In this document: piece after piece, positions 1 through 64,000 of the stretch
Layout: every line of letters begins with the position of its first letter
Numbering within the stretch: the stretch's first letter is position 1
Notes under the pieces: generated by a model
What the model was told of the DNA's origin: nothing
The model's database searches: none
Seen by the model: the letters and a program-made list of their open reading frames with translations, nothing else
Assembly (NCBI GenBank): GCA_017437905.1
Contig: JAFRWY010000047.1
Span: 55,641-119,640 of the forward strand
Direction of reading: 5' to 3'
Length of the DNA stretch: 64,000 nt
DNA from: Eubacterium sp.
Lineage (GTDB): Bacteria; Bacillota; Clostridia; Lachnospirales; Lachnospiraceae
Program-made: the position numbers and the translations under genes

Positions 1-87
1 ACAGAGGATCTCGTACTTCGACGAAAGGATCTTCTTCGTCACCATCAGCATCATGGGTTCATCATCAACGATCAAAATCTTTGTCAT
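1..87 (-). CDS. Response regulator receiver domain, N-terminal part (cut by the window edge)
   Basis: Reading the minus strand from the ATG at 87 gives 29 residues beginning MTKILIVDDEPMMLMVTKKI, and the frame stays open to the window edge. The ILIVDDEPMM stretch is the first beta-strand and acidic pocket of a CheY-type receiver domain. A purine-rich ribosome binding site (GGAGAA) lies just upstream. The gene follows the large hybrid kinase after only 59 bases, so the two are probably co-transcribed and functionally paired. The output domain lies outside the window, so its type is unknown. Confidence 0.8.
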   Translation of the reverse strand, partial: MTKILIVDDEPMMLMVTKKILSSKYEILC

Positions 88-146
88 GGCATTTCTCCAA
101 TTTCTAATACTTCTTCCGGTCTCCCGATCCCGCCCCGCGGCGGATG

Positions 147-3100
147 TTACCCGGCAGTGCCAAAGGCCTGCCGTATGATCTTTACAACTTCCGTATATTT
201 GTCGAGCAGCGGTTCCATGCCGCTGTCGATCTCTTCGATCCTCTCTTCCTTCGCGGCCATTTCCTGACCGAGCGCCAGCTCCGCCAGGGCGTTCGCCCCG
301 ATCATCTTCGCCGTGCTCTTCAGTGCATGTACCCGGGTCCTGTAATCCGTCCATTTCTTTGCATCATAATCCCCGCGGATCTCCTCCAGCTTTGCCTCAT
401 AGCCGTCCGCAAAGGTCTGGACCATTTCCAGATAGAACTCTTCCATTCCCGCGGAATACTCAACTCCGGCCTTCGTATCAAGACCGTTCTTCTCCAGGAA
501 TTCCAGGGGACTGTCCGGCACCTGTCCGGCATCCTCCTCTTCCTTCGGCGGAAGCTCCGGTATCTCCCGGAACAGTTCCTCCTCCACACGGACGATCTTC
601 TCCCGGGGCAGATACTTCTCCAGCATGGCCTCCAGTTCCTTTACCTCGATGGGTTTGGACAGATAATCCTTAAAGCCCTGTTTCAGGTATTCCTCACGGA
701 CGCCGGCTATGGCATTGGCCGTAAGACAGATCACCGGGGTATCGTAAACCAGGTCCTCCTCCTGCATCTTCTTCAGGGTCTGGATACCGTCCATACCCGG
801 CATCATGTGATCCAGGAAGATCAGATCGTACCGCTTCTGCCGCACCAGACCCAGGGCATCCCTGCCTCCCGAAACCAGATCCGGCCGCACATGATACAGC
901 TTGAGAAGGCCTTTCACCACCTTCAGATTCATTTCATTGTCATCCACCACCAGGATCTCCGCATCCTTCACGTGGAAGGCTTCCTTCCGTACCCCGGCAT
1001 CAATACGCTTGCCCTGGGTATAGGTACCGATCGGCGTCCGGTCGATGATCTTCTGTTTGATCGTAAAGAAAAATGTAGAGCCCTGCCCGTAGGTGCTTTC
1101 CACCTGCAGACGGCTGTCCATCCTGGTCAGAAGTCCCTGCACGATGGATATGCCGAGGCCGGTTCCTTCGATATTCCGGTTCTGCACCTCGTCCAGCCGC
1201 TGGAAGGATTCGAAGAGCTTGCTCCGGTCCTCCTCCTTGATACCGATCCCGGTATCCTCCACGGAGACAGTCATCCAGCAGTTCTCGTCGTCCTCAACCC
1301 GTCCGGATATACGCAGCGTGACACTGCCCTCATGGGTGTATTTGACTGCATTTGTAAGCAGGTTCACGATCACCTGGCGGATCCGTACATCGTCTCCGAA
1401 CAGGGTCTTCGGCAGGGTCTCGTCCACCTTCGCCGTAAATGTGAGCCCCTTCTTCACTGCCCTTTCTTCGATCATGTTGGACAGATAATCCACCATTTCC
1501 CGGGTTTCATACTGCACGGGCAGGATCTCCATCTTGCCCTCCTCGATCTTGGAGAAGTCGAGGATGCTGTTGATCAGCTCCAGCAGCGTCCGGCCCGCAC
1601 TCTGGATGTTGGTGGCATATTCCAGGATCTCCGGTTCCTTCGCCTCCCGGAGGATCATTTCATCCATACCGATCACGGCATTGATGGGGGTCCGGATCTC
1701 ATGACTCATCTGTGCCAGGAACTGGGACTTGGCCTTTCCGGCACTTGTTGCATATTCCGCCGATGCCTTCAGCTTCCGGTTCACTTCATTCTGCCAGCGG
1801 ATGATACGGTTGATCATCACGTTGATGATGACGATGCAGGCCAGAAGCAGGATCATGCTGACCCCGATCCAGAGAATACTCTGGGCATAGACCGTCCACC
1901 ACTTGGTAACGACATACAGGAAGAAGCCGGTACCCGTCAGCTGTGCCCGGTTCACGATCACGCGGTTCCCGTTATAATCCCGGAGGGTCACGGGTTTTCC
2001 GAGTTCATGGATCTCACCGTACTCCGTATCCGCCACATTGACCGATCCGGATTCGTTCATCTCATAGGCCTTGTTGGGATGGTTGAGGATGGTTCCGTTC
2101 TCATCCACAAGGAACGAATATACGTAGCTTCCGTAGCTCTCTCCCAGAATATCGATCAGGGAATCCATCCAGAAATCCACAGCGAAAGCGCCCAGGAATT
2201 TTCCGTCATCTTCATAAACCATAACGGACATGGTGATGCAGTACATACCGGTCTGCTCATCCATGTACGGCGCGGAAATGCTGATCCCCCTGCCGTTCCG
2301 GACCGTCTCCTTATACCAGGGCCGTTCCTCGACCTTCCAGCCGGGAGACGGCTGCCAGCCGTTATTCATGATGACCGTACGTTCTTTATACGGATTGGCG
2401 ATATAACAGGCCGAGATCTCCGGGTGGGGCTTTGCCATGGCATCCAGCCAGGCCACGCATTCCTCATAATGGTCCGCGATCTCCGGATTCGTCTTCAGGC
2501 TGTTGGCAAATACCTCCAGTATGGTCTTCTGCGTCTCCAGCCAGAGCCGCACCTGCTGCCCGTACTGCTGGGTCTCAATGATCATGGAGTAATTTGCATT
2601 TTCCGAAGCCTGGCGCAGATTAATGAACGCGCTGAGGACCATGGTGACCGCAAAGATCACAATGATGATGATCCGGGAGATACGGATGGTTTTCGAGATA
2701 TCCCTCTTCTTCTTTTTGGTCGTCTCTCCGACTGTCTCCTCCCGCACCATGGCGCTGTAGGAGAAGAGATTGTCCAGCATGCCTTCCAGCTGCAGGCCGG
2801 AGGCCTTGATGCTTTCCATACTCTCACGGACATTCACGCTGTTCTCCAGACGCTTCACATCGGAGAGCTGCAGGATCCGTGCCAGAGGATCCTTCAGTTC
2901 CTGCGACACATTTGACAGAAATGCATCTCTGGCCTTCTGTGCCTGTTCCGCCCTGGCCCGGTTCTTGGCACCGAGCACATACAGGAACAGGATCAGTGCC
3001 AGCATACCGAACAGGATATAGTTTCGGATCGCTATCTCCCGGTAAGTGCTTTTATACAGGGTGGAGCGGTTTGCAAGCAGGATCAGGTACCAGCCCACAT

Positions 3101-3878
3101 TCGCTTTCCCGCTGAAGACCATGACTTCCGTATCGGAGACAAAACCGGAGAAGGTATCCGCCTTCTCTTCGATCACCTGTCTTACGATACTGTTATATTC
3201 CGGAAGGTCGGACTTCACATATTTTCCGACATAGGACATGTCCGAGTATCCGACGATCATCTGATCCTGCGTTACGATCAGTGCGGAATAATCCGCCTCG
3301 GAGCCGACCATCTTGTCGATGGATCTCTGGATTTCGCTGAGAGTGAAATCCATGCTGACCACCATGTCCTGATCCTTCAGCAGGACCGACATGGTGAAGC
3401 AGATATCCCCGGTCATCTGATCTATATAGGGTTCCGTTACGAAGATCTCCCCCCGGGCCTCCTCGGCTCCCACATACCAGGAGCGCTCCGTGGCATGGTA
3501 ATCGTCCGGCATGTTAAAGTCCGGGATATACACAAAGGATCTGGATGCCACATAGCAGTTAAAATTCACACCGTTCGTGCGAACCATCTGCTCGTCCCTG
3601 AACCGGCGGACATAGGCCCGCAGTTCATCCTCCGTTGCATTCCGTTCCTGCAGTTGTTCCACGCTGTCCGCAAACCGTTTCAGCGCATTCTGGTCCGCCA
3701 TCAGGGATTCCTGCAGCTCAGCACGGATCGTATCCAGCCGGAGCATGGATGTATCCTCGATCCTCCCGTTCATCGTCCGCAGGGTCTGTACGGAGGTCAT
3801 AATGATCACCGCGGTAAAAACTGCAATGATGATCATGATCATGATCCAGTCTATCGGTTTCAGTCGTCTCTTCTTCAT
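147..3878 (-). CDS. Hybrid sensor histidine kinase with two extracellular sensor modules, REC and Hpt domains
   Basis: A membrane-bound phosphorelay kinase of 1243 residues. In order: TM 11-29; a dCache-like extracellular sensor (about 35-275); TM 285-303; a short DHp-like helical pair (about 308-375) with SQELKD where a kinase would have SHE, so Gln326 replaces the phospho-accepting His; TM 402-418; a second dCache-like sensor (about 425-660); TM 670-690; a true HisKA domain with SHEIRT (His726); a HATPase domain with DTGIGI and GTGLGI; a REC domain with FLDHMMPG (Asp1023); and a C-terminal Hpt domain with HALKS (His1184). It looks like two receptor halves joined, the first having lost its catalytic part. 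Phosphate should pass His726 to Asp1023 to His1184 and then to a regulator, plausibly the adjacent one. The ligand is unknown. The start is the first ATG; its ribosome binding site is weak. Confidence 0.9.
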   Translation of the reverse strand: MKKRRLKPIDWIMIMIIIAVFTAVIIMTSVQTLRTMNGRIEDTSMLRLDTIRAELQESLMADQNALKRFADSVEQLQERNATEDELRAYVRRFRDEQMVRTNGVNFNCYVASRSFVYIPDFNMPDDYHATERSWYVGAEEARGEIFVTEPYIDQMTGDICFTMSVLLKDQDMVVSMDFTLSEIQRSIDKMVGSEADYSALIVTQDQMIVGYSDMSYVGKYVKSDLPEYNSIVRQVIEEKADTFSGFVSDTEVMVFSGKANVGWYLILLANRSTLYKSTYREIAIRNYILFGMLALILFLYVLGAKNRARAEQAQKARDAFLSNVSQELKDPLARILQLSDVKRLENSVNVRESMESIKASGLQLEGMLDNLFSYSAMVREETVGETTKKKKRDISKTIRISRIIIIVIFAVTMVLSAFINLRQASENANYSMIIETQQYGQQVRLWLETQKTILEVFANSLKTNPEIADHYEECVAWLDAMAKPHPEISACYIANPYKERTVIMNNGWQPSPGWKVEERPWYKETVRNGRGISISAPYMDEQTGMYCITMSVMVYEDDGKFLGAFAVDFWMDSLIDILGESYGSYVYSFLVDENGTILNHPNKAYEMNESGSVNVADTEYGEIHELGKPVTLRDYNGNRVIVNRAQLTGTGFFLYVVTKWWTVYAQSILWIGVSMILLLACIVIINVMINRIIRWQNEVNRKLKASAEYATSAGKAKSQFLAQMSHEIRTPINAVIGMDEMILREAKEPEILEYATNIQSAGRTLLELINSILDFSKIEEGKMEILPVQYETREMVDYLSNMIEERAVKKGLTFTAKVDETLPKTLFGDDVRIRQVIVNLLTNAVKYTHEGSVTLRISGRVEDDENCWMTVSVEDTGIGIKEEDRSKLFESFQRLDEVQNRNIEGTGLGISIVQGLLTRMDSRLQVESTYGQGSTFFFTIKQKIIDRTPIGTYTQGKRIDAGVRKEAFHVKDAEILVVDDNEMNLKVVKGLLKLYHVRPDLVSGGRDALGLVRQKRYDLIFLDHMMPGMDGIQTLKKMQEEDLVYDTPVICLTANAIAGVREEYLKQGFKDYLSKPIEVKELEAMLEKYLPREKIVRVEEELFREIPELPPKEEEDAGQVPDSPLEFLEKNGLDTKAGVEYSAGMEEFYLEMVQTFADGYEAKLEEIRGDYDAKKWTDYRTRVHALKSTAKMIGANALAELALGQEMAAKEERIEEIDSGMEPLLDKYTEVVKIIRQAFGTAG

Positions 3879-3982
3879 CTTCCGTATCGTCTCTTTATCA
3901 GCTCTCCCGGAATCCCGGGATCCTCAGTCTTTTATGAAAAGGCAGAGTTATCCTGCCCGAAAGCCAAAAAACACATATATAC

Positions 3983-4011
3983 ATTAAAACACAGCCTGTG
4001 GAAAATGTAAA
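3983..4011 (-). promoter_or_regulatory. Candidate sigma-A promoter for the hybrid kinase
   Basis: On the minus strand TTTACA (4006-4011) and TTTAAT (3983-3988) are separated by exactly 17 bases, about 105 bases before the kinase start. The 336-base gap between kinase and SGNH hydrolase is a divergent promoter region; I see no gene in it. Confidence 0.45.
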
Positions 4012-4049
4012 TAAAATGTGCCCGGATCATGTAATATCCTTCTCCTGTA

Positions 4050-4058
4050 TGATACAAT
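4050..4058 (+). promoter_or_regulatory. Candidate extended -10 promoter for the SGNH hydrolase
   Basis: TGATACAAT on the plus strand is an extended -10 element. There is no convincing -35 hexamer 17 bases upstream. It lies about 155 bases before the only plus-strand gene of the window. Confidence 0.35.
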
Positions 4059-4214
4059 AGCCGTAGAGGGGCTGTGAGTCGTAAAACGGCCCCGAAGTCC
4101 CGGGGAAGGGGATGACACCGCTCCGGAGACTGCAAAGCGCACCGAATCAATCCTGCGGCAACATGAAGAATACCGATTCATTTCCGCATCTGACAATTCC
4201 CGGGAGGAGCTTCC

Positions 4215-5591
4215 ATGAATCAGAATCCGAACAAAGACACCCGAAAAAAATACCGATTTCTCTTCATCACAGTACTGCTTCTCGTACTGATCGCGATCAT
4301 TTTCGCGGTGCTTCTGGCTCTCGGAGTGCTGCGGCTGGGGAAAAATACCCGGGAGGATCCGGACACCCGGGACCCCGCAGCCCCGACTGCAGGTACCACG
4401 GAAGATACCACAACCCCCGCCACGGAGACGGCGGAAGGAGGCAGGGTAGATCCGAAGATCATAGAACATATGGCACCTGCCACGGAGGTCCCCGGACTCA
4501 CGATCACGGATGAGATGCTGGAGAAGGGCATCCTGAACGAAGGAAATCCGTCGCGTCTGATGGGTGTGATGGAACGGGCGGCCCGGGGGGAAGAGATTAC
4601 GATCGCATATCTCGGCGGATCCATCACCGCAGGCAGCAGCGCCTCCCCTCAGGATAAGAAATGCTACGCCGCCCTGTCGACGGCCTGGTGGAACGATACA
4701 TTTCCGGAGGCAAAGATCAACTATGTCAATGCAGGCATCGGAGCCACGGATTCCTGGCTGGGCGTGCACCGGGTGACGGACGACGTCCTCTCCCATGCTC
4801 CGGATCTGGTGATCGTGGAATACTCCGTAAATGACGGCCAGGGCTGGAACAAAGAAACCTACGACAGTCTGCTCCGCGTCATACTGGAGTCTGAAACCAG
4901 GCCTGCCGTGATCTCGCTTCTGCTGGCGGGAGAGAATTACGGTTTTGCCTCGGAGCATGCTCCGGTTGCCTTCCGGTACAAGATCCCGATCATCAGCTAC
5001 AGCGCGCTTCTCTCCGGAAAGCTTGTCTCCTGGAAGAGTGTCGGAAATTCCGACGGAACCCATCCCGACAACCCGGGACACGCACTGATCGCACGGCTTC
5101 TGACGGAATACTACCGCCGGGTTCTTTCCGGGATCAATGAAACGGAGGATCCGGGGTATACCGTACCGGATCTTTCCGAATCCCAGACCCGGTGCCGCTA
5201 CCGGAACGCGGATCTGATCTTCTCCGATGAACTGACTCCGGACACGGCCGAAGGATTCGAAGCCGCAAAGGTAACTCCCATCCTCTTCTCCGATAAGGGC
5301 TGGAAGACCACCTCCGCAGGAAGCATCTCCTTTACCGTCACCACCCGGGAAATCGGTATCGCATGGCTGCAAAAAAGCACAGATCCCGACGGAATCTGTG
5401 CTGATTATCAGCTGATCATTGACGGTGAGCCGGCCATGACCCTGCCCGGTGCGGCCACCAGCTGGGGCCCCCATCCGGAGTACCGGTCCGTCCTGCTGGA
5501 CGAGACCGCAAGTCATAAGATCGAATTACGGCCTGCCGAAGGCAGCACCGGAACCGACTTTGAGATCCTGGCACTGGGGATCGTGCGGTAG
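4215..5591 (+). CDS. Membrane-anchored SGNH/GDSL hydrolase, probable carbohydrate esterase
   Basis: This 458-residue protein has an N-terminal membrane helix (about 13-40) without a clear cleavage site, then a Thr/Pro-rich linker (about 45-75), so it should be anchored outside the cell. The SGNH catalytic blocks are visible: GGSITAGSS (nucleophile Ser136), VEYSVNDG (Asn206) and DGTHPDNPGH (Asp280, His283). About 125 residues beyond the catalytic core form a likely beta-sandwich. SGNH enzymes of this layout usually remove acyl groups from polysaccharides, but the substrate cannot be read from the sequence. GGGAGG lies 7 bases before the ATG. It is the only plus-strand gene and it converges on the ABC permease at 5611 with a 19-base gap. 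Confidence 0.85.
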   Translation: MNQNPNKDTRKKYRFLFITVLLLVLIAIIFAVLLALGVLRLGKNTREDPDTRDPAAPTAGTTEDTTTPATETAEGGRVDPKIIEHMAPATEVPGLTITDEMLEKGILNEGNPSRLMGVMERAARGEEITIAYLGGSITAGSSASPQDKKCYAALSTAWWNDTFPEAKINYVNAGIGATDSWLGVHRVTDDVLSHAPDLVIVEYSVNDGQGWNKETYDSLLRVILESETRPAVISLLLAGENYGFASEHAPVAFRYKIPIISYSALLSGKLVSWKSVGNSDGTHPDNPGHALIARLLTEYYRRVLSGINETEDPGYTVPDLSESQTRCRYRNADLIFSDELTPDTAEGFEAAKVTPILFSDKGWKTTSAGSISFTVTTREIGIAWLQKSTDPDGICADYQLIIDGEPAMTLPGAATSWGPHPEYRSVLLDETASHKIELRPAEGSTGTDFEILALGIVR

Positions 5592-5610
5592 TACGCAGGA
5601 TGCCGGGCTG

Positions 5611-6360
5611 TCACAGACTGATCTTCTTATCCATAAGATATCCGGTTCCCAGGGTGCATCCCGTGGCAACCAGTATATCAAAGATCAGCTGCGGGATTTT
5701 GGACAGAAACTCCCGGAAAAAATGACTTTTCACCGAAACATCCAGTTCGGGGATGGAATCGGCTATGGCTCTGTACACGATCAGGATCAGGATCACGAAT
5801 ACGATGCTGAGACCTCTCCGTCCCCCCTTGCTCTGGGTTGCCGTAGCCGCAATGGCCGATCCGAGATACGCTATGGAATACACCGTCAGCGTTATGAAAA
5901 CACCGCTGATCAGCAGTACGATCACCACGGCCCAGACCTCCTCCGGTGTGGTGTTGACCATCCGCGCAAAGGTTCTCAGGAAGGAAAGCTCCCTGCCGTA
6001 CCTGGCATTGATGATGCCCATGTCCAGAACCGCCAGCAGGATCAATGCGATCGCTGCTACTGCCAGCTCGATCAGTCCCGTAAGCATCTTCGAGAAAATG
6101 ATCTTGTAAGGCGAAACCGGTGTCAGGAATATCATATAACCGCTCTTCTCACGGATATCCCTGCTGAAGCTGAGAAGTCCCATCAGCCAGATCGTGAAAT
6201 AAGAGATCATGCCTCCTGCATACAGGAGCATCAGCCCGAGCACGATGGAACCCGGAGATCCAGCTAAAAGAAATATGAGCTCCGCTCCGCCCAGAATGCA
6301 GGCAAGGATCAGGAGGGTAAGCCGGTTCCGCATCAGTTCATATTTGACTGTCTTTAACAT
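5611..6360 (-). CDS. ABC-2 type exporter permease
   Basis: A hydrophobic protein of 249 residues with about six membrane helices and the ABC-2 permease layout: a short cytoplasmic N-terminus (MLKTVKYELMRNR), a helix pair, then a cytoplasmic segment (FSRDIREKSGYMIFLTPVSPYKI) typical of the family. The start is placed at the ATG at 6360 because GGGGAGA precedes it at good distance; an in-frame ATG eight codons upstream lacks a ribosome binding site. It lies 86 bases after the ABC ATPase gene, and the two should form one exporter. The substrate is unknown; such pairs export peptides, lipids or antibiotics. Confidence 0.85.
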   Translation of the reverse strand: MLKTVKYELMRNRLTLLILACILGGAELIFLLAGSPGSIVLGLMLLYAGGMISYFTIWLMGLLSFSRDIREKSGYMIFLTPVSPYKIIFSKMLTGLIELAVAAIALILLAVLDMGIINARYGRELSFLRTFARMVNTTPEEVWAVVIVLLISGVFITLTVYSIAYLGSAIAATATQSKGGRRGLSIVFVILILIVYRAIADSIPELDVSVKSHFFREFLSKIPQLIFDILVATGCTLGTGYLMDKKISL

Positions 6361-6446
6361 CCGTCTCTCCCCTTCCCATTTCATGAAATGTGTATCCTGA
6401 ACGTAAGACCCCTTTCGGGATCTGTCTCATTATCCCGTGTATCCTT

Positions 6447-7685
6447 CTATGCCAACGGATTGTCGAAATCCTCCGGCGTCTCGGTGGCGCCTCTCGGCCG
6501 GTACGGATTCTGTACCGGTTCGATCGGATCGCTGTACATCGGATCCGGTGCGGGCGGTATGTACGGCCGGACCGGTGCGGCGGGCACTACATAGGGCTGT
6601 GGCTGTCCTCCCCGGGCCGGACCCGGTGCTGCATAGGGCTGCGACGGTGCTCCCCCGGCCGGACCCGGCGCTGCATAGGGCTGTGACGGTGTTCCCTGGG
6701 CCGGACCCGGCGCTGCGTAGGGCTGTGACGGGGTCTGCCCCGGTATCCCGTCGGACGGAGCCGGTGTCACGTATGGCTGACCGGGAACTGCGTATGACTG
6801 ACCCGGAACCACGTACGGCTGACCGGGAACTGCGTACGGCTGACCCGGAACTGCGTATGGCTGACCGGGAACCATGTACGGCTGACCCGGAACCACGTAC
6901 GCCTGGCCGGGAACCATGTACGGCTGACTCGGAACCATGTACGCCTGGCCGGGCATCACATAGGGCTGCCCCGGCGTAGGAGCTCCGTAGAGAATTGCCG
7001 CACCGAAGATCTCCCGGTACATGTCCGTCATGGACTTTCCGTATTTCTCACGGAAACCTGCCGTGGACCCGGAAACCACCAGGCGTCCTTCCCGGATGAA
7101 GAGCACATGATCCGCGATCCGTTCCAGATCCTCGATCAGGTGGCTGGAGATCAGGATCACCGCATCCCGGCTGATCCCGTTCATGATCCCTGCCGTCACT
7201 TCTTCCCGTGCGATCATATCGATCCCGTTCAGCGGCTCGTCCAGCATCATCATTTTCGGATTCCGTGCCACATTCAGCGCCACCTTGAACTTCGCCATCA
7301 TACCCGTGGAATAGGTGTTCAGCTTCATGGCCGGATTCAGCTGCATCCGCTCCATCATCCACTGAAACCTCTCCATACTGAAATCCGTGAAGAAATCCTC
7401 ATAATACTTTGCGGCCTGAAGTCCGGTCATATAGGAAAAGAAATAAGGCTCCGTCGGCATATACGCGATCGTTGCCTTGTCTTTATAGGTCAGGGGATGA
7501 TCATCCACAAGAACCTGCCCGGCCGAAGGCTTCACCAGACCCGCGATCATTTTCATGAGCGTGGACTTGCCGCTGCCGTTCGGCCCGAGGATCGCATAGA
7601 TATGCCCGGGTTCAAAGCGGTAACTGAAATTGATCAGCGCCGGTTTCCCTCCGTATCCTTTATCCAGATTCTGACATACGATCAT
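6447..7685 (-). CDS. ABC transporter ATPase with a long Pro/Gln/Tyr repeat tail
   Basis: The first 235 residues are a standard exporter ATPase: Walker A GPNGSGKS (34-41), a weakly conserved signature YSTGMMAKFK, Walker B MMMLDEPLNGID and the switch histidine in SSHL. The remaining 175 residues are unusual for this family. Ten heptads of the form PGQPYxV (residues 238-307) are followed by three 14-residue units PSQPYAAPGPA.G. (319-360) and a Pro-rich end. The tail should be cytoplasmic and disordered. The start is put at the ATG at 7685, preceded by GGGAG; the ATG ten codons upstream has no site. It pairs with the permease downstream. The tail may bind a partner or promote clustering, but nothing in the sequence says which. 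Confidence 0.88.
   Translation of the reverse strand: MIVCQNLDKGYGGKPALINFSYRFEPGHIYAILGPNGSGKSTLMKMIAGLVKPSAGQVLVDDHPLTYKDKATIAYMPTEPYFFSYMTGLQAAKYYEDFFTDFSMERFQWMMERMQLNPAMKLNTYSTGMMAKFKVALNVARNPKMMMLDEPLNGIDMIAREEVTAGIMNGISRDAVILISSHLIEDLERIADHVLFIREGRLVVSGSTAGFREKYGKSMTDMYREIFGAAILYGAPTPGQPYVMPGQAYMVPSQPYMVPGQAYVVPGQPYMVPGQPYAVPGQPYAVPGQPYVVPGQSYAVPGQPYVTPAPSDGIPGQTPSQPYAAPGPAQGTPSQPYAAPGPAGGAPSQPYAAPGPARGGQPQPYVVPAAPVRPYIPPAPDPMYSDPIEPVQNPYRPRGATETPEDFDNPLA
6606..6974 (-). repeat. In-frame tandem repeats: ten 21-base units, then three 42-base units
   Basis: The DNA coding for the ATPase tail is a tandem array. Ten 21-base units (about 6765-6974) encode PGQPYxV heptads and three 42-base units (about 6606-6731) encode PSQPYAAPGPA.G. 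blocks. Units differ mostly at silent or conservative positions, so the array is maintained in frame and probably changes copy number by slippage. Confidence 0.9.
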
Positions 7686-7738
7686 GTGACAATCTCCCAT
7701 ATACGCGCGGATCATTTCCCGCGCAGATTACAGACAAT

Positions 7739-7760
7739 GATCCCGCCGGGCAGCGGGATC
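7739..7760 (-). terminator. Hairpin after the ATP synthase operon
   Basis: GATCCCGC and GCGGGATC form a perfect 8-base stem with a 6-base loop, 27 bases beyond the atpC stop. The following bases (ATTGTCTG) make only a weak U-tract, so termination may be leaky into the ABC genes. Confidence 0.5.
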
Positions 7761-7787
7761 AGCTTCTTCCCCGTAAGGATTCATTTC

Positions 7788-8204
7788 TTAATTGATGTCA
7801 TGCTCCCGGGATGCCTTCAGACGAACCATGGCCCGGCGCAGGGTAGCCTCCGCCGTATAGTACTCCTGCAGACTGCGTTTCTGGAGCATGATCTCCTTCG
7901 CTTCTTCCGCCCGTGCACGGGCCCGTTCCGCGTCGATCTCTTCCGGTCGTTCCGCGGTATTGACCAGCACCAGCACGTCTCCGTCCTCGATCCGGACCAT
8001 TCCCTCCGAGACGGAAGCCGTATATTGTTTCGGGTCTCCGGGGATCCGGTACTTCATGATTCCCGGAAAAATGGCGATCACAAGATTCCGGTGGCGTGCC
8101 TGGATCCCGTAGGATCCGTCTGCCGTCGGAATGATCAGCGATTCCAGATCCCCCTCGAAGAAGGGACTGTCCGCCTCGTATATTCTTGCCCTGAATACAT
8201 TCAT
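7788..8204 (-). CDS. atpC: ATP synthase F1 subunit epsilon
   Basis: A protein of 138 residues with the usual epsilon layout: an N-terminal beta-sandwich (MNVFRARIYEADSPFFEGDLESLIIP... GSYGIQARHRNLV) and a C-terminal helical hairpin rich in Arg, Ala and Glu (about 88-135). Epsilon joins gamma to the c-ring and can inhibit ATP hydrolysis. It is the last gene of the ATP synthase operon, 99 bases after atpD. That gap holds a copy of the dispersed repeat at 8229-8254. Confidence 0.93.
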   Translation of the reverse strand: MNVFRARIYEADSPFFEGDLESLIIPTADGSYGIQARHRNLVIAIFPGIMKYRIPGDPKQYTASVSEGMVRIEDGDVLVLVNTAERPEEIDAERARARAEEAKEIMLQKRSLQEYYTAEATLRRAMVRLKASREHDIN

Positions 8205-8228
8205 AGACAGAATTCTCCTGTGATATCA

Positions 8229-8254
8229 GATTCTTCGTTTCCTCCGGGATGACA
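8229..8254 (+). repeat. Copy of the dispersed GATTCTTCG...ATGACA intergenic repeat
   Basis: GATTCTTCG at the left and GGGATGACA at the right, in the atpD-atpC gap. It belongs to a family also seen at 9722, 10713, 23231, 27042, 34001 and 48683. Confidence 0.6.
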
Positions 8255-8303
8255 ATCGGTATCCCGCGTCATACGGCCGCCTGTTGCTGCAGAATATGAA
8301 GCG

Positions 8304-9740
<1,437 letters not shown>

Positions 9741-9751
<11 letters not shown>

Positions 9752-10661
9752 TATCATTTTCTGTCTGCTGCCGTTTGCGCTTCTTGATCTGCGCCTTCGC
9801 GCCACCCGCAACCTCCGTGATCTCCTGGGTGATGGCCGCCTGCCGCACCCGGTTGTACTCAACCGAAAGATTTCCGAGCAGTTCCTCCGCATTGTCATTC
9901 GCGGACTTCATGGCGGTCATCCGCGCATTCTGCTCACTGCAGAAACTCTCCACAAGTGCACCGTAGATATATCCGGCGATATAACTGGGAACAATATTCT
10001 CCAGGGCCGCCGTTACATTCGGTACAAATTCATACTCCTTCCGGATCTCTCCGGTACGTACCTCCATCTTTCCGAACTGTCCCCGCTCGAAGGGAAGCAG
10101 CTGTGCCTTCCGGACCAGTGCCTGTCCGCCCTTCTCCATCTGGCTGTAAATGACGCGGATCTCGTCGCATTTTCCCGTATTATACAGATTCAGAAGAACG
10201 TTGCTGATCTCCCGTGCACGCCGGAAGGTCGGATTCTGTGCCGTGTACAGGAAGGACCGCTCGATGGGGATCTTTCTCCGCATGAAATACTGGCGTCCGT
10301 ACTCACCCACCACATAAAGAAGCATGTTATGATGTCTTCGGATCTCTTCCTCCGCCTGCTTCAGAATGTTGTGATTGTACGCGCCCGCAAGGCCCTTATC
10401 CGCCGTGATCACGAGATACACGTAGGTCTCCGCCGGCTTCCGCCCGGTTTCCGGGTAGAAATAATGGCTGTTCACGTCGTTCCGCCGCTGGAAGATGCGC
10501 ATCATTTCCGACTCCTGCAGCTGGAAATAAGGCAGCGTCCGTTCCAGGTCGGCACGTGCCTTCGTCAGCTTCGTCGACGCGATCAGATACATGGCATTCG
10601 TGATCTTCTGCGTATTACGGACGCTCTCGATTCGGTTTTTGATTTCTTTCGTATTCGCCAT
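9741..10661 (-). CDS. atpG: ATP synthase F1 subunit gamma
   Basis: 306 residues. The N-terminal helix MANTKEIKNRIESVRNTQKI and the C-terminal helix with RQAAITQEITEVAGGA are the two conserved coiled-coil ends that form the rotor shaft. After the usual end of the family (EVAGGA) about 17 extra, mostly basic residues follow (starting KAQIKKRKRQQ), and the last of them are encoded inside an intergenic-type repeat, which suggests the reading frame was extended by repeat insertion. Gamma couples c-ring rotation to the catalytic sites. It lies 86 bases after atpA. Confidence 0.95.
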
Positions 10662-10712
10662 GATACCCTTATTCTCTATATCGCGAGTGGTGAGATCCCC
10701 CGTTCCATGATG

Positions 10713-10738
10713 AGATCCTTCTCTCCGCTCAGGATGAC
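10713..10738 (+). repeat. Dispersed repeat copy between atpA and atpG
   Basis: GATCCTTCTC...CAGGATGAC in the 86-base gap; same family as at 8229 and 9722. Confidence 0.55.
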
Positions 10739-10747
10739 GGGGCTGCG

Positions 10748-12517
10748 TTACGGTGACACGTAGCTTTCCGCAAATTTCTTCGCCACCCGGATGATCTCTT
10801 CCTTCGAATCGTCCGACAACACACCCGAGGACTCGATCTCGTCGCAGAGCGTTGCTTCCTCGGTCCTGAAATATTCAAGCATCCGGCTGCGATACGTCAG
10901 AAGATCGTCCACCGGGATCTGCTCCATGGTATGAGCCGTCGCCGCCACCAGGATGATCACCTGCTCATACAGTTTGAAGGGCGCACCCTGGGGCTGCCGG
11001 AGCAGATGCATCAGTCCCTGCCCGTACTGCAGCTGACGCTTTGTTGTTTCATCCAGATCACTGGAGAACTGGGTGAAGACTTCCATCTCACGGTACTGGG
11101 CAAGGTCCAGACGGATGCCTCCCGCTGCCCGTTTCATGGCCTTCTTCTGGGCCGCGCCGCCGACACGGGACACCGAAAGACCTACATTTACCGCAGGCCG
11201 CTGACCTGCGAAGAACAGATTGCTCTCCAGGAAGATCTGTCCGTCCGTGATGGAAATGATGTTCGTCGGGATATAGGCCGATACATCACCGGCCTGGGTC
11301 TCCACGATGGGAAGTGCCGTCATGGAACCGCCGCCCCGTCTTGCGGAAAGATGCGCGGAGCGCTCCAGCAGACGGGAATGCAGATAGAAGACATCGCCCG
11401 GATACGCCTCACGTCCCGGAGAACGCTCCAGCAGGAGGGACAGCGCGCGATACGCGATGGCGTGCTTCGACAGATCGTCGTAAACGATCAGGACATCCTT
11501 GCCCTTCTGCATGAAATACTCTCCCAGCGCGGTTCCCGCGTAAGGAGCGATATACTGAAGCGGTGCCGGATCGCTGGCCGTCGCGGACACAACAATCGTG
11601 TAATCCATCGCTCCCTGTTTGCGTAACGTATTCACCAGATGTGCCACCGAACTGGCCTTCTGGCCGATGGCCACGTAGATGCAGATCACACCATTTCCCT
11701 TCTGGTTCAGAATGGTGTCCATCGCGATCGTGGTCTTTCCCGTCTGACGGTCGCCGATGATCAGCTCACGCTGTCCACGGCCGATGGGGAACATGGAATC
11801 TATGGACAGAAGTCCCGTATTCATGGGATCGCACACCGGCTGACGGTCGATGATCCCCGGTGCCGGGTTTTCGATCTCGCGGTAATCCTCCGCCGGGATC
11901 TCCCCCAGCCCGTCGATGGGGCTTCCAAGCGCATCCACAACACGTCCGAGATATTCCTCGCTGGCGGGAATACCCGCAGTCCGCTTCGTCCGTCGCACGA
12001 TGCTTCCTTCCGTGATCACCTCGTCGTCCCCAAACAGCACGATACCGATCTCTCCTTTGCGGAGATCCTGGACCATGCCCCGGACACCGGATTCAAAGAG
12101 CACGATCTCTCCGTAAACCACGGATTCCAGACCTGACGCGATAACGATCCCGTCACCGACACTCTTCACCCGGCCTTCCTGGACGGGAATGGCTTCCAGC
12201 GTCCAACTGTCCAAAGACGACTTAATGAGGGAGATCAGGTTCTTCGTCTGGTTCTTCCGCCCCAGCTTCGCCTGGTTGATCTCCTCAACCTTGTCCTTCA
12301 GCTGCTGCAGCCGCCCTTCCGGCGTCCAGTTATAAACCTCTCCCTCAATATGAAGGCGGAAACCGGACTTCAGGGATTCATCCTTCACCCAATCCAGCTC
12401 CACCGGACTCTTATATTTTTTCTCCAGAAATGCAATAAAGCGCTGTCTCTGTTCCTCACTGGGGGCTTCCCCGGAGTACAGGCGGGCTTTCTTCGGCGTT
12501 GTATTAGGAGTTTCCAT
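10748..12517 (-). CDS. atpA: ATP synthase F1 subunit alpha with a fused delta-like N-terminal domain
   Basis: 589 residues, against about 500 for normal alpha. The last 500 are ordinary alpha: KSVGDGIVIASGL, Walker A GDRQTGKT (255-262) and the C-terminal helical domain. The first 75 or so, with APSEEQRQRFIAFLEKKY, then a hydrophobic strand pair (FRLHIEGEVYNW), then GRLQQLKDKV, match the pattern of the C-terminal domain of subunit delta (atpH). No separate atpH lies between atpF and atpA, where it belongs. The start is the ATG at 12517, with GGAG 8 bases upstream, inside the end of atpF (14-base overlap). Alpha forms the hexamer with beta. By inference, the fused piece could receive the b stalk directly and replace delta. 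Confidence 0.93.
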   Translation of the reverse strand: METPNTTPKKARLYSGEAPSEEQRQRFIAFLEKKYKSPVELDWVKDESLKSGFRLHIEGEVYNWTPEGRLQQLKDKVEEINQAKLGRKNQTKNLISLIKSSLDSWTLEAIPVQEGRVKSVGDGIVIASGLESVVYGEIVLFESGVRGMVQDLRKGEIGIVLFGDDEVITEGSIVRRTKRTAGIPASEEYLGRVVDALGSPIDGLGEIPAEDYREIENPAPGIIDRQPVCDPMNTGLLSIDSMFPIGRGQRELIIGDRQTGKTTIAMDTILNQKGNGVICIYVAIGQKASSVAHLVNTLRKQGAMDYTIVVSATASDPAPLQYIAPYAGTALGEYFMQKGKDVLIVYDDLSKHAIAYRALSLLLERSPGREAYPGDVFYLHSRLLERSAHLSARRGGGSMTALPIVETQAGDVSAYIPTNIISITDGQIFLESNLFFAGQRPAVNVGLSVSRVGGAAQKKAMKRAAGGIRLDLAQYREMEVFTQFSSDLDETTKRQLQYGQGLMHLLRQPQGAPFKLYEQVIILVAATAHTMEQIPVDDLLTYRSRMLEYFRTEEATLCDEIESSGVLSDDSKEEIIRVAKKFAESYVSP

Positions 12518-13007
12518 CCGGTACACTCCTTTCCGCCGCCTCTAAGAATGCATCGTAGGTCGTGGACACATCCTCGGAGATCAGGATCTTCTCCGCTGCC
12601 TGCTCCACCATTTCCGTGATCTCCTTGCGGGCTCCGTCCACGATCTGCTCACGCATGGCTCTTGCTTCGTCCTTCGCATCCGCCACGATCTTCCGGGCAG
12701 TTTCCTCAGCCTCCTGCTCCCGTGTACGGCGCATCTGCTCCAGTTCCTCCGCAGCGGCCTTCTTCTTCGCCGCGATCTCCTGATCCAGTCCGGCCAGTTT
12801 GCCCTCGTATTCATGCTTCGCCGACTCGGCTTTCTCCAGGACCTCATCCGCAGTTTCCTGCATCTTCCGGTACTCATCCTCCCGCTTCGCCATGAAATTC
12901 TTCACCGGCTTATACAGCAGGAAATAAAGCCCCCCGAAAAGGAGCGTAAAATTCAGAAGATGTAAGAGGATCTGCTGGAGATCTATATTTAATGGAATTC
13001 CGTCCAT
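12504..13007 (-). CDS. atpF: ATP synthase Fo subunit b (peripheral stalk)
   Basis: 167 residues: one N-terminal membrane helix (about 12-32, LLHLLNFTLLFGGLYFLLY) followed by a long charged helix rich in Lys, Glu and Ala that forms the stalk. There is a single b gene and no b-prime. The stop overlaps the start of the delta-alpha fusion gene by 14 bases, suggesting translational coupling. In ordinary enzymes the far end of b binds subunit delta; here the only candidate receptor is the delta-like domain on alpha. Confidence 0.94.
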   Translation of the reverse strand: MDGIPLNIDLQQILLHLLNFTLLFGGLYFLLYKPVKNFMAKREDEYRKMQETADEVLEKAESAKHEYEGKLAGLDQEIAAKKKAAAEELEQMRRTREQEAEETARKIVADAKDEARAMREQIVDGARKEITEMVEQAAEKILISEDVSTTYDAFLEAAERSVPDGNS

Positions 13008-13097
13008 GTTGTGCCTCCTATGCGTAATCTCAGGATTCTTCGTTTCGTCCGGAACGGCATGCAGCTGTCATTCCGGATGCTGTAACACGAAGGATCT

Positions 13098-13544
13098 TTA
13101 CATGACGAAAATAATAAGTATGGCCACGATCAATGCATAAATGATCGCCGTCTCGATGAATACCAGACCGAGCATCAATGTGGTCCGGATGCTTCCTTCC
13201 GCTTCCGGCTGACGGGAGATACCCTCCGCCGACTTCGCGATGGCGATACCCATGGCGATCGCACCGGCCGCTGCCGCAAGTCCGACTGCGATGGCCGCTG
13301 CCAGGGCCTTGGAACCTGTATCCTCCTGCATCACAATATCTTCCGATATTACAGCCGTATCACTTTGTACATTTCCGCTGCCTGCATCAACCTTCTCGGC
13401 GCTGACCACAGCCTGCGTGGATGTAACGGCCTTTCCGTTCTCTCTTGCCTGTACGATCGACGGTCCTGCGATAACAATTCCCAGCAACAGCGTGATTGCG
13501 ATCCCCAGTCCGATAGCCAGCTTCTTCAATGTCTTCTGTTTCAT
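13098..13544 (-). CDS. atpE: ATP synthase Fo subunit c with signal-peptide-like N-terminal extension
   Basis: 148 residues, against about 70-90 for a normal c subunit. The c hairpin is residues 76-148: a Gly/Ala-rich first helix, the RQPEAEG loop (111-117) and a second helix with the ion-binding carboxylate Glu131 in FIETAIIYA. Before it stand a Lys-rich start, a hydrophobic segment (about 8-27), a possible signal peptidase site after IVQA, and a polar Thr/Ser/Glu-rich stretch of about 45 residues. The start is the ATG at 13544, preceded by AGGAGG at 6 bases. The extension looks like a cleavable or anchored leader. The glutamine that coordinates sodium in Na+-type rings is Met here, but Thr and Tyr follow Glu131, so ion choice is uncertain. 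Confidence 0.93.
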   Translation of the reverse strand: MKQKTLKKLAIGLGIAITLLLGIVIAGPSIVQARENGKAVTSTQAVVSAEKVDAGSGNVQSDTAVISEDIVMQEDTGSKALAAAIAVGLAAAAGAIAMGIAIAKSAEGISRQPEAEGSIRTTLMLGLVFIETAIIYALIVAILIIFVM

Positions 13545-13653
13545 TTTCGTCCTCCTGATTCTCTTCCGCACCTGACAGTGCGGCTCGGTTCATATTTCAA
13601 TATCAATTCCGGCGAATTGTCGGTTTCTCCTCTTTCGTCCGTTTATCTGCCGC

Positions 13654-14511
13654 TTACTCCGCAACCGCTTCCGCCTTCTGCTTCTTCGACTTCTTCTCTT
13701 TCTTAGGTTTGGGCGGATGTACCTCCGACACCTCTCCGTAGAAGACGGAGGTCAGCATTGTAAGTACGTAAGTCTGGATCAGCGCATGCAGCAACGTGAA
13801 CAGCACGCCCACCACAACCGGAAGCACGAAACTCAGCATGATGTAGTAGTAAACCAGTTCCGTAACAAGCGCTCCGGACAGCAGAGCTCCGAAAAGTCGG
13901 AAGCTCATGGAGATCGGAAGCGAGAAGTCCTTAAAGGTCTTGCCCACGCCCTTCAGTCCGTTTCCTGCGATACCTCCGGACAGGATCACCAGATAGGAGA
14001 GACATCCCATCATGATGGCGCCGTTGATATCCGCCAGCGGAGCCGGCAGGGAGATGGAATTCCCCTCCGTGGTCACAGCCTGCACACCGAAGAGCTCGAA
14101 ACAGGTTCCCACGAAAATGTAGGAGCCCGCTGCGAAGAGATACATGCCCAGGAAACCGTTCCTGTGTGGGCTGTTGCCCTTGGCCAGGTTGTCGAAGAAC
14201 CTGACCCACTCCTCGATCAGCAACTGAAATTTCCCCGGCATCAGCTTGAACCGGGGGATGACAAATATCCGGATCACCAGCGCGAAGAGCAGCAGGACCC
14301 CTGTCACCGTGAAGCCCGAGATCACCGCAGGATTCACTTCCATGCCGAAGAATGCTATTCGATTGTCCTCATGCAGCACGGCGTCCCGCATGGCCAGCTT
14401 GATCGACTCATGCTTCTCGTACTTTCCCTGCAGGAGAATTGCTCCCGCCAGGAAGACAGCAGCCAGAAGCAGGAAGATCAGGATCATCCGCACCTTCTTC
14501 TTTTTATCCAC
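13654..14511 (-). CDS. atpB: ATP synthase Fo subunit a
   Basis: About 285 residues with five to six membrane helices. The essential arginine is in SMSFRLFGALLSG (Arg205 when counting from the GTG). LPAPLADINGAI and the C-terminal HALIQTYVLTMLTSVF are family hallmarks. The C-terminus ends in a Lys/Glu-rich tail. The start is placed at the GTG at 14511, with AGGAAG 8 bases upstream; a TTG two codons earlier is possible but too close to the site. It is the first gene of the operon and forms the ion half-channels against the c-ring. Confidence 0.92.
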   Translation of the reverse strand: MDKKKKVRMILIFLLLAAVFLAGAILLQGKYEKHESIKLAMRDAVLHEDNRIAFFGMEVNPAVISGFTVTGVLLLFALVIRIFVIPRFKLMPGKFQLLIEEWVRFFDNLAKGNSPHRNGFLGMYLFAAGSYIFVGTCFELFGVQAVTTEGNSISLPAPLADINGAIMMGCLSYLVILSGGIAGNGLKGVGKTFKDFSLPISMSFRLFGALLSGALVTELVYYYIMLSFVLPVVVGVLFTLLHALIQTYVLTMLTSVFYGEVSEVHPPKPKKEKKSKKQKAEAVAE

Positions 14512-14595
14512 AGGCAAGACTTCCTTTCTGTTACAAAATGTCGTCGCAGCTGACCGGAGAACAATCTCTTCGTCAGCCTTGGAAAACCAACCTAT

Positions 14596-14624
14596 ATTTT
14601 ACTCTCTCTCCCCATGAAAATCAA
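14596..14624 (-). promoter_or_regulatory. Sigma-A type promoter of the ATP synthase operon
   Basis: TTGATT (14619-14624) and TAAAAT (14596-14601) on the minus strand with a 17-base spacer, about 85 bases before atpB. The leader between them holds a GCTGAC/GTCAGC inverted repeat. Confidence 0.6.
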
Positions 14625-14635
14625 TCCATACGAAC

Positions 14636-14668
14636 GAAGAAAGCGCAGGCAAATTCACTTGCCTGCGC
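14636..14668 (-). terminator. Rho-independent terminator after deoC
   Basis: GCGCAGGCAA and TTGCCTGCGC (14643-14668) form a perfect 10-base stem with a 6-base loop, followed on the minus strand by TTTCTTC. It separates deoC from the ATP synthase promoter. Confidence 0.85.
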
Positions 14669-14756
14669 CTGCCCGACAGAAGCCTCGTCCATCTGTCAGG
14701 TCATCACTATTCCATATTGTCTGCAGACAGGCATGCCTGCCCATAGGTCGCATCGA

Positions 14757-15410
14757 TCATTCAGCAGCCTTCACCAGCTTCACCACCCGGCTGGTGCCCA
14801 GGCGGCTGGCTCCCAGCTCCAAGAATTGCGCTGCGTCCTCCAGCGTCGCAATTCCGCCTGCAGCCTTGATCTTCACATTCGGTCCCACATGCTTTCGGAA
14901 CAGCTCCACATCCGCAAATGTTGCGCCTCCCGTGGAAAAACCGGTGGACGTCTTGATGAAGTCCGCACCGGACTCCGTCACGATCTCACACATTTTTATC
15001 TTCTCTTCTTCTGTCAGGAGACAGGTTTCGATGATCACCTTCAGAATCCGACAGTTACAGGCTTCCCGGATAGCGCGGATCTCCGCCAGAACCGCATCAT
15101 ACTCCCCGGCCTTCAGCCGGCCGATATTGATTACCATATCAATCTCGTCCGCACCCTTTGCTACGGCATCCTTCGTCTCGAACACCTTCGCCTCGGTGGT
15201 CATATTTCCGTTGGGAAAGCCTATCACCGTGCAGATCCGCATCCGATCTCCCGCGTACTCCTTTGCCTGCGCCACATAGCAGGGCGGGATACACACCGAA
15301 GCTGTCTGATATTTGATGGCATCATCCAGCAGTCCCCGGATCTCCTCCCACATGGCTGTCTGCTGCAGAAGCGTGTGGTCACACGCCGCAAGAATCTCAT
15401 GTACATCCAT
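14757..15410 (-). CDS. deoC: Deoxyribose-phosphate aldolase
   Basis: 217 residues, the normal length of the short bacterial form. It cleaves 2-deoxyribose-5-phosphate to glyceraldehyde-3-phosphate and acetaldehyde in deoxynucleoside breakdown. The Schiff-base lysine is Lys153 in DFIKTSTGF, and Lys182 in KIKAAGGI and Asp91 in DEIDMVIN complete the site. GAGGAGA precedes the ATG. It starts 20 bases after the CotH-family gene and ends in a clear terminator, so the two may share a transcript although their functions look unrelated. Cytidine deaminase, another nucleoside salvage enzyme, is encoded 40 kb away. Confidence 0.96.
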
Positions 15411-15430
15411 AGTTATTTCTCCTCTTTATA

Positions 15431-17842
15431 TCACTCACGCAAATATCCAGCTTTGTCAAATGAATACTTCACTCCGTCGATCACGTAGGAACGTCCTGCG
15501 GCGTACCAGCCGTCCTTCACGCCGTACCACCAGCCGCGCTTCGCTTTATGCCAGCTGCACCGTACCGGATCCTTCTGCACACCGTTTTTCCCGATCCACC
15601 AGCCCCTGACGAACTCGCTGTAAGCCATATAACCGCTGTCATGGAAATAGTACCATTTGCCGTCGATCTTCTTCCATGTATTCCTGTAATAATCACCGCC
15701 GCCCAGGCTGTACCACCAGCCGCCTTTTGACTTCTTCCAGCCACCGATGACCCGGACAGTGCACTCCGCCGTCACCTGGGTTTCCCCGGATACGGAGAAT
15801 ACATAGACCCGAACCTTTGTAACCCCTTCCTGCCTTGCGATCAGCGCTCCGCCCGGAGTCAGTTCGGCAACGGAGGGATCATCGATCTCCAGATACGCAC
15901 TTCCGATGGAAGCCAGCCGCGGAAGGATCGATACCGTAATTCCCGCGTGCTCTCCCGGTTTCAGCTGCAGTGTCTTCGTGCTAAAGCTCACAGATGAAGG
16001 TTCGGGCTGATTTCCGTCCACCACCGCAAACTTCACGGATTTCTTCGTCCCTGTGGGCAGCTCTGCCGTGATGGTCGCGGTTCCTTTGCCCAACATTTCC
16101 ACAACCCCATCGGAGGAAACACGGACAACACCCTCATCCGAAGAGGTCCAGATCACGGACTGATCCTGGGCATCCTCGGGAAATACCGAATACTCCACCC
16201 GGGAATACTGATCAGACAGATTTCCCCAGAATTCCTTTCTCTGGAACAGGATCTCGTCTGCCTTCGTAGCCTTTGACTTCTCAATATACTTTGCCTTGTA
16301 CACCTGGTCTTCCGTCGCCGTCTGATCCTCGTCACCCTTCTTAAACAGGGACCCGTCCGGCCGCTGCCAGCCCAGGAAGACATATCCTTCCTTCTCCGGC
16401 GTCCGATAATAGATATAGCCTTCCTTCGCAACATAGGTATAATTATCTTCCTGTCCCTCATCCTGCCACGTGATCCGGCAGATCTCCGTATCCAGATCCC
16501 CGATATGCGCATCAAACCAGGCCGTCCGAAGCCGGATCCATTTCTTCAATCCGTCGATATTTTCCCGGAAGGTATGCTCGTCCTCCAGGTTCCATATCTC
16601 CTGATCCGCCGCCTGGGAGGCCACGATCTCCTCATAGTACCCGTCCAGCAGACCGCCGTCCTCCGATGCTTCCAGCAGCTTCTCCCGCAGCACCTGCCAC
16701 TCCCGTTTTACCTCCTGCCGGAAAGCCGAATCATACAGCATCGCCGGGATCCACACGCCTTCGATCATGAAGCCTTCCGCATCCAGTCCTTCTTCCGAAT
16801 CCTGGAAGACCATGCCCCAGGCAATATCAAAATCCCACAGCGGGCCCCAGTAGATCTTCCCAAGACTTCCTTCCTCATCCTGCTCCTTGTAGAAATAGGT
16901 ACTGCCCGTATTGTATGCATCTCCGTTCAGGGAGATCTGCTGGATCAGCCAGTAATCCGCCGCTGACTTCATGTCCATGAGATCACGGTAGGCTGTTCCG
17001 TCTTCTCCCTTGAAATCCTTTCCATAGAGAGCATCCTCAAACTTCCGGATGTAGCTGCGGATATAGGTCTTCTGCGCTTCATTTTCGTAACCGCCGTCTG
17101 CCGGTTCGAAATTCGGGGTATGGTTCGTAAGATTCACACCCCGATCTGTCCGGAAGTTGCCTCCGTAGCCCTCCGCAGTCTGATCTCCGAACTGAATGAG
17201 ATACCCTCCGGTGATGACCTCCGGATCCGTATCCCCTTCCTTCAGCTCGTTCATCTCCACCCGGTTCGTGCCCACCCGCACATGCTCCGCCAGATTGTAG
17301 CTTCCGAGATACGTTCCGTTCATCACCACATCCACAGGAACGCACTGTGGCGTAAATGCAAAGCCCATCTGCTCTCCCAGCCATGCGGTGAAACGGTCCT
17401 TCATCTGCGTCTCATCCACGGCATTTGCCAGAAGTACCCAATGCTTGTTGGTACCCATCCCCAGAAGATCCGCCTTCTTGTCCAGCTTGATCTTATAGGG
17501 CTTCTTGTCATATTTCCAGGTGGAATTCCCGCGTCCCCGAATGGTCATCGCCAGACCACTGACACTCTCCAGCTCCGCATCCGGCATATCACTGAACCGG
17601 AACCCATCCGGCACCACGATATCCATGGTCCCCGTGCAGGTGGTGTTGTGCTCCGGGTCTGTGTTCATATCCTCAATAGTCACCTCGGACTCATCGATGT
17701 GGATGTAGATCACAGGGATACCATGATCCACCACCGGATCTTCCCCCTCTGCCCGGGCCACTATCGGCAGCAGCCACAGGAAACATGCGATGGCGGCCAG
17801 CAGCCACACCATCGATATACTGAATCTCTTCCGTCTCTCCAT
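15431..17842 (-). CDS. Secreted CotH-family protein with Ig-like and cell-wall-binding repeats
   Basis: 803 residues. A signal peptide (1-31, ending VARA) is followed by a CotH kinase-like domain (about 40-460) with RGRGNSTW (102-109) and WDFDIAWG (336-343), the ATP-binding and catalytic signatures of the family. Then come a short repeat of the Listeria-Bacteroides type (GYVFLGWQRPDG), two Big-2-like Ig domains (about 545-715), and Trp/Tyr-rich C-terminal repeats (KIDGKWYYFHDSGYM) like choline/cell-wall-binding modules. CotH of Bacillus is a spore-coat protein kinase; secreted relatives in gut Firmicutes are mostly uncharacterised. GGAGGAGA precedes the ATG. It is likely wall-attached through the Trp/Tyr repeats. 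Confidence 0.9.
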   Translation of the reverse strand: MERRKRFSISMVWLLAAIACFLWLLPIVARAEGEDPVVDHGIPVIYIHIDESEVTIEDMNTDPEHNTTCTGTMDIVVPDGFRFSDMPDAELESVSGLAMTIRGRGNSTWKYDKKPYKIKLDKKADLLGMGTNKHWVLLANAVDETQMKDRFTAWLGEQMGFAFTPQCVPVDVVMNGTYLGSYNLAEHVRVGTNRVEMNELKEGDTDPEVITGGYLIQFGDQTAEGYGGNFRTDRGVNLTNHTPNFEPADGGYENEAQKTYIRSYIRKFEDALYGKDFKGEDGTAYRDLMDMKSAADYWLIQQISLNGDAYNTGSTYFYKEQDEEGSLGKIYWGPLWDFDIAWGMVFQDSEEGLDAEGFMIEGVWIPAMLYDSAFRQEVKREWQVLREKLLEASEDGGLLDGYYEEIVASQAADQEIWNLEDEHTFRENIDGLKKWIRLRTAWFDAHIGDLDTEICRITWQDEGQEDNYTYVAKEGYIYYRTPEKEGYVFLGWQRPDGSLFKKGDEDQTATEDQVYKAKYIEKSKATKADEILFQRKEFWGNLSDQYSRVEYSVFPEDAQDQSVIWTSSDEGVVRVSSDGVVEMLGKGTATITAELPTGTKKSVKFAVVDGNQPEPSSVSFSTKTLQLKPGEHAGITVSILPRLASIGSAYLEIDDPSVAELTPGGALIARQEGVTKVRVYVFSVSGETQVTAECTVRVIGGWKKSKGGWWYSLGGGDYYRNTWKKIDGKWYYFHDSGYMAYSEFVRGWWIGKNGVQKDPVRCSWHKAKRGWWYGVKDGWYAAGRSYVIDGVKYSFDKAGYLRE

Positions 17843-17860
17843 AGTTCTCCTCCATATACA

Positions 17861-17890
17861 GTTATAGTAACATATTTTGCTCCTTCTGAA
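17861..17890 (-). promoter_or_regulatory. Candidate promoter of the CotH-family gene
   Basis: TTCAGA and TATAAC on the minus strand with an 18-base spacer, ending about 18 bases before the start codon. The match is moderate. Confidence 0.35.
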
Positions 17891-17944
17891 CAGACGCGGG
17901 CAGGATGCAGTCTGCCTGAAATCCGATGTCAGGCGTGCCTTCCA

Positions 17945-17977
17945 TACAAAACGGGGACAGCTTTCGCTGCCCCCCGT
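17945..17977 (-). terminator. Terminator at the end of the mannan operon
   Basis: An imperfect GC-rich stem (GGGGCAGC/GCTGTCCC region, 17951-17977) with a GAAA loop, followed by TTTTG on the minus strand, 7 bases beyond the last mannan gene. Confidence 0.7.
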
Positions 17978-17983
17978 CGGGAT

Positions 17984-19603
17984 TTAATATTTCATTCTCT
18001 GGAAGGGACACAGGGGAAGCCCTGCTGCGTTGTAGAGATTCACCTTGCCGTAGTTGAAGAATCCATAACGGATGCCTTCCACGGGCTGCTCCGCCAGGAT
18101 CCGCACCTCTTCGCCGTCGATCACCACCTTCGGCACGATCCACTCCTCCTGCCCTGCGGGCCGGACCTCAAAGCCGAAGACATGCCGTGCATCCCGGACG
18201 CCCCGTTCCTTTCTCAGATCCAGGAGGGAATTCTCACCGATGGTTACATTTCCGTAGGTATTTGTGAAATGCAGCACCAGCTCGCCCCGCTTCCACTGGA
18301 TCTCGCTGACGTGCATGCTGCGGGCGCCATCCTTTCGGTCTCCGTAAATGCCTTCCAGCACCTCCCGCGCTGCATGTTCGCCGGGAGTTGTTTTATCCGT
18401 GGGATGTACATTGTCATACTCTCCGCAGTCAATGAGGGGCACCAGAAGTGCATGGTCTGTGGACAGCACCGCCTTCTCCTGGGCTTCCCGAAGATACGCC
18501 CAGTCCCGCAGATCCTCACATCCGCGTCCAATGAACATGGGCAGCTGCAGGATCACCACCGGCAGAGCATTCTCCTCGAAGAGCTCCCGGAACTCCCGGA
18601 TCAGCTCCGTAAGCAGCACCATATACCCCGATGCCTTCGGACTGTCCTCTTCTCCCTGATAATACAGGATTCCCCGGGCTGCCACAGGAGCAATGCGCTC
18701 CAGCATGGTATGATACACCCCGCTGGGACGGAAGGCCGACCGAAGTCCCTTCGGAGGCGGCCAGGGATAATCCCCTGCCACTGCCGAAAGCTCCTCCGGT
18801 GTAATGTCCGGATTCTTCGCCCTTGCCTCCGCCGCCAGAGTCAGATGCCGCTCCACCATGGCATTGTATTCCAGCAGCAGCCGGTCATAATCCTCCTCAG
18901 ACTGACCTTCGATGGCCGCTGCATATTCTTCCTGATATATACGTCCTTCCGGATACCTGGCCAGCCGCTCCTCCGACAGCCAGCAGGATATGGAGGTTCC
19001 TCCCTGGTAACAGTCGATGATCCCTACCGGAACCTGCAGTGCCCCATGCAGCTTCTTCGCAAAGAAGTAACCCACTCCGGACACATCCCGGAAGTTTCCG
19101 TTCTGAAGGCTTCGCCAGGTCTGTCCTGCCTCCTGTTCCAGCACCGCGTCATCGATCACCGGAGTTTTGATGCATTTGAAATACCGCACCTCCGGCAGAT
19201 CCGCAGTAGCAAGCTCCTGCTCACCGCCATCCGCATTCTGCAGCTCGAACTCGATATTGGACTGACCGTTGTCGATCCACACTTCACCGTAGTACACGTC
19301 CTGTATGACCCTCCGGCTGACAGCTCCGGGCTTCCTGTCCCATCCTGCTGCTTCCGTGTTCTGTCCACCGGCTGTCCCGACACGACCCTCCATGGGTGTC
19401 TCCGTCACAGTCATGGTATAGGGGCCACCGGTCTCGTGAGCAGGCAGCCGCACCAGGAAATGTCCCCCCACCGCCACATCTTCCGCAGCGGTTCCGTCGA
19501 TCTCCACACGTATCCTGCTTCCATCCTTCGCTTCACCGAAGACACGGACTTCCTTCTCTCTCTGTAAGACCATATGGTCTGAAAATATGGCCGCAAGTCT
19601 CAT
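17984..19603 (-). CDS. CE17-like mannan O-acetylesterase (SGNH fold, sialate-acetylesterase superfamily)
   Basis: 539 residues without a signal peptide, so it should act in the cytoplasm on imported oligosaccharides. An N-terminal beta-rich domain is followed by an SGNH core with DNGQSN (Ser115), YYQGEED and DNVHPTDK (Asp397, His400), and the last 120 or so residues are another beta-sandwich (CBM35-like). General databases would call it sialate O-acetylesterase. The mannan context and its place beside CE2 match the CE2/CE17 esterase pair described in Roseburia intestinalis, which together strip acetyl groups from mannooligosaccharides, CE17 preferring a position CE2 does not attack well. It is the last gene of the operon. 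The ATG at 19603 has GGAGAGGGAG upstream. Confidence 0.85.
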   Translation of the reverse strand: MRLAAIFSDHMVLQREKEVRVFGEAKDGSRIRVEIDGTAAEDVAVGGHFLVRLPAHETGGPYTMTVTETPMEGRVGTAGGQNTEAAGWDRKPGAVSRRVIQDVYYGEVWIDNGQSNIEFELQNADGGEQELATADLPEVRYFKCIKTPVIDDAVLEQEAGQTWRSLQNGNFRDVSGVGYFFAKKLHGALQVPVGIIDCYQGGTSISCWLSEERLARYPEGRIYQEEYAAAIEGQSEEDYDRLLLEYNAMVERHLTLAAEARAKNPDITPEELSAVAGDYPWPPPKGLRSAFRPSGVYHTMLERIAPVAARGILYYQGEEDSPKASGYMVLLTELIREFRELFEENALPVVILQLPMFIGRGCEDLRDWAYLREAQEKAVLSTDHALLVPLIDCGEYDNVHPTDKTTPGEHAAREVLEGIYGDRKDGARSMHVSEIQWKRGELVLHFTNTYGNVTIGENSLLDLRKERGVRDARHVFGFEVRPAGQEEWIVPKVVIDGEEVRILAEQPVEGIRYGFFNYGKVNLYNAAGLPLCPFQRMKY

Positions 19604-19748
19604 CCCCGCTTATCTCCCTCTCCTATATCATTTCCATGTTATCCTGAACCAAAGGAGCTTTCGCACTGCTACGCATTCCCTGTCCGTATGCGCCACCGCG
19701 CACAAAGCACCGGAACGCCTGTACAATCCGGCTCAGAATGACATGTTT

Positions 19749-20765
19749 TTACAACCCCATATAGCTTCGTACAAAATCTTCGATGCGCTTTGCATCCTTT
19801 TCATGGGTGATCTTCGACGGATGCCCGCAGGCCATGCCGTCATGCTCCACATCATGGAAGGGAAGCTCCAGTCCGTAAACCTCCTCCATGCCTTCTTTCT
19901 TCACCTTCTCGATCACCTGCTCCACCAGCGGGAACATTCCCGGCGCCAGCGTTCCCAGCACACAAAGAATCTTCGCCTTTGGATAGGCGATCCTCAGCGT
20001 GTACAGAAAGGTTTCATACTTGCTCAGGAAACCCTTCCTAACCCAGGGATTTGCCTTCATGGGATCCTGATCATTGGTCCCCAGATTGATCACCACGATA
20101 TCCGGCTGGAACCGGCTGTAGTCTTCCCGGATCTCCTTGTCATAAAACCAGTTGGTATACGGGAATTCCCGGGGCAGGACATTCTCCGGATCTCCGGTAT
20201 ACTCCGCGAACATACCGTGCCCCGACACGGAAACCCACTCCGCATTCCAGTTCATACGCTTTGCCAGCACACCGGCGTAGGACAGCTCTCCGTCCTCGTC
20301 CCTAAGTGTATACTCGGCATCCGGCGCCCCCAGAACACCAAAACCGCAGGTAATGGAATCACCGATGAACAGCGCCTTCGTCCGGGTGTCCTCCGGCACC
20401 GGCAGCAGTTCTCCGTCATAATTCAGCACCGTCAGTCCCACATAGGACATGCCCGCCTCCGTGAACTTCACCACACGGATGGTATGCTCCTCCGGCTGCT
20501 CCGACTGAAAGAGTGTCAGCTCCTGTACCACGGTCTCCAGTACATGCTCCGACACGGCTTCCCCGTCTACATAGATCCGCACTGCCGGAGCATTGATAGG
20601 ATCATTCTCTCCCGTCCGCAGCACGGCGCTGAACTTCGTTCCCCGGAAATGAACCGTAAAGCTGGAATTGGTATACCCCAGCACCGCCATACGATCCTTC
20701 CACAGGATCCGGCCCTGGAAGTACAGGTTTTCGTTCTTCTTCATCTGATCTACTGTGAGTGTCAT
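19749..20765 (-). CDS. CE2-family mannan/xylan O-acetylesterase
   Basis: 338 residues in the two-domain CE2 layout: an N-terminal jelly roll (about 1-125) and an SGNH domain with GDSITCGFG (Ser137), NLGTND (Asn231) and ACGHPS (His315). There is no signal peptide, so it should be cytoplasmic. CE2 enzymes deacetylate hexopyranose units of mannan and xylan. Together with the neighbouring CE17 it should complete deacetylation before phosphorolysis, since acetyl groups block GH130 and GH36. It is 154 bases downstream of the GH36 gene. That gap holds small inverted repeats but no gene. Confidence 0.88.
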   Translation of the reverse strand: MTLTVDQMKKNENLYFQGRILWKDRMAVLGYTNSSFTVHFRGTKFSAVLRTGENDPINAPAVRIYVDGEAVSEHVLETVVQELTLFQSEQPEEHTIRVVKFTEAGMSYVGLTVLNYDGELLPVPEDTRTKALFIGDSITCGFGVLGAPDAEYTLRDEDGELSYAGVLAKRMNWNAEWVSVSGHGMFAEYTGDPENVLPREFPYTNWFYDKEIREDYSRFQPDIVVINLGTNDQDPMKANPWVRKGFLSKYETFLYTLRIAYPKAKILCVLGTLAPGMFPLVEQVIEKVKKEGMEEVYGLELPFHDVEHDGMACGHPSKITHEKDAKRIEDFVRSYMGL

Positions 20766-20919
20766 CTCTTTATCCTTCCTCTGCGTAGTCCTTCCCGGTG
20801 CGAAGCAGGAACCATCCTTTCGTCCTTACCGGTCACCGGTATCCCTCGCACTTCGTGCTTAGGAAGACATATATTTCTATTCCGGAGCCACAGGCCACGG
20901 AATCCCTTCGTCCCTGTCG

Positions 20920-23208
20920 TCAGGAAACCCTTACGAAATGATACAGCGTCGATGCGCCGTCTCCCCAGATCCTGTCTGTCACAAAGCCCATATTCATCAG
21001 CTCATCACCGCCGAACTGCCGTCCGTCCTGCAGCTGATAAACTCCTTTGGGATCCAGTCCCTGCAGATACAGCACCTCCGACCGGAGATTCGCGCCACCC
21101 CGTACCTGCACGTAGGATAGAAGCGCCTCGCTCCTGTCTCCCGCCACACTCATCCATGCATAGGACGGACGATCCGTGTTGTTCTTTGAAAGCGGTGACA
21201 TGCTGCAGATCCGGAAGAAATCTCCTTCCCGGATCAGATCGTTATATGCGTGATACTGCTCCACCTGTCCCCGGACCTCAGCCAGCTCCTCCTCGGAAAG
21301 CTTCGTGATGTCCAGCTCATAGCCAAAGGTTCCAGCCAGTGCCACAACCCCGCGGGTAGCAAAGGACGTAGTGCGTCCCACGATATGATTGGGGCAGATG
21401 CTGACATGTGCTCCCACCGCACTTGGGGGGTAGATGAGGGTCGTACCCTCCTGGATGGACAGCCGTTCCATGGCATCCGTGTCATCGGAACACCAGATCT
21501 GCGGGCTGTAATACAGCATGCCCGGGTCGAAACGTCCGCCGCCGCTGGTGCAGTTCTCCAACAGCAGCTTCGGGAACCGTTCCAGGATCCTCTCCTGCAG
21601 CTCATAAACCCCCAGCATATACCTGTGCAGGATTTCTCCTCCTGCCGTCATGGTGCTGCCGAGATCCGTCAGAGGACGGTTCATGTCCCATTTCACATAA
21701 GCTATGTTGGCGCTTTCAAGGATCCCGGAGATGATCTCCACCACGTAGTCCCGCACCTCGGGACGGGTGAGATCCAGCACGAACTGGCTTCTGCACTCGG
21801 AGGCTGCCCGTCCGGGGATGGCCAGCGCCCAGTCCGGATGATCGCGGTAGAGGTCGGAGTCCGGACAGATCATCTCCGGCTCGAACCAGACACCCAGTTC
21901 CATGCCAAGGGCATTTATCTCATCCGCCAGTGCCTTCATGCCTCCCGGCAGCTTCTCCTCGTTCACCACCCAGTCCCCCAGGGAACTGTTGTCACTGCTG
22001 CGGCGACCGAACCAGCCGTCGTCCATCACCAGCATCTCGATGCCTGCGGACTTGGCCACACGGGCGATCTCCAGCAGCTTCTCTTTATTAAAATCAAAAT
22101 ACGTCGCTTCCCAGTTATTGATCAGGATGGGCCTTTTCTTATGCAGCCAGGGGCTGCGGATCAGATGCTCCCGGAAGAGTGTATGGAAGGTACGGCTCAT
22201 GCCGCCAAAGCCCTCCGCCGAGTACACCAGCAGTACCTCCGGTGCCTGGAAGGAAGATCCGGGTGTCAGGGTCCAGCTGAAATTATGGTCCGAGAGTCCC
22301 ATGCCTGCCCGAAGCGCATCATGCTGCGTCCGTTCCACCTCTGCTGTAAAGCTTCCGGAGTATACGAAGGACATGGCCAGAACCTCACCCTTCTCCTCTC
22401 CCGCATCCTCACTGCAGATTGCCAGGAAGGGATGCTCCTGGTGACTGGAGATACCGCGTTTGGAGCCCACCTCCACCCGGCCATGGCCGATGGGACGGCG
22501 GTCAATGCTCCGCTCCCTGGCCCAGGAACCGGACAGGGTTACGATCTCCCGGTTCTCCCAGGGGAGCTCGATGCATGCGCTTAAACACTTCTCCAGCGCC
22601 ACAGCACGTGCTCCTTCATTTGCGACCCGCACGCTCCGTGCCACCACGTCCAATCCCCGGAAGATGCTGTAGGACAGTGTCACCACCAGGCCCAGAGCAG
22701 TATCCTCCAGATCGATCTCCAGGGTTTTTGTGTCTTCTGATATCCCGGATGCGGAAGCGCTCTTTCCCGGGAAGGTGGCCGGAAGACCTTCCAGCTTCTT
22801 TTTTCCGTCAAAGATCCTGTATCCACGGTAGGTCAGCTCACATCCGACAAATCCATCCGCGTTTCGTACCTCCAGAGAATCCGGACGAAAATCCCCGGTT
22901 CCCCCGAAGCTGTATTCAAAAGGAAAGCCGTCCATAAAGGTGCATTTATCCCCCGGCTTTCCGTCCATATAGCTGTATTCCTTCTCACGAAGAAGTGCCC
23001 GTCCCGCACCGGAACGCACCTTCTTCCCATAGTAAACATGGCCCAGGTAGTCCTTTCTCCCGGCCATGCCTTCCGAACCCGTCTGCGCCTGAATCTCGGC
23101 TCCTGCCAGGCCCATAATATATGTGGAATGCTCCATCTGCAAAGTGAAGCATCTGTTTTCTTCGTTATATTCGATCCCGAAGAGATCGTTGTCCTGCTTA
23201 TTCATCAT
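20920..23208 (-). CDS. GH36 alpha-galactosidase
   Basis: 762 residues, typical of the large bacterial GH36 type: N-terminal beta-supersandwich (to about 340), TIM barrel and C-terminal beta domain. The nucleophile is Asp508 in KWDMNRPL and the acid/base is probably Asp578 in CSDDTDAMER. There is no signal peptide. It should remove alpha-1,6-galactose side groups from imported galactomanno-oligosaccharides. Two in-frame ATGs lie together at the start (MMNKQ), with AAGG about 9 bases upstream. It sits between GH130_2 and CE2. Confidence 0.95.
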   Translation of the reverse strand: MMNKQDNDLFGIEYNEENRCFTLQMEHSTYIMGLAGAEIQAQTGSEGMAGRKDYLGHVYYGKKVRSGAGRALLREKEYSYMDGKPGDKCTFMDGFPFEYSFGGTGDFRPDSLEVRNADGFVGCELTYRGYRIFDGKKKLEGLPATFPGKSASASGISEDTKTLEIDLEDTALGLVVTLSYSIFRGLDVVARSVRVANEGARAVALEKCLSACIELPWENREIVTLSGSWARERSIDRRPIGHGRVEVGSKRGISSHQEHPFLAICSEDAGEEKGEVLAMSFVYSGSFTAEVERTQHDALRAGMGLSDHNFSWTLTPGSSFQAPEVLLVYSAEGFGGMSRTFHTLFREHLIRSPWLHKKRPILINNWEATYFDFNKEKLLEIARVAKSAGIEMLVMDDGWFGRRSSDNSSLGDWVVNEEKLPGGMKALADEINALGMELGVWFEPEMICPDSDLYRDHPDWALAIPGRAASECRSQFVLDLTRPEVRDYVVEIISGILESANIAYVKWDMNRPLTDLGSTMTAGGEILHRYMLGVYELQERILERFPKLLLENCTSGGGRFDPGMLYYSPQIWCSDDTDAMERLSIQEGTTLIYPPSAVGAHVSICPNHIVGRTTSFATRGVVALAGTFGYELDITKLSEEELAEVRGQVEQYHAYNDLIREGDFFRICSMSPLSKNNTDRPSYAWMSVAGDRSEALLSYVQVRGGANLRSEVLYLQGLDPKGVYQLQDGRQFGGDELMNMGFVTDRIWGDGASTLYHFVRVS

Positions 23209-23230
23209 AGCATTTAACCTTATATGGAAA

Positions 23231-23319
23231 GATTCTTCGCTTCGCTCAGAATGACAGGTTCTTCAGCCGTTACGCTTATCCTGTTGCAACCCGTCATCCT
23301 GAGGCGAAGCCGAAGCATC
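23231..23319. repeat. Two inverted copies of the dispersed intergenic repeat
   Basis: The best-preserved copy of the family, GATTCTTCGCTTCGCTCAG...ATGACA (23231-23256), faces a reverse copy (23293-23319, GTCATCCTGAGGCGAAG...). Transcribed together they can form a long hairpin between GH130_2 and GH36. Confidence 0.7.
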
Positions 23320-23369
23320 AAAATGCATACTGTTCCTACAGCGTTCCAAATGCAGCGATCCCTGTGCCG

Positions 23370-23453
23370 GCGGATACCCTCATCGGTATCATCCCCACGG
23401 GTTACGCTGACTAGCGGATACCCTCCTCGGTATCATCCCCACGGGTTACGCTG
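23370..23453 (-). repeat. 40-base direct repeat (period 44) spanning the GH130_2 stop codon
   Basis: GCGGATACCCTC.TCGGTATC... occurs at 23370-23409 and 23414-23453 with one difference. The second copy codes for the C-terminal 13 residues of GH130_2, and the first lies just beyond the stop codon, so the 3' end of the gene has been partly duplicated downstream. Confidence 0.85.
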
Positions 23454-24436
23454 TTTTCCTTGATGTAATCAACGATATCATCCAGCTCGCAGAAAGCCAG
23501 GCTTACATAGCTGTCTGCACAGCCGTAATACAGTGCGATACGTCCGGTCTCCGGATCATGCACCGTTGCGCAGGGGAACGTAACATTTCCTACAAATCCC
23601 CGCTCCTCGTACCACTCCTCCGGTGTAAGGAGGAAGTTCTCACAGCGATACTTCACAACCGACGGATTGTCGATATCCAGGATCGCTCCACCGATGGAAT
23701 ATACATATCCGTTGCAGGTTCCCGCAACGCCGTGGTAGAACAGAAGCCAGCCCTCCGAGGTCTCGATCGGAGCGGCACCGCCGCCGATCTTAAGGGACTC
23801 CCACCACTCGGAGCTGCGTCCCATCACATGACGGTGCTTGCCCCAATAGGTCATATCCGGGCTCTGGGACAGGAAAATGTCACCGAAGGGTGTGTGACCG
23901 CTGTCCGACGGACGGCTCAGCATCACATAATTGCCGTTGATCTTCCGCGGGAAGAGCACCGCATTCCGGTTAAAGGGAATGAACGGGTTCTCCAGACGGG
24001 TAAATGTCTTGAAATCCTTTGTCTTTGCCAGACCGATGGATGCACCGTAGAAATCCTGGCACCACATGGTGTAATAGGTATCCTCCACCTTTACCAGACG
24101 GGGATCATAGGCGTAGATCGGCTGGAAGGGCTCTCCTGCCTCATTTACAAAATGAATCTTCTCTTCTTCAAACTCCCAGTGAATTCCATCCTCACTTCTT
24201 CCGAAGTAGATCATGGACACACCGTTTCTCTGCTCCCCGCGGAACACACCGACATACTTTCCTTCGAAGGGAACCACCGCGCTGTTGAAGATGCGCGCCA
24301 CTCCCTTCACCGGATTACGTCCGATGATTGGATTCTCGGTATATCTCCAGATGGGAGCATCCTTGATCCCTTCCGGTCTCTCCTGCCAGGGGATATTCGG
24401 AAGCGGATCACAACCTAACATCTGTACTTTCGACAT
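23411..24436 (-). CDS. GH130_2-type beta-1,4-mannooligosaccharide phosphorylase
   Basis: 341 residues from the ATG at 24436, which has AAGGAG 8 bases upstream; the longer open frame before it runs through intergenic repeats and is not coding. A five-bladed beta-propeller of family GH130, with the catalytic aspartate Asp111 in YAYDPRLV. Its length and lack of the long N-terminal helices of mannosylglucose phosphorylase fit subfamily 2, which phosphorolyses beta-1,4-mannooligosaccharides to mannose-1-phosphate and a shorter chain. It is cytoplasmic. It complements the GH130_1 enzyme at 48880, and the mutase and ManA at 47-53 kb take its product into glycolysis. Confidence 0.9.
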   Translation of the reverse strand: MSKVQMLGCDPLPNIPWQERPEGIKDAPIWRYTENPIIGRNPVKGVARIFNSAVVPFEGKYVGVFRGEQRNGVSMIYFGRSEDGIHWEFEEEKIHFVNEAGEPFQPIYAYDPRLVKVEDTYYTMWCQDFYGASIGLAKTKDFKTFTRLENPFIPFNRNAVLFPRKINGNYVMLSRPSDSGHTPFGDIFLSQSPDMTYWGKHRHVMGRSSEWWESLKIGGGAAPIETSEGWLLFYHGVAGTCNGYVYSIGGAILDIDNPSVVKYRCENFLLTPEEWYEERGFVGNVTFPCATVHDPETGRIALYYGCADSYVSLAFCELDDIVDYIKENSVTRGDDTEEGIR

Positions 24437-24499
24437 ATTCTGTCTCCTTATATTCTTAATCTCCTGTTTTTTTCCTGTCAGGATCGACATACTTCTCAG

Positions 24500-24617
24500 C
24501 CAGGACCCTTCACCTTGCTCGGGTAACCTGCTGCTTTGCATCCAGGATCCTTCATCTTGCTCTGGGTGACCTGCTGCTTCGCAGCCAGGATCCCCCGCTC
24601 TGCTCCGGATGACATGC
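24500..24617. repeat. Tandem repeat of about 42-43 bases, nearly three units
   Basis: Units start at 24500, 24542 and 24585, each with CCAGGA(C/T)C at the front, TTGCTC in the middle and CTGCTGCTT at the end. Parts resemble the dispersed GGATCCTTC...GGATGACA repeat. It lies between the DUF624 gene and GH130_2. Confidence 0.75.
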
Positions 24618-24632
24618 ATATCCTGTCAGGCT

Positions 24633-25409
24633 TCAGTGGTTTCTGCGATGCTTGTCGCCCCACAGAATACTCTTCTTCTCACCGGCCTTCCTTCGGATGA
24701 CCGCATCCTCCTGGGCTGCACGGTCAGCCTCCGTCAGTCCCTCCTCTTCCTCCAGAGCATCCTCTTCCGCCGCTTTGCCCCAGTACCAGGCCTGCTCCTC
24801 GGGGCTGCCCGGTTCCGGCTTCTTCATAAACCTGCGCATCACATATTCCATGGGATAGGTTGCCAGATAGATCATGGCTCCCGGCAGAAATACCACCAAC
24901 CAGGGCATGAGATATGCCCCTGCCAGGGTAAATGCAACCACCAGGAGTATCCCCACCGTAACCGGCAGGAAATGAAAGGCTGCATAGGCAGACATCTTGA
25001 AGAGCTGTCCGTTCTTCTTGGTGAAGCGGGACAGGAAGGGACAGAAGTACAACACACAGGCCAGATACAGGAAGCTGACCCCCACAAGGACCACCCACAT
25101 GGCATCATTCAGCTTGCTGCGGTTGTTCCAGAGCCAGTAGATATCCACCACCAGAACCGCGGTCACGATCACATTAATCAGCCCGGGGATCACCGATGCC
25201 TTCAGGTTCATTTTGAACCCGTGGAGGAATTCCCGGAACATATAGCCTGTTTTGAAGCGCACGACCTTAGCCATGGCGTAATATGCCGCTGTCGTCGAGG
25301 CCACCAGGGTGACCAGCGGAAGCGAACATAGAAGCCACAGAACTCCGATCATCAGGATATCGAAGATCATATTCATGGTTTTGGCCAGTTTTCCGTCCGG
25401 TGAGAACAT
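24633..25409 (-). CDS. DUF624 (YesL-like) membrane protein
   Basis: 258 residues, about five membrane helices, with the family's N-terminal pattern: MFSPDGKLAKTMNMIFDILM, then a helix with LLCSLPLVTLVASTTAAYYAM and an RFKTGYMFREFLHGFK loop. The C-terminus is a charged cytoplasmic tail rich in Glu. The start is the ATG at 25409 (GAGGTGGAA before it); upstream in-frame codons cross a hairpin and are not coding. DUF624 proteins accompany CUT1 sugar transporters in Firmicutes; their role is unproven. Here the gene follows the solute-binding lipoprotein, and a second member at 41725 precedes the other transporter. Confidence 0.85.
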   Translation of the reverse strand: MFSPDGKLAKTMNMIFDILMIGVLWLLCSLPLVTLVASTTAAYYAMAKVVRFKTGYMFREFLHGFKMNLKASVIPGLINVIVTAVLVVDIYWLWNNRSKLNDAMWVVLVGVSFLYLACVLYFCPFLSRFTKKNGQLFKMSAYAAFHFLPVTVGILLVVAFTLAGAYLMPWLVVFLPGAMIYLATYPMEYVMRRFMKKPEPGSPEEQAWYWGKAAEEDALEEEEGLTEADRAAQEDAVIRRKAGEKKSILWGDKHRRNH

Positions 25410-25435
25410 TTCCACCTCATTTTTCAGACAAAGAG

Positions 25436-25466
25436 AGCCTACGCCACACTTTTTGCAGCGTAGGCT
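25436..25466 (-). terminator. Hairpin between the solute-binding protein and DUF624 genes
   Basis: AGCCTACGC and GCGTAGGCT form a perfect 9-base stem around a 13-base loop. A short pyrimidine run (CTCTCTTTG) follows on the minus strand. It is likely a partial terminator or 3' stabiliser of the highly needed binding-protein mRNA. Confidence 0.6.
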
Positions 25467-25526
25467 TCTCCGAAAAGTCCTTATTTTGCGATCCGCACCG
25501 AAGCTGTGGATCACATCCTGATCTGT

Positions 25527-26978
25527 TTACTTGAACATGGAATCCAGTGCAGTCTGAACCAGCTGCTTGTTTGTCTCCTGGAACTGAGCTGCTGTCTGCT
25601 CACCCTTCAGAAGAAGCGGGAACTGATAGTCAACGCCCATAGCGTTCCAAAGGTCGATACCGGTCTTCTCACCACAGTAGTACATTACATTGTAGTTATC
25701 CTCGGTCAGAGCGTTGTTGTGCCACCAGTCATTTACGTAATCTCTCTGCTCGAAATCGTCTCCGTAGTAATCCTTGTACTCCTGGAATACCATGTATACC
25801 AGATACGGATCCTCTACACCCTGCGGGATGAAGTAAGCTGCACCGGAAGCTGCGTTCTTACGTGCGTTGGTTTCCTTATTGCCGGAGGGACCGATGGGCA
25901 TCGGAACCCAGATCTCCTCAAGACCTGCATCTGCATCCTTGTTGGAGTCTACGATCCATGCCTGGCTGAACCAGCATGCTACTTCACCGTTGATGTAGGA
26001 GTTCTGGTTGTCGTTCCAGTCTTCCTCATTCCACGGTCTTGCTACGTGATCTACATTGTACATGTTGTAGATGAAATCAAGTGTCTCGCCAACTTCCTTG
26101 CTGGAAAGGTTCTCCTTCTGGTTGGAAGCAACTGAAGTACCATTGCTCATGTTGAGGTACTCGAACAGCCAGTCATATCTGGAACCGAAGCCGTATACGT
26201 CTGTGACGCCGTCACCATCGGAATCCTTGGTCAGCTTCATCAGGTACTCTCTCCACTTATCCCAGGTCCACTCGCCTCTCTCATAGAGTGCGTTGGGGTT
26301 CTCAAGACCTGCGTCGTCCAGCATCTTCTTGTTGAAGGACAGTACGTAGGAAGAACCGGGGATGGACTCACCGCCTACCGGCAGCATGAAGTAGGTTCCG
26401 TCAAAACCGTTGATGTTGATGGTGGTCAGATAGTTCTGATCTGTCAGGATATCAGCATCTGCCGGAAGAACCTTGGACAGGTCGGTTGCATATCCGTTAG
26501 CAACCGCAGGGATACCAAATGCAGGCTCGGTCAGGTAGATATCGCAGTCCGGCTTACCTGCCAGAACGGAGGTATTGATGGACTCCTGAATTCCGTCATA
26601 GGTCAGGTTCACGTACTCGATACGTACGTTGTACTTCTCCTCAACCCGCTTCAGGTTATCGAACATCATCTGTGCCAGCTCCTCATCGGATACCGACGGG
26701 TCATCATGGATGTCCTTGTGTGTGCTGTCATAGTAAATATCATACCAGGTACCGATACGGATGGTACGGGGCTCGCTGCCCTCATGCTTCGGAAGTTTGC
26801 TCTCAGATCCGCCTGTGCTTGCCTGAGTATCTCCCTCAGAGCTTGCGGAAGATGAAGGAGCACTTGTGTCTCCACTGCCTGAAGATGTGGTTCCGCTGGA
26901 ATTGGAACCGCAGGCTGCCATACTGAGTGCCATGGTGGCTGTCAGTGCAAGGGCTGTCAGTTTCTTGATTTTTCTCAT
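25527..26978 (-). CDS. CUT1 solute-binding lipoprotein, probably for mannooligosaccharides
   Basis: 483 residues. A lipoprotein signal (MRKIKKLTALALTATMALSMAACG) puts the lipidated Cys at 23, followed by a Ser/Gly/Thr linker to about 60 and a two-lobe family 1 solute-binding domain with many exposed Trp and Tyr. AAGGAGG precedes the ATG. It lies downstream of two permease genes (29258, 30385), which it should serve, with a module-rich lipoprotein gene in between. The equivalent gene in Roseburia intestinalis mannan loci binds mannooligosaccharides; that specificity is inferred here from context only. Confidence 0.9.
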   Translation of the reverse strand: MRKIKKLTALALTATMALSMAACGSNSSGTTSSGSGDTSAPSSSASSEGDTQASTGGSESKLPKHEGSEPRTIRIGTWYDIYYDSTHKDIHDDPSVSDEELAQMMFDNLKRVEEKYNVRIEYVNLTYDGIQESINTSVLAGKPDCDIYLTEPAFGIPAVANGYATDLSKVLPADADILTDQNYLTTININGFDGTYFMLPVGGESIPGSSYVLSFNKKMLDDAGLENPNALYERGEWTWDKWREYLMKLTKDSDGDGVTDVYGFGSRYDWLFEYLNMSNGTSVASNQKENLSSKEVGETLDFIYNMYNVDHVARPWNEEDWNDNQNSYINGEVACWFSQAWIVDSNKDADAGLEEIWVPMPIGPSGNKETNARKNAASGAAYFIPQGVEDPYLVYMVFQEYKDYYGDDFEQRDYVNDWWHNNALTEDNYNVMYYCGEKTGIDLWNAMGVDYQFPLLLKGEQTAAQFQETNKQLVQTALDSMFK

Positions 26979-27007
26979 TTCTGTATGATCCTCCTTATGA
27001 TCTTTCC

Positions 27008-27077
27008 TGTCATCCGGAGCCGGGGACGAAGAATCCGGTCAGGAATCCTTCGTCACCTTCGCTCCTGGGGATGACAA
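27008..27077. repeat. Inverted pair of dispersed repeats before the solute-binding protein gene
   Basis: A reverse copy (27008-27036, TGTCATCCGGAG...GAAGAATCC) and a forward copy (27042-27077, GGAATCCTTCG...GGGATGACAA) can fold on each other, giving a hairpin between the triple-module lipoprotein and the binding protein. Confidence 0.65.
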
Positions 27078-27104
27078 TAATTCAATATGAATACCTGTGA
27101 ATGA

Positions 27105-29027
27105 TTAGTTGTCACCAGGCACCTTTGCGTTGCTGATCCATGCACCGTTTACTTCCCATGCTGAAGATGCTTCAAACTGAATGCGGGCACCCCAGGTGGA
27201 CTTGTCTTCGCCGCACTGCTCAGCGATCATCTCATATGAGATCTGGCAGTGGCTGCCGTCAAACAGAGCGTAGCCCTGTCCGGAGCCATCATAATCGCCT
27301 ACACCTACACGCTTCCAGCCTGCTGCTGCATCCGGCATAACAACCCAGATCTCACCGGTCTCAGACTTGTAGCTGATATCGATCACGGAACCCGGAACCA
27401 GTGCTGCGATCATATCTTCCGTAAGATCAAAGCCGTCCTGTGCCCAGCCGTCACCCTTCTTGCCTGTGCCAAGCTCGATGTGTGCATTGGTTGCCTTAAA
27501 CTCTGCTGCGGTACCTACACGTACGCCGTATACTTCCCATGCGGTATCGGATTCGCACTGGATCATGGAGCCCCACTTTGCGATATCGTCACCACAGTAC
27601 TGTGCAATCATTTCATACGGAATGTATGCCTTGCTGCCTGTCTGAACGATGTAGCCCTGTCCGGAACCGTCTGCATCACCGACGCCGACACGTGTCCAGC
27701 CAACCTCAGCCTCGTTCATAACCAGCCACATATTTCCGGATTCGGACTTGTAGCTTACTTCGATCATGGAGCCAGGAACCAGAGCTGCCTTGATCTCATC
27801 GGTCATAGCCACGCCGTTCTGTGCCCAGCCGTCGCCCTTTACTGCGAAGCCTTCCCAGTTCACTGCGTGTGTCAGAGCCGGCATAGGTGCTGCAGTACCT
27901 ACGCGTACGGAGCTAACCTCCCATGCACCGTCGGACTCGCACTGGATCATGGAGCCCCACTTTGCGATGTCATCGCCGCAGACTGCTGCGATCTGCTCGT
28001 AGGTTACCTGGCAGGTATCGCCTGCATTGTTGATGTATGCATACTGCTGACCGGAACCATCCCAGTCGCCTACGCCTACACGGCTCCAGCCAACCTCTGC
28101 CTCATTCATGACTACCCACATATGTCCGGTCTCGGACTTGAACTTGATCTCGATCACGGAACCCGGAACCAGAGCAGCCTTGATCTCTTCTGTCATAGCC
28201 ACGCCGTTCTGTGCCCAGCCGTCGCCCTTTACTGCGAAGCCTTCCCAGTTCACCGGCTTCACGAGGCCGAAGAGGTTTGCGGAATCACTTGCAGATGAGA
28301 AGCCTGCCGGATTACCGAACTCAACTGAAGTATCTGCAGCCAGTGTCTCACCTGCAGCATTCAGGAATGCAATGTTGTCGATCAGCAGGTTCGACGGTTT
28401 TGTCTTGGAGTTATCTGTTTCCTTGGAGAGGATGATGTAGTTATCCTTTCCTGCAACGAATCCTGCGCCGCTGACGTCAAACTTTGCCGTCTTCGGATTT
28501 GCACTGTCAATGTATACAGACCAGTTGCCGGCCTTGAATTCATGGTTGTCCTCACCTGTATAGCAGTACAGAGTACCACTGGATGCGGCAAAGCCGTCTG
28601 CATTCTCTGTGCCAAGGTTCATGCGGATCTCTTTGAGATCGCCGAGCTTGTCACCAAGAAGTGCGCTGACATTGATGGCTACGAACATCTTGCCACCTTC
28701 AGCATTCTCAAGTTTCAGTGCCTTGGAGCCATTGGCATCCACTACGGACATTACCGACGGATCTGCGCCGCCGATATTGGTTGCGACAACGGCAAATGCG
28801 GATTTGCCATCCTCGAAATCAACACTCGGGGCAGCCTCCTTCTCGGGCTCCGGTGCTGTGGTATCCGGCTCAGCTGTATTAGCTTCCGTGGTAGCTGCCG
28901 GAGCTGCGGTAGTAGCCTCTCCACCGGATGACGTTGTTGTGCCATCGGAAGAGTTGCCGCATGCAGCAAGGGAAGACACCATCATGGCGGATGCCAGAAC
29001 GATAGTTGCAAGTTGCTTCTTCTTCAC
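27105..29027 (-). CDS. Surface lipoprotein with one beta-sandwich domain and three repeated modules of about 130 residues
   Basis: 640 residues from a GTG start with AGGAGG upstream. Lipoprotein signal with Cys23, then a Thr/Ala/Glu linker (24-66). A first domain (about 67-235, VDFEDGKSAFAVV... NLLIDNIAFLNA) looks like a carbohydrate-binding jelly roll. Three homologous modules follow (about 257-385, 386-515, 516-637), each with GDGWAQ(N/D)G, a KAALVPGS-type helix end, a WVVM or WLVM strand, W.RVGVGD.DGSGQ and YE.IA..CG. Modules 1 and 2 are almost identical. No catalytic domain is present. I do not recognise the module family with certainty; aromatic-rich repeats in a mannan transporter operon suggest it is a glycan-capturing protein that feeds the importer. 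The order permease-permease-this-binding protein supports that. Confidence 0.85.
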   Translation of the reverse strand: MKKKQLATIVLASAMMVSSLAACGNSSDGTTTSSGGEATTAAPAATTEANTAEPDTTAPEPEKEAAPSVDFEDGKSAFAVVATNIGGADPSVMSVVDANGSKALKLENAEGGKMFVAINVSALLGDKLGDLKEIRMNLGTENADGFAASSGTLYCYTGEDNHEFKAGNWSVYIDSANPKTAKFDVSGAGFVAGKDNYIILSKETDNSKTKPSNLLIDNIAFLNAAGETLAADTSVEFGNPAGFSSASDSANLFGLVKPVNWEGFAVKGDGWAQNGVAMTEEIKAALVPGSVIEIKFKSETGHMWVVMNEAEVGWSRVGVGDWDGSGQQYAYINNAGDTCQVTYEQIAAVCGDDIAKWGSMIQCESDGAWEVSSVRVGTAAPMPALTHAVNWEGFAVKGDGWAQNGVAMTDEIKAALVPGSMIEVSYKSESGNMWLVMNEAEVGWTRVGVGDADGSGQGYIVQTGSKAYIPYEMIAQYCGDDIAKWGSMIQCESDTAWEVYGVRVGTAAEFKATNAHIELGTGKKGDGWAQDGFDLTEDMIAALVPGSVIDISYKSETGEIWVVMPDAAAGWKRVGVGDYDGSGQGYALFDGSHCQISYEMIAEQCGEDKSTWGARIQFEASSAWEVNGAWISNAKVPGDN

Positions 29028-29076
29028 TTCTCATTCCTCCTCTTAAAGTGATTTTTATAGTTTCTTAAGCGGGGGA

Positions 29077-29146
29077 GACGCGTGACATCGGGACAAACCC
29101 TCTGTCACATTTACGCGACAGGGGGATTCTCCCCTTGTCACGCGTC
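29077..29146. repeat. 11-base inverted repeat with an inner stem, between permease and lipoprotein genes
   Basis: GACGCGTGACA (29077-29087) and TGTCACGCGTC (29136-29146) are perfect complements, and an inner CTGTC/GACAG stem lies between them. The 230-base gap holds this structure and no gene. Confidence 0.75.
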
Positions 29147-29257
29147 CTCATCACGCCCGCTATTACTACCTGATACATTTGCTGCGCTGCCACGACGTCA
29201 TGCCATCCGCGCTCCGCGGATCTGCCGTGCCTATGGCTCGTCTGCGGGAATTGTTTC

Positions 29258-30361
29258 TTATCCTACGATACCGGATCGCTCCACGCCTTCGATGAACTGC
29301 TTCTGCAGGACGATGTAGATGATCACCAGCGGCAGCATAACCAGCACGATGCCGGCATCCATGTACAGCTGCAGGATATTGGGATCATAGATCCGGTATA
29401 CATTTCCTACGTTGGCTGCCAGTGTGGCCACCCGCTTGGACAGCAGGATGGAATCGCTGATATTGAACAGCTTCGCGTAGAAGGTGTCATTGTACTGCCA
29501 TACCAGCGAGAAGATGGATACAGTGATGGCAGCCGGTGTTGCATTTCGCAGCATGATCCGGAAGTAGGTGTACCATACGCCGCAGCCGTCCACATAGGCT
29601 GCTTCCTCAATCTCCTTCGGCAGCCCCCGGAAGAACTGGTTGAAAATGTAGATATACAGTCCAGACCTCAGGCCGCAGGCCAGAAAGGTCATGATGTACA
29701 TGGGCCACACCGTTCCCAGCAGGTTCGGACTTTGTCCCATGATCAGGGACAGGATCCCAAAGACATCAAAGTTTGCAAAGGTCATGTACAGCGGAAGCAT
29801 GATGGTATGTGTCGGAATGACGATCATGACAACCACAAATGCGAAGAGCACTTTCTTCAGCGGGAAATCGTACCGTGCAAATCCGTAGCCAACCATGGAA
29901 CACATGAATACCTGGATCAGCATCAGTGACAGAGAGTACAGGATGGTACTGATGGACGTCGATGTATAGTTCAGCGTCTTCCATGCCACCTCGTAACGCT
30001 CCATCGTGGGGCTCTGCGGGATCATATAGACCATGGTGTTGTAGTTATCCGCATCCGAGAAGAAGGATCTGGCGATGATACCCAGCACCGGTCCTACGAT
30101 GACGTAGGCCACACCGATGAGGACAACCCAGCGGAACAGACCCAGGAAAAAGCTCTTAAACCCATCCGTGATCTTGCTCTTGGTGTTGATGTCCATATTC
30201 CGGAGATGAAATCCCTTCGGATTCACAGCCACCAGCTCATCGGATTTCTCCGCTCCGGCTGCTTCAATCGCTTCATTTGCTTCAGCCGCTTCCACCGCTT
30301 CATTTACTTCTGCCGCTTCCGCCGTCTCAGCTGCCTTTAATTCTTCTGCAGCCTTTTCCAT
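29258..30361 (-). CDS. CUT1 ABC sugar permease, MalG type, with an Ala/Glu-rich N-terminus
   Basis: 367 residues. About 55 residues rich in Ala and Glu precede the first membrane helix, and five more helices follow. The EAA loop that docks on the ATPase is EEAAYVDGCGVWYTYFRIML. It starts 23 bases after the companion permease and forms a heterodimer with it. No ATPase gene is present anywhere in the locus, so energy must come from a shared MsmK/UgpC-type ATPase encoded elsewhere, as is usual for Firmicute CUT1 systems. The polar tail is unusual and may be disordered. Confidence 0.92.
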   Translation of the reverse strand: MEKAAEELKAAETAEAAEVNEAVEAAEANEAIEAAGAEKSDELVAVNPKGFHLRNMDINTKSKITDGFKSFFLGLFRWVVLIGVAYVIVGPVLGIIARSFFSDADNYNTMVYMIPQSPTMERYEVAWKTLNYTSTSISTILYSLSLMLIQVFMCSMVGYGFARYDFPLKKVLFAFVVVMIVIPTHTIMLPLYMTFANFDVFGILSLIMGQSPNLLGTVWPMYIMTFLACGLRSGLYIYIFNQFFRGLPKEIEEAAYVDGCGVWYTYFRIMLRNATPAAITVSIFSLVWQYNDTFYAKLFNISDSILLSKRVATLAANVGNVYRIYDPNILQLYMDAGIVLVMLPLVIIYIVLQKQFIEGVERSGIVG

Positions 30362-30384
30362 ACGCTCAGGTCACCCCCTCTCCG

Positions 30385-31308
30385 TTAGTTATAGTAGAAC
30401 GTTCGTTTTTGTATAAACCTGACGACTATGGCCAGTATCGCACAGGTGATCAGCGTTGAGATCAGGGAGAAGGTGGAGCTCAGTCCGTAGTTCTTCTCCG
30501 AGAACGCCGTATTGTATGCCAGGTTTACAACCTCTGAATTCACAAAGCTGTCCACCACCGTGTAGACCACCACGGTTATGATGTGTGGCATTACCATGGG
30601 GAAGGTAACCTTCCAGAAGGTTTCGTATGCCGTAGCACCTTCGATCTTCGCCACCTCGTACATGGAACTGGGGATGGACTGCAGCGCCGCGATGAAAATG
30701 ATGATCTGTACGCCGGACGCGTTGATGATGTCGCTGATTCGTCCCACCGCACCGACTACATACTCGATGAGTCCCATAGGCAGACCCAGAGAGCTGAACA
30801 TCTGTACATAATACTCCACTCCGACGCCGCTGCTGGCTGCCTCAGCCACCTCCGCACCTGCAGAGGAAAGGCCGCCCATCATCATGCTGGCGGACACCTT
30901 CATGGCTGCCAGGATGGCTTCCGAGTTCAGGATGACCGGCAGGAAGAAAATGGCACGCATCAGGGTTCTTCCCTTGAACTTCCGATTCAGAAGCATGGCG
31001 ATCATCAGACTGAAGAAGGTGATGAGAGGCACGTCGATCAGCATATCCCCCACGGAAGTGGTGAGGATCTGCTTAAAGGTTCCGTGTCCACGGAAGGCGA
31101 ACAGGAAGTTGTCCAGGCCTACGAATTCCAGGGTATATCCACCGCCGTTGTTGACCGTCAGATCCGATAAGGAAAACTGTACGGTCATGATCAGGCTTCG
31201 CAGGTAAAAGGCCAGGAAACCGATGAGCCACGGAACGATGAACAGAAACCCTTTCATGGAACGCTTACGGGCAAGAGTCATCTTCTGTTTTTTCTTCTTC
31301 TCTCCCAT
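30385..31308 (-). CDS. CUT1 ABC sugar permease, MalF type
   Basis: 307 residues with six membrane helices and the EAA loop YEVAKIEGATAYETFWKVTFP. A basic N-terminus (MGEKKKKQKMTLARKRS) precedes the first helix. The start is the ATG at 31308, one base after the stop of the DUF5696 gene, with GGAGGAT upstream, so the two are translationally coupled. Between helices 3 and 4 lies a small Ala/Gly/Ser-rich extracellular loop. It partners the permease at 29258. Confidence 0.92.
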   Translation of the reverse strand: MGEKKKKQKMTLARKRSMKGFLFIVPWLIGFLAFYLRSLIMTVQFSLSDLTVNNGGGYTLEFVGLDNFLFAFRGHGTFKQILTTSVGDMLIDVPLITFFSLMIAMLLNRKFKGRTLMRAIFFLPVILNSEAILAAMKVSASMMMGGLSSAGAEVAEAASSGVGVEYYVQMFSSLGLPMGLIEYVVGAVGRISDIINASGVQIIIFIAALQSIPSSMYEVAKIEGATAYETFWKVTFPMVMPHIITVVVYTVVDSFVNSEVVNLAYNTAFSEKNYGLSSTFSLISTLITCAILAIVVRFIQKRTFYYN

Positions 31309-31309
31309 A

Positions 31310-33961
31310 TCATCCTCCGATGGCGTAGTTCTTCGGCTCGATGGTGACACCGTCTACGCTCACGCGTTCCTCCGTGTGGTTTACATAAATCTTTACGCCA
31401 TTGGCATAGGTGGTGACGGATACGCCTTCACTCAGCACCTGATATCCTGTCATGGCTACGCCGCTCACCTTGCTGAGCACCGCATTTGTCTCCTTCCAGA
31501 TGGACACTGCCGTATCCTTCCATACATTGAAGGAGGTGGAATACATCTTGTTAAGACCAGTCATCTTCATCTCCGTCGCTTCCTTGTCGGTGAAGACGAA
31601 ATGGGGAGATGTTCCGGTCTCGATCAGCGTCAGGATGATCTCCTGGGAATCTGTGGTATTTCCCAGATTGATGACGGAACCGCAGTAGTCGATACTGCCG
31701 TGGATCAGCATCTGATAGAAGGGAACCGACGCATCGATCACATAGTAATCATTGTCGGAGAGGGGTGCATTCAGGATATCATCCGCGTAAGCGAAGGAAT
31801 AATCATTTCCGTCGTTTACCATGATCTTCTTCCCCGTATCCTCCATCTTCTGGAACTGTGCCTTCACAATCTGCAGAGCCTGCTCCCGGGTGATCACGTT
31901 GGTCCGCCGCTTGTCAGACTGCAGCACGTTACCCAGATCCCGAAGGGAGATGCCGGTCACGCTGTAATCATCAATCTTGTCCGTGAAGCCTTCGGTGTAA
32001 CGCACCAGGAACTTCGGAGAGATCAGATAGTAAATGTTTTCGTCATAGCCAAAGCTTGCGGTCTGCCTGAGATTTACCGGGCTGACCTCGCCGAACTCGC
32101 CCACATAACCGGTACCGTAGTAGCGGCTGCTCTCGTTGGAAGCGGAGTAGCGGCTGCCGGCATCGGATACCTTCTGGAATGCACAGTCTACATAGAGAGA
32201 GCCTCCCAGGCCCTGTACCTTATCCGTCAGCTTCTCCAGATCGGACTTACCGCCCAGAGTGCCGGGCACCTTGATCTTCCCCAGAGTGTCATGGTAATAT
32301 CCGCCGCCGGACCAGCCCTGCAGGTTCATGACCTGACTGGTGACTCCCGCCTCGGACAGTGCCTCCGCCATATCTCCCGCTTCATCGAAGGTGGTCATGG
32401 CCCGAAGCCCCCGGTACTTAACGCCCAGGAAGGATTTGTCCTCCTCCACACCACAGATCACGTCGTAGTACAGCTTGACGTCCCCGGTTTCACTTTCCCG
32501 AACCTCCAGCCGTCCTTCCTTGATCAGGCGGTTCCGGTAGTAGTTGGCTGCGCCTTCGAAGCCGTTGTTCTCCTCCGTCAGGAAGGTGTAACGCATGGTC
32601 AGCGGGCTGTCATAGAAGGTCTTCTCCACGATGGGAAGGTTGGCCTCGGAACCGGTGGTGCCGAACATGGCCAGCGTATCATTTCCACGTACCGTAAATG
32701 TAGTGTAAACGTTGTTGTATTCGTTGATATCTCCGGCTACGCCTGCGGATACATTCGCCAGGGAAGCACCGGATTCGATGGTGGCCAGGATCCCGGATCT
32801 CTCACGGAAGATGCCGAACAGGGCCATCTTGGAGTTCTCGGTGATCTCACGGACGGTATACTCAGCCACCATGGGGTCGATACCGTAGATGTACTCGGAG
32901 TAGTCATTTCCGGACTGCAGGGTTCCCTTGCCGTTATTGAAGTAGACGATGGAACCGGAGCCATTCGGAAGAAGCATGTATCCCTTTTCGTCCTTGCCTG
33001 CCGCACCGAAGAAGTTCAGCATCTGGATGTTGTGGATAGCACCGCCGCCGCTCTCGGACACACCCTTCATGTAAACAGTGGCTTCCAGATAGTCATCCTT
33101 CAGGGTGTAATCCAGAGGCACCGTAAAGGAGATGTTCTCCTCCACCTCGCCCTCGGCGACCTCCATCTCACGTGCATAATCATCCTTGGTCCAGCCTACG
33201 CTTTCAAAGTACTCGTTCAGCCGGCGAAGCTCTGCCACACCCTTCTGGGTATTGCTCAACATCACCAGAATGTCATCCCCGAGATCGCTCTTGATAAACT
33301 TCTTCTTCGTGTACTTGGCCGCATCCTTCTTGCCGTCATTCTCCAGTTGCGCCAGTACGCGGTCCAGAGATTCCTGCCGAATGTAAATGGGCACGATACC
33401 GGTGGATGCGGTGGTGTCACCGAAGGTATAGGTGACACGAACGCCGTTCTCGATGCTTTCTGCTTTGATCTGATCGTAGGCTACTGCCTGACTGAAGGAA
33501 TCGAAGGTATTCTCGATCCGCTGGGTGTTGTAATAGTCCAGGATCAGCTGACTCTTCATATTGTTACGGTTGGACTGATTGACGATCTTATCCTCGTCCA
33601 CTCCCGGAGGATTGGAATAGATGGTCTCGCCGTTCCGCTTATCATACACGGCGATGCTTCCGTCGTCGGTCTTCACATACAGCTTCAGGGCATCCGTCTC
33701 CGCCGCCAGCTGAAATCCTTCCACTGCGGGAGAGCTGTCCGAAAGAGCCTTGAACTCACCGGCAGACGGCATCTCATAGTCCGTGAGATAATCCTTATAA
33801 TGATTGTAGAAATTATAGCGGATCAGGTAGTAAGCCATGTAGCCTGCGAAGATAGCCAGCGCACCGAGGATCACCCAGATCACCCATTTGCTGACCTTCT
33901 TCCGCTGCTTCTTCAGGTTCAGCTCCTTCATCGCTTTTTTCTGTTCTTTTGTCCTCGCCAT
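31310..33961 (-). CDS. DUF5696-type membrane-anchored extracellular protein
   Basis: 883 residues. A basic cytoplasmic N-terminus (1-24), one membrane helix (about 25-47), then a large extracellular part. The first 400 residues look mainly beta (VYDKRNGETIYSNPPGVD, GYMLLPNGSGSIVYFNNGKG). The middle (about 500-760) has the barrel-like pattern of a hydrolase relative (MNLQGWSGGGYYHDTLG, SLYVDCAFQKVSDAGSRYS). It belongs, by overall pattern, to the DUF5696 family found beside CUT1 transporters in Paenibacillus and Lachnospiraceae. No catalytic residues can be named. It lies directly upstream of a permease pair with a one-base gap and downstream of the Yip1 and NHL genes, so it probably acts with the transporter. 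Confidence 0.75.
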   Translation of the reverse strand: MARTKEQKKAMKELNLKKQRKKVSKWVIWVILGALAIFAGYMAYYLIRYNFYNHYKDYLTDYEMPSAGEFKALSDSSPAVEGFQLAAETDALKLYVKTDDGSIAVYDKRNGETIYSNPPGVDEDKIVNQSNRNNMKSQLILDYYNTQRIENTFDSFSQAVAYDQIKAESIENGVRVTYTFGDTTASTGIVPIYIRQESLDRVLAQLENDGKKDAAKYTKKKFIKSDLGDDILVMLSNTQKGVAELRRLNEYFESVGWTKDDYAREMEVAEGEVEENISFTVPLDYTLKDDYLEATVYMKGVSESGGGAIHNIQMLNFFGAAGKDEKGYMLLPNGSGSIVYFNNGKGTLQSGNDYSEYIYGIDPMVAEYTVREITENSKMALFGIFRERSGILATIESGASLANVSAGVAGDINEYNNVYTTFTVRGNDTLAMFGTTGSEANLPIVEKTFYDSPLTMRYTFLTEENNGFEGAANYYRNRLIKEGRLEVRESETGDVKLYYDVICGVEEDKSFLGVKYRGLRAMTTFDEAGDMAEALSEAGVTSQVMNLQGWSGGGYYHDTLGKIKVPGTLGGKSDLEKLTDKVQGLGGSLYVDCAFQKVSDAGSRYSASNESSRYYGTGYVGEFGEVSPVNLRQTASFGYDENIYYLISPKFLVRYTEGFTDKIDDYSVTGISLRDLGNVLQSDKRRTNVITREQALQIVKAQFQKMEDTGKKIMVNDGNDYSFAYADDILNAPLSDNDYYVIDASVPFYQMLIHGSIDYCGSVINLGNTTDSQEIILTLIETGTSPHFVFTDKEATEMKMTGLNKMYSTSFNVWKDTAVSIWKETNAVLSKVSGVAMTGYQVLSEGVSVTTYANGVKIYVNHTEERVSVDGVTIEPKNYAIGG

Positions 33962-34000
33962 GCGAAGTCTCCTTACTAAGCGTTTATTTCCCGCCTATGA

Positions 34001-34034
34001 GATTCTTCGGTCGTTTCACTCCCTCAGAATGACA
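34001..34034 (+). repeat. Dispersed repeat copy between the Yip1 and DUF5696 genes
   Basis: GATTCTTCGGTCG...CTCAGAATGACA; same family as at 23231. Confidence 0.6.
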
Positions 34035-34054
34035 TGCATCTGCATTTTCCCCGT

Positions 34055-34687
34055 CTATGCCCGGAACATCAGTTCCTGATAGATGCTAAAGAAAAAGCTG
34101 TAAACCTGGTTGATCAGATCCACCAGCAGGAGCAGGATGAAGATGATCAGCAGCATCGCCACCAAAGTGAGAAGCAGCGTGATCAAAGTCTTGCCCAGTG
34201 TGAAGCTGTGTACCGTCATGATCCCCACCAGCATCAGAAACAGCGTGTAGGCGATACCGATGCCGCAGATCATTGTATAGAAAGCCGCCTCATCCTTGGA
34301 TACGAACCAGCTGAAGATGGTTCCGATCAGGACGCAGACCGTAGCCGGCAGGGTGGAATACCCGATGGCCACGATGATATCCTTCAGTCTTCCCTTACCT
34401 TCCATGAGGCAGGTGATGGACCAATTGCTGACGCAGATCAGGAAGAAAAACAGCAGTACCGTGATCAGCTCCGTCAGGGAGTTGACATTCCTGGGATCCA
34501 CGTCATTTACGACAAAACCTGAGGCGATTCGATTGACGGACCATGTCACGGAGAACAGCACCACCATCAGGAGAGCGATCACCACACTGCCATGCTCTCT
34601 GTGGCGGATCTCGTAGAATCCGTCCGCGGGATGGCTGATGGTGTAAAAGAGGTATTTCCATTTATCTTTCGATAATTGCTTTCCCAC
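34055..34687 (-). CDS. Yip1-family membrane protein
   Basis: 210 residues with about five hydrophobic helices after an N-terminal segment (KYLFYTISHPADGFYEIRHRE) that matches the start of bacterial Yip1-domain proteins. It begins with GTG overlapping the NHL-repeat stop codon (TAGTG), with GAGGGA upstream, so translation is coupled. The function of bacterial Yip1 proteins is unknown. The constant company of NHL, Yip1 and DUF5696 genes between two sugar transporters suggests a membrane assembly. Confidence 0.8.
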   Translation of the reverse strand: MGKQLSKDKWKYLFYTISHPADGFYEIRHREHGSVVIALLMVVLFSVTWSVNRIASGFVVNDVDPRNVNSLTELITVLLFFFLICVSNWSITCLMEGKGRLKDIIVAIGYSTLPATVCVLIGTIFSWFVSKDEAAFYTMICGIGIAYTLFLMLVGIMTVHSFTLGKTLITLLLTLVAMLLIIFILLLLVDLINQVYSFFFSIYQELMFRA

Positions 34688-36168
34688 TACAGCAATCCCT
34701 CCTCTCTCTTCTTACCTTTCTTCTTATTTCTCCATCTGGTCCAGATCACAAGGGCTGCGATCAGGACGATGAGTCCGGACAGGATCCAGGTCAGGTTGTC
34801 TGCCAGGATCTGATTCCTGTACCGCTTAAATGCGATGGAATAATACTTCTTGTTCATGCCCAGCTCGAAGTAATGCATGGCCGTTTTATTGTCACCTGAG
34901 GTGAGGTAGGCCTTGCCGATACCGTTGTTGGCCAGTTCGTTATTCTGATCCAGCTCCAGTACCTTCTGCCACTTGTCGATGGCCTGGGTCTCGTCGCCGT
35001 CGAACCGAAGTCCTACCGCGTCATTGATGAGGGCACCGTAGTTGGTCTCCCGGAACTTCAGGATGCTGTTACGTCCTGCATCCAGCACCAGGATCTCGTC
35101 GTCGATGGCCTCGATGGCTACCGGTGTCTGGAATGTACCCTTCTGCAGGCCGATGCCGCCGAAGATGTACAGAAGATTTCCCTCTTTGTCGTAAGTGAAG
35201 ATTCTTCCGCGCTTCCGGTCCAGCAGGGAATACTTGCCCTTTTCCCGGTATACCACATCCACGATCTCGGAGGGTCCGCCGTAATCACCGTACTTGCTGA
35301 TGCGGATGTCCCCGCCTACATTTCCGTTCTCACCCTTCTGGATCACATCCTTGCCCTGGGGATTCAGCCGGCGTACTGCCTGCTTGCCTTCGGAATCAAT
35401 ATTGGATGCGTAGATGAAGCCGCCGCTGTCCACGTCGATCCCCGTGAACTCCGTGGGGATGTACAGCTGGGTATTTGACCGCTCCTCTTTGGAAGCGAAA
35501 CGCCGCCAGAACTTCTCCCATACAGAGATCTTAACCGGGATGGTTCCGAAATAACCGGAGAAGACACCGTCTGCCTCGAAAAGCAGGATTCCCTCGAAAG
35601 CGCCCTTGCTGATGACGTAGATACGGTCTGCATAATCCACGGTCACCTTCAGGGGGATGAAGGTAAAATTCTCCTCCAGGATCTCCGACTTCGGCTCATT
35701 TACGGCCTTGATGAATTCACCCTCCGGCGTCAGTACCACGATCCGGGCGTTGTTGGAATCCGCCACATACAGCCGGTTATTCTCTGAAACACAGACACCG
35801 TAGGGAGCATTGAAATGATCTTCCTGTCCGTCTCTGGTGAAGGTATCAATGATCCGGTTCACCTTGGTCATCTTGTTATCCATGACCACGATACGGTTGT
35901 TGCCCGTATCCGCCACATAGACCTCTCCGGCATCGGAGATGCACATGTCCTGGGGCTCCCGGAAGGGATCAATCCCCACGTCCTGACCGGTGATATTTCC
36001 ATCCGGTGTGTATGCCGCAGGGGTCTTTACGATGTCCTCCCAGTAATTGTAGTTATAGGTGTCGTAGGGAACATCATCCTCCGCACGGGCGGCCATGGGC
36101 GTAAATGCGATCGCTGCCGCCAGGGCCAGGGCACCGAATATTCTTTTTATGCTTTTCAACTTTTTCAT
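34687..36168 (-). CDS. Secreted NHL/beta-propeller protein with C-terminal membrane anchor
   Basis: 493 residues. Signal peptide to about residue 29 (TPMAARA), NHL-type propeller blades (EPQDMCISDAGEVYVADTGN, APYGVCVSENNRLYVADSNN) to about 370, a TPR-like helical pair (about 390-440), and one C-terminal membrane helix followed by a Lys-rich tail (NKKKGKKREEG). So the propeller lies outside the cell, tethered at the C-terminus. The start is taken as the ATG at 36168 because it begins the signal peptide; two in-frame ATGs lie up to 11 codons upstream. NHL propellers usually bind proteins or glycans. It is coupled to the Yip1 gene. Confidence 0.82.
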   Translation of the reverse strand: MKKLKSIKRIFGALALAAAIAFTPMAARAEDDVPYDTYNYNYWEDIVKTPAAYTPDGNITGQDVGIDPFREPQDMCISDAGEVYVADTGNNRIVVMDNKMTKVNRIIDTFTRDGQEDHFNAPYGVCVSENNRLYVADSNNARIVVLTPEGEFIKAVNEPKSEILEENFTFIPLKVTVDYADRIYVISKGAFEGILLFEADGVFSGYFGTIPVKISVWEKFWRRFASKEERSNTQLYIPTEFTGIDVDSGGFIYASNIDSEGKQAVRRLNPQGKDVIQKGENGNVGGDIRISKYGDYGGPSEIVDVVYREKGKYSLLDRKRGRIFTYDKEGNLLYIFGGIGLQKGTFQTPVAIEAIDDEILVLDAGRNSILKFRETNYGALINDAVGLRFDGDETQAIDKWQKVLELDQNNELANNGIGKAYLTSGDNKTAMHYFELGMNKKYYSIAFKRYRNQILADNLTWILSGLIVLIAALVIWTRWRNKKKGKKREEGLL

Positions 36169-36283
36169 ATTCGTTTTCCGTTCCATTCCGACGTTATTCA
36201 TTAATTCAACGTATTGTCATGCCGCCTTTGCAACCGCCTTCGGCCGGACTTCGCTCCATGTCTGGAAGCGCTCGGGCATGTAC

Positions 36284-36315
36284 GGATTCCAAATGCTTGA
36301 AAGCATTTGGAATCC
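36284..36315 (-). repeat. Perfect 15-base palindromic hairpin right after a permease gene
   Basis: GGATTCCAAATGCTT and its exact complement are separated by only two bases, starting at the last base of the permease stop codon. No U-tract follows. It can form a very stable 3' hairpin on the upstream mRNA. Confidence 0.85.
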
Positions 36316-37283
36316 TATTCCTTCATACCGGACGTTGTCATCGTTTCCAAAACGTTACTCTGGCAGGCCAGGAAGAAGATGATAGGCACTGCCGCAATGA
36401 TAAATGTTACCGCTGCGGAGGCGCCGGCTCTGGCCGTACCACCTGCCGCGATCTGCTGCAGTGCGAACTGCAGAGGTTTCAGCTGCTCGTCCCGGAGGAA
36501 CATGGAACCCGTATTGCCCCACATCTGCTGGAACTGGAAGATAGCCAGTGTCAGCCATGCAGGCTTTACGTTTGGCATGACGATAGTCCAGAAGATCTTA
36601 TACTCGGAAGCACCGTCCAGCCGCGCCGATTCCATGAGGGACGAGGGCAGCTGTTCCATAAACTGTTTCATCAGGTACAGACCCATACCATACTGCCATG
36701 CCGGCAGGATGAGAGCCAGATACGTGTTGTTGATGTGCAGCCAGCTGATGATCATGTAGTTGGGGATCTGTGTTACGGTCCAGGAGAACATCATGGACAG
36801 GATGACCATGTTGAACAATACCTTCTTCCCGGGGAAGTCATGCTTCGCCAGCGGGTAGGCAGCCAGGGAGGCAACCAGCACGTGGCCGAAGGTTCCGAGG
36901 CCGGTAATGATGATGGTGTTCAGGATGTATCTCGAGAACGGTACCCAGGATTCACTCATGACATGGAACAGGTCCGAGAAATTCTCCAGGGTCGGGTTCT
37001 TTACGAAGACCGACGGAGGATACTGGAAGATCTCATCCAACGGCTTCAATGCGTTATTCACGATCATGACCAGCGGCAGTGACATGAAGATGCCGCATAT
37101 GATCATGATGAAGAAGAGCAATCCGTTTCCGGCTTTGGACCGGTTCAGCTTCTTCTCCTTGTAGGTCTTCTTCATCAGCTGCCGAACCACTGCATCCGGA
37201 TCGGCATCCGGTACCGGGGGCGGGATCACGATAGCACCGTGAGTGAGAGGCTGTGCCGCCAGCTCTTTCTTGCGTCTGGACAT
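36315..37283 (-). CDS. CUT1 ABC sugar permease, MalG type
   Basis: 322 residues. A cytoplasmic N-terminus of about 55 residues with a Pro-rich stretch (VIPPPVPDADPD) precedes six membrane helices. EAA loop: MESARLDGASEYKIFWTIVMP. The ATG at 37283 lies one base after the stop of the preceding permease gene, so the pair is coupled. It partners that permease and the carbohydrate-binding-domain/binding-protein fusion at 38665. Confidence 0.92.
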   Translation of the reverse strand: MSRRKKELAAQPLTHGAIVIPPPVPDADPDAVVRQLMKKTYKEKKLNRSKAGNGLLFFIMIICGIFMSLPLVMIVNNALKPLDEIFQYPPSVFVKNPTLENFSDLFHVMSESWVPFSRYILNTIIITGLGTFGHVLVASLAAYPLAKHDFPGKKVLFNMVILSMMFSWTVTQIPNYMIISWLHINNTYLALILPAWQYGMGLYLMKQFMEQLPSSLMESARLDGASEYKIFWTIVMPNVKPAWLTLAIFQFQQMWGNTGSMFLRDEQLKPLQFALQQIAAGGTARAGASAAVTFIIAAVPIIFFLACQSNVLETMTTSGMKE

Positions 37284-37284
37284 A

Positions 37285-38556
37285 TCACTCACCTACCCTT
37301 CTCAGAAGCTTCTGGACCAGCTTGTTGGTTCCCACCATCAGCAGGAACAGCACGGTGGCTATGGCTGAGGCGTAACCCATGTCAAAACGGGTAGAGCCGT
37401 AATCCAGAAGGTGCGTTACCACGGTGGCGCCGGCGTAGTTGACGGATGGATTTCCGGCCAGATTGATGGAAATGTCCGCAACCGCAAAGGACTGTGTGAT
37501 CTGCATAACTGCACCGAACATCAGCTGAGGCTTCATGGCCGGAAGGGTCACATACCACAGCTCCTGCCAGCGGTTCTTTACTCCGTCCAGGGCCGCTGCT
37601 TCGTAGAGAGATTTATCTACGGTCTGCAGACCCGCAATGAAGGAAAGGAATCCGGTACCCAGGGACAGCCACAGCTGTACCACGATGAGGCAGGGCAGGA
37701 TCAGGTTTGCGTCCTGCATCCAGAGTTTCTGTTCGTTGATGAATCCCAGCTTCAGCAGGATACCGTTCAGGTATCCGTAACGGTCGGAAGACAGGATCAG
37801 CTGCCAAATCATGTATGCGTTACCGCAAATGGAGGGCGCATAGAAGATCAGTGTCAGGAAGGTTCTTACCTTCGGGCGGAACTCGTTGATGATCCAGGCG
37901 AAGAGCAGGCAAAGCAGGTAACTGATGGGGCCTGTCACAACTGCGAAGATCAGTGTATTCTTCAGGGAGATCAGGAAGATATCATCATTCAGGAACAGCT
38001 TGATGTAGTTGTCCCAGCCGTTGAACTTCGGGAACTCCAGCATGTTGAAGTAGGTAAAGCTGAGGATGATGGACATGACCACCGGGAGCACCGTAAAAAG
38101 GAAAAACAGAATGAAATACGGGCCCATCATGATGTAGCTTGCCTTGTTTCGCTTGATGCGGTACTTCAGTGTTCTCTGCTTCCTGGCGATCTCGTCGTTG
38201 GCTACCGCGTCCAGCGCAGCCTGGCGCGTGGTCCGGGAGCGGTCGGGCGGTGTGAACGCGGGGACGGATACTTCCGGTACATCCGCTACGGCTGCTGCGA
38301 CTGCAGCACCGGTTTCCTCCGCATCTGCAGTCTCCGTCGCTTCATCCGCCGCGTCCTCTGCAGCTTCTTCCACATCATCGGCAACCTCTACTATATCTTC
38401 GGAGGTCTCGTCATTGGTATCTTCCACATCCTCTTCGAACTCCTCCAGGTCGTCTGTCTCAAGGACATCTTCAGCTTCATCGACAGCGTCTTTCGCTGCA
38501 GCCAGCTTATCGGCCATGGACATCTTCCCGGATTCTTTGTTCGCATTATCTGCCAC
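37285..38556 (-). CDS. CUT1 ABC sugar permease, MalF type, with a long acidic N-terminus
   Basis: 423 residues from a GTG start with AGGAGGAGAG upstream. The first 135 or so are cytoplasmic and very acidic (long Glu/Asp/Ala runs such as EEFEEDVEDTNDE), followed by a basic segment (KQRTLKYRIKRNKAS) and six membrane helices. EAA loop: YEAAALDGVKNRWQELWYVTLP. The core is an ordinary MalF-type permease; the acidic arm is about 100 residues longer than usual. It could regulate docking of the shared ATPase, but that is a guess. Confidence 0.92.
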   Translation of the reverse strand: MADNANKESGKMSMADKLAAAKDAVDEAEDVLETDDLEEFEEDVEDTNDETSEDIVEVADDVEEAAEDAADEATETADAEETGAAVAAAVADVPEVSVPAFTPPDRSRTTRQAALDAVANDEIARKQRTLKYRIKRNKASYIMMGPYFILFFLFTVLPVVMSIILSFTYFNMLEFPKFNGWDNYIKLFLNDDIFLISLKNTLIFAVVTGPISYLLCLLFAWIINEFRPKVRTFLTLIFYAPSICGNAYMIWQLILSSDRYGYLNGILLKLGFINEQKLWMQDANLILPCLIVVQLWLSLGTGFLSFIAGLQTVDKSLYEAAALDGVKNRWQELWYVTLPAMKPQLMFGAVMQITQSFAVADISINLAGNPSVNYAGATVVTHLLDYGSTRFDMGYASAIATVLFLLMVGTNKLVQKLLRRVGE

Positions 38557-38664
38557 TGACTCTCTCCTCCTTTCTATTCCATACTGCGCGCGTTCGCGCT
38601 CCGTGAGCTACGGCGCTCACTATATCGATCATTTGCCTTATTCTTCATGTTCCAGCCACGCGTT

Positions 38665-41625
38665 TTAATTTTCATCTTCCACCGGTAATCCGAACTCGAT
38701 CCGTTTATACCGAATCTCTTCGTTGATATACAGAACCTTATCCATCAGCTCCTCTCGGGGTGATGCGGTGTCGGTCTCTGTGGTTACCGTGTAGAATGCA
38801 TTGTTTACATTTCGCCAGGAGTAGTAACCGCCCGGTACCTGCGGGATACCCTTTACCCATGTAAAGGCTTCTGCCAGGTTGTGGTAGGTTTCTACCGGCC
38901 ACGGAAGCATCTCAAAGGCTTCCTTATTTGCGGTGGCAACACGGGCTGCGGAACCCATCAGGGACTCCATCTCCCGGTCGTACAGGGCCTGCACGTCAGC
39001 GCTGGTCCACCATTTCAGGAACTTCCAGCAGGCATCCGGATGCTTGGTATCCGACATGATCATGGATGCCAGACCGGTGCAGCCCACGCTGTGATCTACG
39101 GTTCCGTCTTCCTTGCGGGTACCGGGTACCATGGTGAAATCCCAAAGTCCTGCGATATCCGGAGCGGAAACCTCCAGGTTGTTGTATACCGTGTAATCCG
39201 CGATGATGATGGGGCACTCACCGGTACGGAAGCGCTCCTCTACGGTGGTGGTCTTGTCCAGACCGTAGTCTGTGTAGAACTCGCAGTACTGCTTGAAGGT
39301 ATTCACAGCGATATCGGAATCCAAAGCCGAGCTGATGCCGCCTTCGTTGTAGTACTCTCCGCCGTTCTGGTACAGCAGCATGGCGTAGATCTGCTCACTG
39401 GGGAGCATACCGAACTCCATCTGATTCTTGGCCAGCACGGACATGATGACCTTCACGTCATCCCAGGTCTCCGGGATCTCCAGTCCCAGCTGATCCAGGA
39501 TATCCTTCCGGTAGAACATAACCGGGAAGGTCTGAGTCTCCGGCAGCGCATACAGCTTGCCGTCAAAGGTAAATGCGGTAAGAGCGCTTTCATAGAACCT
39601 GCTCTTTACTTCATCCACATCCTGGAACTGATTCAGGTCAAGCACGGCGTTACGAAGACCGTAATTGACAGGCGTATCATTTCCGGTGTTCAGTACCGCA
39701 CCTGCGATACCGTTGGTGTTCGCCACCTGAATGGCCACATCCGGACCCTCGCCGGCCAGCTCCGCACGGAGCAGGGTGTTCATGTCCACCAACTGCACAT
39801 TGACGTTGACACCATAGTTGCTGGTGAAGGACTCGTCGATCAGGGAACGGATGACGTTGGCCTGATCACGTCCGGTACCGATCCAGAGGGTGATGGTCTC
39901 GTTCTCCTGACCACCTTCGCCGGTGGAGCCCAGAGAGTTGTAATCAATGACAAATGAATTCCAGAGGCGTGCGATCTCGTTGCCTGCATTGCTGAAGAAA
40001 TTGTTGCCGGACACCTTCACACTCTTCACATCGGAAGCGATGAAAATGCGGTCGATCTGCAGCGGCTGGCTGATAACCTGGGTGATCCAGGTACCACAGG
40101 CACGGACATTTACCTTGTAGGTACTGATGACCCGGACGAAATGCTCCACGTCCTCGATCAGATAATCCAGCTGATCCCGCATGGTGATGAGCACCGTCTC
40201 CTTATCGGAGGTGCGGCCCACGGCCTTACGCAGGGAGTAGATCGCATCGTTCAGCTCGTCCCGGACCTCGGTCATCTCCTGCACGATGGTAGGAAGTGTG
40301 GCCTCGATCTGATAATCACGGTAGGTATCCGGGCTGACGCCGATGATGCGGATAACCTTCCGGTAAATTTCATTCAGCTTGCTGACAGAATCCTGCACCT
40401 CTGCGATGGTTTCAGAGAAATCACCCAGAACCACTTCCATGCGGAGGGTGTGCTTTCCTTTTGTGATGTAGTATTTGTAGGGATTGCCGTCTGCGTCGGC
40501 AATGGGATCCAGATGCCAATCGGACTCGTAATAGAAACCGTGGTTCTCCATCTCCCGGAAGGGAACCTCACCGTCGATGGTGATCTGTCTGGATACGTAA
40601 ATGCCTCGCATGAAGTTCTGCTTATCGAAGAGTGCGATCTCGTAGTAACCGTCCTCCGGTACTTCGAACTGCCACTCGATCCATTGACCGGCCTTGTCCC
40701 AGCTGGTTCCGCCGATGGTGTTGTTCAGCAGGTAACGGGCACTGTGATCGCTGACCGCTGCCGAAGACTGATCCTGCTTCGGATAGAGGGTCTGAGAGGA
40801 GGTTTTCACCGCATCCTCACCTTCGATGACCACGGTGATACCGCTGGTATTCGCCGCCCCGGCCTTGTCCCATTCTGCCTTCTGATCTGCGTAGGACAGG
40901 CTTTCTTTTTGATTGGAAAGCTTCAGTCCGCCGAGGAGCATGGGCTCACGCTTGGACTGGATTCGAATTTCGTGCTCTCCTGCCGTCAGGTAGAAGCTGA
41001 GAGGCTCGGTGATGTAACCGTTGTTGTCGTAAAGATAAGAAGTTACCCACTCCGGAATCTCGATGGAGGTGGGCTTCATGTCATTTCCCTGATTGTCCTT
41101 CTTCCAGGTCACGTGGGTCTCACCGGCATCAAAGGCTTCCTTTGCCACATTTGTGGTCCAGACCCGGGAGAACTGCACGATGTTAAGTTCCGTGTAGGGC
41201 TGCTCTCCGTCCAGGAAGAAGGCTCTCTGGATCTCGGAGTTCTTGCCCTCTACCGGGTAGTAATCCAGAGACAGCTCGTAGAGACCTGCTTCTGCAACGC
41301 TGAACTTATAAGTGATGTCCGCAATCTCACTGGTGAGAATGCTCTTGCCTGTGCGCCCCTCGAAGTTCTCACGGATCTCCGGCGTCGCTGCTTTTCCCTC
41401 TTCCTCATAGGAAGCATACGAATCAGCTGCGATCTCGATCACTGCGTCCGGGCGGTTCTTATCCGGTACTTCCGTCAGATAGCGGCCGTAATCCGTACTG
41501 TATGCGATCTTTGCATCTCCCGGAACCACCGTATCCTTTGAAAATACGGAACGTAACACGAAGAACAGTACCACTGCAAGTAGTACTGCACACCATATGA
41601 TCCGATTTCGCACTTTCTGCGACAT
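38665..41625 (-). CDS. Membrane-anchored fusion of carbohydrate-binding-like domains and a solute-binding protein
   Basis: 986 residues, about twice the length of a normal binding protein. An N-terminal helix (about 8-28) without a lipobox anchors it. Two beta-sandwich domains follow (about 60-240 and 262-420; GLYELSLDYYP, GYYEIALFDKQN, aromatic-rich), resembling CBM6/CBM35-type modules. A helical spacer (about 425-560) leads to a complete family 1 solute-binding domain (about 570-985; ETITLWIGTGRDQANVIRSL, FYRKDILDQLGLEIPETWDD). The gene lies directly before a permease pair, so this is the binding protein of the second importer, with its own glycan-capture modules. Similar long proteins occur in Paenibacillus. 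The ligand is unknown, presumably a mannan-derived chain. Confidence 0.87.
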   Translation of the reverse strand: MSQKVRNRIIWCAVLLAVVLFFVLRSVFSKDTVVPGDAKIAYSTDYGRYLTEVPDKNRPDAVIEIAADSYASYEEEGKAATPEIRENFEGRTGKSILTSEIADITYKFSVAEAGLYELSLDYYPVEGKNSEIQRAFFLDGEQPYTELNIVQFSRVWTTNVAKEAFDAGETHVTWKKDNQGNDMKPTSIEIPEWVTSYLYDNNGYITEPLSFYLTAGEHEIRIQSKREPMLLGGLKLSNQKESLSYADQKAEWDKAGAANTSGITVVIEGEDAVKTSSQTLYPKQDQSSAAVSDHSARYLLNNTIGGTSWDKAGQWIEWQFEVPEDGYYEIALFDKQNFMRGIYVSRQITIDGEVPFREMENHGFYYESDWHLDPIADADGNPYKYYITKGKHTLRMEVVLGDFSETIAEVQDSVSKLNEIYRKVIRIIGVSPDTYRDYQIEATLPTIVQEMTEVRDELNDAIYSLRKAVGRTSDKETVLITMRDQLDYLIEDVEHFVRVISTYKVNVRACGTWITQVISQPLQIDRIFIASDVKSVKVSGNNFFSNAGNEIARLWNSFVIDYNSLGSTGEGGQENETITLWIGTGRDQANVIRSLIDESFTSNYGVNVNVQLVDMNTLLRAELAGEGPDVAIQVANTNGIAGAVLNTGNDTPVNYGLRNAVLDLNQFQDVDEVKSRFYESALTAFTFDGKLYALPETQTFPVMFYRKDILDQLGLEIPETWDDVKVIMSVLAKNQMEFGMLPSEQIYAMLLYQNGGEYYNEGGISSALDSDIAVNTFKQYCEFYTDYGLDKTTTVEERFRTGECPIIIADYTVYNNLEVSAPDIAGLWDFTMVPGTRKEDGTVDHSVGCTGLASMIMSDTKHPDACWKFLKWWTSADVQALYDREMESLMGSAARVATANKEAFEMLPWPVETYHNLAEAFTWVKGIPQVPGGYYSWRNVNNAFYTVTTETDTASPREELMDKVLYINEEIRYKRIEFGLPVEDEN

Positions 41626-41724
41626 AGTTCCAACCTCTCTGCATGTTAATGAAGTATGAAGATCTTCGAACTCCCGCCCAAGGTGACATGGTCGTCACCC
41701 CGGTTCGTCCGGCGGAAGTTACTC

Positions 41725-42459
41725 TTATTCTTTCCAGTTTTCGTAATACCAGCGGTCCTTATCCTCTTCCGTCGGTTCCGGCATGTACTCTCTCAGCACC
41801 CGTTCCATCAGCAGGTTCGAACCCAGCATCCAGAAAGCGGGGATGAACAGCAGCGTAAGGAGCGGCAGGACGAAGATGTAAAGATATACAAGTCCCGCAA
41901 ACGCCACGATGTGGATCAGCGTTACGATAAAATGCTGTCCGCTGATGATGAAGGCCATGGAAAAGGCTCCGCCCACACTGACGCGGAACCTGGAAAGGAT
42001 CGGGAAGAGGTAAGCAGCGATGGCCAGGGTCAGGATCACCAGGATCACAAAGCCCTTCGCCGCAAAGGTCTTCAGCGACAGCTCCACATGAACCGCATAC
42101 ATATTCAGGAAGAAAAGTCCCACACACCACGCAAGGAGAATGATCCCTGCGATGGAGGACTTCTTAAAATACTGCTTCACGGCCCGGAAGAATTCCCGTA
42201 CCGGATAGCCTCTGCCGTACCGGATGCTCTTCCCCACCGTGTTGTAGAGGGCTGTGGTGGCAGCTCCCATGGTAACCACCGGCAGACAGCAGAGCACATA
42301 GACAAGCCCGAGCAGGATCAGTTCGCCGGTCTTGGTGAGAAAGGTCACTACCGGTCCGTCCACATCAAAGAGGATCTGCCGGATGGACATCCGCTCGCGC
42401 TGCATGGGGTCCTTTTCTTTATTCAGTTGTAGCTGATCCATGCTTTCGGTCCGCTGCAT
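41725..42459 (-). CDS. DUF624 (YesL-like) membrane protein
   Basis: 244 residues, about five helices, with the family pattern: DGPVVTFLTKTGELILLGLV, LCCLPVVTMGAATTALYNTV, then GRGYPVREFFRAVKQYF. GAGGT lies 6 bases before the ATG at 42459; further in-frame ATGs within the first 24 codons are possible starts. It precedes the carbohydrate-binding-domain/binding-protein fusion, mirroring the second DUF624 gene beside the other transporter, so each importer appears to have its own DUF624 partner. Confidence 0.83.
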   Translation of the reverse strand: MQRTESMDQLQLNKEKDPMQRERMSIRQILFDVDGPVVTFLTKTGELILLGLVYVLCCLPVVTMGAATTALYNTVGKSIRYGRGYPVREFFRAVKQYFKKSSIAGIILLAWCVGLFFLNMYAVHVELSLKTFAAKGFVILVILTLAIAAYLFPILSRFRVSVGGAFSMAFIISGQHFIVTLIHIVAFAGLVYLYIFVLPLLTLLFIPAFWMLGSNLLMERVLREYMPEPTEEDKDRWYYENWKE

Positions 42460-42598
42460 GCAGTACCTCTTTCTTTCGGATAAAGATCCTTCGCTTCGCG
42501 CTGCCGCCCAATAGCATTCGGCGCATATTCACGTGCGTTCGTTCCGGAAGGGTATCATCCGGGGCGATCGCCCCTTGTCATTCCGAGGCCGACGGATC

Positions 42599-43771
42599 TC
42601 ACTTCTCCGTAGTTCCCCCGGTCTCCGTGCTCCCGGCCTTCTCTCCGTCTCCGTAGGTCTTCAGATCCGGAAGCTCATCCCGGGTAATGACCCGTTCGTG
42701 GCTATATACCTTTTCCAGCATTTCCTTCTCGGTATAGGTCTCCGAGTAAACATTCAGTGTATCGGAATCGGTCACGAATTCACCACCCCAGGTTCCGAAG
42801 TAACTCCACATCGCTCCGTCATTTACCGCTTCATCCGGATCGAAGAGACATCCGTTCTCCGTCATGGCCACGATCATGGGGGTTTCGGTGGTATTCTTCA
42901 GATTCTTGTATTTCGACTGCTGGGAGGAGTACTTATGCTTGCCCGGATAGATATCATCTCCCATCATATCCACCACGTCGTCCCCCGGGTACCAGCTCTT
43001 CGACTGTCCGTTCCATACCCAGATCAGATTGTGAAGCTCATACTCCTTCGTAAACTTCTCATACATGATGCGGTACAGTTTGATGTAAGACTCCGCATCA
43101 CAGTTGCCCCACCAGAACCATCCGCCGCTGGCTTCGTGCAGCGGTCTCCAGAGCACCGGAATGTCCAGATCCCGAAGCTTTGTCAGGTCCTTCGCGATAG
43201 CATCCATGTCCGCCATCAGAAGGTCGTAACCCTCCCGGTCCTCACCGTTCATGATCTTATCCAGATCGATATCCGTATGGTCCTTGTAGAACCCGCTGTA
43301 CCATGTACCGGTCAGGTACTTTGTGGGCGCATTCCAATGCCAGCAGATGGTGATGAGACTGTTATTCTCCCAGGCTTCGATGGCCTGATCTATGGTCTTG
43401 CATTCGGTCCCAAGCGCCTCGCGCGAGGGGGATGCATCCATCATATCCAGACCGACCATGGCCGGGAACTTCCCGGTAGCCTTCCAGATCACGGCCATCT
43501 CATGGCCGAAGACCCCTTGATCACAGTACTGTCCGGAAATGATGTTCTTTCCGTAATTATCCGCCAGATACTGATAGATCCGCTTTGCATTCACGGATGC
43601 CGCAGGATCCGACAGTTCTTTCTTTACTTCAAATTCCGACCTTTGTGCGGTTTCCGAAGATTCTGCGTTCTCCGATCCCTTCTCCGCACTGCCGCAGGCG
43701 GGACACTGTCCGGATAAAAGTAAAAGAAACGCAGCCACCAATATTCTTTTTCCGATCCGACTTCGTTTCAT
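42599..43771 (-). CDS. GH26 endo-beta-1,4-mannanase, surface-bound
   Basis: 390 residues. A hydrophobic leader ends at CPACGS, which looks like an atypical lipobox (Cys26), then a Ser/Glu linker and one GH26 barrel. The acid/base is Glu213 in RPLHEASGGWFWWG and the nucleophile Glu305 in IVAMTENG. No carbohydrate-binding module is attached, unlike the multi-modular GH26 of Roseburia. It should cut mannan at the cell surface and start the pathway. It is the first gene of the large operon. The usual ribosome binding site is poor: AAAAGGGG is 14 bases from the ATG, and the ATG itself lies in one arm of a 20-base inverted repeat. Confidence 0.93.
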   Translation of the reverse strand: MKRSRIGKRILVAAFLLLLSGQCPACGSAEKGSENAESSETAQRSEFEVKKELSDPAASVNAKRIYQYLADNYGKNIISGQYCDQGVFGHEMAVIWKATGKFPAMVGLDMMDASPSREALGTECKTIDQAIEAWENNSLITICWHWNAPTKYLTGTWYSGFYKDHTDIDLDKIMNGEDREGYDLLMADMDAIAKDLTKLRDLDIPVLWRPLHEASGGWFWWGNCDAESYIKLYRIMYEKFTKEYELHNLIWVWNGQSKSWYPGDDVVDMMGDDIYPGKHKYSSQQSKYKNLKNTTETPMIVAMTENGCLFDPDEAVNDGAMWSYFGTWGGEFVTDSDTLNVYSETYTEKEMLEKVYSHERVITRDELPDLKTYGDGEKAGSTETGGTTEK

Positions 43772-43783
43772 TTACTTTTATCC
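43712..43783 (-). promoter_or_regulatory. Inverted repeat enclosing the GH26 start codon
   Basis: In the mRNA, a 20-base arm beginning GGATAAAAGTAA and containing the ATG (43764-43783) pairs with a 20-base arm inside codons 14-20 of the signal sequence (43712-43731), 19 of 20 positions, leaving a 32-base loop. The single mismatch falls on the U of AUG. The hairpin would hide the start codon. Confidence 0.75.
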
Positions 43784-43879
43784 AGCCCCTTTTCTTGCTT
43801 AACTCAGGGTTACACCAGTGCCAAAGGATTTTGGAGGGTTTGTATAAAAATGCCTTGTGCCGCACATTTATATAGGTAA

Positions 43880-43908
43880 AATATACCACAATATTTATGT
43901 GAGTACAA
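43880..43908 (-). promoter_or_regulatory. Sigma-A promoter of the GH26-led operon
   Basis: TTGTAC (43903-43908) and TATATT (43880-43885) with a 17-base spacer on the minus strand, about 110 bases before the GH26 start. The flanking inverted GCCTTG/CAAGGC repeat encloses the promoter. Confidence 0.65.
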
Positions 43909-43913
43909 GGCTT

Positions 43914-43933
43914 TTTTGCTAAATTTAATTATA
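43914..43933. promoter_or_regulatory. Candidate LacI operator upstream of the GH26 promoter
   Basis: An AT-rich imperfect palindrome with core TAAATTTAA, in an AT-rich patch (about 43911-43975) of a GC-rich genome. It matches about 15 of 20 positions of the palindrome at 53284-53303. A half-site-like TTTACTTAA follows at 43957. Confidence 0.4.
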
Positions 43934-44006
43934 TTTTTTGTATTTTTAATTAGTTTTTTACTTAATTTTACTTTCCTGGCATTTTTCGATACACTTCCCG
44001 GAGCAT

Positions 44007-45032
44007 TTATCCCCGGCCGGAATCCGGTTTGCCATGGTATCTTCCCGTATAACGTTCCACCAGCCAGCCATAGGAAAGTACCGTACCGTAGCGGTAATCC
44101 GGATTCTCACAGTGCTGCTCCAGCATGTTCATGCACTGGGAGATCATTTCCTCCACATTTACATGATATGTAGTAAGCTCAACGCCGTCCAGCTTGTTAT
44201 TCGCATAATCATCATAACCGACCACCGCCACATCCTCCGGAACCGAGAACCCCTTCTCCCGAAGGGCCCGGATCAGCCGGTAGGCGGTGAGATCGCAGGC
44301 ACAGACGAAGCCGTCCGGAAGCGCCTCCGGAAGAACCAGATCGATGTCGATACCGTTCATGTCCCGGTCGCTGACCAGCCATTTCTCGTCAAATGCCATG
44401 CTGTTGGCGATCAGATACTTCCGAAAGCCCACGTATCGATCAAGATTGCTCCGGGTCGCAAGGTGATTTCCCACGAATCCGACGGTCTTGCAGCCGCTCC
44501 GCACCAGGTGCCGGGTCAGAAGATAACCGCCGTTCACGTTATCGCTGAGGACAGAATCCATGTCATAGTCCTCATTTTCAAAATCGAACAGGATACAGCC
44601 GATGCCGGTCTTCACGATGGCATTCAGATAAGCGTTGCTGATCTCCCCGATCACGATGATCTGGTCGATGGAGGAAAGTGCCACCAGCTTCGGAAGCTCG
44701 CCCTTCTCCTCATCCTCCTGGCGTACCGCTTCAAGGATCGCCACGTAATTCCTGCGAGTCAGTTCAAGGAGGATCCTCTGATACACCTTCTGATAGAAGG
44801 AATCTTCACCGATGAACCGTTCCGCGATCACGATCGCCACATTTCTCGTGCCCGCCCGGTCAACGCCCTTCTTGAAGACATAGCCCAGCTCATGTGCCCG
44901 GTCGATGATATCCTGCCGGAGCTGGTCTCCGACGCCGTCCTTACCCGCCAGTGCCTTGGACACCGTTACGATGCTGACGCCGAACTCCGCGGCAATATCC
45001 TTCATGGTCACTTTCTTTTCTGTCGCTGCCAT
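44007..45032 (-). CDS. LacI-family transcriptional regulator of mannan use
   Basis: 341 residues. N-terminal helix-turn-helix VTMKDIAAEFGVSIVTVSKAL and hinge helix region (about 8-60), followed by a periplasmic-binding-type sensor domain (NVAIVIAERFIGE, FDFENEDYDMDSVLSDNVNGGYLL, VAVVGYDDYANNKLDGVELTT). It is the last gene of the first operon and lies directly upstream of the GH26 promoter, so it is the obvious regulator of both. By family precedent it would be a repressor released by a mannooligosaccharide or sugar phosphate, but this is inference. Confidence 0.93.
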   Translation of the reverse strand: MAATEKKVTMKDIAAEFGVSIVTVSKALAGKDGVGDQLRQDIIDRAHELGYVFKKGVDRAGTRNVAIVIAERFIGEDSFYQKVYQRILLELTRRNYVAILEAVRQEDEEKGELPKLVALSSIDQIIVIGEISNAYLNAIVKTGIGCILFDFENEDYDMDSVLSDNVNGGYLLTRHLVRSGCKTVGFVGNHLATRSNLDRYVGFRKYLIANSMAFDEKWLVSDRDMNGIDIDLVLPEALPDGFVCACDLTAYRLIRALREKGFSVPEDVAVVGYDDYANNKLDGVELTTYHVNVEEMISQCMNMLEQHCENPDYRYGTVLSYGWLVERYTGRYHGKPDSGRG

Positions 45033-45073
45033 ACCGAATTCCCCTTACTTCTCCTGTCTGTCATATGCTGCAT

Positions 45074-45093
45074 CGGACCGATGACACGGTCCG
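45074..45093 (-). terminator. Small hairpin between the GH5 and lacI genes
   Basis: CGGACCG and CGGTCCG form a perfect 7-base stem with a 6-base loop, without a U-tract. It is probably an mRNA processing or stability element. Confidence 0.45.
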
Positions 45094-45098
45094 GTAAA

Positions 45099-46448
45099 CT
45101 ACCTCGCGTTAAGCATGAGTGCCTTTACGATATCCTCGTAGATAAAATATCCTCCCCGGCGGTAATAAAGACCGAGGGATTCGCCGTTCCCGGTAAATGC
45201 GTTGTTATCCCACCAGAGTGCCGTCATACCATAGGACCGGGCCTTTGCCACATAATAGGCCGCGAAATCCACGCGGGCCTGCAGGTTCTTATCCTTATCC
45301 ACCGCGCCGAACTCACCGATCACAACGGGAGTCCCATTTACGATAAACTTCTGATAGAGCCGGCTCATGAAGCCGTCGATCTCGGAGGTCCCGCTGGTAT
45401 TCTCCAAACTGAACTCCGAGGTTCCGCTCAGATCCAGTGCAAAGCTGTAGGGTGTATATGCATGAACGGACACCAGGATATGGCTGACCGTACCGGTGTA
45501 ATCCGCAGGCTCCTCCGGAAGCTTGTAATCCGCATGCAGGGCCCCGTCCGCAGAAGCATCATAGCCGGGACACATAAGATACCGTGTGGCATTCTTTCCG
45601 CCGGAAGCACGTACCGTATTCACAAAGAGCTGGTTCAGTTCGTTGATGCACTGCACGGATTCCGCCACATCCGCATCCCCTGACGGGAACCACCATTCAT
45701 ATTTGTGCCCCACAAGACGCGGTTCATTCATGGCCTCGAAGATCAGCTTTTCATCATAATCCTTATAGCGCTCGGAGAGCTGTTCCCAGATCCGCCGGAT
45801 GTATTTCTCCGACTGTGCCTGATGGGCCCGGTCCGGATAGAACCCTTTTGCTTCCTCATGATTATCATGATGGATGTTCAGGATCACATACATGCCGTCA
45901 TTGATCGCCCAGTCCACCACCGTATTCACCCGATCCATCCATTCGGCGGAAATGGTGCAGTCATCGTCCACGATATGATTATGCCAGGATACCGGGATCC
46001 GGATGGTCTCAAAGCCCGCGGCATGAAAGTCCTTGATCATCTGCTCCGAGGTTTTGATACCGCACCAGACCGTCTCCGCATCCATTTCATTCTTCAGATT
46101 TGTATCATTGTAGGCATCAAAGGTATTGCCCAGGCTGACACCGATCGACAGATCCTTCACGAAGGAAAATGCTTCGCTCTCCGGCACCTCATGCCCTTCC
46201 ATTTTCATCTCGGGGATGACAACCTCCGGGAGCATTCCTCCCTGTTCGGTGGTACTGCCGGTTGCTTCTGTCGTCTTCTCCTCCGTGCCGGCTTCCGTAT
46301 CACCGGTCGCGGCTTCCGTCCCTGCGGTTGAAGCTGCGGTTCCCGTTACATCCTCCGATGTGCTGCCGCCGGAGCTTCCGCAGGCCGTAAATACCAGGGC
46401 CAGCGCCAGCGCATATACCGCGAACGCGGTTTTTCTGTTCTTTCGCAT
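45099..46448 (-). CDS. GH5 (subfamily 4-like) surface endo-glucanase/glucomannanase
   Basis: 449 residues. Lipoprotein signal with Cys23 (VFTACGSS), a Thr/Glu/Ala-rich linker to about 75, and one GH5 barrel. GVSLGNTFDAYN and VHAYTPYSFAL are typical of subfamily 4. The acid/base is Glu242 in FEAMNEPRL and the nucleophile Glu379 in VVIGEFGA. Subfamily 4 enzymes act on beta-1,4-glucan, xyloglucan, glucomannan or mixed-linkage glucan. In this operon glucomannan is the most sensible target, which would also explain the need for a mannosylglucose route. Confidence 0.88.
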   Translation of the reverse strand: MRKNRKTAFAVYALALALVFTACGSSGGSTSEDVTGTAASTAGTEAATGDTEAGTEEKTTEATGSTTEQGGMLPEVVIPEMKMEGHEVPESEAFSFVKDLSIGVSLGNTFDAYNDTNLKNEMDAETVWCGIKTSEQMIKDFHAAGFETIRIPVSWHNHIVDDDCTISAEWMDRVNTVVDWAINDGMYVILNIHHDNHEEAKGFYPDRAHQAQSEKYIRRIWEQLSERYKDYDEKLIFEAMNEPRLVGHKYEWWFPSGDADVAESVQCINELNQLFVNTVRASGGKNATRYLMCPGYDASADGALHADYKLPEEPADYTGTVSHILVSVHAYTPYSFALDLSGTSEFSLENTSGTSEIDGFMSRLYQKFIVNGTPVVIGEFGAVDKDKNLQARVDFAAYYVAKARSYGMTALWWDNNAFTGNGESLGLYYRRGGYFIYEDIVKALMLNAR

Positions 46449-46485
46449 ATTGATTCTTCCGTTTGCAGGATCTCCTGCCCTTTCT

Positions 46486-47454
46486 CTATCGTGTATACCA
46501 GTCCTTCAGAATCTGCTCCGCTTTCTTGCCGTACACCGTGAAATCGCGGTTCTGCTTTGCTTCACTTTCCGGCGGGATCACTGCCTTCCAGTCCCACCAG
46601 AAATATCCGGAAAACCAGGGCAGATCCCAGGTTGCTTCCATGGCGGTCTCGTAAAAATCCGCCTGCTCCTGTTCGTCCGCAGGTTTCTCGGGGCGGTTCT
46701 TAAAGTCCCAGGGGTACATGGTACAGCCCGCTTCATTTCTGACACCGATCTCCGCGAACATAATGGGCTTGCCGTACCTTTCATGACATGCTTTCAGGCT
46801 TTCCACCACCGGCTTCCAGCGCCCGCGCATGGTATCGATCCCCTGATGCTCCGGGTCCGTCACCGGATAATATCCGCTGATACCGATCACATCCACCGCA
46901 TCCAGCCAGCGGGAAGAGAACTCGTCGCCATGGTTAATATTGTGCATCACGATACCGGAATACCGTTCCCGCACCTCCGCGATCATCCTGCGGCAACGGT
47001 CCGCCTGGGTATCCATCCCGGCCATCTCACAACCGGTGCAGAGCATCTCACAGCCCAGCCGTTCCGCCATTTCCGCATAATAATTCATGAAATTCCGGTA
47101 GGAGGCGAACCAGTCGTCCCAGTAGGTGGTTCCTTCCTCCGTCGGGAAATTGATCCGAGCCCGCCAGCTCCGGTCCAGACAGTTCACCATGGGCTTCAGG
47201 CACACCTTCAGGCCCAGGCTTTTGGCCAGGTTTACGGCATGGGCAACCTCCTCATCGGTCTGGGTTCTGCCGTAGAGGGAGAATATCCTTGTGCTGTAAA
47301 AGGTTTCCTGCCAGGCGTTGACGGTAAGGCAGATCCAGTCGAGACCGTTGGAAGCGAGCCTCCGCATCGACTGCTCCGCTGCGGGAGTCAGCCATTCACC
47401 CTGCCGGCTGAAGAAACCCCAGGTGTAACCTTTACAGAATAATAAATCGTTCAT
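46486..47454 (-). CDS. GH113 beta-1,4-mannosidase/mannanase, cytoplasmic
   Basis: 322 residues without a signal peptide. A single GH113 barrel (CKGYTWGFFSRQGEW at the start) with the acid/base Glu143 in TGCEMAG and the nucleophile Glu235 in MFAEIGVRNEAG. GH113 is a small family of mannan-active enzymes in Firmicutes; the one in Roseburia intestinalis trims imported mannooligosaccharides. AAGGAA lies 13 bases before the ATG, directly after a large inverted repeat in the leader. It lies between manA and GH5. Confidence 0.9.
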   Translation of the reverse strand: MNDLLFCKGYTWGFFSRQGEWLTPAAEQSMRRLASNGLDWICLTVNAWQETFYSTRIFSLYGRTQTDEEVAHAVNLAKSLGLKVCLKPMVNCLDRSWRARINFPTEEGTTYWDDWFASYRNFMNYYAEMAERLGCEMLCTGCEMAGMDTQADRCRRMIAEVRERYSGIVMHNINHGDEFSSRWLDAVDVIGISGYYPVTDPEHQGIDTMRGRWKPVVESLKACHERYGKPIMFAEIGVRNEAGCTMYPWDFKNRPEKPADEQEQADFYETAMEATWDLPWFSGYFWWDWKAVIPPESEAKQNRDFTVYGKKAEQILKDWYTR

Positions 47455-47470
47455 ATTTCTTATATTCCTT

Positions 47471-47556
47471 TTATCTCAGTGGGAGAAGACTACCACCTCT
47501 CAGATGGCGGATAATATGATCTGCCTCAGCGGGGGCCCGATCTCCCACTGAGATAA
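47471..47556 (-). repeat. Perfect 16-base inverted repeat just upstream of the GH113 ribosome binding site
   Basis: TTATCTCAGTGGGAGA (47471-47486) and its exact complement (47541-47556) enclose 54 bases with an inner CAGAT/ATCTG stem. The structure ends immediately before the AAGGAA site. The rest of the 235-base gap (to 47689) holds smaller hairpins (GTCAGC-AGAA-GCTGAC at about 47597) and no gene. Confidence 0.85.
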
Positions 47557-47689
47557 TCGCTCCGCGAGGATGCGCAGAGATTCGGATCGGAACTATGTCA
47601 GCAGAAGCTGACTCCCGTCTCGTGCCCGATCCCGCGGGCGAGACCTGAACACCTGACCCGGACCGGGAGATCCGTCTTACGACCGGACT

Positions 47690-48628
47690 CTATGCGGGCG
47701 ATGAAAAGATGAATTCCGCATTTCCCTTCACCTTAACGGGACCGTAACCCGCAGGGACAATGAAATGATCTCCCTTTTTGAAGCGTTCACCGTCCAGAAC
47801 GGCTTCACCGGACAGGACAGAGCCGATGGTGAAGCAGGAGGGAGCCGGAAGAACTTCCGTCGCATCGCCGTCTTCGACGAGGGTTCCCTTCCAGATGTTG
47901 TAGTACTTGCAGCTGTAGAGGAGCTGCAGCCAGGAACCGTCATCCGCGGGAGTCATGGCCCGGCGTTCCGTGAAGGGGACCTCGATCACATCGAGGCTTT
48001 TCCCGATGTGGAGTTCTCTCGGTTTCCCGTTCTGGAGACGTCCGTAGTCATAGAGGCGGTAGGTGATATCGCTGCTCTGCTGACTCTCCAGGATAAGGGT
48101 TCCGCCCTTGATGGCATGTACCGTACCCGGGTCGATCTGGAAGAAATCGCCTTTTTGGATGGGGATCTCCCGGATCAGTTCATCCCAGCGGTCTCCGTAG
48201 ACCATGTCCCGGAGTTCTTCGCGGGTCTTTGCGTTATGGCCGATCACGATGGTGGCATCGGGGTCGCAGTCCAGGATGTACCAGCACTCCATTTTCCCGA
48301 GAGAACCGTTCTCATGCTCCGCCGCATAGGTGTCATCCGGGTGCACCTGAATGGACAGATCGCCCTGTGCATCGATGATCTTTGTGAGAAGCGGGAACCG
48401 GTCCAGGGGATAGTTTCCGAAGAGCTCCGGATGTTCGATCCAGAGGGTGGAAAGCGGTGTTCCGGCATATTCACCGTTTGCAACGGTGCCTTCCCCGTCC
48501 GGATGGGCGCTGACCGCCCAGCATTCGCCGGTATGATCGCTTGGGATATCGTAGCCGAAATCATCCCGGAGGCGGGTTCCGCCCCAGATAGTCTCCTTGA
48601 AGACCGGATTCATACGTAAGATATACAT
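47690..48628 (-). CDS. manA: Mannose-6-phosphate isomerase, type I
   Basis: 312 residues, the short Firmicute form. A cupin-type zinc enzyme; the metal ligands are visible as QVHPDD (Gln94, His96), Glu114 in KMECWYI and His171 in GTVHAI. It converts mannose-6-phosphate to fructose-6-phosphate, the last step that links mannan to glycolysis. AAGGAGAAC precedes the ATG. It lies downstream of GH130_1 after a gap filled with 27-base tandem repeats. Confidence 0.95.
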   Translation of the reverse strand: MYILRMNPVFKETIWGGTRLRDDFGYDIPSDHTGECWAVSAHPDGEGTVANGEYAGTPLSTLWIEHPELFGNYPLDRFPLLTKIIDAQGDLSIQVHPDDTYAAEHENGSLGKMECWYILDCDPDATIVIGHNAKTREELRDMVYGDRWDELIREIPIQKGDFFQIDPGTVHAIKGGTLILESQQSSDITYRLYDYGRLQNGKPRELHIGKSLDVIEVPFTERRAMTPADDGSWLQLLYSCKYYNIWKGTLVEDGDATEVLPAPSCFTIGSVLSGEAVLDGERFKKGDHFIVPAGYGPVKVKGNAEFIFSSPA

Positions 48629-48682
48629 GGTGTTCTCCTTTTGTTTATTCTTCTTCGGATGTATTGGGCAGGGATCATGAGA

Positions 48683-48718
48683 GATCCTTCACTCTGCTTC
48701 GCTCCGTTCAGGATGACA
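48683..48718 (+). repeat. Dispersed repeat copy upstream of manA
   Basis: GATCCTTCACTC...TTCAGGATGACAA; same family as at 23231, in the manA-GH130_1 gap. Confidence 0.6.
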
Positions 48719-48747
48719 ACAGGACTGCGCTGTTTATGATGGCAGAC

Positions 48748-48882
48748 GGTTCTTCACTGTCCCGGACGGCCGCAGGTTCTTCGCTGTACCGGGCGGCCAC
48801 AGGTTCTGCTCTGTCCCGGATGACCGCAGGTTCTTCGCTGTACCGGGCGGCCACAGGTTCTTCGCTGTACCGGGCGGTATCA
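48748..48882. repeat. 27-base tandem repeat, five units, starting at the GH130_1 stop codon
   Basis: Units begin at 48748, 48775, 48802, 48829 and 48856, each GGTTCT(T/G)C.CTGT.CCGG. The last unit contains the stop codon of GH130_1 (48880-48882). No spacer-repeat alternation, so it is not CRISPR. Confidence 0.9.
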
Positions 48883-50058
48883 GGCCCTGCTCCCGGACAT
48901 GTACTCCAGGTTCTTCCGGATCAGGTCGCAACGTTGCTGTACGCAGAGTACGGAACGGTGCGGATCCTCCGGCGTGTTGAAGACGTAATCGATCAGCCGG
49001 TCCAGCGTGGTGGTCGCCACATGCAGACGGGTATCGGAGGATGCATAGTAGATAAATACTTCGTCCTTTTCATTTACAATAGCTCCGTTGGTGAAGACCA
49101 CGTTGCTCACATCCCCGACCCGTTCCCGGCCCAGGGGTGCGATCAGGAAACCGGAAGGTTCCGCGATCACCCGGGTGGGATCATCCAGGGCGGTGGCAAA
49201 TGCATAGATCACGTAACGGAGTCCCGCTGCCGTATTTCTTACGCCATGGGCTATATGGATGTAGCCGCGATGGGTTTTGATGGGAGTAGCACCGGCGCCG
49301 TTCTTGGCTTCCGTGATGGTGTGGTACACCCGCTTGCTGGTGATGATCTCCTCATCGATCACGGCGTTGGTGATATCCTCGCAGGTGCCGAAGCCCACGC
49401 CTCCGCCGCTGCCGGTCTCGATAAAGTCATCCATCGGCCGGGTGTAGAACGCATACTTTCCGTCCACGAATTCAGGATACAGGACCACATTTCTCTGCTG
49501 CGGCGAGCGGAGCGTCCGAAGGTTCGGGAGCCGCTCCCAGTTCACCATATCCTTTGTCCGAACGATCCCGGCCGCAGCAACGGCTGCGGAAAGGTCGTTG
49601 GTCGTGGTATCCTTGCTTTCGGAGCAGAACACGCCGTAAATGTAGCCGTCCTCGTGTTTCGTGAGACGCATGTCATAGACATTCGTCTCCTCCGGGCAGG
49701 TATCCGGCAGCTGCACCGGATAGTCCAGAAACCGGAAGCCGTCCACCCCGCTGTCTGAGACAGCCACGCCGAAGAAGGACTTGCGGTCATTTCCTTCGAT
49801 GCGGGCCACGAGATAGTATTTTCCGTCCAGATAAATTGCACCCGAGTTGAACACGGCATTCACCCCGAGGCGTTCCATGAAATGCGGGTTCGTCTCAGGA
49901 TTCAGATCGTATTTCCAGAAAAGCGGAATATGCTGCCGCGTGAGCACCGGATATTTCCAGCGGTCATAAACGCCGTTGTAAAAGGATGTCTTCTCGTTCT
50001 TCCGGTGGATCAGCGCGTTATAGTTGCTGAGCTGACGCTCGTATTCGTCCCAGGCCAT
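48880..50058 (-). CDS. GH130_1-type 4-O-beta-D-mannosyl-D-glucose phosphorylase
   Basis: 392 residues. The N-terminal helical segment ([21 protein letters not shown]) and the overall length are typical of subfamily 1; the catalytic aspartate is Asp129 in NVYDMRL. It phosphorolyses Man-beta-1,4-Glc to mannose-1-phosphate and glucose. The cellobiose 2-epimerase gene immediately upstream supplies this substrate by changing the reducing-end mannose to glucose, the known epimerase-phosphorylase couple. AAGGAG precedes the ATG. The enzyme is cytoplasmic. Confidence 0.93.
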
Positions 50059-50215
50059 GTTGTCTTCTCCTTATCTTTTTCTCAACTGACGGGTATCCTT
50101 CTGTCGTTGTTTTCCGAATGATATAGTGTCTGCCTCCGGTGACCGTACACCGATCTCTTTTGACCATGTACAGATTTAAACACTCATATAACAGTCGCAA
50201 GGGCAGGTATCCGTC

Positions 50216-51478
50216 CTATCCCGCCAACCGCCTTCTTACCTCCAGCCACATACGGCCGCTGTGGTAAGGGCAGGTCCATTCGTCGGCGATGCATTTTGCA
50301 GTCTCCGGCGTTCCGTCCGCATGGATATATCCGTACCAGCAGGAGCCTTCCCGTCGGTCGACCATATACTCCTTCGTGTATTTCCAGAGTTCCTTCGCCG
50401 CATCGAGGTATTTCTCATCACCGGTCTTCTGATATCCGTTCAGGAACCCTACGATCCCTTCACTCTGGATCCACCATACCCGGTCCTCATCCTTCACGCC
50501 GTTCTCGCATTCCGCAGGAAGGGAATGTCCGATCTGACCGGACATCTTCACACGGCCCTCCTTCTCCGGGTCATATCCGTCATAGGCAGCCCGGTACACT
50601 TCATCGGTCAGAACCTTTGTGATAAATCCGAGATCATATTCCGTGCCTGCCGCATCCAGGATGCTGATGGTCCGGTCGATCAGCCAGGCGGCCTCGATAT
50701 CGTGGCCATAGGAGGACAGATCGATCAGCGTATTGTAATCCCCATCGAAGAAAACCTCCAGCCTGCGGCGTTCCGGGTTATAAACCTCATCCCTGAAAAG
50801 ATGCAGGATCTCGCACAGCCGGTCTCCGACTTCATTTTTGATCTCGTAGAGGAAGGCATCTTCCTTTCCCTCCGCAACCCGGAAGAGTTCCGTGTAGGCC
50901 TCCATCACATGAAGAAGTGTATTCATGGTCCGCGTCGCCATGACGCCGTTCTCGGAAAGCTTCTCATTTTCCTCAGGACCGAAGTCCCGGGTGAAGGCCT
51001 CCAGATATCCGCCCTCATCCCGGCACCGGATCTCGATGATCTGGACCAGATTCCATGCCAGCGCCAGCGCCTCCATATCCCCGGACGCCTCATAGTAGGA
51101 TGCAAGGCCGTAGATGGTAAATGCCTGATTGTAGGTATGCTTCTGCGTATCCGCGGGCTCTCCGGCCGCAGTCACGGACCAGAAGACCCCGCCGCATTTC
51201 GGATCAAGAAAATGCTCCGTCAGGGCACGGTACGCGATCTTCGCATAGTTCAGATATTCTTCTTTTTTAAACTCCAGATAGAGGTTGGAGAAGAACCAAA
51301 GGATCCGGCTGTTCAGGATGCAGCCCTTGTCCGCGTCCTTATGAAGTGTCAGATTATAGTCCAGTTCTCCGTAAAATCCGCCATGCTCCGGGTCGGCCAG
51401 ATTCTCCCAGAAGGGGATCACGTGAGTTTCAAATTCCGTATTCAGTTCCTGCAGGAACTGTTCATTTGTCATATCCAT
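50216..51478 (-). CDS. Cellobiose 2-epimerase (AGE family)
   Basis: 420 residues, an (alpha/alpha)6 barrel of the N-acylglucosamine 2-epimerase superfamily. Catalytic-site residues are recognisable: Arg58 in NSRILW, His190 in NTLLHVMEAY, His259 in SYGHDIEA and His406 in CPYHSGRMW. It interconverts the C2 configuration of the reducing-end sugar, here Man-Man to Man-Glc. AAAGG lies upstream of the ATG. It is between the mutase and GH130_1. The 157-base gap to GH130_1 shows no gene. Confidence 0.93.
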   Translation of the reverse strand: MDMTNEQFLQELNTEFETHVIPFWENLADPEHGGFYGELDYNLTLHKDADKGCILNSRILWFFSNLYLEFKKEEYLNYAKIAYRALTEHFLDPKCGGVFWSVTAAGEPADTQKHTYNQAFTIYGLASYYEASGDMEALALAWNLVQIIEIRCRDEGGYLEAFTRDFGPEENEKLSENGVMATRTMNTLLHVMEAYTELFRVAEGKEDAFLYEIKNEVGDRLCEILHLFRDEVYNPERRRLEVFFDGDYNTLIDLSSYGHDIEAAWLIDRTISILDAAGTEYDLGFITKVLTDEVYRAAYDGYDPEKEGRVKMSGQIGHSLPAECENGVKDEDRVWWIQSEGIVGFLNGYQKTGDEKYLDAAKELWKYTKEYMVDRREGSCWYGYIHADGTPETAKCIADEWTCPYHSGRMWLEVRRRLAG

Positions 51479-51551
51479 GTTATAAACCTTTCATCACCGT
51501 GGCTTCGTTCAGCCGGTGATCCGCTCTCTAAAAATGATTCGGCAACCAGCT

Positions 51552-53270
51552 TTACCGGGACACAAGCTCCTGTCTCAGGCGTTCCAGCCGCTCCTCGGAG
51601 GCTTCCATGGAGTCTTCCTTTACGCCATAGTAGAACTTGATCTTCGGTTCGGTTCCCGAAGGCCGGACGCAGCACCATGCATGGTCCTCCATTTCAAAAT
51701 AAAGAACGTCGGACTTCGGAAGATCTACCGGAGTTTCTTCTCCGGTGGAAAGATCCTTCCGGATACCGGTCAGGTAGTCCCGGACTGCCAGCACCTTAAG
51801 ACCGGCAAAGCTTTCCGGCGGTTCATTACGGAACTTCTCCATCTTAGCCTTTATCTCCGCCGCACCGTCGATTCCCTTGCACTCGATAAAGTCAAGGCCT
51901 TCTTTAAAGTATCCGTATTTCTCATAGAGCTGCAGCATGGCATCCCACAATGTCATGCCCTTCTTCTTATAGTAAGCCGCCACCTCGCAGAGGATCATGA
52001 CGGAGCCGATGGCATCCTTATCTCTTGCGTAGGTACCGGTCAGATTTCCGAAGCTCTCCTCCAGGCCGAAGACATAGTCGTAAGTTCCCTGCTCCTCGAA
52101 GAATTTGATCTGCTCCCCGATGTATTTGAAACCGGTCAGAACCTCGATCAGTGCCACGCCGTACTCCTCTGCTACCACCTTTGCCATATCCGTGGTGACG
52201 ATGGTCTCGCAAAGGGCCGGGTTCTTCGGCATGGTTCCCGTCTCCCGCTTCTCACGGAGGATATAATCCGCCATCAGGATGCCGGACATATTTCCGTTGA
52301 AGACGATGAGTTTGCCGGTCTTTGCATCCTTGCAGCAGACACCGAGACGGTCCGCATCCGGATCCGTGGTCAGGATAATGTCCGCATTTACGCGCTCCGC
52401 CAGCGCCAGCACCCGCTCCCATGCGTCCGGATTCTCCGGATTCGGCTTCGGGACCGTGGGGAAATTCCCATCCGGGATCCGCTGGTCCGGCTCCACATAT
52501 ACCTTCGTAAAGCCCAGCTCCCGGAGTACACGTCGTACCGGAATATTTCCGGTACCATGAAGCGGCGAGTAAGCAACCACGAAGTCTTCCGCCACCTCCG
52601 GAATGATCTCCGGATGAATACTCTGGGCCTTTACCGCTGCAATATAGCGGTCATCCAGATCCGTTCCGATCATCCGGAAGAGACCGGTGATCCGCGCCTC
52701 ATCCTCTTCCATCGTGAGTACATCCGTGATATCCGACAGGGCTTCCACCTCGGCCATGATACCCTTATCGTGCGGCGGCGTGATCTGTCCGCCATCCTCC
52801 CAGTAAACCTTATAACCGTTGTATTCCCTGGGATTGTGGCTTGCAGTGATCATAACTCCGGCAATACAGCCAAGGTCACGGACACCGAAGCTAAGTTCCG
52901 GAGTAGGACGAAGGGATTCCGTTAGGTAAGTTTTAATCCCGTTCGCATTCAGAACAAGAGCCGCTGCCCGGGCAAATTCCGGTGAGAACAGCCGGTTATC
53001 ATGTGTGAGCATAACCCCCTTCTCCTGTCCGCCCATTTTTTTGATGTAATTCGCCAGTCCCTGGGTGGCATGGCGCACTGTATAAATGTTGATCCGGTTT
53101 GTTCCGGCCCCGATCTCCCCGCGAAGTCCGCCGGTTCCGAACTCCAGCGAACGCCAGAAACGGTCCTCGATGGCTTTCTCATCACCTTCCAGTGCCTTCA
53201 GTTCTGCACGTGTAGCCTCGTCAAAGTACGGATCCGTACACCATTTTGTATATTCTTCCTTATATCCCAT
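51552..53270 (-). CDS. Phosphoglucomutase/phosphomannomutase
   Basis: 572 residues of the alpha-D-phosphohexomutase superfamily. The phosphoserine is Ser144 in ITASHNPREY, the metal site DPDADR (303-308), the sugar loop GLEESFGN and the phosphate loop RPSGTEPK. In this locus it should convert mannose-1-phosphate, from both GH130 enzymes, to mannose-6-phosphate; many members also act on glucose phosphates. It is the first gene of the operon, behind a good promoter and a palindromic operator candidate. AAAAGGA precedes the ATG. Confidence 0.94.
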   Translation of the reverse strand: MGYKEEYTKWCTDPYFDEATRAELKALEGDEKAIEDRFWRSLEFGTGGLRGEIGAGTNRINIYTVRHATQGLANYIKKMGGQEKGVMLTHDNRLFSPEFARAAALVLNANGIKTYLTESLRPTPELSFGVRDLGCIAGVMITASHNPREYNGYKVYWEDGGQITPPHDKGIMAEVEALSDITDVLTMEEDEARITGLFRMIGTDLDDRYIAAVKAQSIHPEIIPEVAEDFVVAYSPLHGTGNIPVRRVLRELGFTKVYVEPDQRIPDGNFPTVPKPNPENPDAWERVLALAERVNADIILTTDPDADRLGVCCKDAKTGKLIVFNGNMSGILMADYILREKRETGTMPKNPALCETIVTTDMAKVVAEEYGVALIEVLTGFKYIGEQIKFFEEQGTYDYVFGLEESFGNLTGTYARDKDAIGSVMILCEVAAYYKKKGMTLWDAMLQLYEKYGYFKEGLDFIECKGIDGAAEIKAKMEKFRNEPPESFAGLKVLAVRDYLTGIRKDLSTGEETPVDLPKSDVLYFEMEDHAWCCVRPSGTEPKIKFYYGVKEDSMEASEERLERLRQELVSR

Positions 53271-53283
53271 GTCAGTTTTTCCT

Positions 53284-53303
53284 TTTAGTTAAATTTAAGT
53301 AAA
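53284..53303. promoter_or_regulatory. Near-perfect 20-base palindrome: candidate LacI operator
   Basis: TTTAGTTAAATTTAAGTAAA matches its own reverse complement at 18 of 20 positions. It lies between the -10 element and the start codon of the mutase gene, an ideal place for repression. Confidence 0.6.
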
Positions 53304-53314
53304 TTCTAATTAAG

Positions 53315-53343
53315 ATTTTAGCCTCTGCGCTGCGGGGTGTCAA
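53315..53343 (-). promoter_or_regulatory. Strong sigma-A promoter of the mutase-led mannan operon
   Basis: A perfect TTGACA (53338-53343) and TAAAAT (53315-53320) with exactly 17 bases between on the minus strand, 45 bases before the start codon. This marks the right edge of the mannan locus. The 458-base gap to maf also holds the hicB remnant. Confidence 0.8.
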
Positions 53344-53498
53344 TCCTATTTTTGTTTATTTTTCTGATTTTTTTAGCCGAAGGACACATCCGGAAAGAAC
53401 CGACCCACTGTCCCGGCCACACAAAAACCGGAGAAGTACGGTTATGGTCCGCATCTTCCCCGGTATTCGACTTAATTCCACATATTTACTTGTCCCCG

Positions 53499-53624
53499 TT
53501 ATTCCGAAACTCCGAGTTTTTCCATTAATGCTTCCCGCAGCACACGTGACACATTAATGTGCGCTTCATTTACAGCCTGATCGAGCCAGGCCGGTAAACT
53601 GACATTTCTTCGACATGAATACAT
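53499..53624 (-). pseudogene. hicB antitoxin remnant (C-terminal DNA-binding part)
   Basis: A 41-codon frame with RRNVSLPAWLDQAVNEAH, then INVSRVLREALMEKLGVSE and a stop, matches the C-terminal ribbon-helix-helix part of HicB-type antitoxins. The frame closes upstream at about 53707, there is no ribosome binding site for the in-frame ATG, and neither the HicB core domain nor hicA is present. It is most likely the leftover of a toxin-antitoxin pair that was replaced here. Confidence 0.6.
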
Positions 53625-53728
53625 ACAAGGCGAACAGAAAAATGTTCCATTTTGTTGCGCGGGAAAGAATATCTTGCCTCCGGGAAACTCACCCTTATGA
53701 CATACTCATTACATCATAAATAACGATT

Positions 53729-54373
53729 TTAGATGGGTAAATCCCCGGTTTCTGCCAGGATTCGGAGAAACGCCGCCAGCGGGAATCCGACCACATTGTT
53801 ATAATCGCCCTCGATCTTCTCGACCAGGCGTGCCCCCAGTCCCTGGATACCGTAAGCACCGGCTTTATCCATAGGTTCTCCGGTGGCCACGTAATCCAGG
53901 ATTTCCTCATCCGTCAGCGGATAGAAGAACACCCGGGTACAAACGGAAAAGGTACGGATCCAGGATCCGGACAGGAGTGTCACTCCGGTAAAAACCTCAT
54001 GGGTTCTCCCGGACAGTTCCCTGAGCATACGAACCGCGTCTCCGGTATCCTTCGGTTTCCCCAGAATCTCACCATCCAGTGCAACGATGGTATCCGCCGC
54101 AACGATAAGCCGGGGACGGGTTTTCTGCCCTTCATCTGTATCCAGAGCCCCGGGGGAATTCTCTTCCTGCCCCTGCACCGCCGACCGTAGCAGCTTCGCA
54201 ACTGCCTCCGCCTTACGCCGGGACAGCTCCTCCACAACCTTCGCAGGCTCCGTCTCCGTCGGCGTCTCATCCACATCTGCTGTCTTAACCGTAAAGCAAA
54301 GGCCCGCCTGCGTGAGAAGTTCCTTCCTTCGCGGCGAACCTGATGCCAGTATGATCTCGTATTTCTGATCCAT
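53729..54373 (-). CDS. maf: Maf-family nucleotide pyrophosphatase
   Basis: 214 residues from the ATG at 54373 (GAGGGA upstream), starting MDQKYEIILASGSPRRKELL, the family's hallmark. VAADTIVALDGEILGKP and ARLVEKIEGDYNNVVGFPL complete the active site. It hydrolyses non-canonical or pyrimidine nucleoside triphosphates to monophosphates (house-cleaning). There is an insert of about 20 residues (around 82-102, EENSPGALDTDEG) not typical of the family. The 197-base gap to the channel gene contains a 48-base repeat. Confidence 0.92.
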   Translation of the reverse strand: MDQKYEIILASGSPRRKELLTQAGLCFTVKTADVDETPTETEPAKVVEELSRRKAEAVAKLLRSAVQGQEENSPGALDTDEGQKTRPRLIVAADTIVALDGEILGKPKDTGDAVRMLRELSGRTHEVFTGVTLLSGSWIRTFSVCTRVFFYPLTDEEILDYVATGEPMDKAGAYGIQGLGARLVEKIEGDYNNVVGFPLAAFLRILAETGDLPI

Positions 54374-54429
54374 TCCGATCCCTCTTGTTATCTTCAAATT
54401 ATCTTAAAATGTCGGTACAGGAAACACCG

Positions 54430-54530
54430 GACGCTCCGACAGGTATGCTCTCTGCTCCTTCCCATGGCACGTCCGCAGACACTCCGACAGGTACGCGCCC
54501 CGCTTCTGCCCATGACACATTCCCGGAGCT
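54430..54530. repeat. Imperfect 48-base direct repeat between maf and the channel gene
   Basis: CTCCGACAGGTA...CTTCTGCCCATG-like units start near 54434 and 54482. Two copies, with several differences. Confidence 0.55.
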
Positions 54531-54570
54531 GTCCCATATGCGCAGCATATTCCTTTGGCAGCCGTCACCG

Positions 54571-55848
54571 TCAGGACAGGGATTCCTCATCCGTCTCTAC
54601 CGGCTCTCCCAGTTTCTTCTGGCTGTAAAGCACAACCTCATCTCCCACACGAAGAACCGTATCTCCCTTCGGAATTATGGTCCGTCCGGACCGCTTCACC
54701 ATAATGATGAATGTCTTTCTGGAAATATCCAGATCCCGCACGGCTACGCCGTTCCATGCATGATCCTTCTGCAGGATGATCTCTTTAATATCCACGGCTG
54801 CATCGCCCTTCGGTGCATCCGCGCCGATCAGCAGCCGGTCTCCGGCCTGCAGCACCACATTTCCCCGGGGAACGATGGTATCCTTTCCACGCTGGATCAC
54901 GGCGATCACCGCACCGTGGGGCAGCTGGGTATCCTTCACCTGCTTTCCGACCCACGCGTCCTTTCCGTTTAACTTCACGTGAATAAACTTGATATCCTCC
55001 TCGGAGCCGGACTCACCGATCCGCTTCAGCCGGGTGTACTGCTCAACGAATCCGGCGGAAATGATACCGGTAGGGATCGCGACCATACCCACGCCCAGGA
55101 AGGTGATGGCGATACTCAGGATCTTGCCCATGGTGGTGATCGGATAGATATCACCGTAGCCCACGGTCAACAGTGTGGATGCGGACCACCAGATGCCGGA
55201 GAAGGCATTCTTGAAGACGCCGGGCTGGGCTGCATTTTCAACGCTGTACATGCAGAGGCTGGACGCGATCATCAGCACGATAATGATGAAGACCGAGGAC
55301 AGCAGCTGCTGCTTCTTGCTGTAAAGGACCTCTGTAATAACATTCAGCGAGTCATAATAGGCATTGATCCTGAAAAGCCGCATGATCCGTGCCACCCGGA
55401 ACATCCGGAACACCGCAGCTCCGCTGGGGAAGAATACCGGAAGATAGAACGGCAGGAAGGACAGCAGGTCGATAATGCCCGCAAATGAGATGATATACCG
55501 GAACGTGGCTTTCCAGGTTGAGAATTCCGGATACAGATATTTCGCCGTATAAAGACGAAGGAAATAATCCATCGCAAAGAAAAACACCGTGATCTGTTCC
55601 AGGATCTCGAACAGGTCACCGTATTTATCTGCAAGATTGTCGAAGGTATTCAGGATCATGACCAGCAGGTTCACGATCAGCGCAACCGTGCTGATCACAT
55701 CGTACGCCTGATTGATGGGCTCATCCACCACGCCCACGGATACCATCCGGAAGGTGTGGTACCGGAGCAGATCCTTCTTCGGCAGTTCCTCACTGCGTTC
55801 CTCCGACGCCTTTTTCTTTATATCATTTTCCTTCTTTTCCTTATTCAT
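54571..55848 (-). CDS. Voltage-gated-type potassium channel with two C-terminal RCK_C domains
   Basis: 425 residues. Six membrane helices with a voltage-sensor-like S4 (FRMFRVARIMRLFR, 147-160), a pore helix and the K+ selectivity filter TVGYGD (228-233). After the last helix come two TrkA_C/RCK_C domains (about 283-345 and 355-415; HGAVIAVIQRGKDTIVPRGN and TFIIMVKRSGRTIIPKGD), without the NAD-binding RCK_N domain. RCK_C domains in KtrA and CpaA bind cyclic di-AMP, so regulation by that nucleotide is plausible but not shown. The N-terminus is Lys/Glu-rich. It should carry K+ across the cell membrane. Confidence 0.9.
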   Translation of the reverse strand: MNKEKKENDIKKKASEERSEELPKKDLLRYHTFRMVSVGVVDEPINQAYDVISTVALIVNLLVMILNTFDNLADKYGDLFEILEQITVFFFAMDYFLRLYTAKYLYPEFSTWKATFRYIISFAGIIDLLSFLPFYLPVFFPSGAAVFRMFRVARIMRLFRINAYYDSLNVITEVLYSKKQQLLSSVFIIIVLMIASSLCMYSVENAAQPGVFKNAFSGIWWSASTLLTVGYGDIYPITTMGKILSIAITFLGVGMVAIPTGIISAGFVEQYTRLKRIGESGSEEDIKFIHVKLNGKDAWVGKQVKDTQLPHGAVIAVIQRGKDTIVPRGNVVLQAGDRLLIGADAPKGDAAVDIKEIILQKDHAWNGVAVRDLDISRKTFIIMVKRSGRTIIPKGDTVLRVGDEVVLYSQKKLGEPVETDEESLS

Positions 55849-55956
55849 GTAGGGTTCCTGTTAAATGATCCACGGTCTTCGCCCCGGCATACGGCTTCCG
55901 GCCTTGCGGAACCGGAGCGGCTCGCGAGCGGGACCTGAATCAGAATACATGCTTCT

Positions 55957-56394
55957 TTACAGTACAAAGCCCTTCGGCAGAAGCTCCGCCAGAGTGTAGG
56001 CTTCGAAGCTGTCCGATCCTGTGGAAACATAGATGGGAATATCTGCCGTATCCGCAAATTCGGCGATCACCTGTCTGCATGCCCCGCAGGGATATGCCGG
56101 CGATCCGCCCTCCGGTCCGGCGATGGCGATGGCCCTGATCTTCCGGGCTCCGCTGCTGACCGCTTTGAATATGGCGGTCCGTTCCGCGCAGTTGGTCAGT
56201 CCATAGGATGCATTTTCCACATTGCAGCCGGAGACGATCTCTCCGTCCTCTGTCAGTACCGCCGCTCCCACATGATAATGCGAGTAGGGGGCGTAGGCCT
56301 TCTCACCGGCAGCTCGTGCCGTAGAAAGAAGACGGTCTTTTACTGCAACGTCATTTGTTCCCGGATTGTTGTCATTCTGATTCATGAATTCCAT
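55957..56394 (-). CDS. cdd: Cytidine deaminase
   Basis: 145 residues. The homotetrameric zinc type: ligands Cys69 with catalytic Glu71 (NCAERTA) and Cys103/Cys106 (PCGACRQV). It deaminates cytidine and deoxycytidine to uridine and deoxyuridine in pyrimidine salvage. Two starts are possible: the ATG at 56394, very close to GGAGG, or the ATG at 56385, 12 bases from it; the family homology begins later, so the choice does not matter to function. It follows a small conserved gene by 35 bases. Confidence 0.95.
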   Translation of the reverse strand: MEFMNQNDNNPGTNDVAVKDRLLSTARAAGEKAYAPYSHYHVGAAVLTEDGEIVSGCNVENASYGLTNCAERTAIFKAVSSGARKIRAIAIAGPEGGSPAYPCGACRQVIAEFADTADIPIYVSTGSDSFEAYTLAELLPKGFVL

Positions 56395-56429
56395 CTTCCT
56401 CCATATGCGGGAGATCCTTCGCCGAATCT

Positions 56430-56645
56430 CTATACGATCTTCTTCAGTTCCTCCACCGTTACGCCATACTGCCTACAGAAGTCCGCAAGCTCCCTGTCAT
56501 TCCGGATCAGGGTAATATCCTGAAATTTCCGCGTGGTAAGATCGATCAGCCCTGCCACACGTTCTCCGGTACAGATGCTGGTCTTCACCGCAGGCTGGTA
56601 GCGCTCACGGTCGTAGGAAACGGTTGGTTTCTGTTTCTTCCACAT
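56430..56645 (-). CDS. Small conserved protein of unknown function
   Basis: 71 residues starting MWKKQKPTVSYDRERYQPAV, from the ATG at 56645 with GGAGAA 6 bases upstream. The middle has SICTGERVAGLIDLTTRKFQ and the end a helical YGVTVEELKKIV. Similar short proteins are widespread in Lachnospiraceae and are sometimes labelled aspartate-dehydrogenase-like, without evidence. There is no signal or membrane segment. It lies between cdd and the EAL gene. Confidence 0.75.
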   Translation of the reverse strand: MWKKQKPTVSYDRERYQPAVKTSICTGERVAGLIDLTTRKFQDITLIRNDRELADFCRQYGVTVEELKKIV

Positions 56646-56759
56646 GATCGATTCTCCGACAGATACAGTCACTAAATCATCCGAAAATGCGCAGCCGGCC
56701 GGGTCCCTGCCCCGCCGTTCGGAGTTTCTCCGGTCAGTTCCTTCTTTCTTCCCTATATC

Positions 56760-58676
56760 TCAGGAAAGCTCGGCTTCCTTCTTCGCCTTCTCTTCCTTCA
56801 GACGTTCCACAATCTTATCGCCTGGAACCGGTCTGGAATAGAAGAAGCCCTGGATATAATCTGCGCCCATACTTATGATCATATCCGCCATGGCCTGATC
56901 CTCGATACCCTCCGCCACCACCCGGAGTCCGATATCCTTGAATGTCCGGATGGTATTCCCGAGGATGATCCGCGAGGTTTCATTCTTCATGGCAGCCCAG
57001 ACCACATATTTGTCGATCTTCACGATACTGAAGGGCAGATCCACCAGATAGTTGATATTCGAATAACCGGAGCCGTAATCATCCAGCGAGAGGTGAATCC
57101 TCTGCTCCGTAAAGCGCTGCATGTTGCGGATCAGAAGTTCCTCCGAGGACGCCGCCACGGACTCGGTCACTTCGAAATTGATCATATGTGTAGGGATGCC
57201 GTATTTCTGCATGATCCGGAGCACATCCCTGTGGATCTCCGGCTGCATGCACTGTACCATGGACAGATTTACTTCTATGAAATCGATACCCAGATCGTGC
57301 AGATTCTTATCCTTGATGAACCGACAGCACTCCTCCAGAACCAGCATACCAAGCTGTGTGATGCTTCCGTTCTTCTCGGAAATGCGTATGAATTCCTCCG
57401 GAGAGACGTAGCCGTATTCCGGTACGTTCAGACGTGCCAGGGCCTCCATGGAATAAAAACCCTTCTTCCGGATGTCATAGATCAACTGGTAATGCACTTC
57501 GAAATGCCCGTCGTGAATATTCTGCATCAGGGTCTGTTCGATGGCCTTGCGACGGAGCATTTCTCCTGCAGCCGTCTCTTCCACCTCGAAGTTCTGTCCT
57601 TTACCACGGGTCTTCGCTTCGGAAACAGCATACTCGATGGCAGATACCAGTTCACCCTCTGCATGATGCGCCGCATGTACCAGTGCGATACAGGTGGTGA
57701 GCCGTACCTCTGCGCCGCCGACACGGATGGGCTGGCCAACCAGCTCCCGCAGCCGTTCCTGCTCCCCTTCCTGTTCCGACAGCACCACAAAGGTATCTCC
57801 GCCGAACCGGAACACCTTCTTCTCTCCATACTCCTTCTGGAGGGTCCGGGCGATCCAGCAGAGAACGGTATTTCCGCCCTCCAGACCGTAGATCTCATTC
57901 ACAAGCTTGAAATTATCCGGTGCGATCGCATAAAGCATGGTTTCTTCATGCTCTTCCGGATCTTCCTTCAGATCGATCAGCATCGCCTCCCTGTTCAGGG
58001 CTCCCGTCACGGGATCCACCAGTGAGGTGCCGTTCTCCAGCGCAAAATACATGATGTAGACCGTAAGCCCGGCGCCAACACCTGCCAGCATAAGTTCCGG
58101 CATGAAGAACTGGATCACCACAGGGATCACGGATACGGCGATCATCGGGAAAAGGAGAGGCATCTCGTTCTGTTCCATCTGGGATCTCCAGCGAATAGCC
58201 AGAAAGATTGCCATACCCACATAGAAGACGACATTTGTATAAAGATAGATATGCATCACGCCGTGATGATATCCGGCCTGATCAAAATAAAAGATCAGAT
58301 GATGGATCGGCGAGGTCAGCGCCAGGATCGCTCCAATCGCAGCCGGAAGCATACAGGCCTTAACAAGTTTTCGCGCAACAGGCGTTACATTTGTCAGTTT
58401 CCTGTAGATATACATGACGAAGACCACCGGAATGCACATCTGACTGGCCAGAAAGACCGCATTCAGTCCCCAGTTGAACCAGCCGGGCAACTGATCATAA
58501 TAGGGAAGCGCATACGAAGAAATGGCGTCCAGAATACAGTTCACCAGCGCCATAATAAGGAACACACGAAAAACAAGCGACTGGTAGCCGATCAGCCGTT
58601 TTCTCGTTGCCGATATAAATGCCAGCACGATCAGAAATGCTGCTGTGCATATTTCGAAGTCAACGTTGTAGGTCAT
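56760..58676 (-). CDS. Membrane cyclic-di-GMP phosphodiesterase with degenerate GGDEF and intact EAL domain
   Basis: 638 residues. Seven N-terminal membrane helices (to about 215) form a 7TM sensor. The GGDEF domain has GGDTF (292-296), so the catalytic Glu is lost and it should not make cyclic di-GMP; it may bind GTP as a regulator. The EAL domain keeps MEALARL (411-413), EVNLS, FEVTES, DDYGSGYSN, IKIDK-type VKIDKYV and VAEGIE, so phosphodiesterase activity is likely. It follows the larger GGDEF/EAL gene by 89 bases. Confidence 0.9.
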   Translation of the reverse strand: MTYNVDFEICTAAFLIVLAFISATRKRLIGYQSLVFRVFLIMALVNCILDAISSYALPYYDQLPGWFNWGLNAVFLASQMCIPVVFVMYIYRKLTNVTPVARKLVKACMLPAAIGAILALTSPIHHLIFYFDQAGYHHGVMHIYLYTNVVFYVGMAIFLAIRWRSQMEQNEMPLLFPMIAVSVIPVVIQFFMPELMLAGVGAGLTVYIMYFALENGTSLVDPVTGALNREAMLIDLKEDPEEHEETMLYAIAPDNFKLVNEIYGLEGGNTVLCWIARTLQKEYGEKKVFRFGGDTFVVLSEQEGEQERLRELVGQPIRVGGAEVRLTTCIALVHAAHHAEGELVSAIEYAVSEAKTRGKGQNFEVEETAAGEMLRRKAIEQTLMQNIHDGHFEVHYQLIYDIRKKGFYSMEALARLNVPEYGYVSPEEFIRISEKNGSITQLGMLVLEECCRFIKDKNLHDLGIDFIEVNLSMVQCMQPEIHRDVLRIMQKYGIPTHMINFEVTESVAASSEELLIRNMQRFTEQRIHLSLDDYGSGYSNINYLVDLPFSIVKIDKYVVWAAMKNETSRIILGNTIRTFKDIGLRVVAEGIEDQAMADMIISMGADYIQGFFYSRPVPGDKIVERLKEEKAKKEAELS

Positions 58677-58693
58677 GCGTTCTCCCCAAAGAC

Positions 58694-58735
58694 GTGATCT
58701 CCCGGGTCCGGCGTCTCCGCCGGTCCCGGAATCAC
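58694..58735 (-). repeat. GC-rich hairpin between the two cyclic-di-GMP genes
   Basis: GTGAT...CCGGCG with a GAGA loop pairs imperfectly with CGCCGG...ATCAC. No U-tract follows, so it is more likely a processing or attenuation element than a full terminator. Confidence 0.5.
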
Positions 58736-58765
58736 GCAGCCGTTACATCCGATAATTGAAAACTC

Positions 58766-61700
58766 CTACCATACGCCTGCAGATCCCGCGATCCTTGCGT
58801 AATCCGAGCTTTCCATCCGGTCTTCAAAATCCTTCCTCCTCAGCGGACGGTCAAAGAAGAAGCCCTGGGCCTCATCACACCCGTTCTGCTGGATCAGCCG
58901 CAGCTGATCGGAGGTTTCAATCCCCTCAACCAGACACTTCAATCCCATGCTCTGTGCCATAGCGACCACATAACGGAACATCAGCGTTTTCTGTACCTCC
59001 AGCGGATCTCCCTCCTCCGGAAGGAAACTCCGGTCGATCTTAAGCACGTCCCAGGGAACGTCACGGATCAGTGTCAGCGAAGAATATCCTACGCCGAAAT
59101 CATCCACTGCCACAGTGATCCCTGCTTCCCGGAGTCCGGCCACAATCAGCTTCAGGTCTTCAAACTGCACATCCATGGTGGTCTCAGTCAGTTCAATCTC
59201 TATGTACTGATGGGGCACCTGATTCCTGTCAATGATATTCAGGATATGCTGTACCAGATCCACATCCGCCAGATTCCGGCGGGACAGGTTCACGGAGATC
59301 CGCGGAACCCTGCGGCCCTCATCCATCCATTTCCGGATATCCCTGCACACATGCTCCAGCATGTACATATCCAGTGCACAGATCTCCAGACTCTGCTCCA
59401 ACAGCGGGATGAAATCATCCGGGAGTGCCGAACGTCCCCCGTGATTCCAGCGGCAAAGCGCCTCCGCACCGGTCATCACATAGGACTGCATATCCACCTT
59501 CGGCTGGTAGAATACCTCAAATTCTTCCTTCTCCAGGGATTCACGGAAATTCGCTTCGATATCCAGTTCCCTGGTCCGCTGATCCGTCATGATGGAATTA
59601 TAGAATGTCACGGGTTCGTCCGTAATGGCCTTCGAACGAAGTCCCAGGCGGCTGATCCGGTCCATGATCTCCGACGGTGAGGATGCGGTTCCGTCCTCAG
59701 GAATCTCATAAGCCCCGACAGTTGCGGCGACACGCACACGGTCTCCGGTGGTATCGTCGTAAACCACCATCATTTCCAGCGCCTGATCCAGAAGATCCTC
59801 CACATGATCCTTCTCAACCAGCAGCGCGAAGTTATCACCGCCGATACGTGTAATCATTTCGTCCCCGGACAGTGCGGACTCGATGGCCTTGGCATAGCGC
59901 TTCATGACCAGCGTTCCGACACGGCGTCCCAACTGCTGATTGATCACGGAGAACCGGCGCAAATTCAGGAACATGGCCGTATAATTCACGATCTTGCCCT
60001 GCTGATACAGTCTTTCCAGCGACTGCATATAGTATTTATGATTCTTAATGTCAAGTGCCTGGTCAAGGAAGCTAAGCTTCTCCGCCAGATGCATCAGCCG
60101 GCGGCGTCCCTTCAGAACGAAGAGCATACGAAGCACCAGGTCCACGCCTTCCTTCTCCGCCTCATTCCAGTCTGCCTCGCCTTCCTTCTGCCATGCACGG
60201 ACAAAGACAATGTTGAAGCCCTGGGTAACATTTCTCCGATCCAGAAAACGCTTCGGATCCTGTTCCCCGTCAGAGAATTTCACCTCGACCCGGCCGTCTC
60301 CCGAGTGCTCTTTCTCGGGACTTGTAAACGTGATCACTTCCACCCTTGCGATCCGGAGCATCCTGCAGAGTTCCCGGAACTGATCTTCCTTCTCATCATT
60401 TTCACTCCAGGGAATACCTTCCATCTCGATAAATGTATTCCGGAAGCCTTCCATATATCGAAGCTGCACCATCTCCGAACCGTCACGGGGCGCGGATACT
60501 TTCCGCTTCCGCTTCCGTTCCTCATGATGCTGCCTCTTCACCTCATACATGCGGCTGTCGCCTTCATGGATAAACGCATCGATATCCGTTATTTCTCCGC
60601 GACGTGCGACCTCGCCCACACTGATGGACAGGAGTCCCGGTTCCTCGGGTACCAGTTCTTCCACGCGCCGTTCCAGCTCCCGGATCTTCTCCTGAAGCAC
60701 ATTCTCCTGCAATTCTTCCTCGATCAGCACAGCAAATTCATCGCCTCCGAGGCGGACGGATTTCCCCGCCGGGAAAAGTTCCTTCAGAAGTTCCGCCGTC
60801 TGGATCAGCACCTGGTCACCTCTGTGGTGCCCCAGAAGATCATTTACGCCCTTGAAGCCATCCAGATCCGTATAAAGGAGTGTCCACAGCTTTTGGGACT
60901 GATCCTTCAGATATTTATAGAAATACCGGCGGTTGTAAAGTCCGGTCAGACCGTCCGTCGCCGCCATCATGGTCACTTCCTGCTGATAAAGACGATTGAT
61001 GGTGATATCCCGCATCAGGCAGAGATAGCCGGACTCATTTCCGAAATAATCATGCACCTCATGTTCCGTCAGGATAAAGATCCTCTTCTCGCCCTCGATA
61101 ACTGCCGAGAATTCCTGCTCGACCGTATGATTTTCCCGGTTTACGACCGGTTCCGCCAGCGGCTGAAGGCTCTTTTCCTTCCATGTTTTATAATCAAACT
61201 CATCCAGTACCGTACCATCCACATCCGCGATATCCATAAATGCGGTATTCATCCGCACGATGGTCCAGTCCGGCATGGCAATAAACATGGGCACCGGGAT
61301 ATTCTCCACCAGAAGCGAGAGTTCGATCCCCAGATTACTCAGATTCGTCACGTCATGACCGATACCGATGGTTCCGTATACGTGTCCGAAGGAATCGTAG
61401 AGCGGTGTCTTGTAGGTAGTCAGCTGCTTCATACCGTCTCTGGTCTCCACCGACTCTTCGAAGGAGCAGGTTTTCCCGGTGCGGATGGTGATCCGCTCGG
61501 ATTCGGAGCAGTCATGTGCTTCCTCTCCCGGAGCCGGTTCCTCCACACCCCAGATCGCATAGTGATCCTTGCCGATGATATCCTTCTTATCTTTATGCAC
61601 GATTCTGGCAAAGCCATCATTTACCAACATGTGGATTCCGTCCGCGCGCTTGTACCACAACATATCCTGAACCGTGTTGACCGTTGCGTCCAGCAACATC

Positions 61701-62050
61701 TGATATTCCCAGGCTCTGTGCTCCGCTGTCAGCATCCGGAGCAGCTCCCGGAAATGCTCCACACGTTCTTCGATACTTTCCTTCACCGGCCAGAGTACAT
61801 CAAAAGAAGCACCTCCGAGCTGACTTGCTTCTGCGCAGAATACAGTACGGAAACCGTGCCCTTCCACCTTCTTCAGGCGGCTGGTATATGTGGTGATCAG
61901 AACCGGAAGCTGTCCCTCCGGTTTCTTGAACTCGGTCACGTGCTCCACAGTAAAGGACACACCATCAAACTCCTCCGTGGAAACCTCACGGAATGCGTCC
62001 TCTACATCTTCTCCCAGATCCGAATAAAACACATAATGAATAGGTATCAT
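58766..62050 (-). CDS. Soluble PAS-GGDEF-degenerate GGDEF-EAL cyclic-di-GMP protein
   Basis: 1094 residues without membrane helices. Order: an N-terminal domain I do not recognise (1-110), two PAS-like domains (about 120-240 and 245-355), a GGDEF domain with intact LGGDEFAVL (435-439), a region of unclear fold (about 510-665), a second GGDEF-like domain with GGDNF (737-741), which has lost the catalytic Glu, and an EAL domain with AEALCRW (863-865), SVNLSRRN, VDDFGVGYSS and VEGIET. It may both make and degrade cyclic di-GMP. The tandem of an active and a dead GGDEF before an EAL domain is unusual. An extended -10 promoter lies 40 bases upstream. Confidence 0.9.
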   Translation of the reverse strand: MIPIHYVFYSDLGEDVEDAFREVSTEEFDGVSFTVEHVTEFKKPEGQLPVLITTYTSRLKKVEGHGFRTVFCAEASQLGGASFDVLWPVKESIEERVEHFRELLRMLTAEHRAWEYQMLLDATVNTVQDMLWYKRADGIHMLVNDGFARIVHKDKKDIIGKDHYAIWGVEEPAPGEEAHDCSESERITIRTGKTCSFEESVETRDGMKQLTTYKTPLYDSFGHVYGTIGIGHDVTNLSNLGIELSLLVENIPVPMFIAMPDWTIVRMNTAFMDIADVDGTVLDEFDYKTWKEKSLQPLAEPVVNRENHTVEQEFSAVIEGEKRIFILTEHEVHDYFGNESGYLCLMRDITINRLYQQEVTMMAATDGLTGLYNRRYFYKYLKDQSQKLWTLLYTDLDGFKGVNDLLGHHRGDQVLIQTAELLKELFPAGKSVRLGGDEFAVLIEEELQENVLQEKIRELERRVEELVPEEPGLLSISVGEVARRGEITDIDAFIHEGDSRMYEVKRQHHEERKRKRKVSAPRDGSEMVQLRYMEGFRNTFIEMEGIPWSENDEKEDQFRELCRMLRIARVEVITFTSPEKEHSGDGRVEVKFSDGEQDPKRFLDRRNVTQGFNIVFVRAWQKEGEADWNEAEKEGVDLVLRMLFVLKGRRRLMHLAEKLSFLDQALDIKNHKYYMQSLERLYQQGKIVNYTAMFLNLRRFSVINQQLGRRVGTLVMKRYAKAIESALSGDEMITRIGGDNFALLVEKDHVEDLLDQALEMMVVYDDTTGDRVRVAATVGAYEIPEDGTASSPSEIMDRISRLGLRSKAITDEPVTFYNSIMTDQRTRELDIEANFRESLEKEEFEVFYQPKVDMQSYVMTGAEALCRWNHGGRSALPDDFIPLLEQSLEICALDMYMLEHVCRDIRKWMDEGRRVPRISVNLSRRNLADVDLVQHILNIIDRNQVPHQYIEIELTETTMDVQFEDLKLIVAGLREAGITVAVDDFGVGYSSLTLIRDVPWDVLKIDRSFLPEEGDPLEVQKTLMFRYVVAMAQSMGLKCLVEGIETSDQLRLIQQNGCDEAQGFFFDRPLRRKDFEDRMESSDYARIAGSAGVW

Positions 62051-62090
62051 TGCTTCTCTCCGATATTTTGAGTCTAAAAACCTAATGTAT

Positions 62091-62099
62091 ATTATACCA
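62091..62099 (-). promoter_or_regulatory. Extended -10 promoter of the PAS-GGDEF-EAL gene
   Basis: TGGTATAAT on the minus strand, a perfect TATAAT with the TG extension, about 40 bases before the start codon. The -35 region is weak. Confidence 0.6.
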
Positions 62100-62121
62100 T
62101 AAAGCGTCCGCTGAATCCACT

Positions 62122-62153
62122 AAAAAAGGAGCCGATCCTTTCGAATCGGCTCC
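62122..62153 (-). terminator. Rho-independent terminator of the surface-protein gene
   Basis: GGAGCCGAT and ATCGGCTCC form a perfect 9-base stem with an 8-base loop, followed by TTTTTT on the minus strand, 19 bases beyond the stop codon. Confidence 0.93.
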
Positions 62154-62172
62154 ATGTGAACTGTGTAACTAA

Positions 62173-64000
62173 TTATCTTGCATTCTTTCTCTTGCGAGAG
62201 ATTACAAATGCTGCTCCTGCCGCAGAGAATATCATCATTCCGATAAACAGTGCGATCGGTGTGGAATCTCCGGTCTGTACGGTGTTGGTATCCTTCTTGG
62301 TTGCCGTTGCGATCTCTGCTACGTGATGCTTCAGCTGGTCAACCTCGATAACCTCCTCAACCGTCTTACCGGTTGTTACCTTATAACCTTCAGGAACCTT
62401 GGTTACGGTGATCTTGTAAGTACCGATCTTCGCCGTGTACCGTCCGTCAACCTGCTTCGACAGTTCTGTTACCATACCGTCTTTATCAGTAACGAAGGTC
62501 TTTACCGAACCATCCGGATACTCAACCTCTACCGTTGCTCCCTCTACCGGCTTCTTGGTCACCTCATCAACAACCTTGATATCCAGACCACCGGTCTTCA
62601 GTGCGATCTTTGCTTCCAGTTCTGTCAGCTCGGAAACCTTGACCTCTGCCACCTGCTCCTCGCCAACGGTTACCCGGTAGCCTTCCGGCACCTCGGTTAC
62701 CTTGTAGGTGTACTCGCCGGGCTCTGCTGTGTAGTTACCAAATTCATCCGTCTTTGCGTATTCGGTCACCTGACCGTTCTCATCCGTGACGAACTCACGC
62801 TTTGTGCCGTCCGGCTGAGTAACAACGATCGTTGCGTTCGGAACCACGTCGCCTGTGATCTCATCGTAGACTGTGATCAGAATACCGCCGCGATCGGTAG
62901 CAATAACCGCTTCATGATGTCCCTCATCATCCTTCGGTACTACTACGACTCCGGTTTCACCGGTGGTTACATCATAGCCTTCCGGTACCTTTACGATCGT
63001 TACGCTGTAGGTTCCCGGAGGAACGATCAGCGTCTTGCCGTTTTCATCCGTAACGTTACCATTTTCGTCCGTAATGTAGGTCTTCTTTTCGCCGTCCGGA
63101 TACTGTACCTCTACTTCTGCGTTCTTAACATCTCTTCCGCTCTTTTCCTCAATGACGTGTATGGTCAGCTTACCGGTGTCTTCCGTTGCGATCTTCGCCT
63201 CAAGCTCCGTCAGCTTACCGGTTTCAACCGTTCCGGTCTGCTCCTCACCTACGGTTACATGATATCCTACCGGAACCTGAGTTACCTTATAGGTGTAGTC
63301 TCCGGTCTCAGCTGTGTAGTTACCGTACTCGTCCTTCTTTGCGTAATCGGTTACCTGACCGTTCTCATCTGTGGTATAGGTCTTCTTCGTTCCATCCGGC
63401 TCGGTCACTTCTATCGTTGCATCCTTAACCGGGAGGTTCGTCTTTTCATCCAGCACCGTGATGATGATACCGCCTCGATCCGTCTCGATCACCGCTTCAT
63501 GATGTCCTTCACCGCCATCCGGTACGGTTACGGTTCCTGTCTCACCGGTAGTTACATCATAACCCTCCGGCACCTTTGTTACAGTAACCTTGTAATCTTC
63601 CGGAAGAACTTCCAGAACATCACCGTTCTCATCTGTTACTTCGCCCTTTTCATTTGTCTTGTAGGTTGTCTTGGTACCATCCTTATCTTCGATCTCAACC
63701 TCAGCATCCGGAACGTCCTTACCGCTGTTCTTCTCCGTTACATGAACGGTCAGCTTTCCGCTCGGATATTCATTGTTGAACTCAACCGTTTCGGACTTAC
63801 CTTCGCCTACCGTTACGGTTGCAGTGGTTCCGGTTGCTTCTGCATTGCCCACCTTGTAGGTTACAACAACAGCTGCACCACTTGCATCATTGTAGTTCTT
63901 CTCGGTTACAGTGTACTTGCCGAGATCTTCATGCTTAACCGCGATCTTCTTAGTGTAGATATCGTTGTCCTGATCATAATCGAAATCGGAGAACTTATAC
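62173..64000 (-). CDS. Cna-B/SpaA-repeat cell-wall surface protein (N-terminal part outside the window)
   Basis: The frame is open to the window edge, so the visible 608 residues are the C-terminal part. Five Cna-B-type beta domains of about 95-100 residues stand in an A-B-A-B-A' order. A type: GKLTVHV or GKLTIHV start, DVTTGETG, HHEAVI end. B type: DRGGI.ITV start, NYTAE, ELEAKIA end. The conserved Glu near each end and Lys near each start fit intramolecular isopeptide bonds. The C-terminus is a sortase signal: TVQTGDSTP, a hydrophobic helix (LFIGMMIFSAAGAAFVI) and SRKRKNAR. VQTGD instead of LPxTG is a variant signal. Probably an adhesin or pilus-type stalk. Confidence 0.92.
   Translation of the reverse strand, partial: YKFSDFDYDQDNDIYTKKIAVKHEDLGKYTVTEKNYNDASGAAVVVTYKVGNAEATGTTATVTVGEGKSETVEFNNEYPSGKLTVHVTEKNSGKDVPDAEVEIEDKDGTKTTYKTNEKGEVTDENGDVLEVLPEDYKVTVTKVPEGYDVTTGETGTVTVPDGGEGHHEAVIETDRGGIIITVLDEKTNLPVKDATIEVTEPDGTKKTYTTDENGQVTDYAKKDEYGNYTAETGDYTYKVTQVPVGYHVTVGEEQTGTVETGKLTELEAKIATEDTGKLTIHVIEEKSGRDVKNAEVEVQYPDGEKKTYITDENGNVTDENGKTLIVPPGTYSVTIVKVPEGYDVTTGETGVVVVPKDDEGHHEAVIATDRGGILITVYDEITGDVVPNATIVVTQPDGTKREFVTDENGQVTEYAKTDEFGNYTAEPGEYTYKVTEVPEGYRVTVGEEQVAEVKVSELTELEAKIALKTGGLDIKVVDEVTKKPVEGATVEVEYPDGSVKTFVTDKDGMVTELSKQVDGRYTAKIGTYKITVTKVPEGYKVTTGKTVEEVIEVDQLKHHVAEIATATKKDTNTVQTGDSTPIALFIGMMIFSAAGAAFVISRKRKNAR

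Follow-up and report, generated by a model that had tools for sequence, protein, structure and literature searches.

The window, as we term the whole 64,000-nt stretch of DNA analysed here, contains on its minus strand a seven-gene F1Fo ATP synthase operon with the order a, c, b, [delta-CTD]-alpha, gamma, beta, epsilon, the fourth gene encoding the C-terminal domain of subunit delta (delta-CTD) joined to subunit alpha (Table 1). All seven genes were recognised by Pfam. According to TIGR00962, the alpha part of the fusion is of the F type, with a score above the curated cut-off (Table 1); the b, c and a genes also matched F-type NCBIfam models, with scores below the cut-offs of those models. 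No delta gene was found between b and alpha or elsewhere in the window operon. N-type ATPases, an alternate F1F0 type, are also devoid of delta. Assignment to this type (TIGR03324 and kin) was rejected, as alpha scored 596.8 bits against a cut-off of 750.5 and beta 577 bits against 752.

The operon is preceded by a gene for a CotH-kinase protein with Big_2 and choline-binding-type repeats (15431-17842). At 6447-7715, the window encodes the ATPase of an ABC transporter, whose long C-terminal tail is built of seven-residue, PGQPY-type repeats; this gene contains tandem repeats of 21, 42 and 63 bases between 6583 and 6974.

Table 1. Features of the F1Fo ATP synthase operon, in window coordinates
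Feature	Position	Strand	Remarks
atpB, a subunit	13654..14517	-	287 aa
atpE, c subunit	13098..13571	-	157 aa in longest reading
atpF, b subunit	12504..13007	-	167 aa; the operon's single b gene
Shine-Dalgarno AAAGGAG of fusion gene	12526..12532	-	within 3' end of atpF; relatives have a similar one
atpA, delta-CTD/alpha fusion gene	10748..12517	-	589 aa from ATG at 12517 (592 aa with GTG at 12526)
Delta/OSCP C-terminal domain	12290..12490	-	residues 10-76 of 589; PF00213 positions 104-171
Alpha N-terminal helix, retained behind fused domain	12209..12244	-	model residues 92-103; pLDDT <50 over most
Alpha proper	10748..12250	-	TIGR00962, 721.7 bits vs cut-off 484.45
atpG, gamma	9741..10661	-	306 aa
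atpD, beta	8304..9731	-	475 aa in GTG reading
atpC, epsilon	7788..8204	-	138 aa

The fused alpha subunit

The initial annotation had described alpha as some 89 residues too long, in agreement with the TIGR00962 match, which begins at residue 93 of the 592-aa reading (residue 90 of 589). The Shine-Dalgarno motif AAAGGAG precedes the ATG at 12517, and similar motifs occur at the same place in relatives. Because the motif precedes this ATG while the alternative GTG start at 12526 begins on its last base, the ATG is almost certainly the real start, as judged from the sequence. With this start, the 14-base overlap of atpF and atpA given in the initial annotation is correct.

The extension shares one reading frame with alpha and lies at its N-terminus. 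PF00213 matched residues 10-76 (13-79 of the 592-aa reading) with 24.6 bits, or 26.3 bits in a second search, against a cut-off of 22.3. The match comprised profile positions 104-171 of 172 only, and thus not a complete two-domain OSCP/delta protein. In a profile search of the PDB, the extension matched residues 109-176 of E. coli delta (E 2.6e-4). The structures nearest to its predicted fold were delta subunits; an unrelated fold was one of two findings that the initial annotation had named as speaking against its reading. The domain model was of middling confidence (mean pLDDT 69.5, pTM 0.46): Foldseek returned one match only under E 0.001, and VIA-align rows of lower rank than the ATP synthase chains, FtsZ among them, were counted as background. 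Pfam profile, PDB profile search and predicted fold agree in identifying the extension, roughly residues 1-85, as a delta C-terminal domain, as initially proposed.

The extension is present in all 46 same-genus fused loci examined besides the window, among which alpha ends at a contig edge in L064 and L084 and the frame is broken in L076. Among the matches listed for named relatives (80 of 578 confirmed), every locus matched from query residue 16 or earlier. By title, these relatives belong for the most part to Lachnospiraceae or Eubacterium, in many cases sampled from the ruminant gut, and include Eubacterium ruminantium ATCC 17233 and isolates AC2029, AC2031, AB2028 and NE2001. Since the extension recurs in all 46 genus loci and in the 80 named loci listed, chance is excluded as its source at the level of sequence. 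By the same comparisons, the delta-CTD/alpha fusion is a real, well-conserved feature.

Neither the fused protein nor b nor any other part of the operon contains the N-terminal domain of delta, as judged by PF00213 and a delta HMM. Its relocation onto b was considered, as PF00213 matches (approximately positions 30-172) crossed a single TAA into b in some congeners. This possibility was rejected: the delta HMM had no match in the 47 b frames of L038-L084 in a default search, did not exceed 8.3 bits with any b frame searched unfiltered, and scored -0.4 bits with the window b. Several congeners do have b, TAA and a GTG-initiated alpha consecutively in one frame. At eight such loci (L040, L042, L046, L063, L065, L066, L072 and L074), the TAA of b is followed directly by the in-frame GTG of the fused alpha, and read-through would give a b-delta-alpha protein.

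A second operon and the need for a separate delta

The same assembly contains further ATP synthase genes. Genes for a, c, b and a 180-aa delta lie on contig C86 together with the beginning of an alpha gene, while the remainder of an alpha, gamma, beta and epsilon lie on contig C79; most simply, the two contigs represent one classical operon split by assembly. The window and the two classical stretches all have a GC content of 0.541. Among seven classical operons compared, the C86 and C79 proteins are nearest those of congeners G002 and G037, both of which possess the two operon types. Contamination as the origin of the second operon was rejected in view of the equal GC content, beta identities of 96% (G002) and 97% (G037), and the location of both operons on one contig in G002. 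The genome thus encodes, beside the fused enzyme, a classical one with the same functions and a separate full delta, which GC content and relatives assign to the same organism.

The initial annotation had described an ATP synthase without atpH and had named a stand-alone delta elsewhere in the genome as the other finding that would speak against its reading. The description holds for the window operon and fails for the genome, in which a complete delta is present on C86. Its identification of the domain stands, and its view that the other half of delta is dispensable agrees with an engineered enzyme (see below).

To what extent the fused enzyme depends on a separate delta is indicated by the gene content of the genus. 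The fused form occurs in 47 of 49 genomes (PF00213, E ≤ 1; 6 of the 47 under the curated cut-off); 19 of the 49 encode a full delta (PF00213). As for the two genomes without a PF00213 fusion match, G001 has a further alpha in a 609-aa frame, and in G035 a further alpha, truncated at its N-terminus, accompanies the classical one. A full delta is missing from 29 of the 47 fused-form genomes. Fifteen of these 29 are at least 90% complete, and all fifteen have exactly one F-type alpha, the fused one (alpha matches at E ≤ 1e-60; alpha is cut by a contig end in G031 and the frame is broken in G044). Because these fifteen congeners own only the fused alpha, the fused enzyme evidently needs no separate delta, as far as genome content tells. 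We are close to certain that the delta-CTD/alpha fusion forms the stator link in a functional enzyme. It is very improbable that the fused enzyme also draws on the full delta of the second operon: such a delta is indeed encoded in this genome and in 19 of 49 genus genomes, but it sits in its own operon with all other subunits, and 29 of the 47 fused-form genomes do without it. By these sequence counts, all or nearly all members of the Lachnospiraceae genus to which E. ruminantium ATCC 17233 belongs have the fusion, which is new here.

The c subunits and Rnf

The window atpE encodes a signal peptide-like start and a long N-terminal tail, followed by a normal c hairpin. The hairpin has Met at the place of the Na+-ligand Gln, and Glu-Thr at the carboxylate. 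Within the genus, the c subunits of fused operons all have the same residues (43 of 43, the window's included). By contrast, all eight classical c subunits have the pattern GQG...AVAET, and the motif Gln...Glu-Thr is one that we take to be a Na+-type signature. The c tail is often acidic in the genus, uncut copies being 119-194 aa long in the longest reading. In the wider family, c subunits of at least 118 aa were found at 11 of 30 delta-CTD/alpha loci, 0 of 21 full-fusion loci and 0 of 8 loci with separate deltas.

Rnf was searched for in 31 of the 49 genus genomes with PF03116, which covers subunits of both Nqr and Rnf and was read as Rnf. The classical operon and Rnf occurred together in 11 genomes, Rnf alone in 1, the classical operon alone in 3 and neither in 16 (Fisher p 9e-5 over the 31 genomes, kinship ignored). 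For the 16 genomes at least 90% complete, the corresponding numbers were 7, 0, 3 and 6 (p 0.011, kinship ignored). As the c motifs differ and the classical operon tends to accompany Rnf, these sequence data fit an assignment of the classical enzyme to a Na+ circuit and of the fused enzyme to a proton circuit. They also indicate that the fused enzyme can coexist with a classical, Rnf-associated enzyme whose c subunit bears the Na+-type signature, which is likewise new here.

Schoelmerich et al. (2020) are reportedly the source cited for an arrangement of two circuits in Pseudobutyrivibrio ruminis. A Na+ circuit and a proton circuit are reported for that species in the part of PMC11026938 drawn on here.

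Wider distribution, other fusion forms and evolution

In a sample of the family, 84 of 396 genomes matched the fused-alpha profile at E ≤ 1e-44, a threshold of our choosing that misses diverged cases in this sample and in that of the class. We read 81 of the 84 loci, leaving out G506, G560 and G809: 46 encode delta-CTD/alpha, 26 full delta-alpha, 8 separate genes and 1 b/delta-CTD/alpha. At the profile level, 29 of 392 genomes in the class sample matched at the same threshold, 12 of them from the same family, the window's own genome included. The phylum sample (348 genomes) contained at least 15 stop-free delta-CTD/alpha frames besides that of the window's genome, several in other families; one of the 15 is truncated by a contig end and one (G109) is without delta HMM support.

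In the 26 full delta-alpha loci, a full-length delta, N-terminal domain included, is fused to alpha in proteins of 669-701 aa (one of 756 aa). They include L246, L240, L241, L245, L248, L250-L252, L254, L257 and L260-L267. Relative to the C-terminal domain, their N-terminal domain is conserved about as in stand-alone deltas. Such fusions imply three caps per F1, a separate puzzle of stoichiometry.

One genome, G485, has b, the delta C-terminal domain and alpha in a single 778-aa frame (L303, 3456-5792), and no other b above the Pfam cut-off was found in it. The linker of this frame holds a TTG with a weak Shine-Dalgarno motif, a possible restart. As read from this single genome, in which an assembly error is possible, the frame is a possible b-delta-alpha fusion. 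The occurrence of relatives with full-length delta-alpha fusions, and of one with this possible b-delta-alpha fusion, is new here at the level of sequence. The family thereby displays putative steps: a separate delta, full delta-alpha, delta-CTD/alpha and, possibly, b-delta-CTD/alpha.

The history of these forms was examined in alpha trees (85 sequences chosen from 189 distinct alphas and the window's; the 80 named loci left out). In the careful tree, the delta-CTD/alpha state required 11 changes (bootstrap 11-12), at least 6 of them forced by starred branches, and the full-fusion state 8 changes, at least 5 of them forced, counts that do not separate gain from loss. The three smallest starred sets holding the window in this tree comprised 2, 4 and 5 rows. 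In the quick tree, a starred branch (100) split the fused enzymes of Lachnospiraceae from the phylum cases, the latter being made up of f52 and f62/f137/f78, two less well supported groups (80 and 90); an all-fused clade of 28 around the window was starred. The trees indicate that the architecture arose more than once, which is new here. Because regain of a lost N-terminal domain is implausible, we infer that this domain was lost repeatedly after fusion.

Known counterparts

Mycobacterial ATP synthases possess one copy of a b-delta subunit per enzyme. This subunit (7jg5_d) also carries a delta C-terminal domain on another subunit and matches the window domain in sequence and fold; however, delta is joined there to b, whereas in the window it is joined to alpha, in three copies. 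V- and A-type ATPases have several peripheral stalks (E subunits) on their head. V-ATPase chains were among the weaker fold matches of the domain, but the stalk proteins of these enzymes differ and the window operon is F-type throughout.

Another close counterpart is man-made. In the part of their report drawn on here, Ueno et al. 2025 (PMC12229609; PDB 9JC1) describe FoF1 of Bacillus PS3 with an engineered deltaDN-alpha fusion, in which delta residues 2-104 were deleted and the remainder was joined to alpha. According to SDS-PAGE, this enzyme contained 2.2-fold a and 1.8-fold b, and cryo-EM revealed one to three stalks, three being very rare; the mean was two stalks and the H+/ATP ratio 5.8. 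Those authors argue that the delta N-terminal domain, located on the three-fold axis, limits the enzyme to one stalk (PMC12229609). The construct, in which a short linker joins the C-terminal domain to the N-terminus of alpha, has in common with the window the loss of the N-terminal domain, this placement of the C-terminal domain and no separate delta. By contrast, it has a truncated epsilon and a measured number of stalks, whereas the natural lineage of the window has its own delta-CTD signature, YDW[TS]..GR, an intact epsilon and an unusual c. The initial annotation had proposed that placing the b-binding half of delta on alpha makes the other half unnecessary, which the engineering of Ueno et al. 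demonstrates as far as it is described in the part used. It had also pointed out the puzzle of three docking sites for one stalk, and the published answer in the engineered enzyme is up to three stalks (PMC12229609).

A natural deltaDN-alpha fusion is mentioned by Ueno et al. for Acidaminococcus fermentans, with UniProt entries G4Q3K6 and A0A1I2C5T3 (PMC12229609, part drawn on here); as described there, it has the fusion and the missing N-terminal domain in common with the window protein. No natural delta-alpha fusion in Lachnospiraceae was found in the open-access literature searched, subscription papers and preprints being outside its scope. As far as this search went, that one paper is the only one found on the fused architecture, a kind barely described. 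In PMC4478896, in the part consulted, all 62 butyrivibrio genomes are counted as having every F0F1 subunit.

Number of peripheral stalks

Sequence comparison together with structure modelling shows that delta-CTD and alpha are fused, that the N-terminal domain has been lost and that the fused enzyme is the only F-type one in relatives. On this basis, the following mechanism is proposed. The operon encodes a complete F1Fo enzyme in which the separate delta is replaced by its own b-binding C-terminal domain on the N-terminus of alpha; each of three alphas would carry a docking site for a b dimer. Missing is the N-terminal domain of delta, the part that otherwise lies as a cap over the three-fold axis of F1 and limits the enzyme to one stalk. 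With the axis uncapped, more than one b2 stalk, each with an a subunit, might assemble, up to three. More stalks would mean more ions per ATP and hence ATP synthesis at low proton-motive force or, if the enzyme runs as an ATPase, more ions pumped per ATP. In this cell, the fused enzyme would operate beside the classical one, the latter probably single-stalked and Na+-coupled.

As the window protein shares the anatomy of the engineered PS3 enzyme, we consider, by analogy, that the balance tilts slightly towards more than one stalk in the native enzyme. Recurrent transitions to the cap-less state point the same way as this published analogue, and so does the G485 frame, which would place b on every alpha. 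If there are multiple stalks, an altered ion/ATP ratio is probable. Taken as a whole, a delta-CTD on alpha, an uncapped F1, multiple stalks and a raised ion/ATP ratio make up the explanation that we modestly favour.

A less probable but serious reading is that, although three alphas carry the domain, one docks the b dimer and the others are idle or substitute for the cap; the fusion would then tether the stator and fix its assembly, with the ion/ATP ratio unchanged. The family often has full delta-alpha fusions (26 of 81 loci), with three caps that are not degenerate, and even the engineered enzyme very rarely formed three-stalk particles, according to the part of PMC12229609 used. As these 26 loci keep an N-terminal domain conserved about as in stand-alone deltas, fusion by itself is compatible with three caps, and what favoured it may have been assembly rather than the number of stalks. 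Shine-Dalgarno strengths gave no sign of extra a and b: in an exploratory comparison with seven classical operons whose starts were guessed, they did not clearly rise for a or b in fused operons, and on that small set they were uninformative as a proxy for a/b stoichiometry. Against a single stalk speak the mean of two stalks in an engineered enzyme of the same architecture (PMC12229609, same part), the repeated attainment of the cap-less state and the possible b-delta-alpha fusion of G485.

A single stalk would also result if plain alpha arose by an internal start or by proteolysis, leaving about one fused alpha per F1. A start-like codon does lie in the junction of 74 of 78 genes, with a Shine-Dalgarno energy of -5 or below in 34, 18 of these being ATG. 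However, the junction of the window gene has only a TTG without such a motif (0.1 kcal/mol), no start position is widely conserved (the commonest occurs in 28 of 78 genes), and native starts have a mean energy of -9.3. An internal start is therefore disfavoured for the window gene, and a mixed pool of alphas is very improbable.

Returning to multiple stalks, their broadest form falls a little short of an even chance: a natural multi-stalk F1Fo with up to three b2 and three a, evolved repeatedly in anaerobic Bacillota by delta-alpha fusion and then cap loss, one lineage tying b to alpha. Some cells would then have two gears, a multi-stalk proton enzyme of high ion/ATP ratio and a single-stalk Na+ enzyme with Rnf.

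Significance

Whether natural ATP synthases with more than one stalk exist is a question that Ueno et al. 2025 raised and left unanswered. The genus offers isolates, a type strain (E. ruminantium ATCC 17233) and one-contig genomes, and some members have the fused enzyme only. Among the isolates, AC2031 has just the fused enzyme and E. ruminantium ATCC 17233 both types, and the question can be put to a direct test in such cultures. A multi-stalked native enzyme would mean revising the ion/ATP ratios now assumed for fermenters of this kind.
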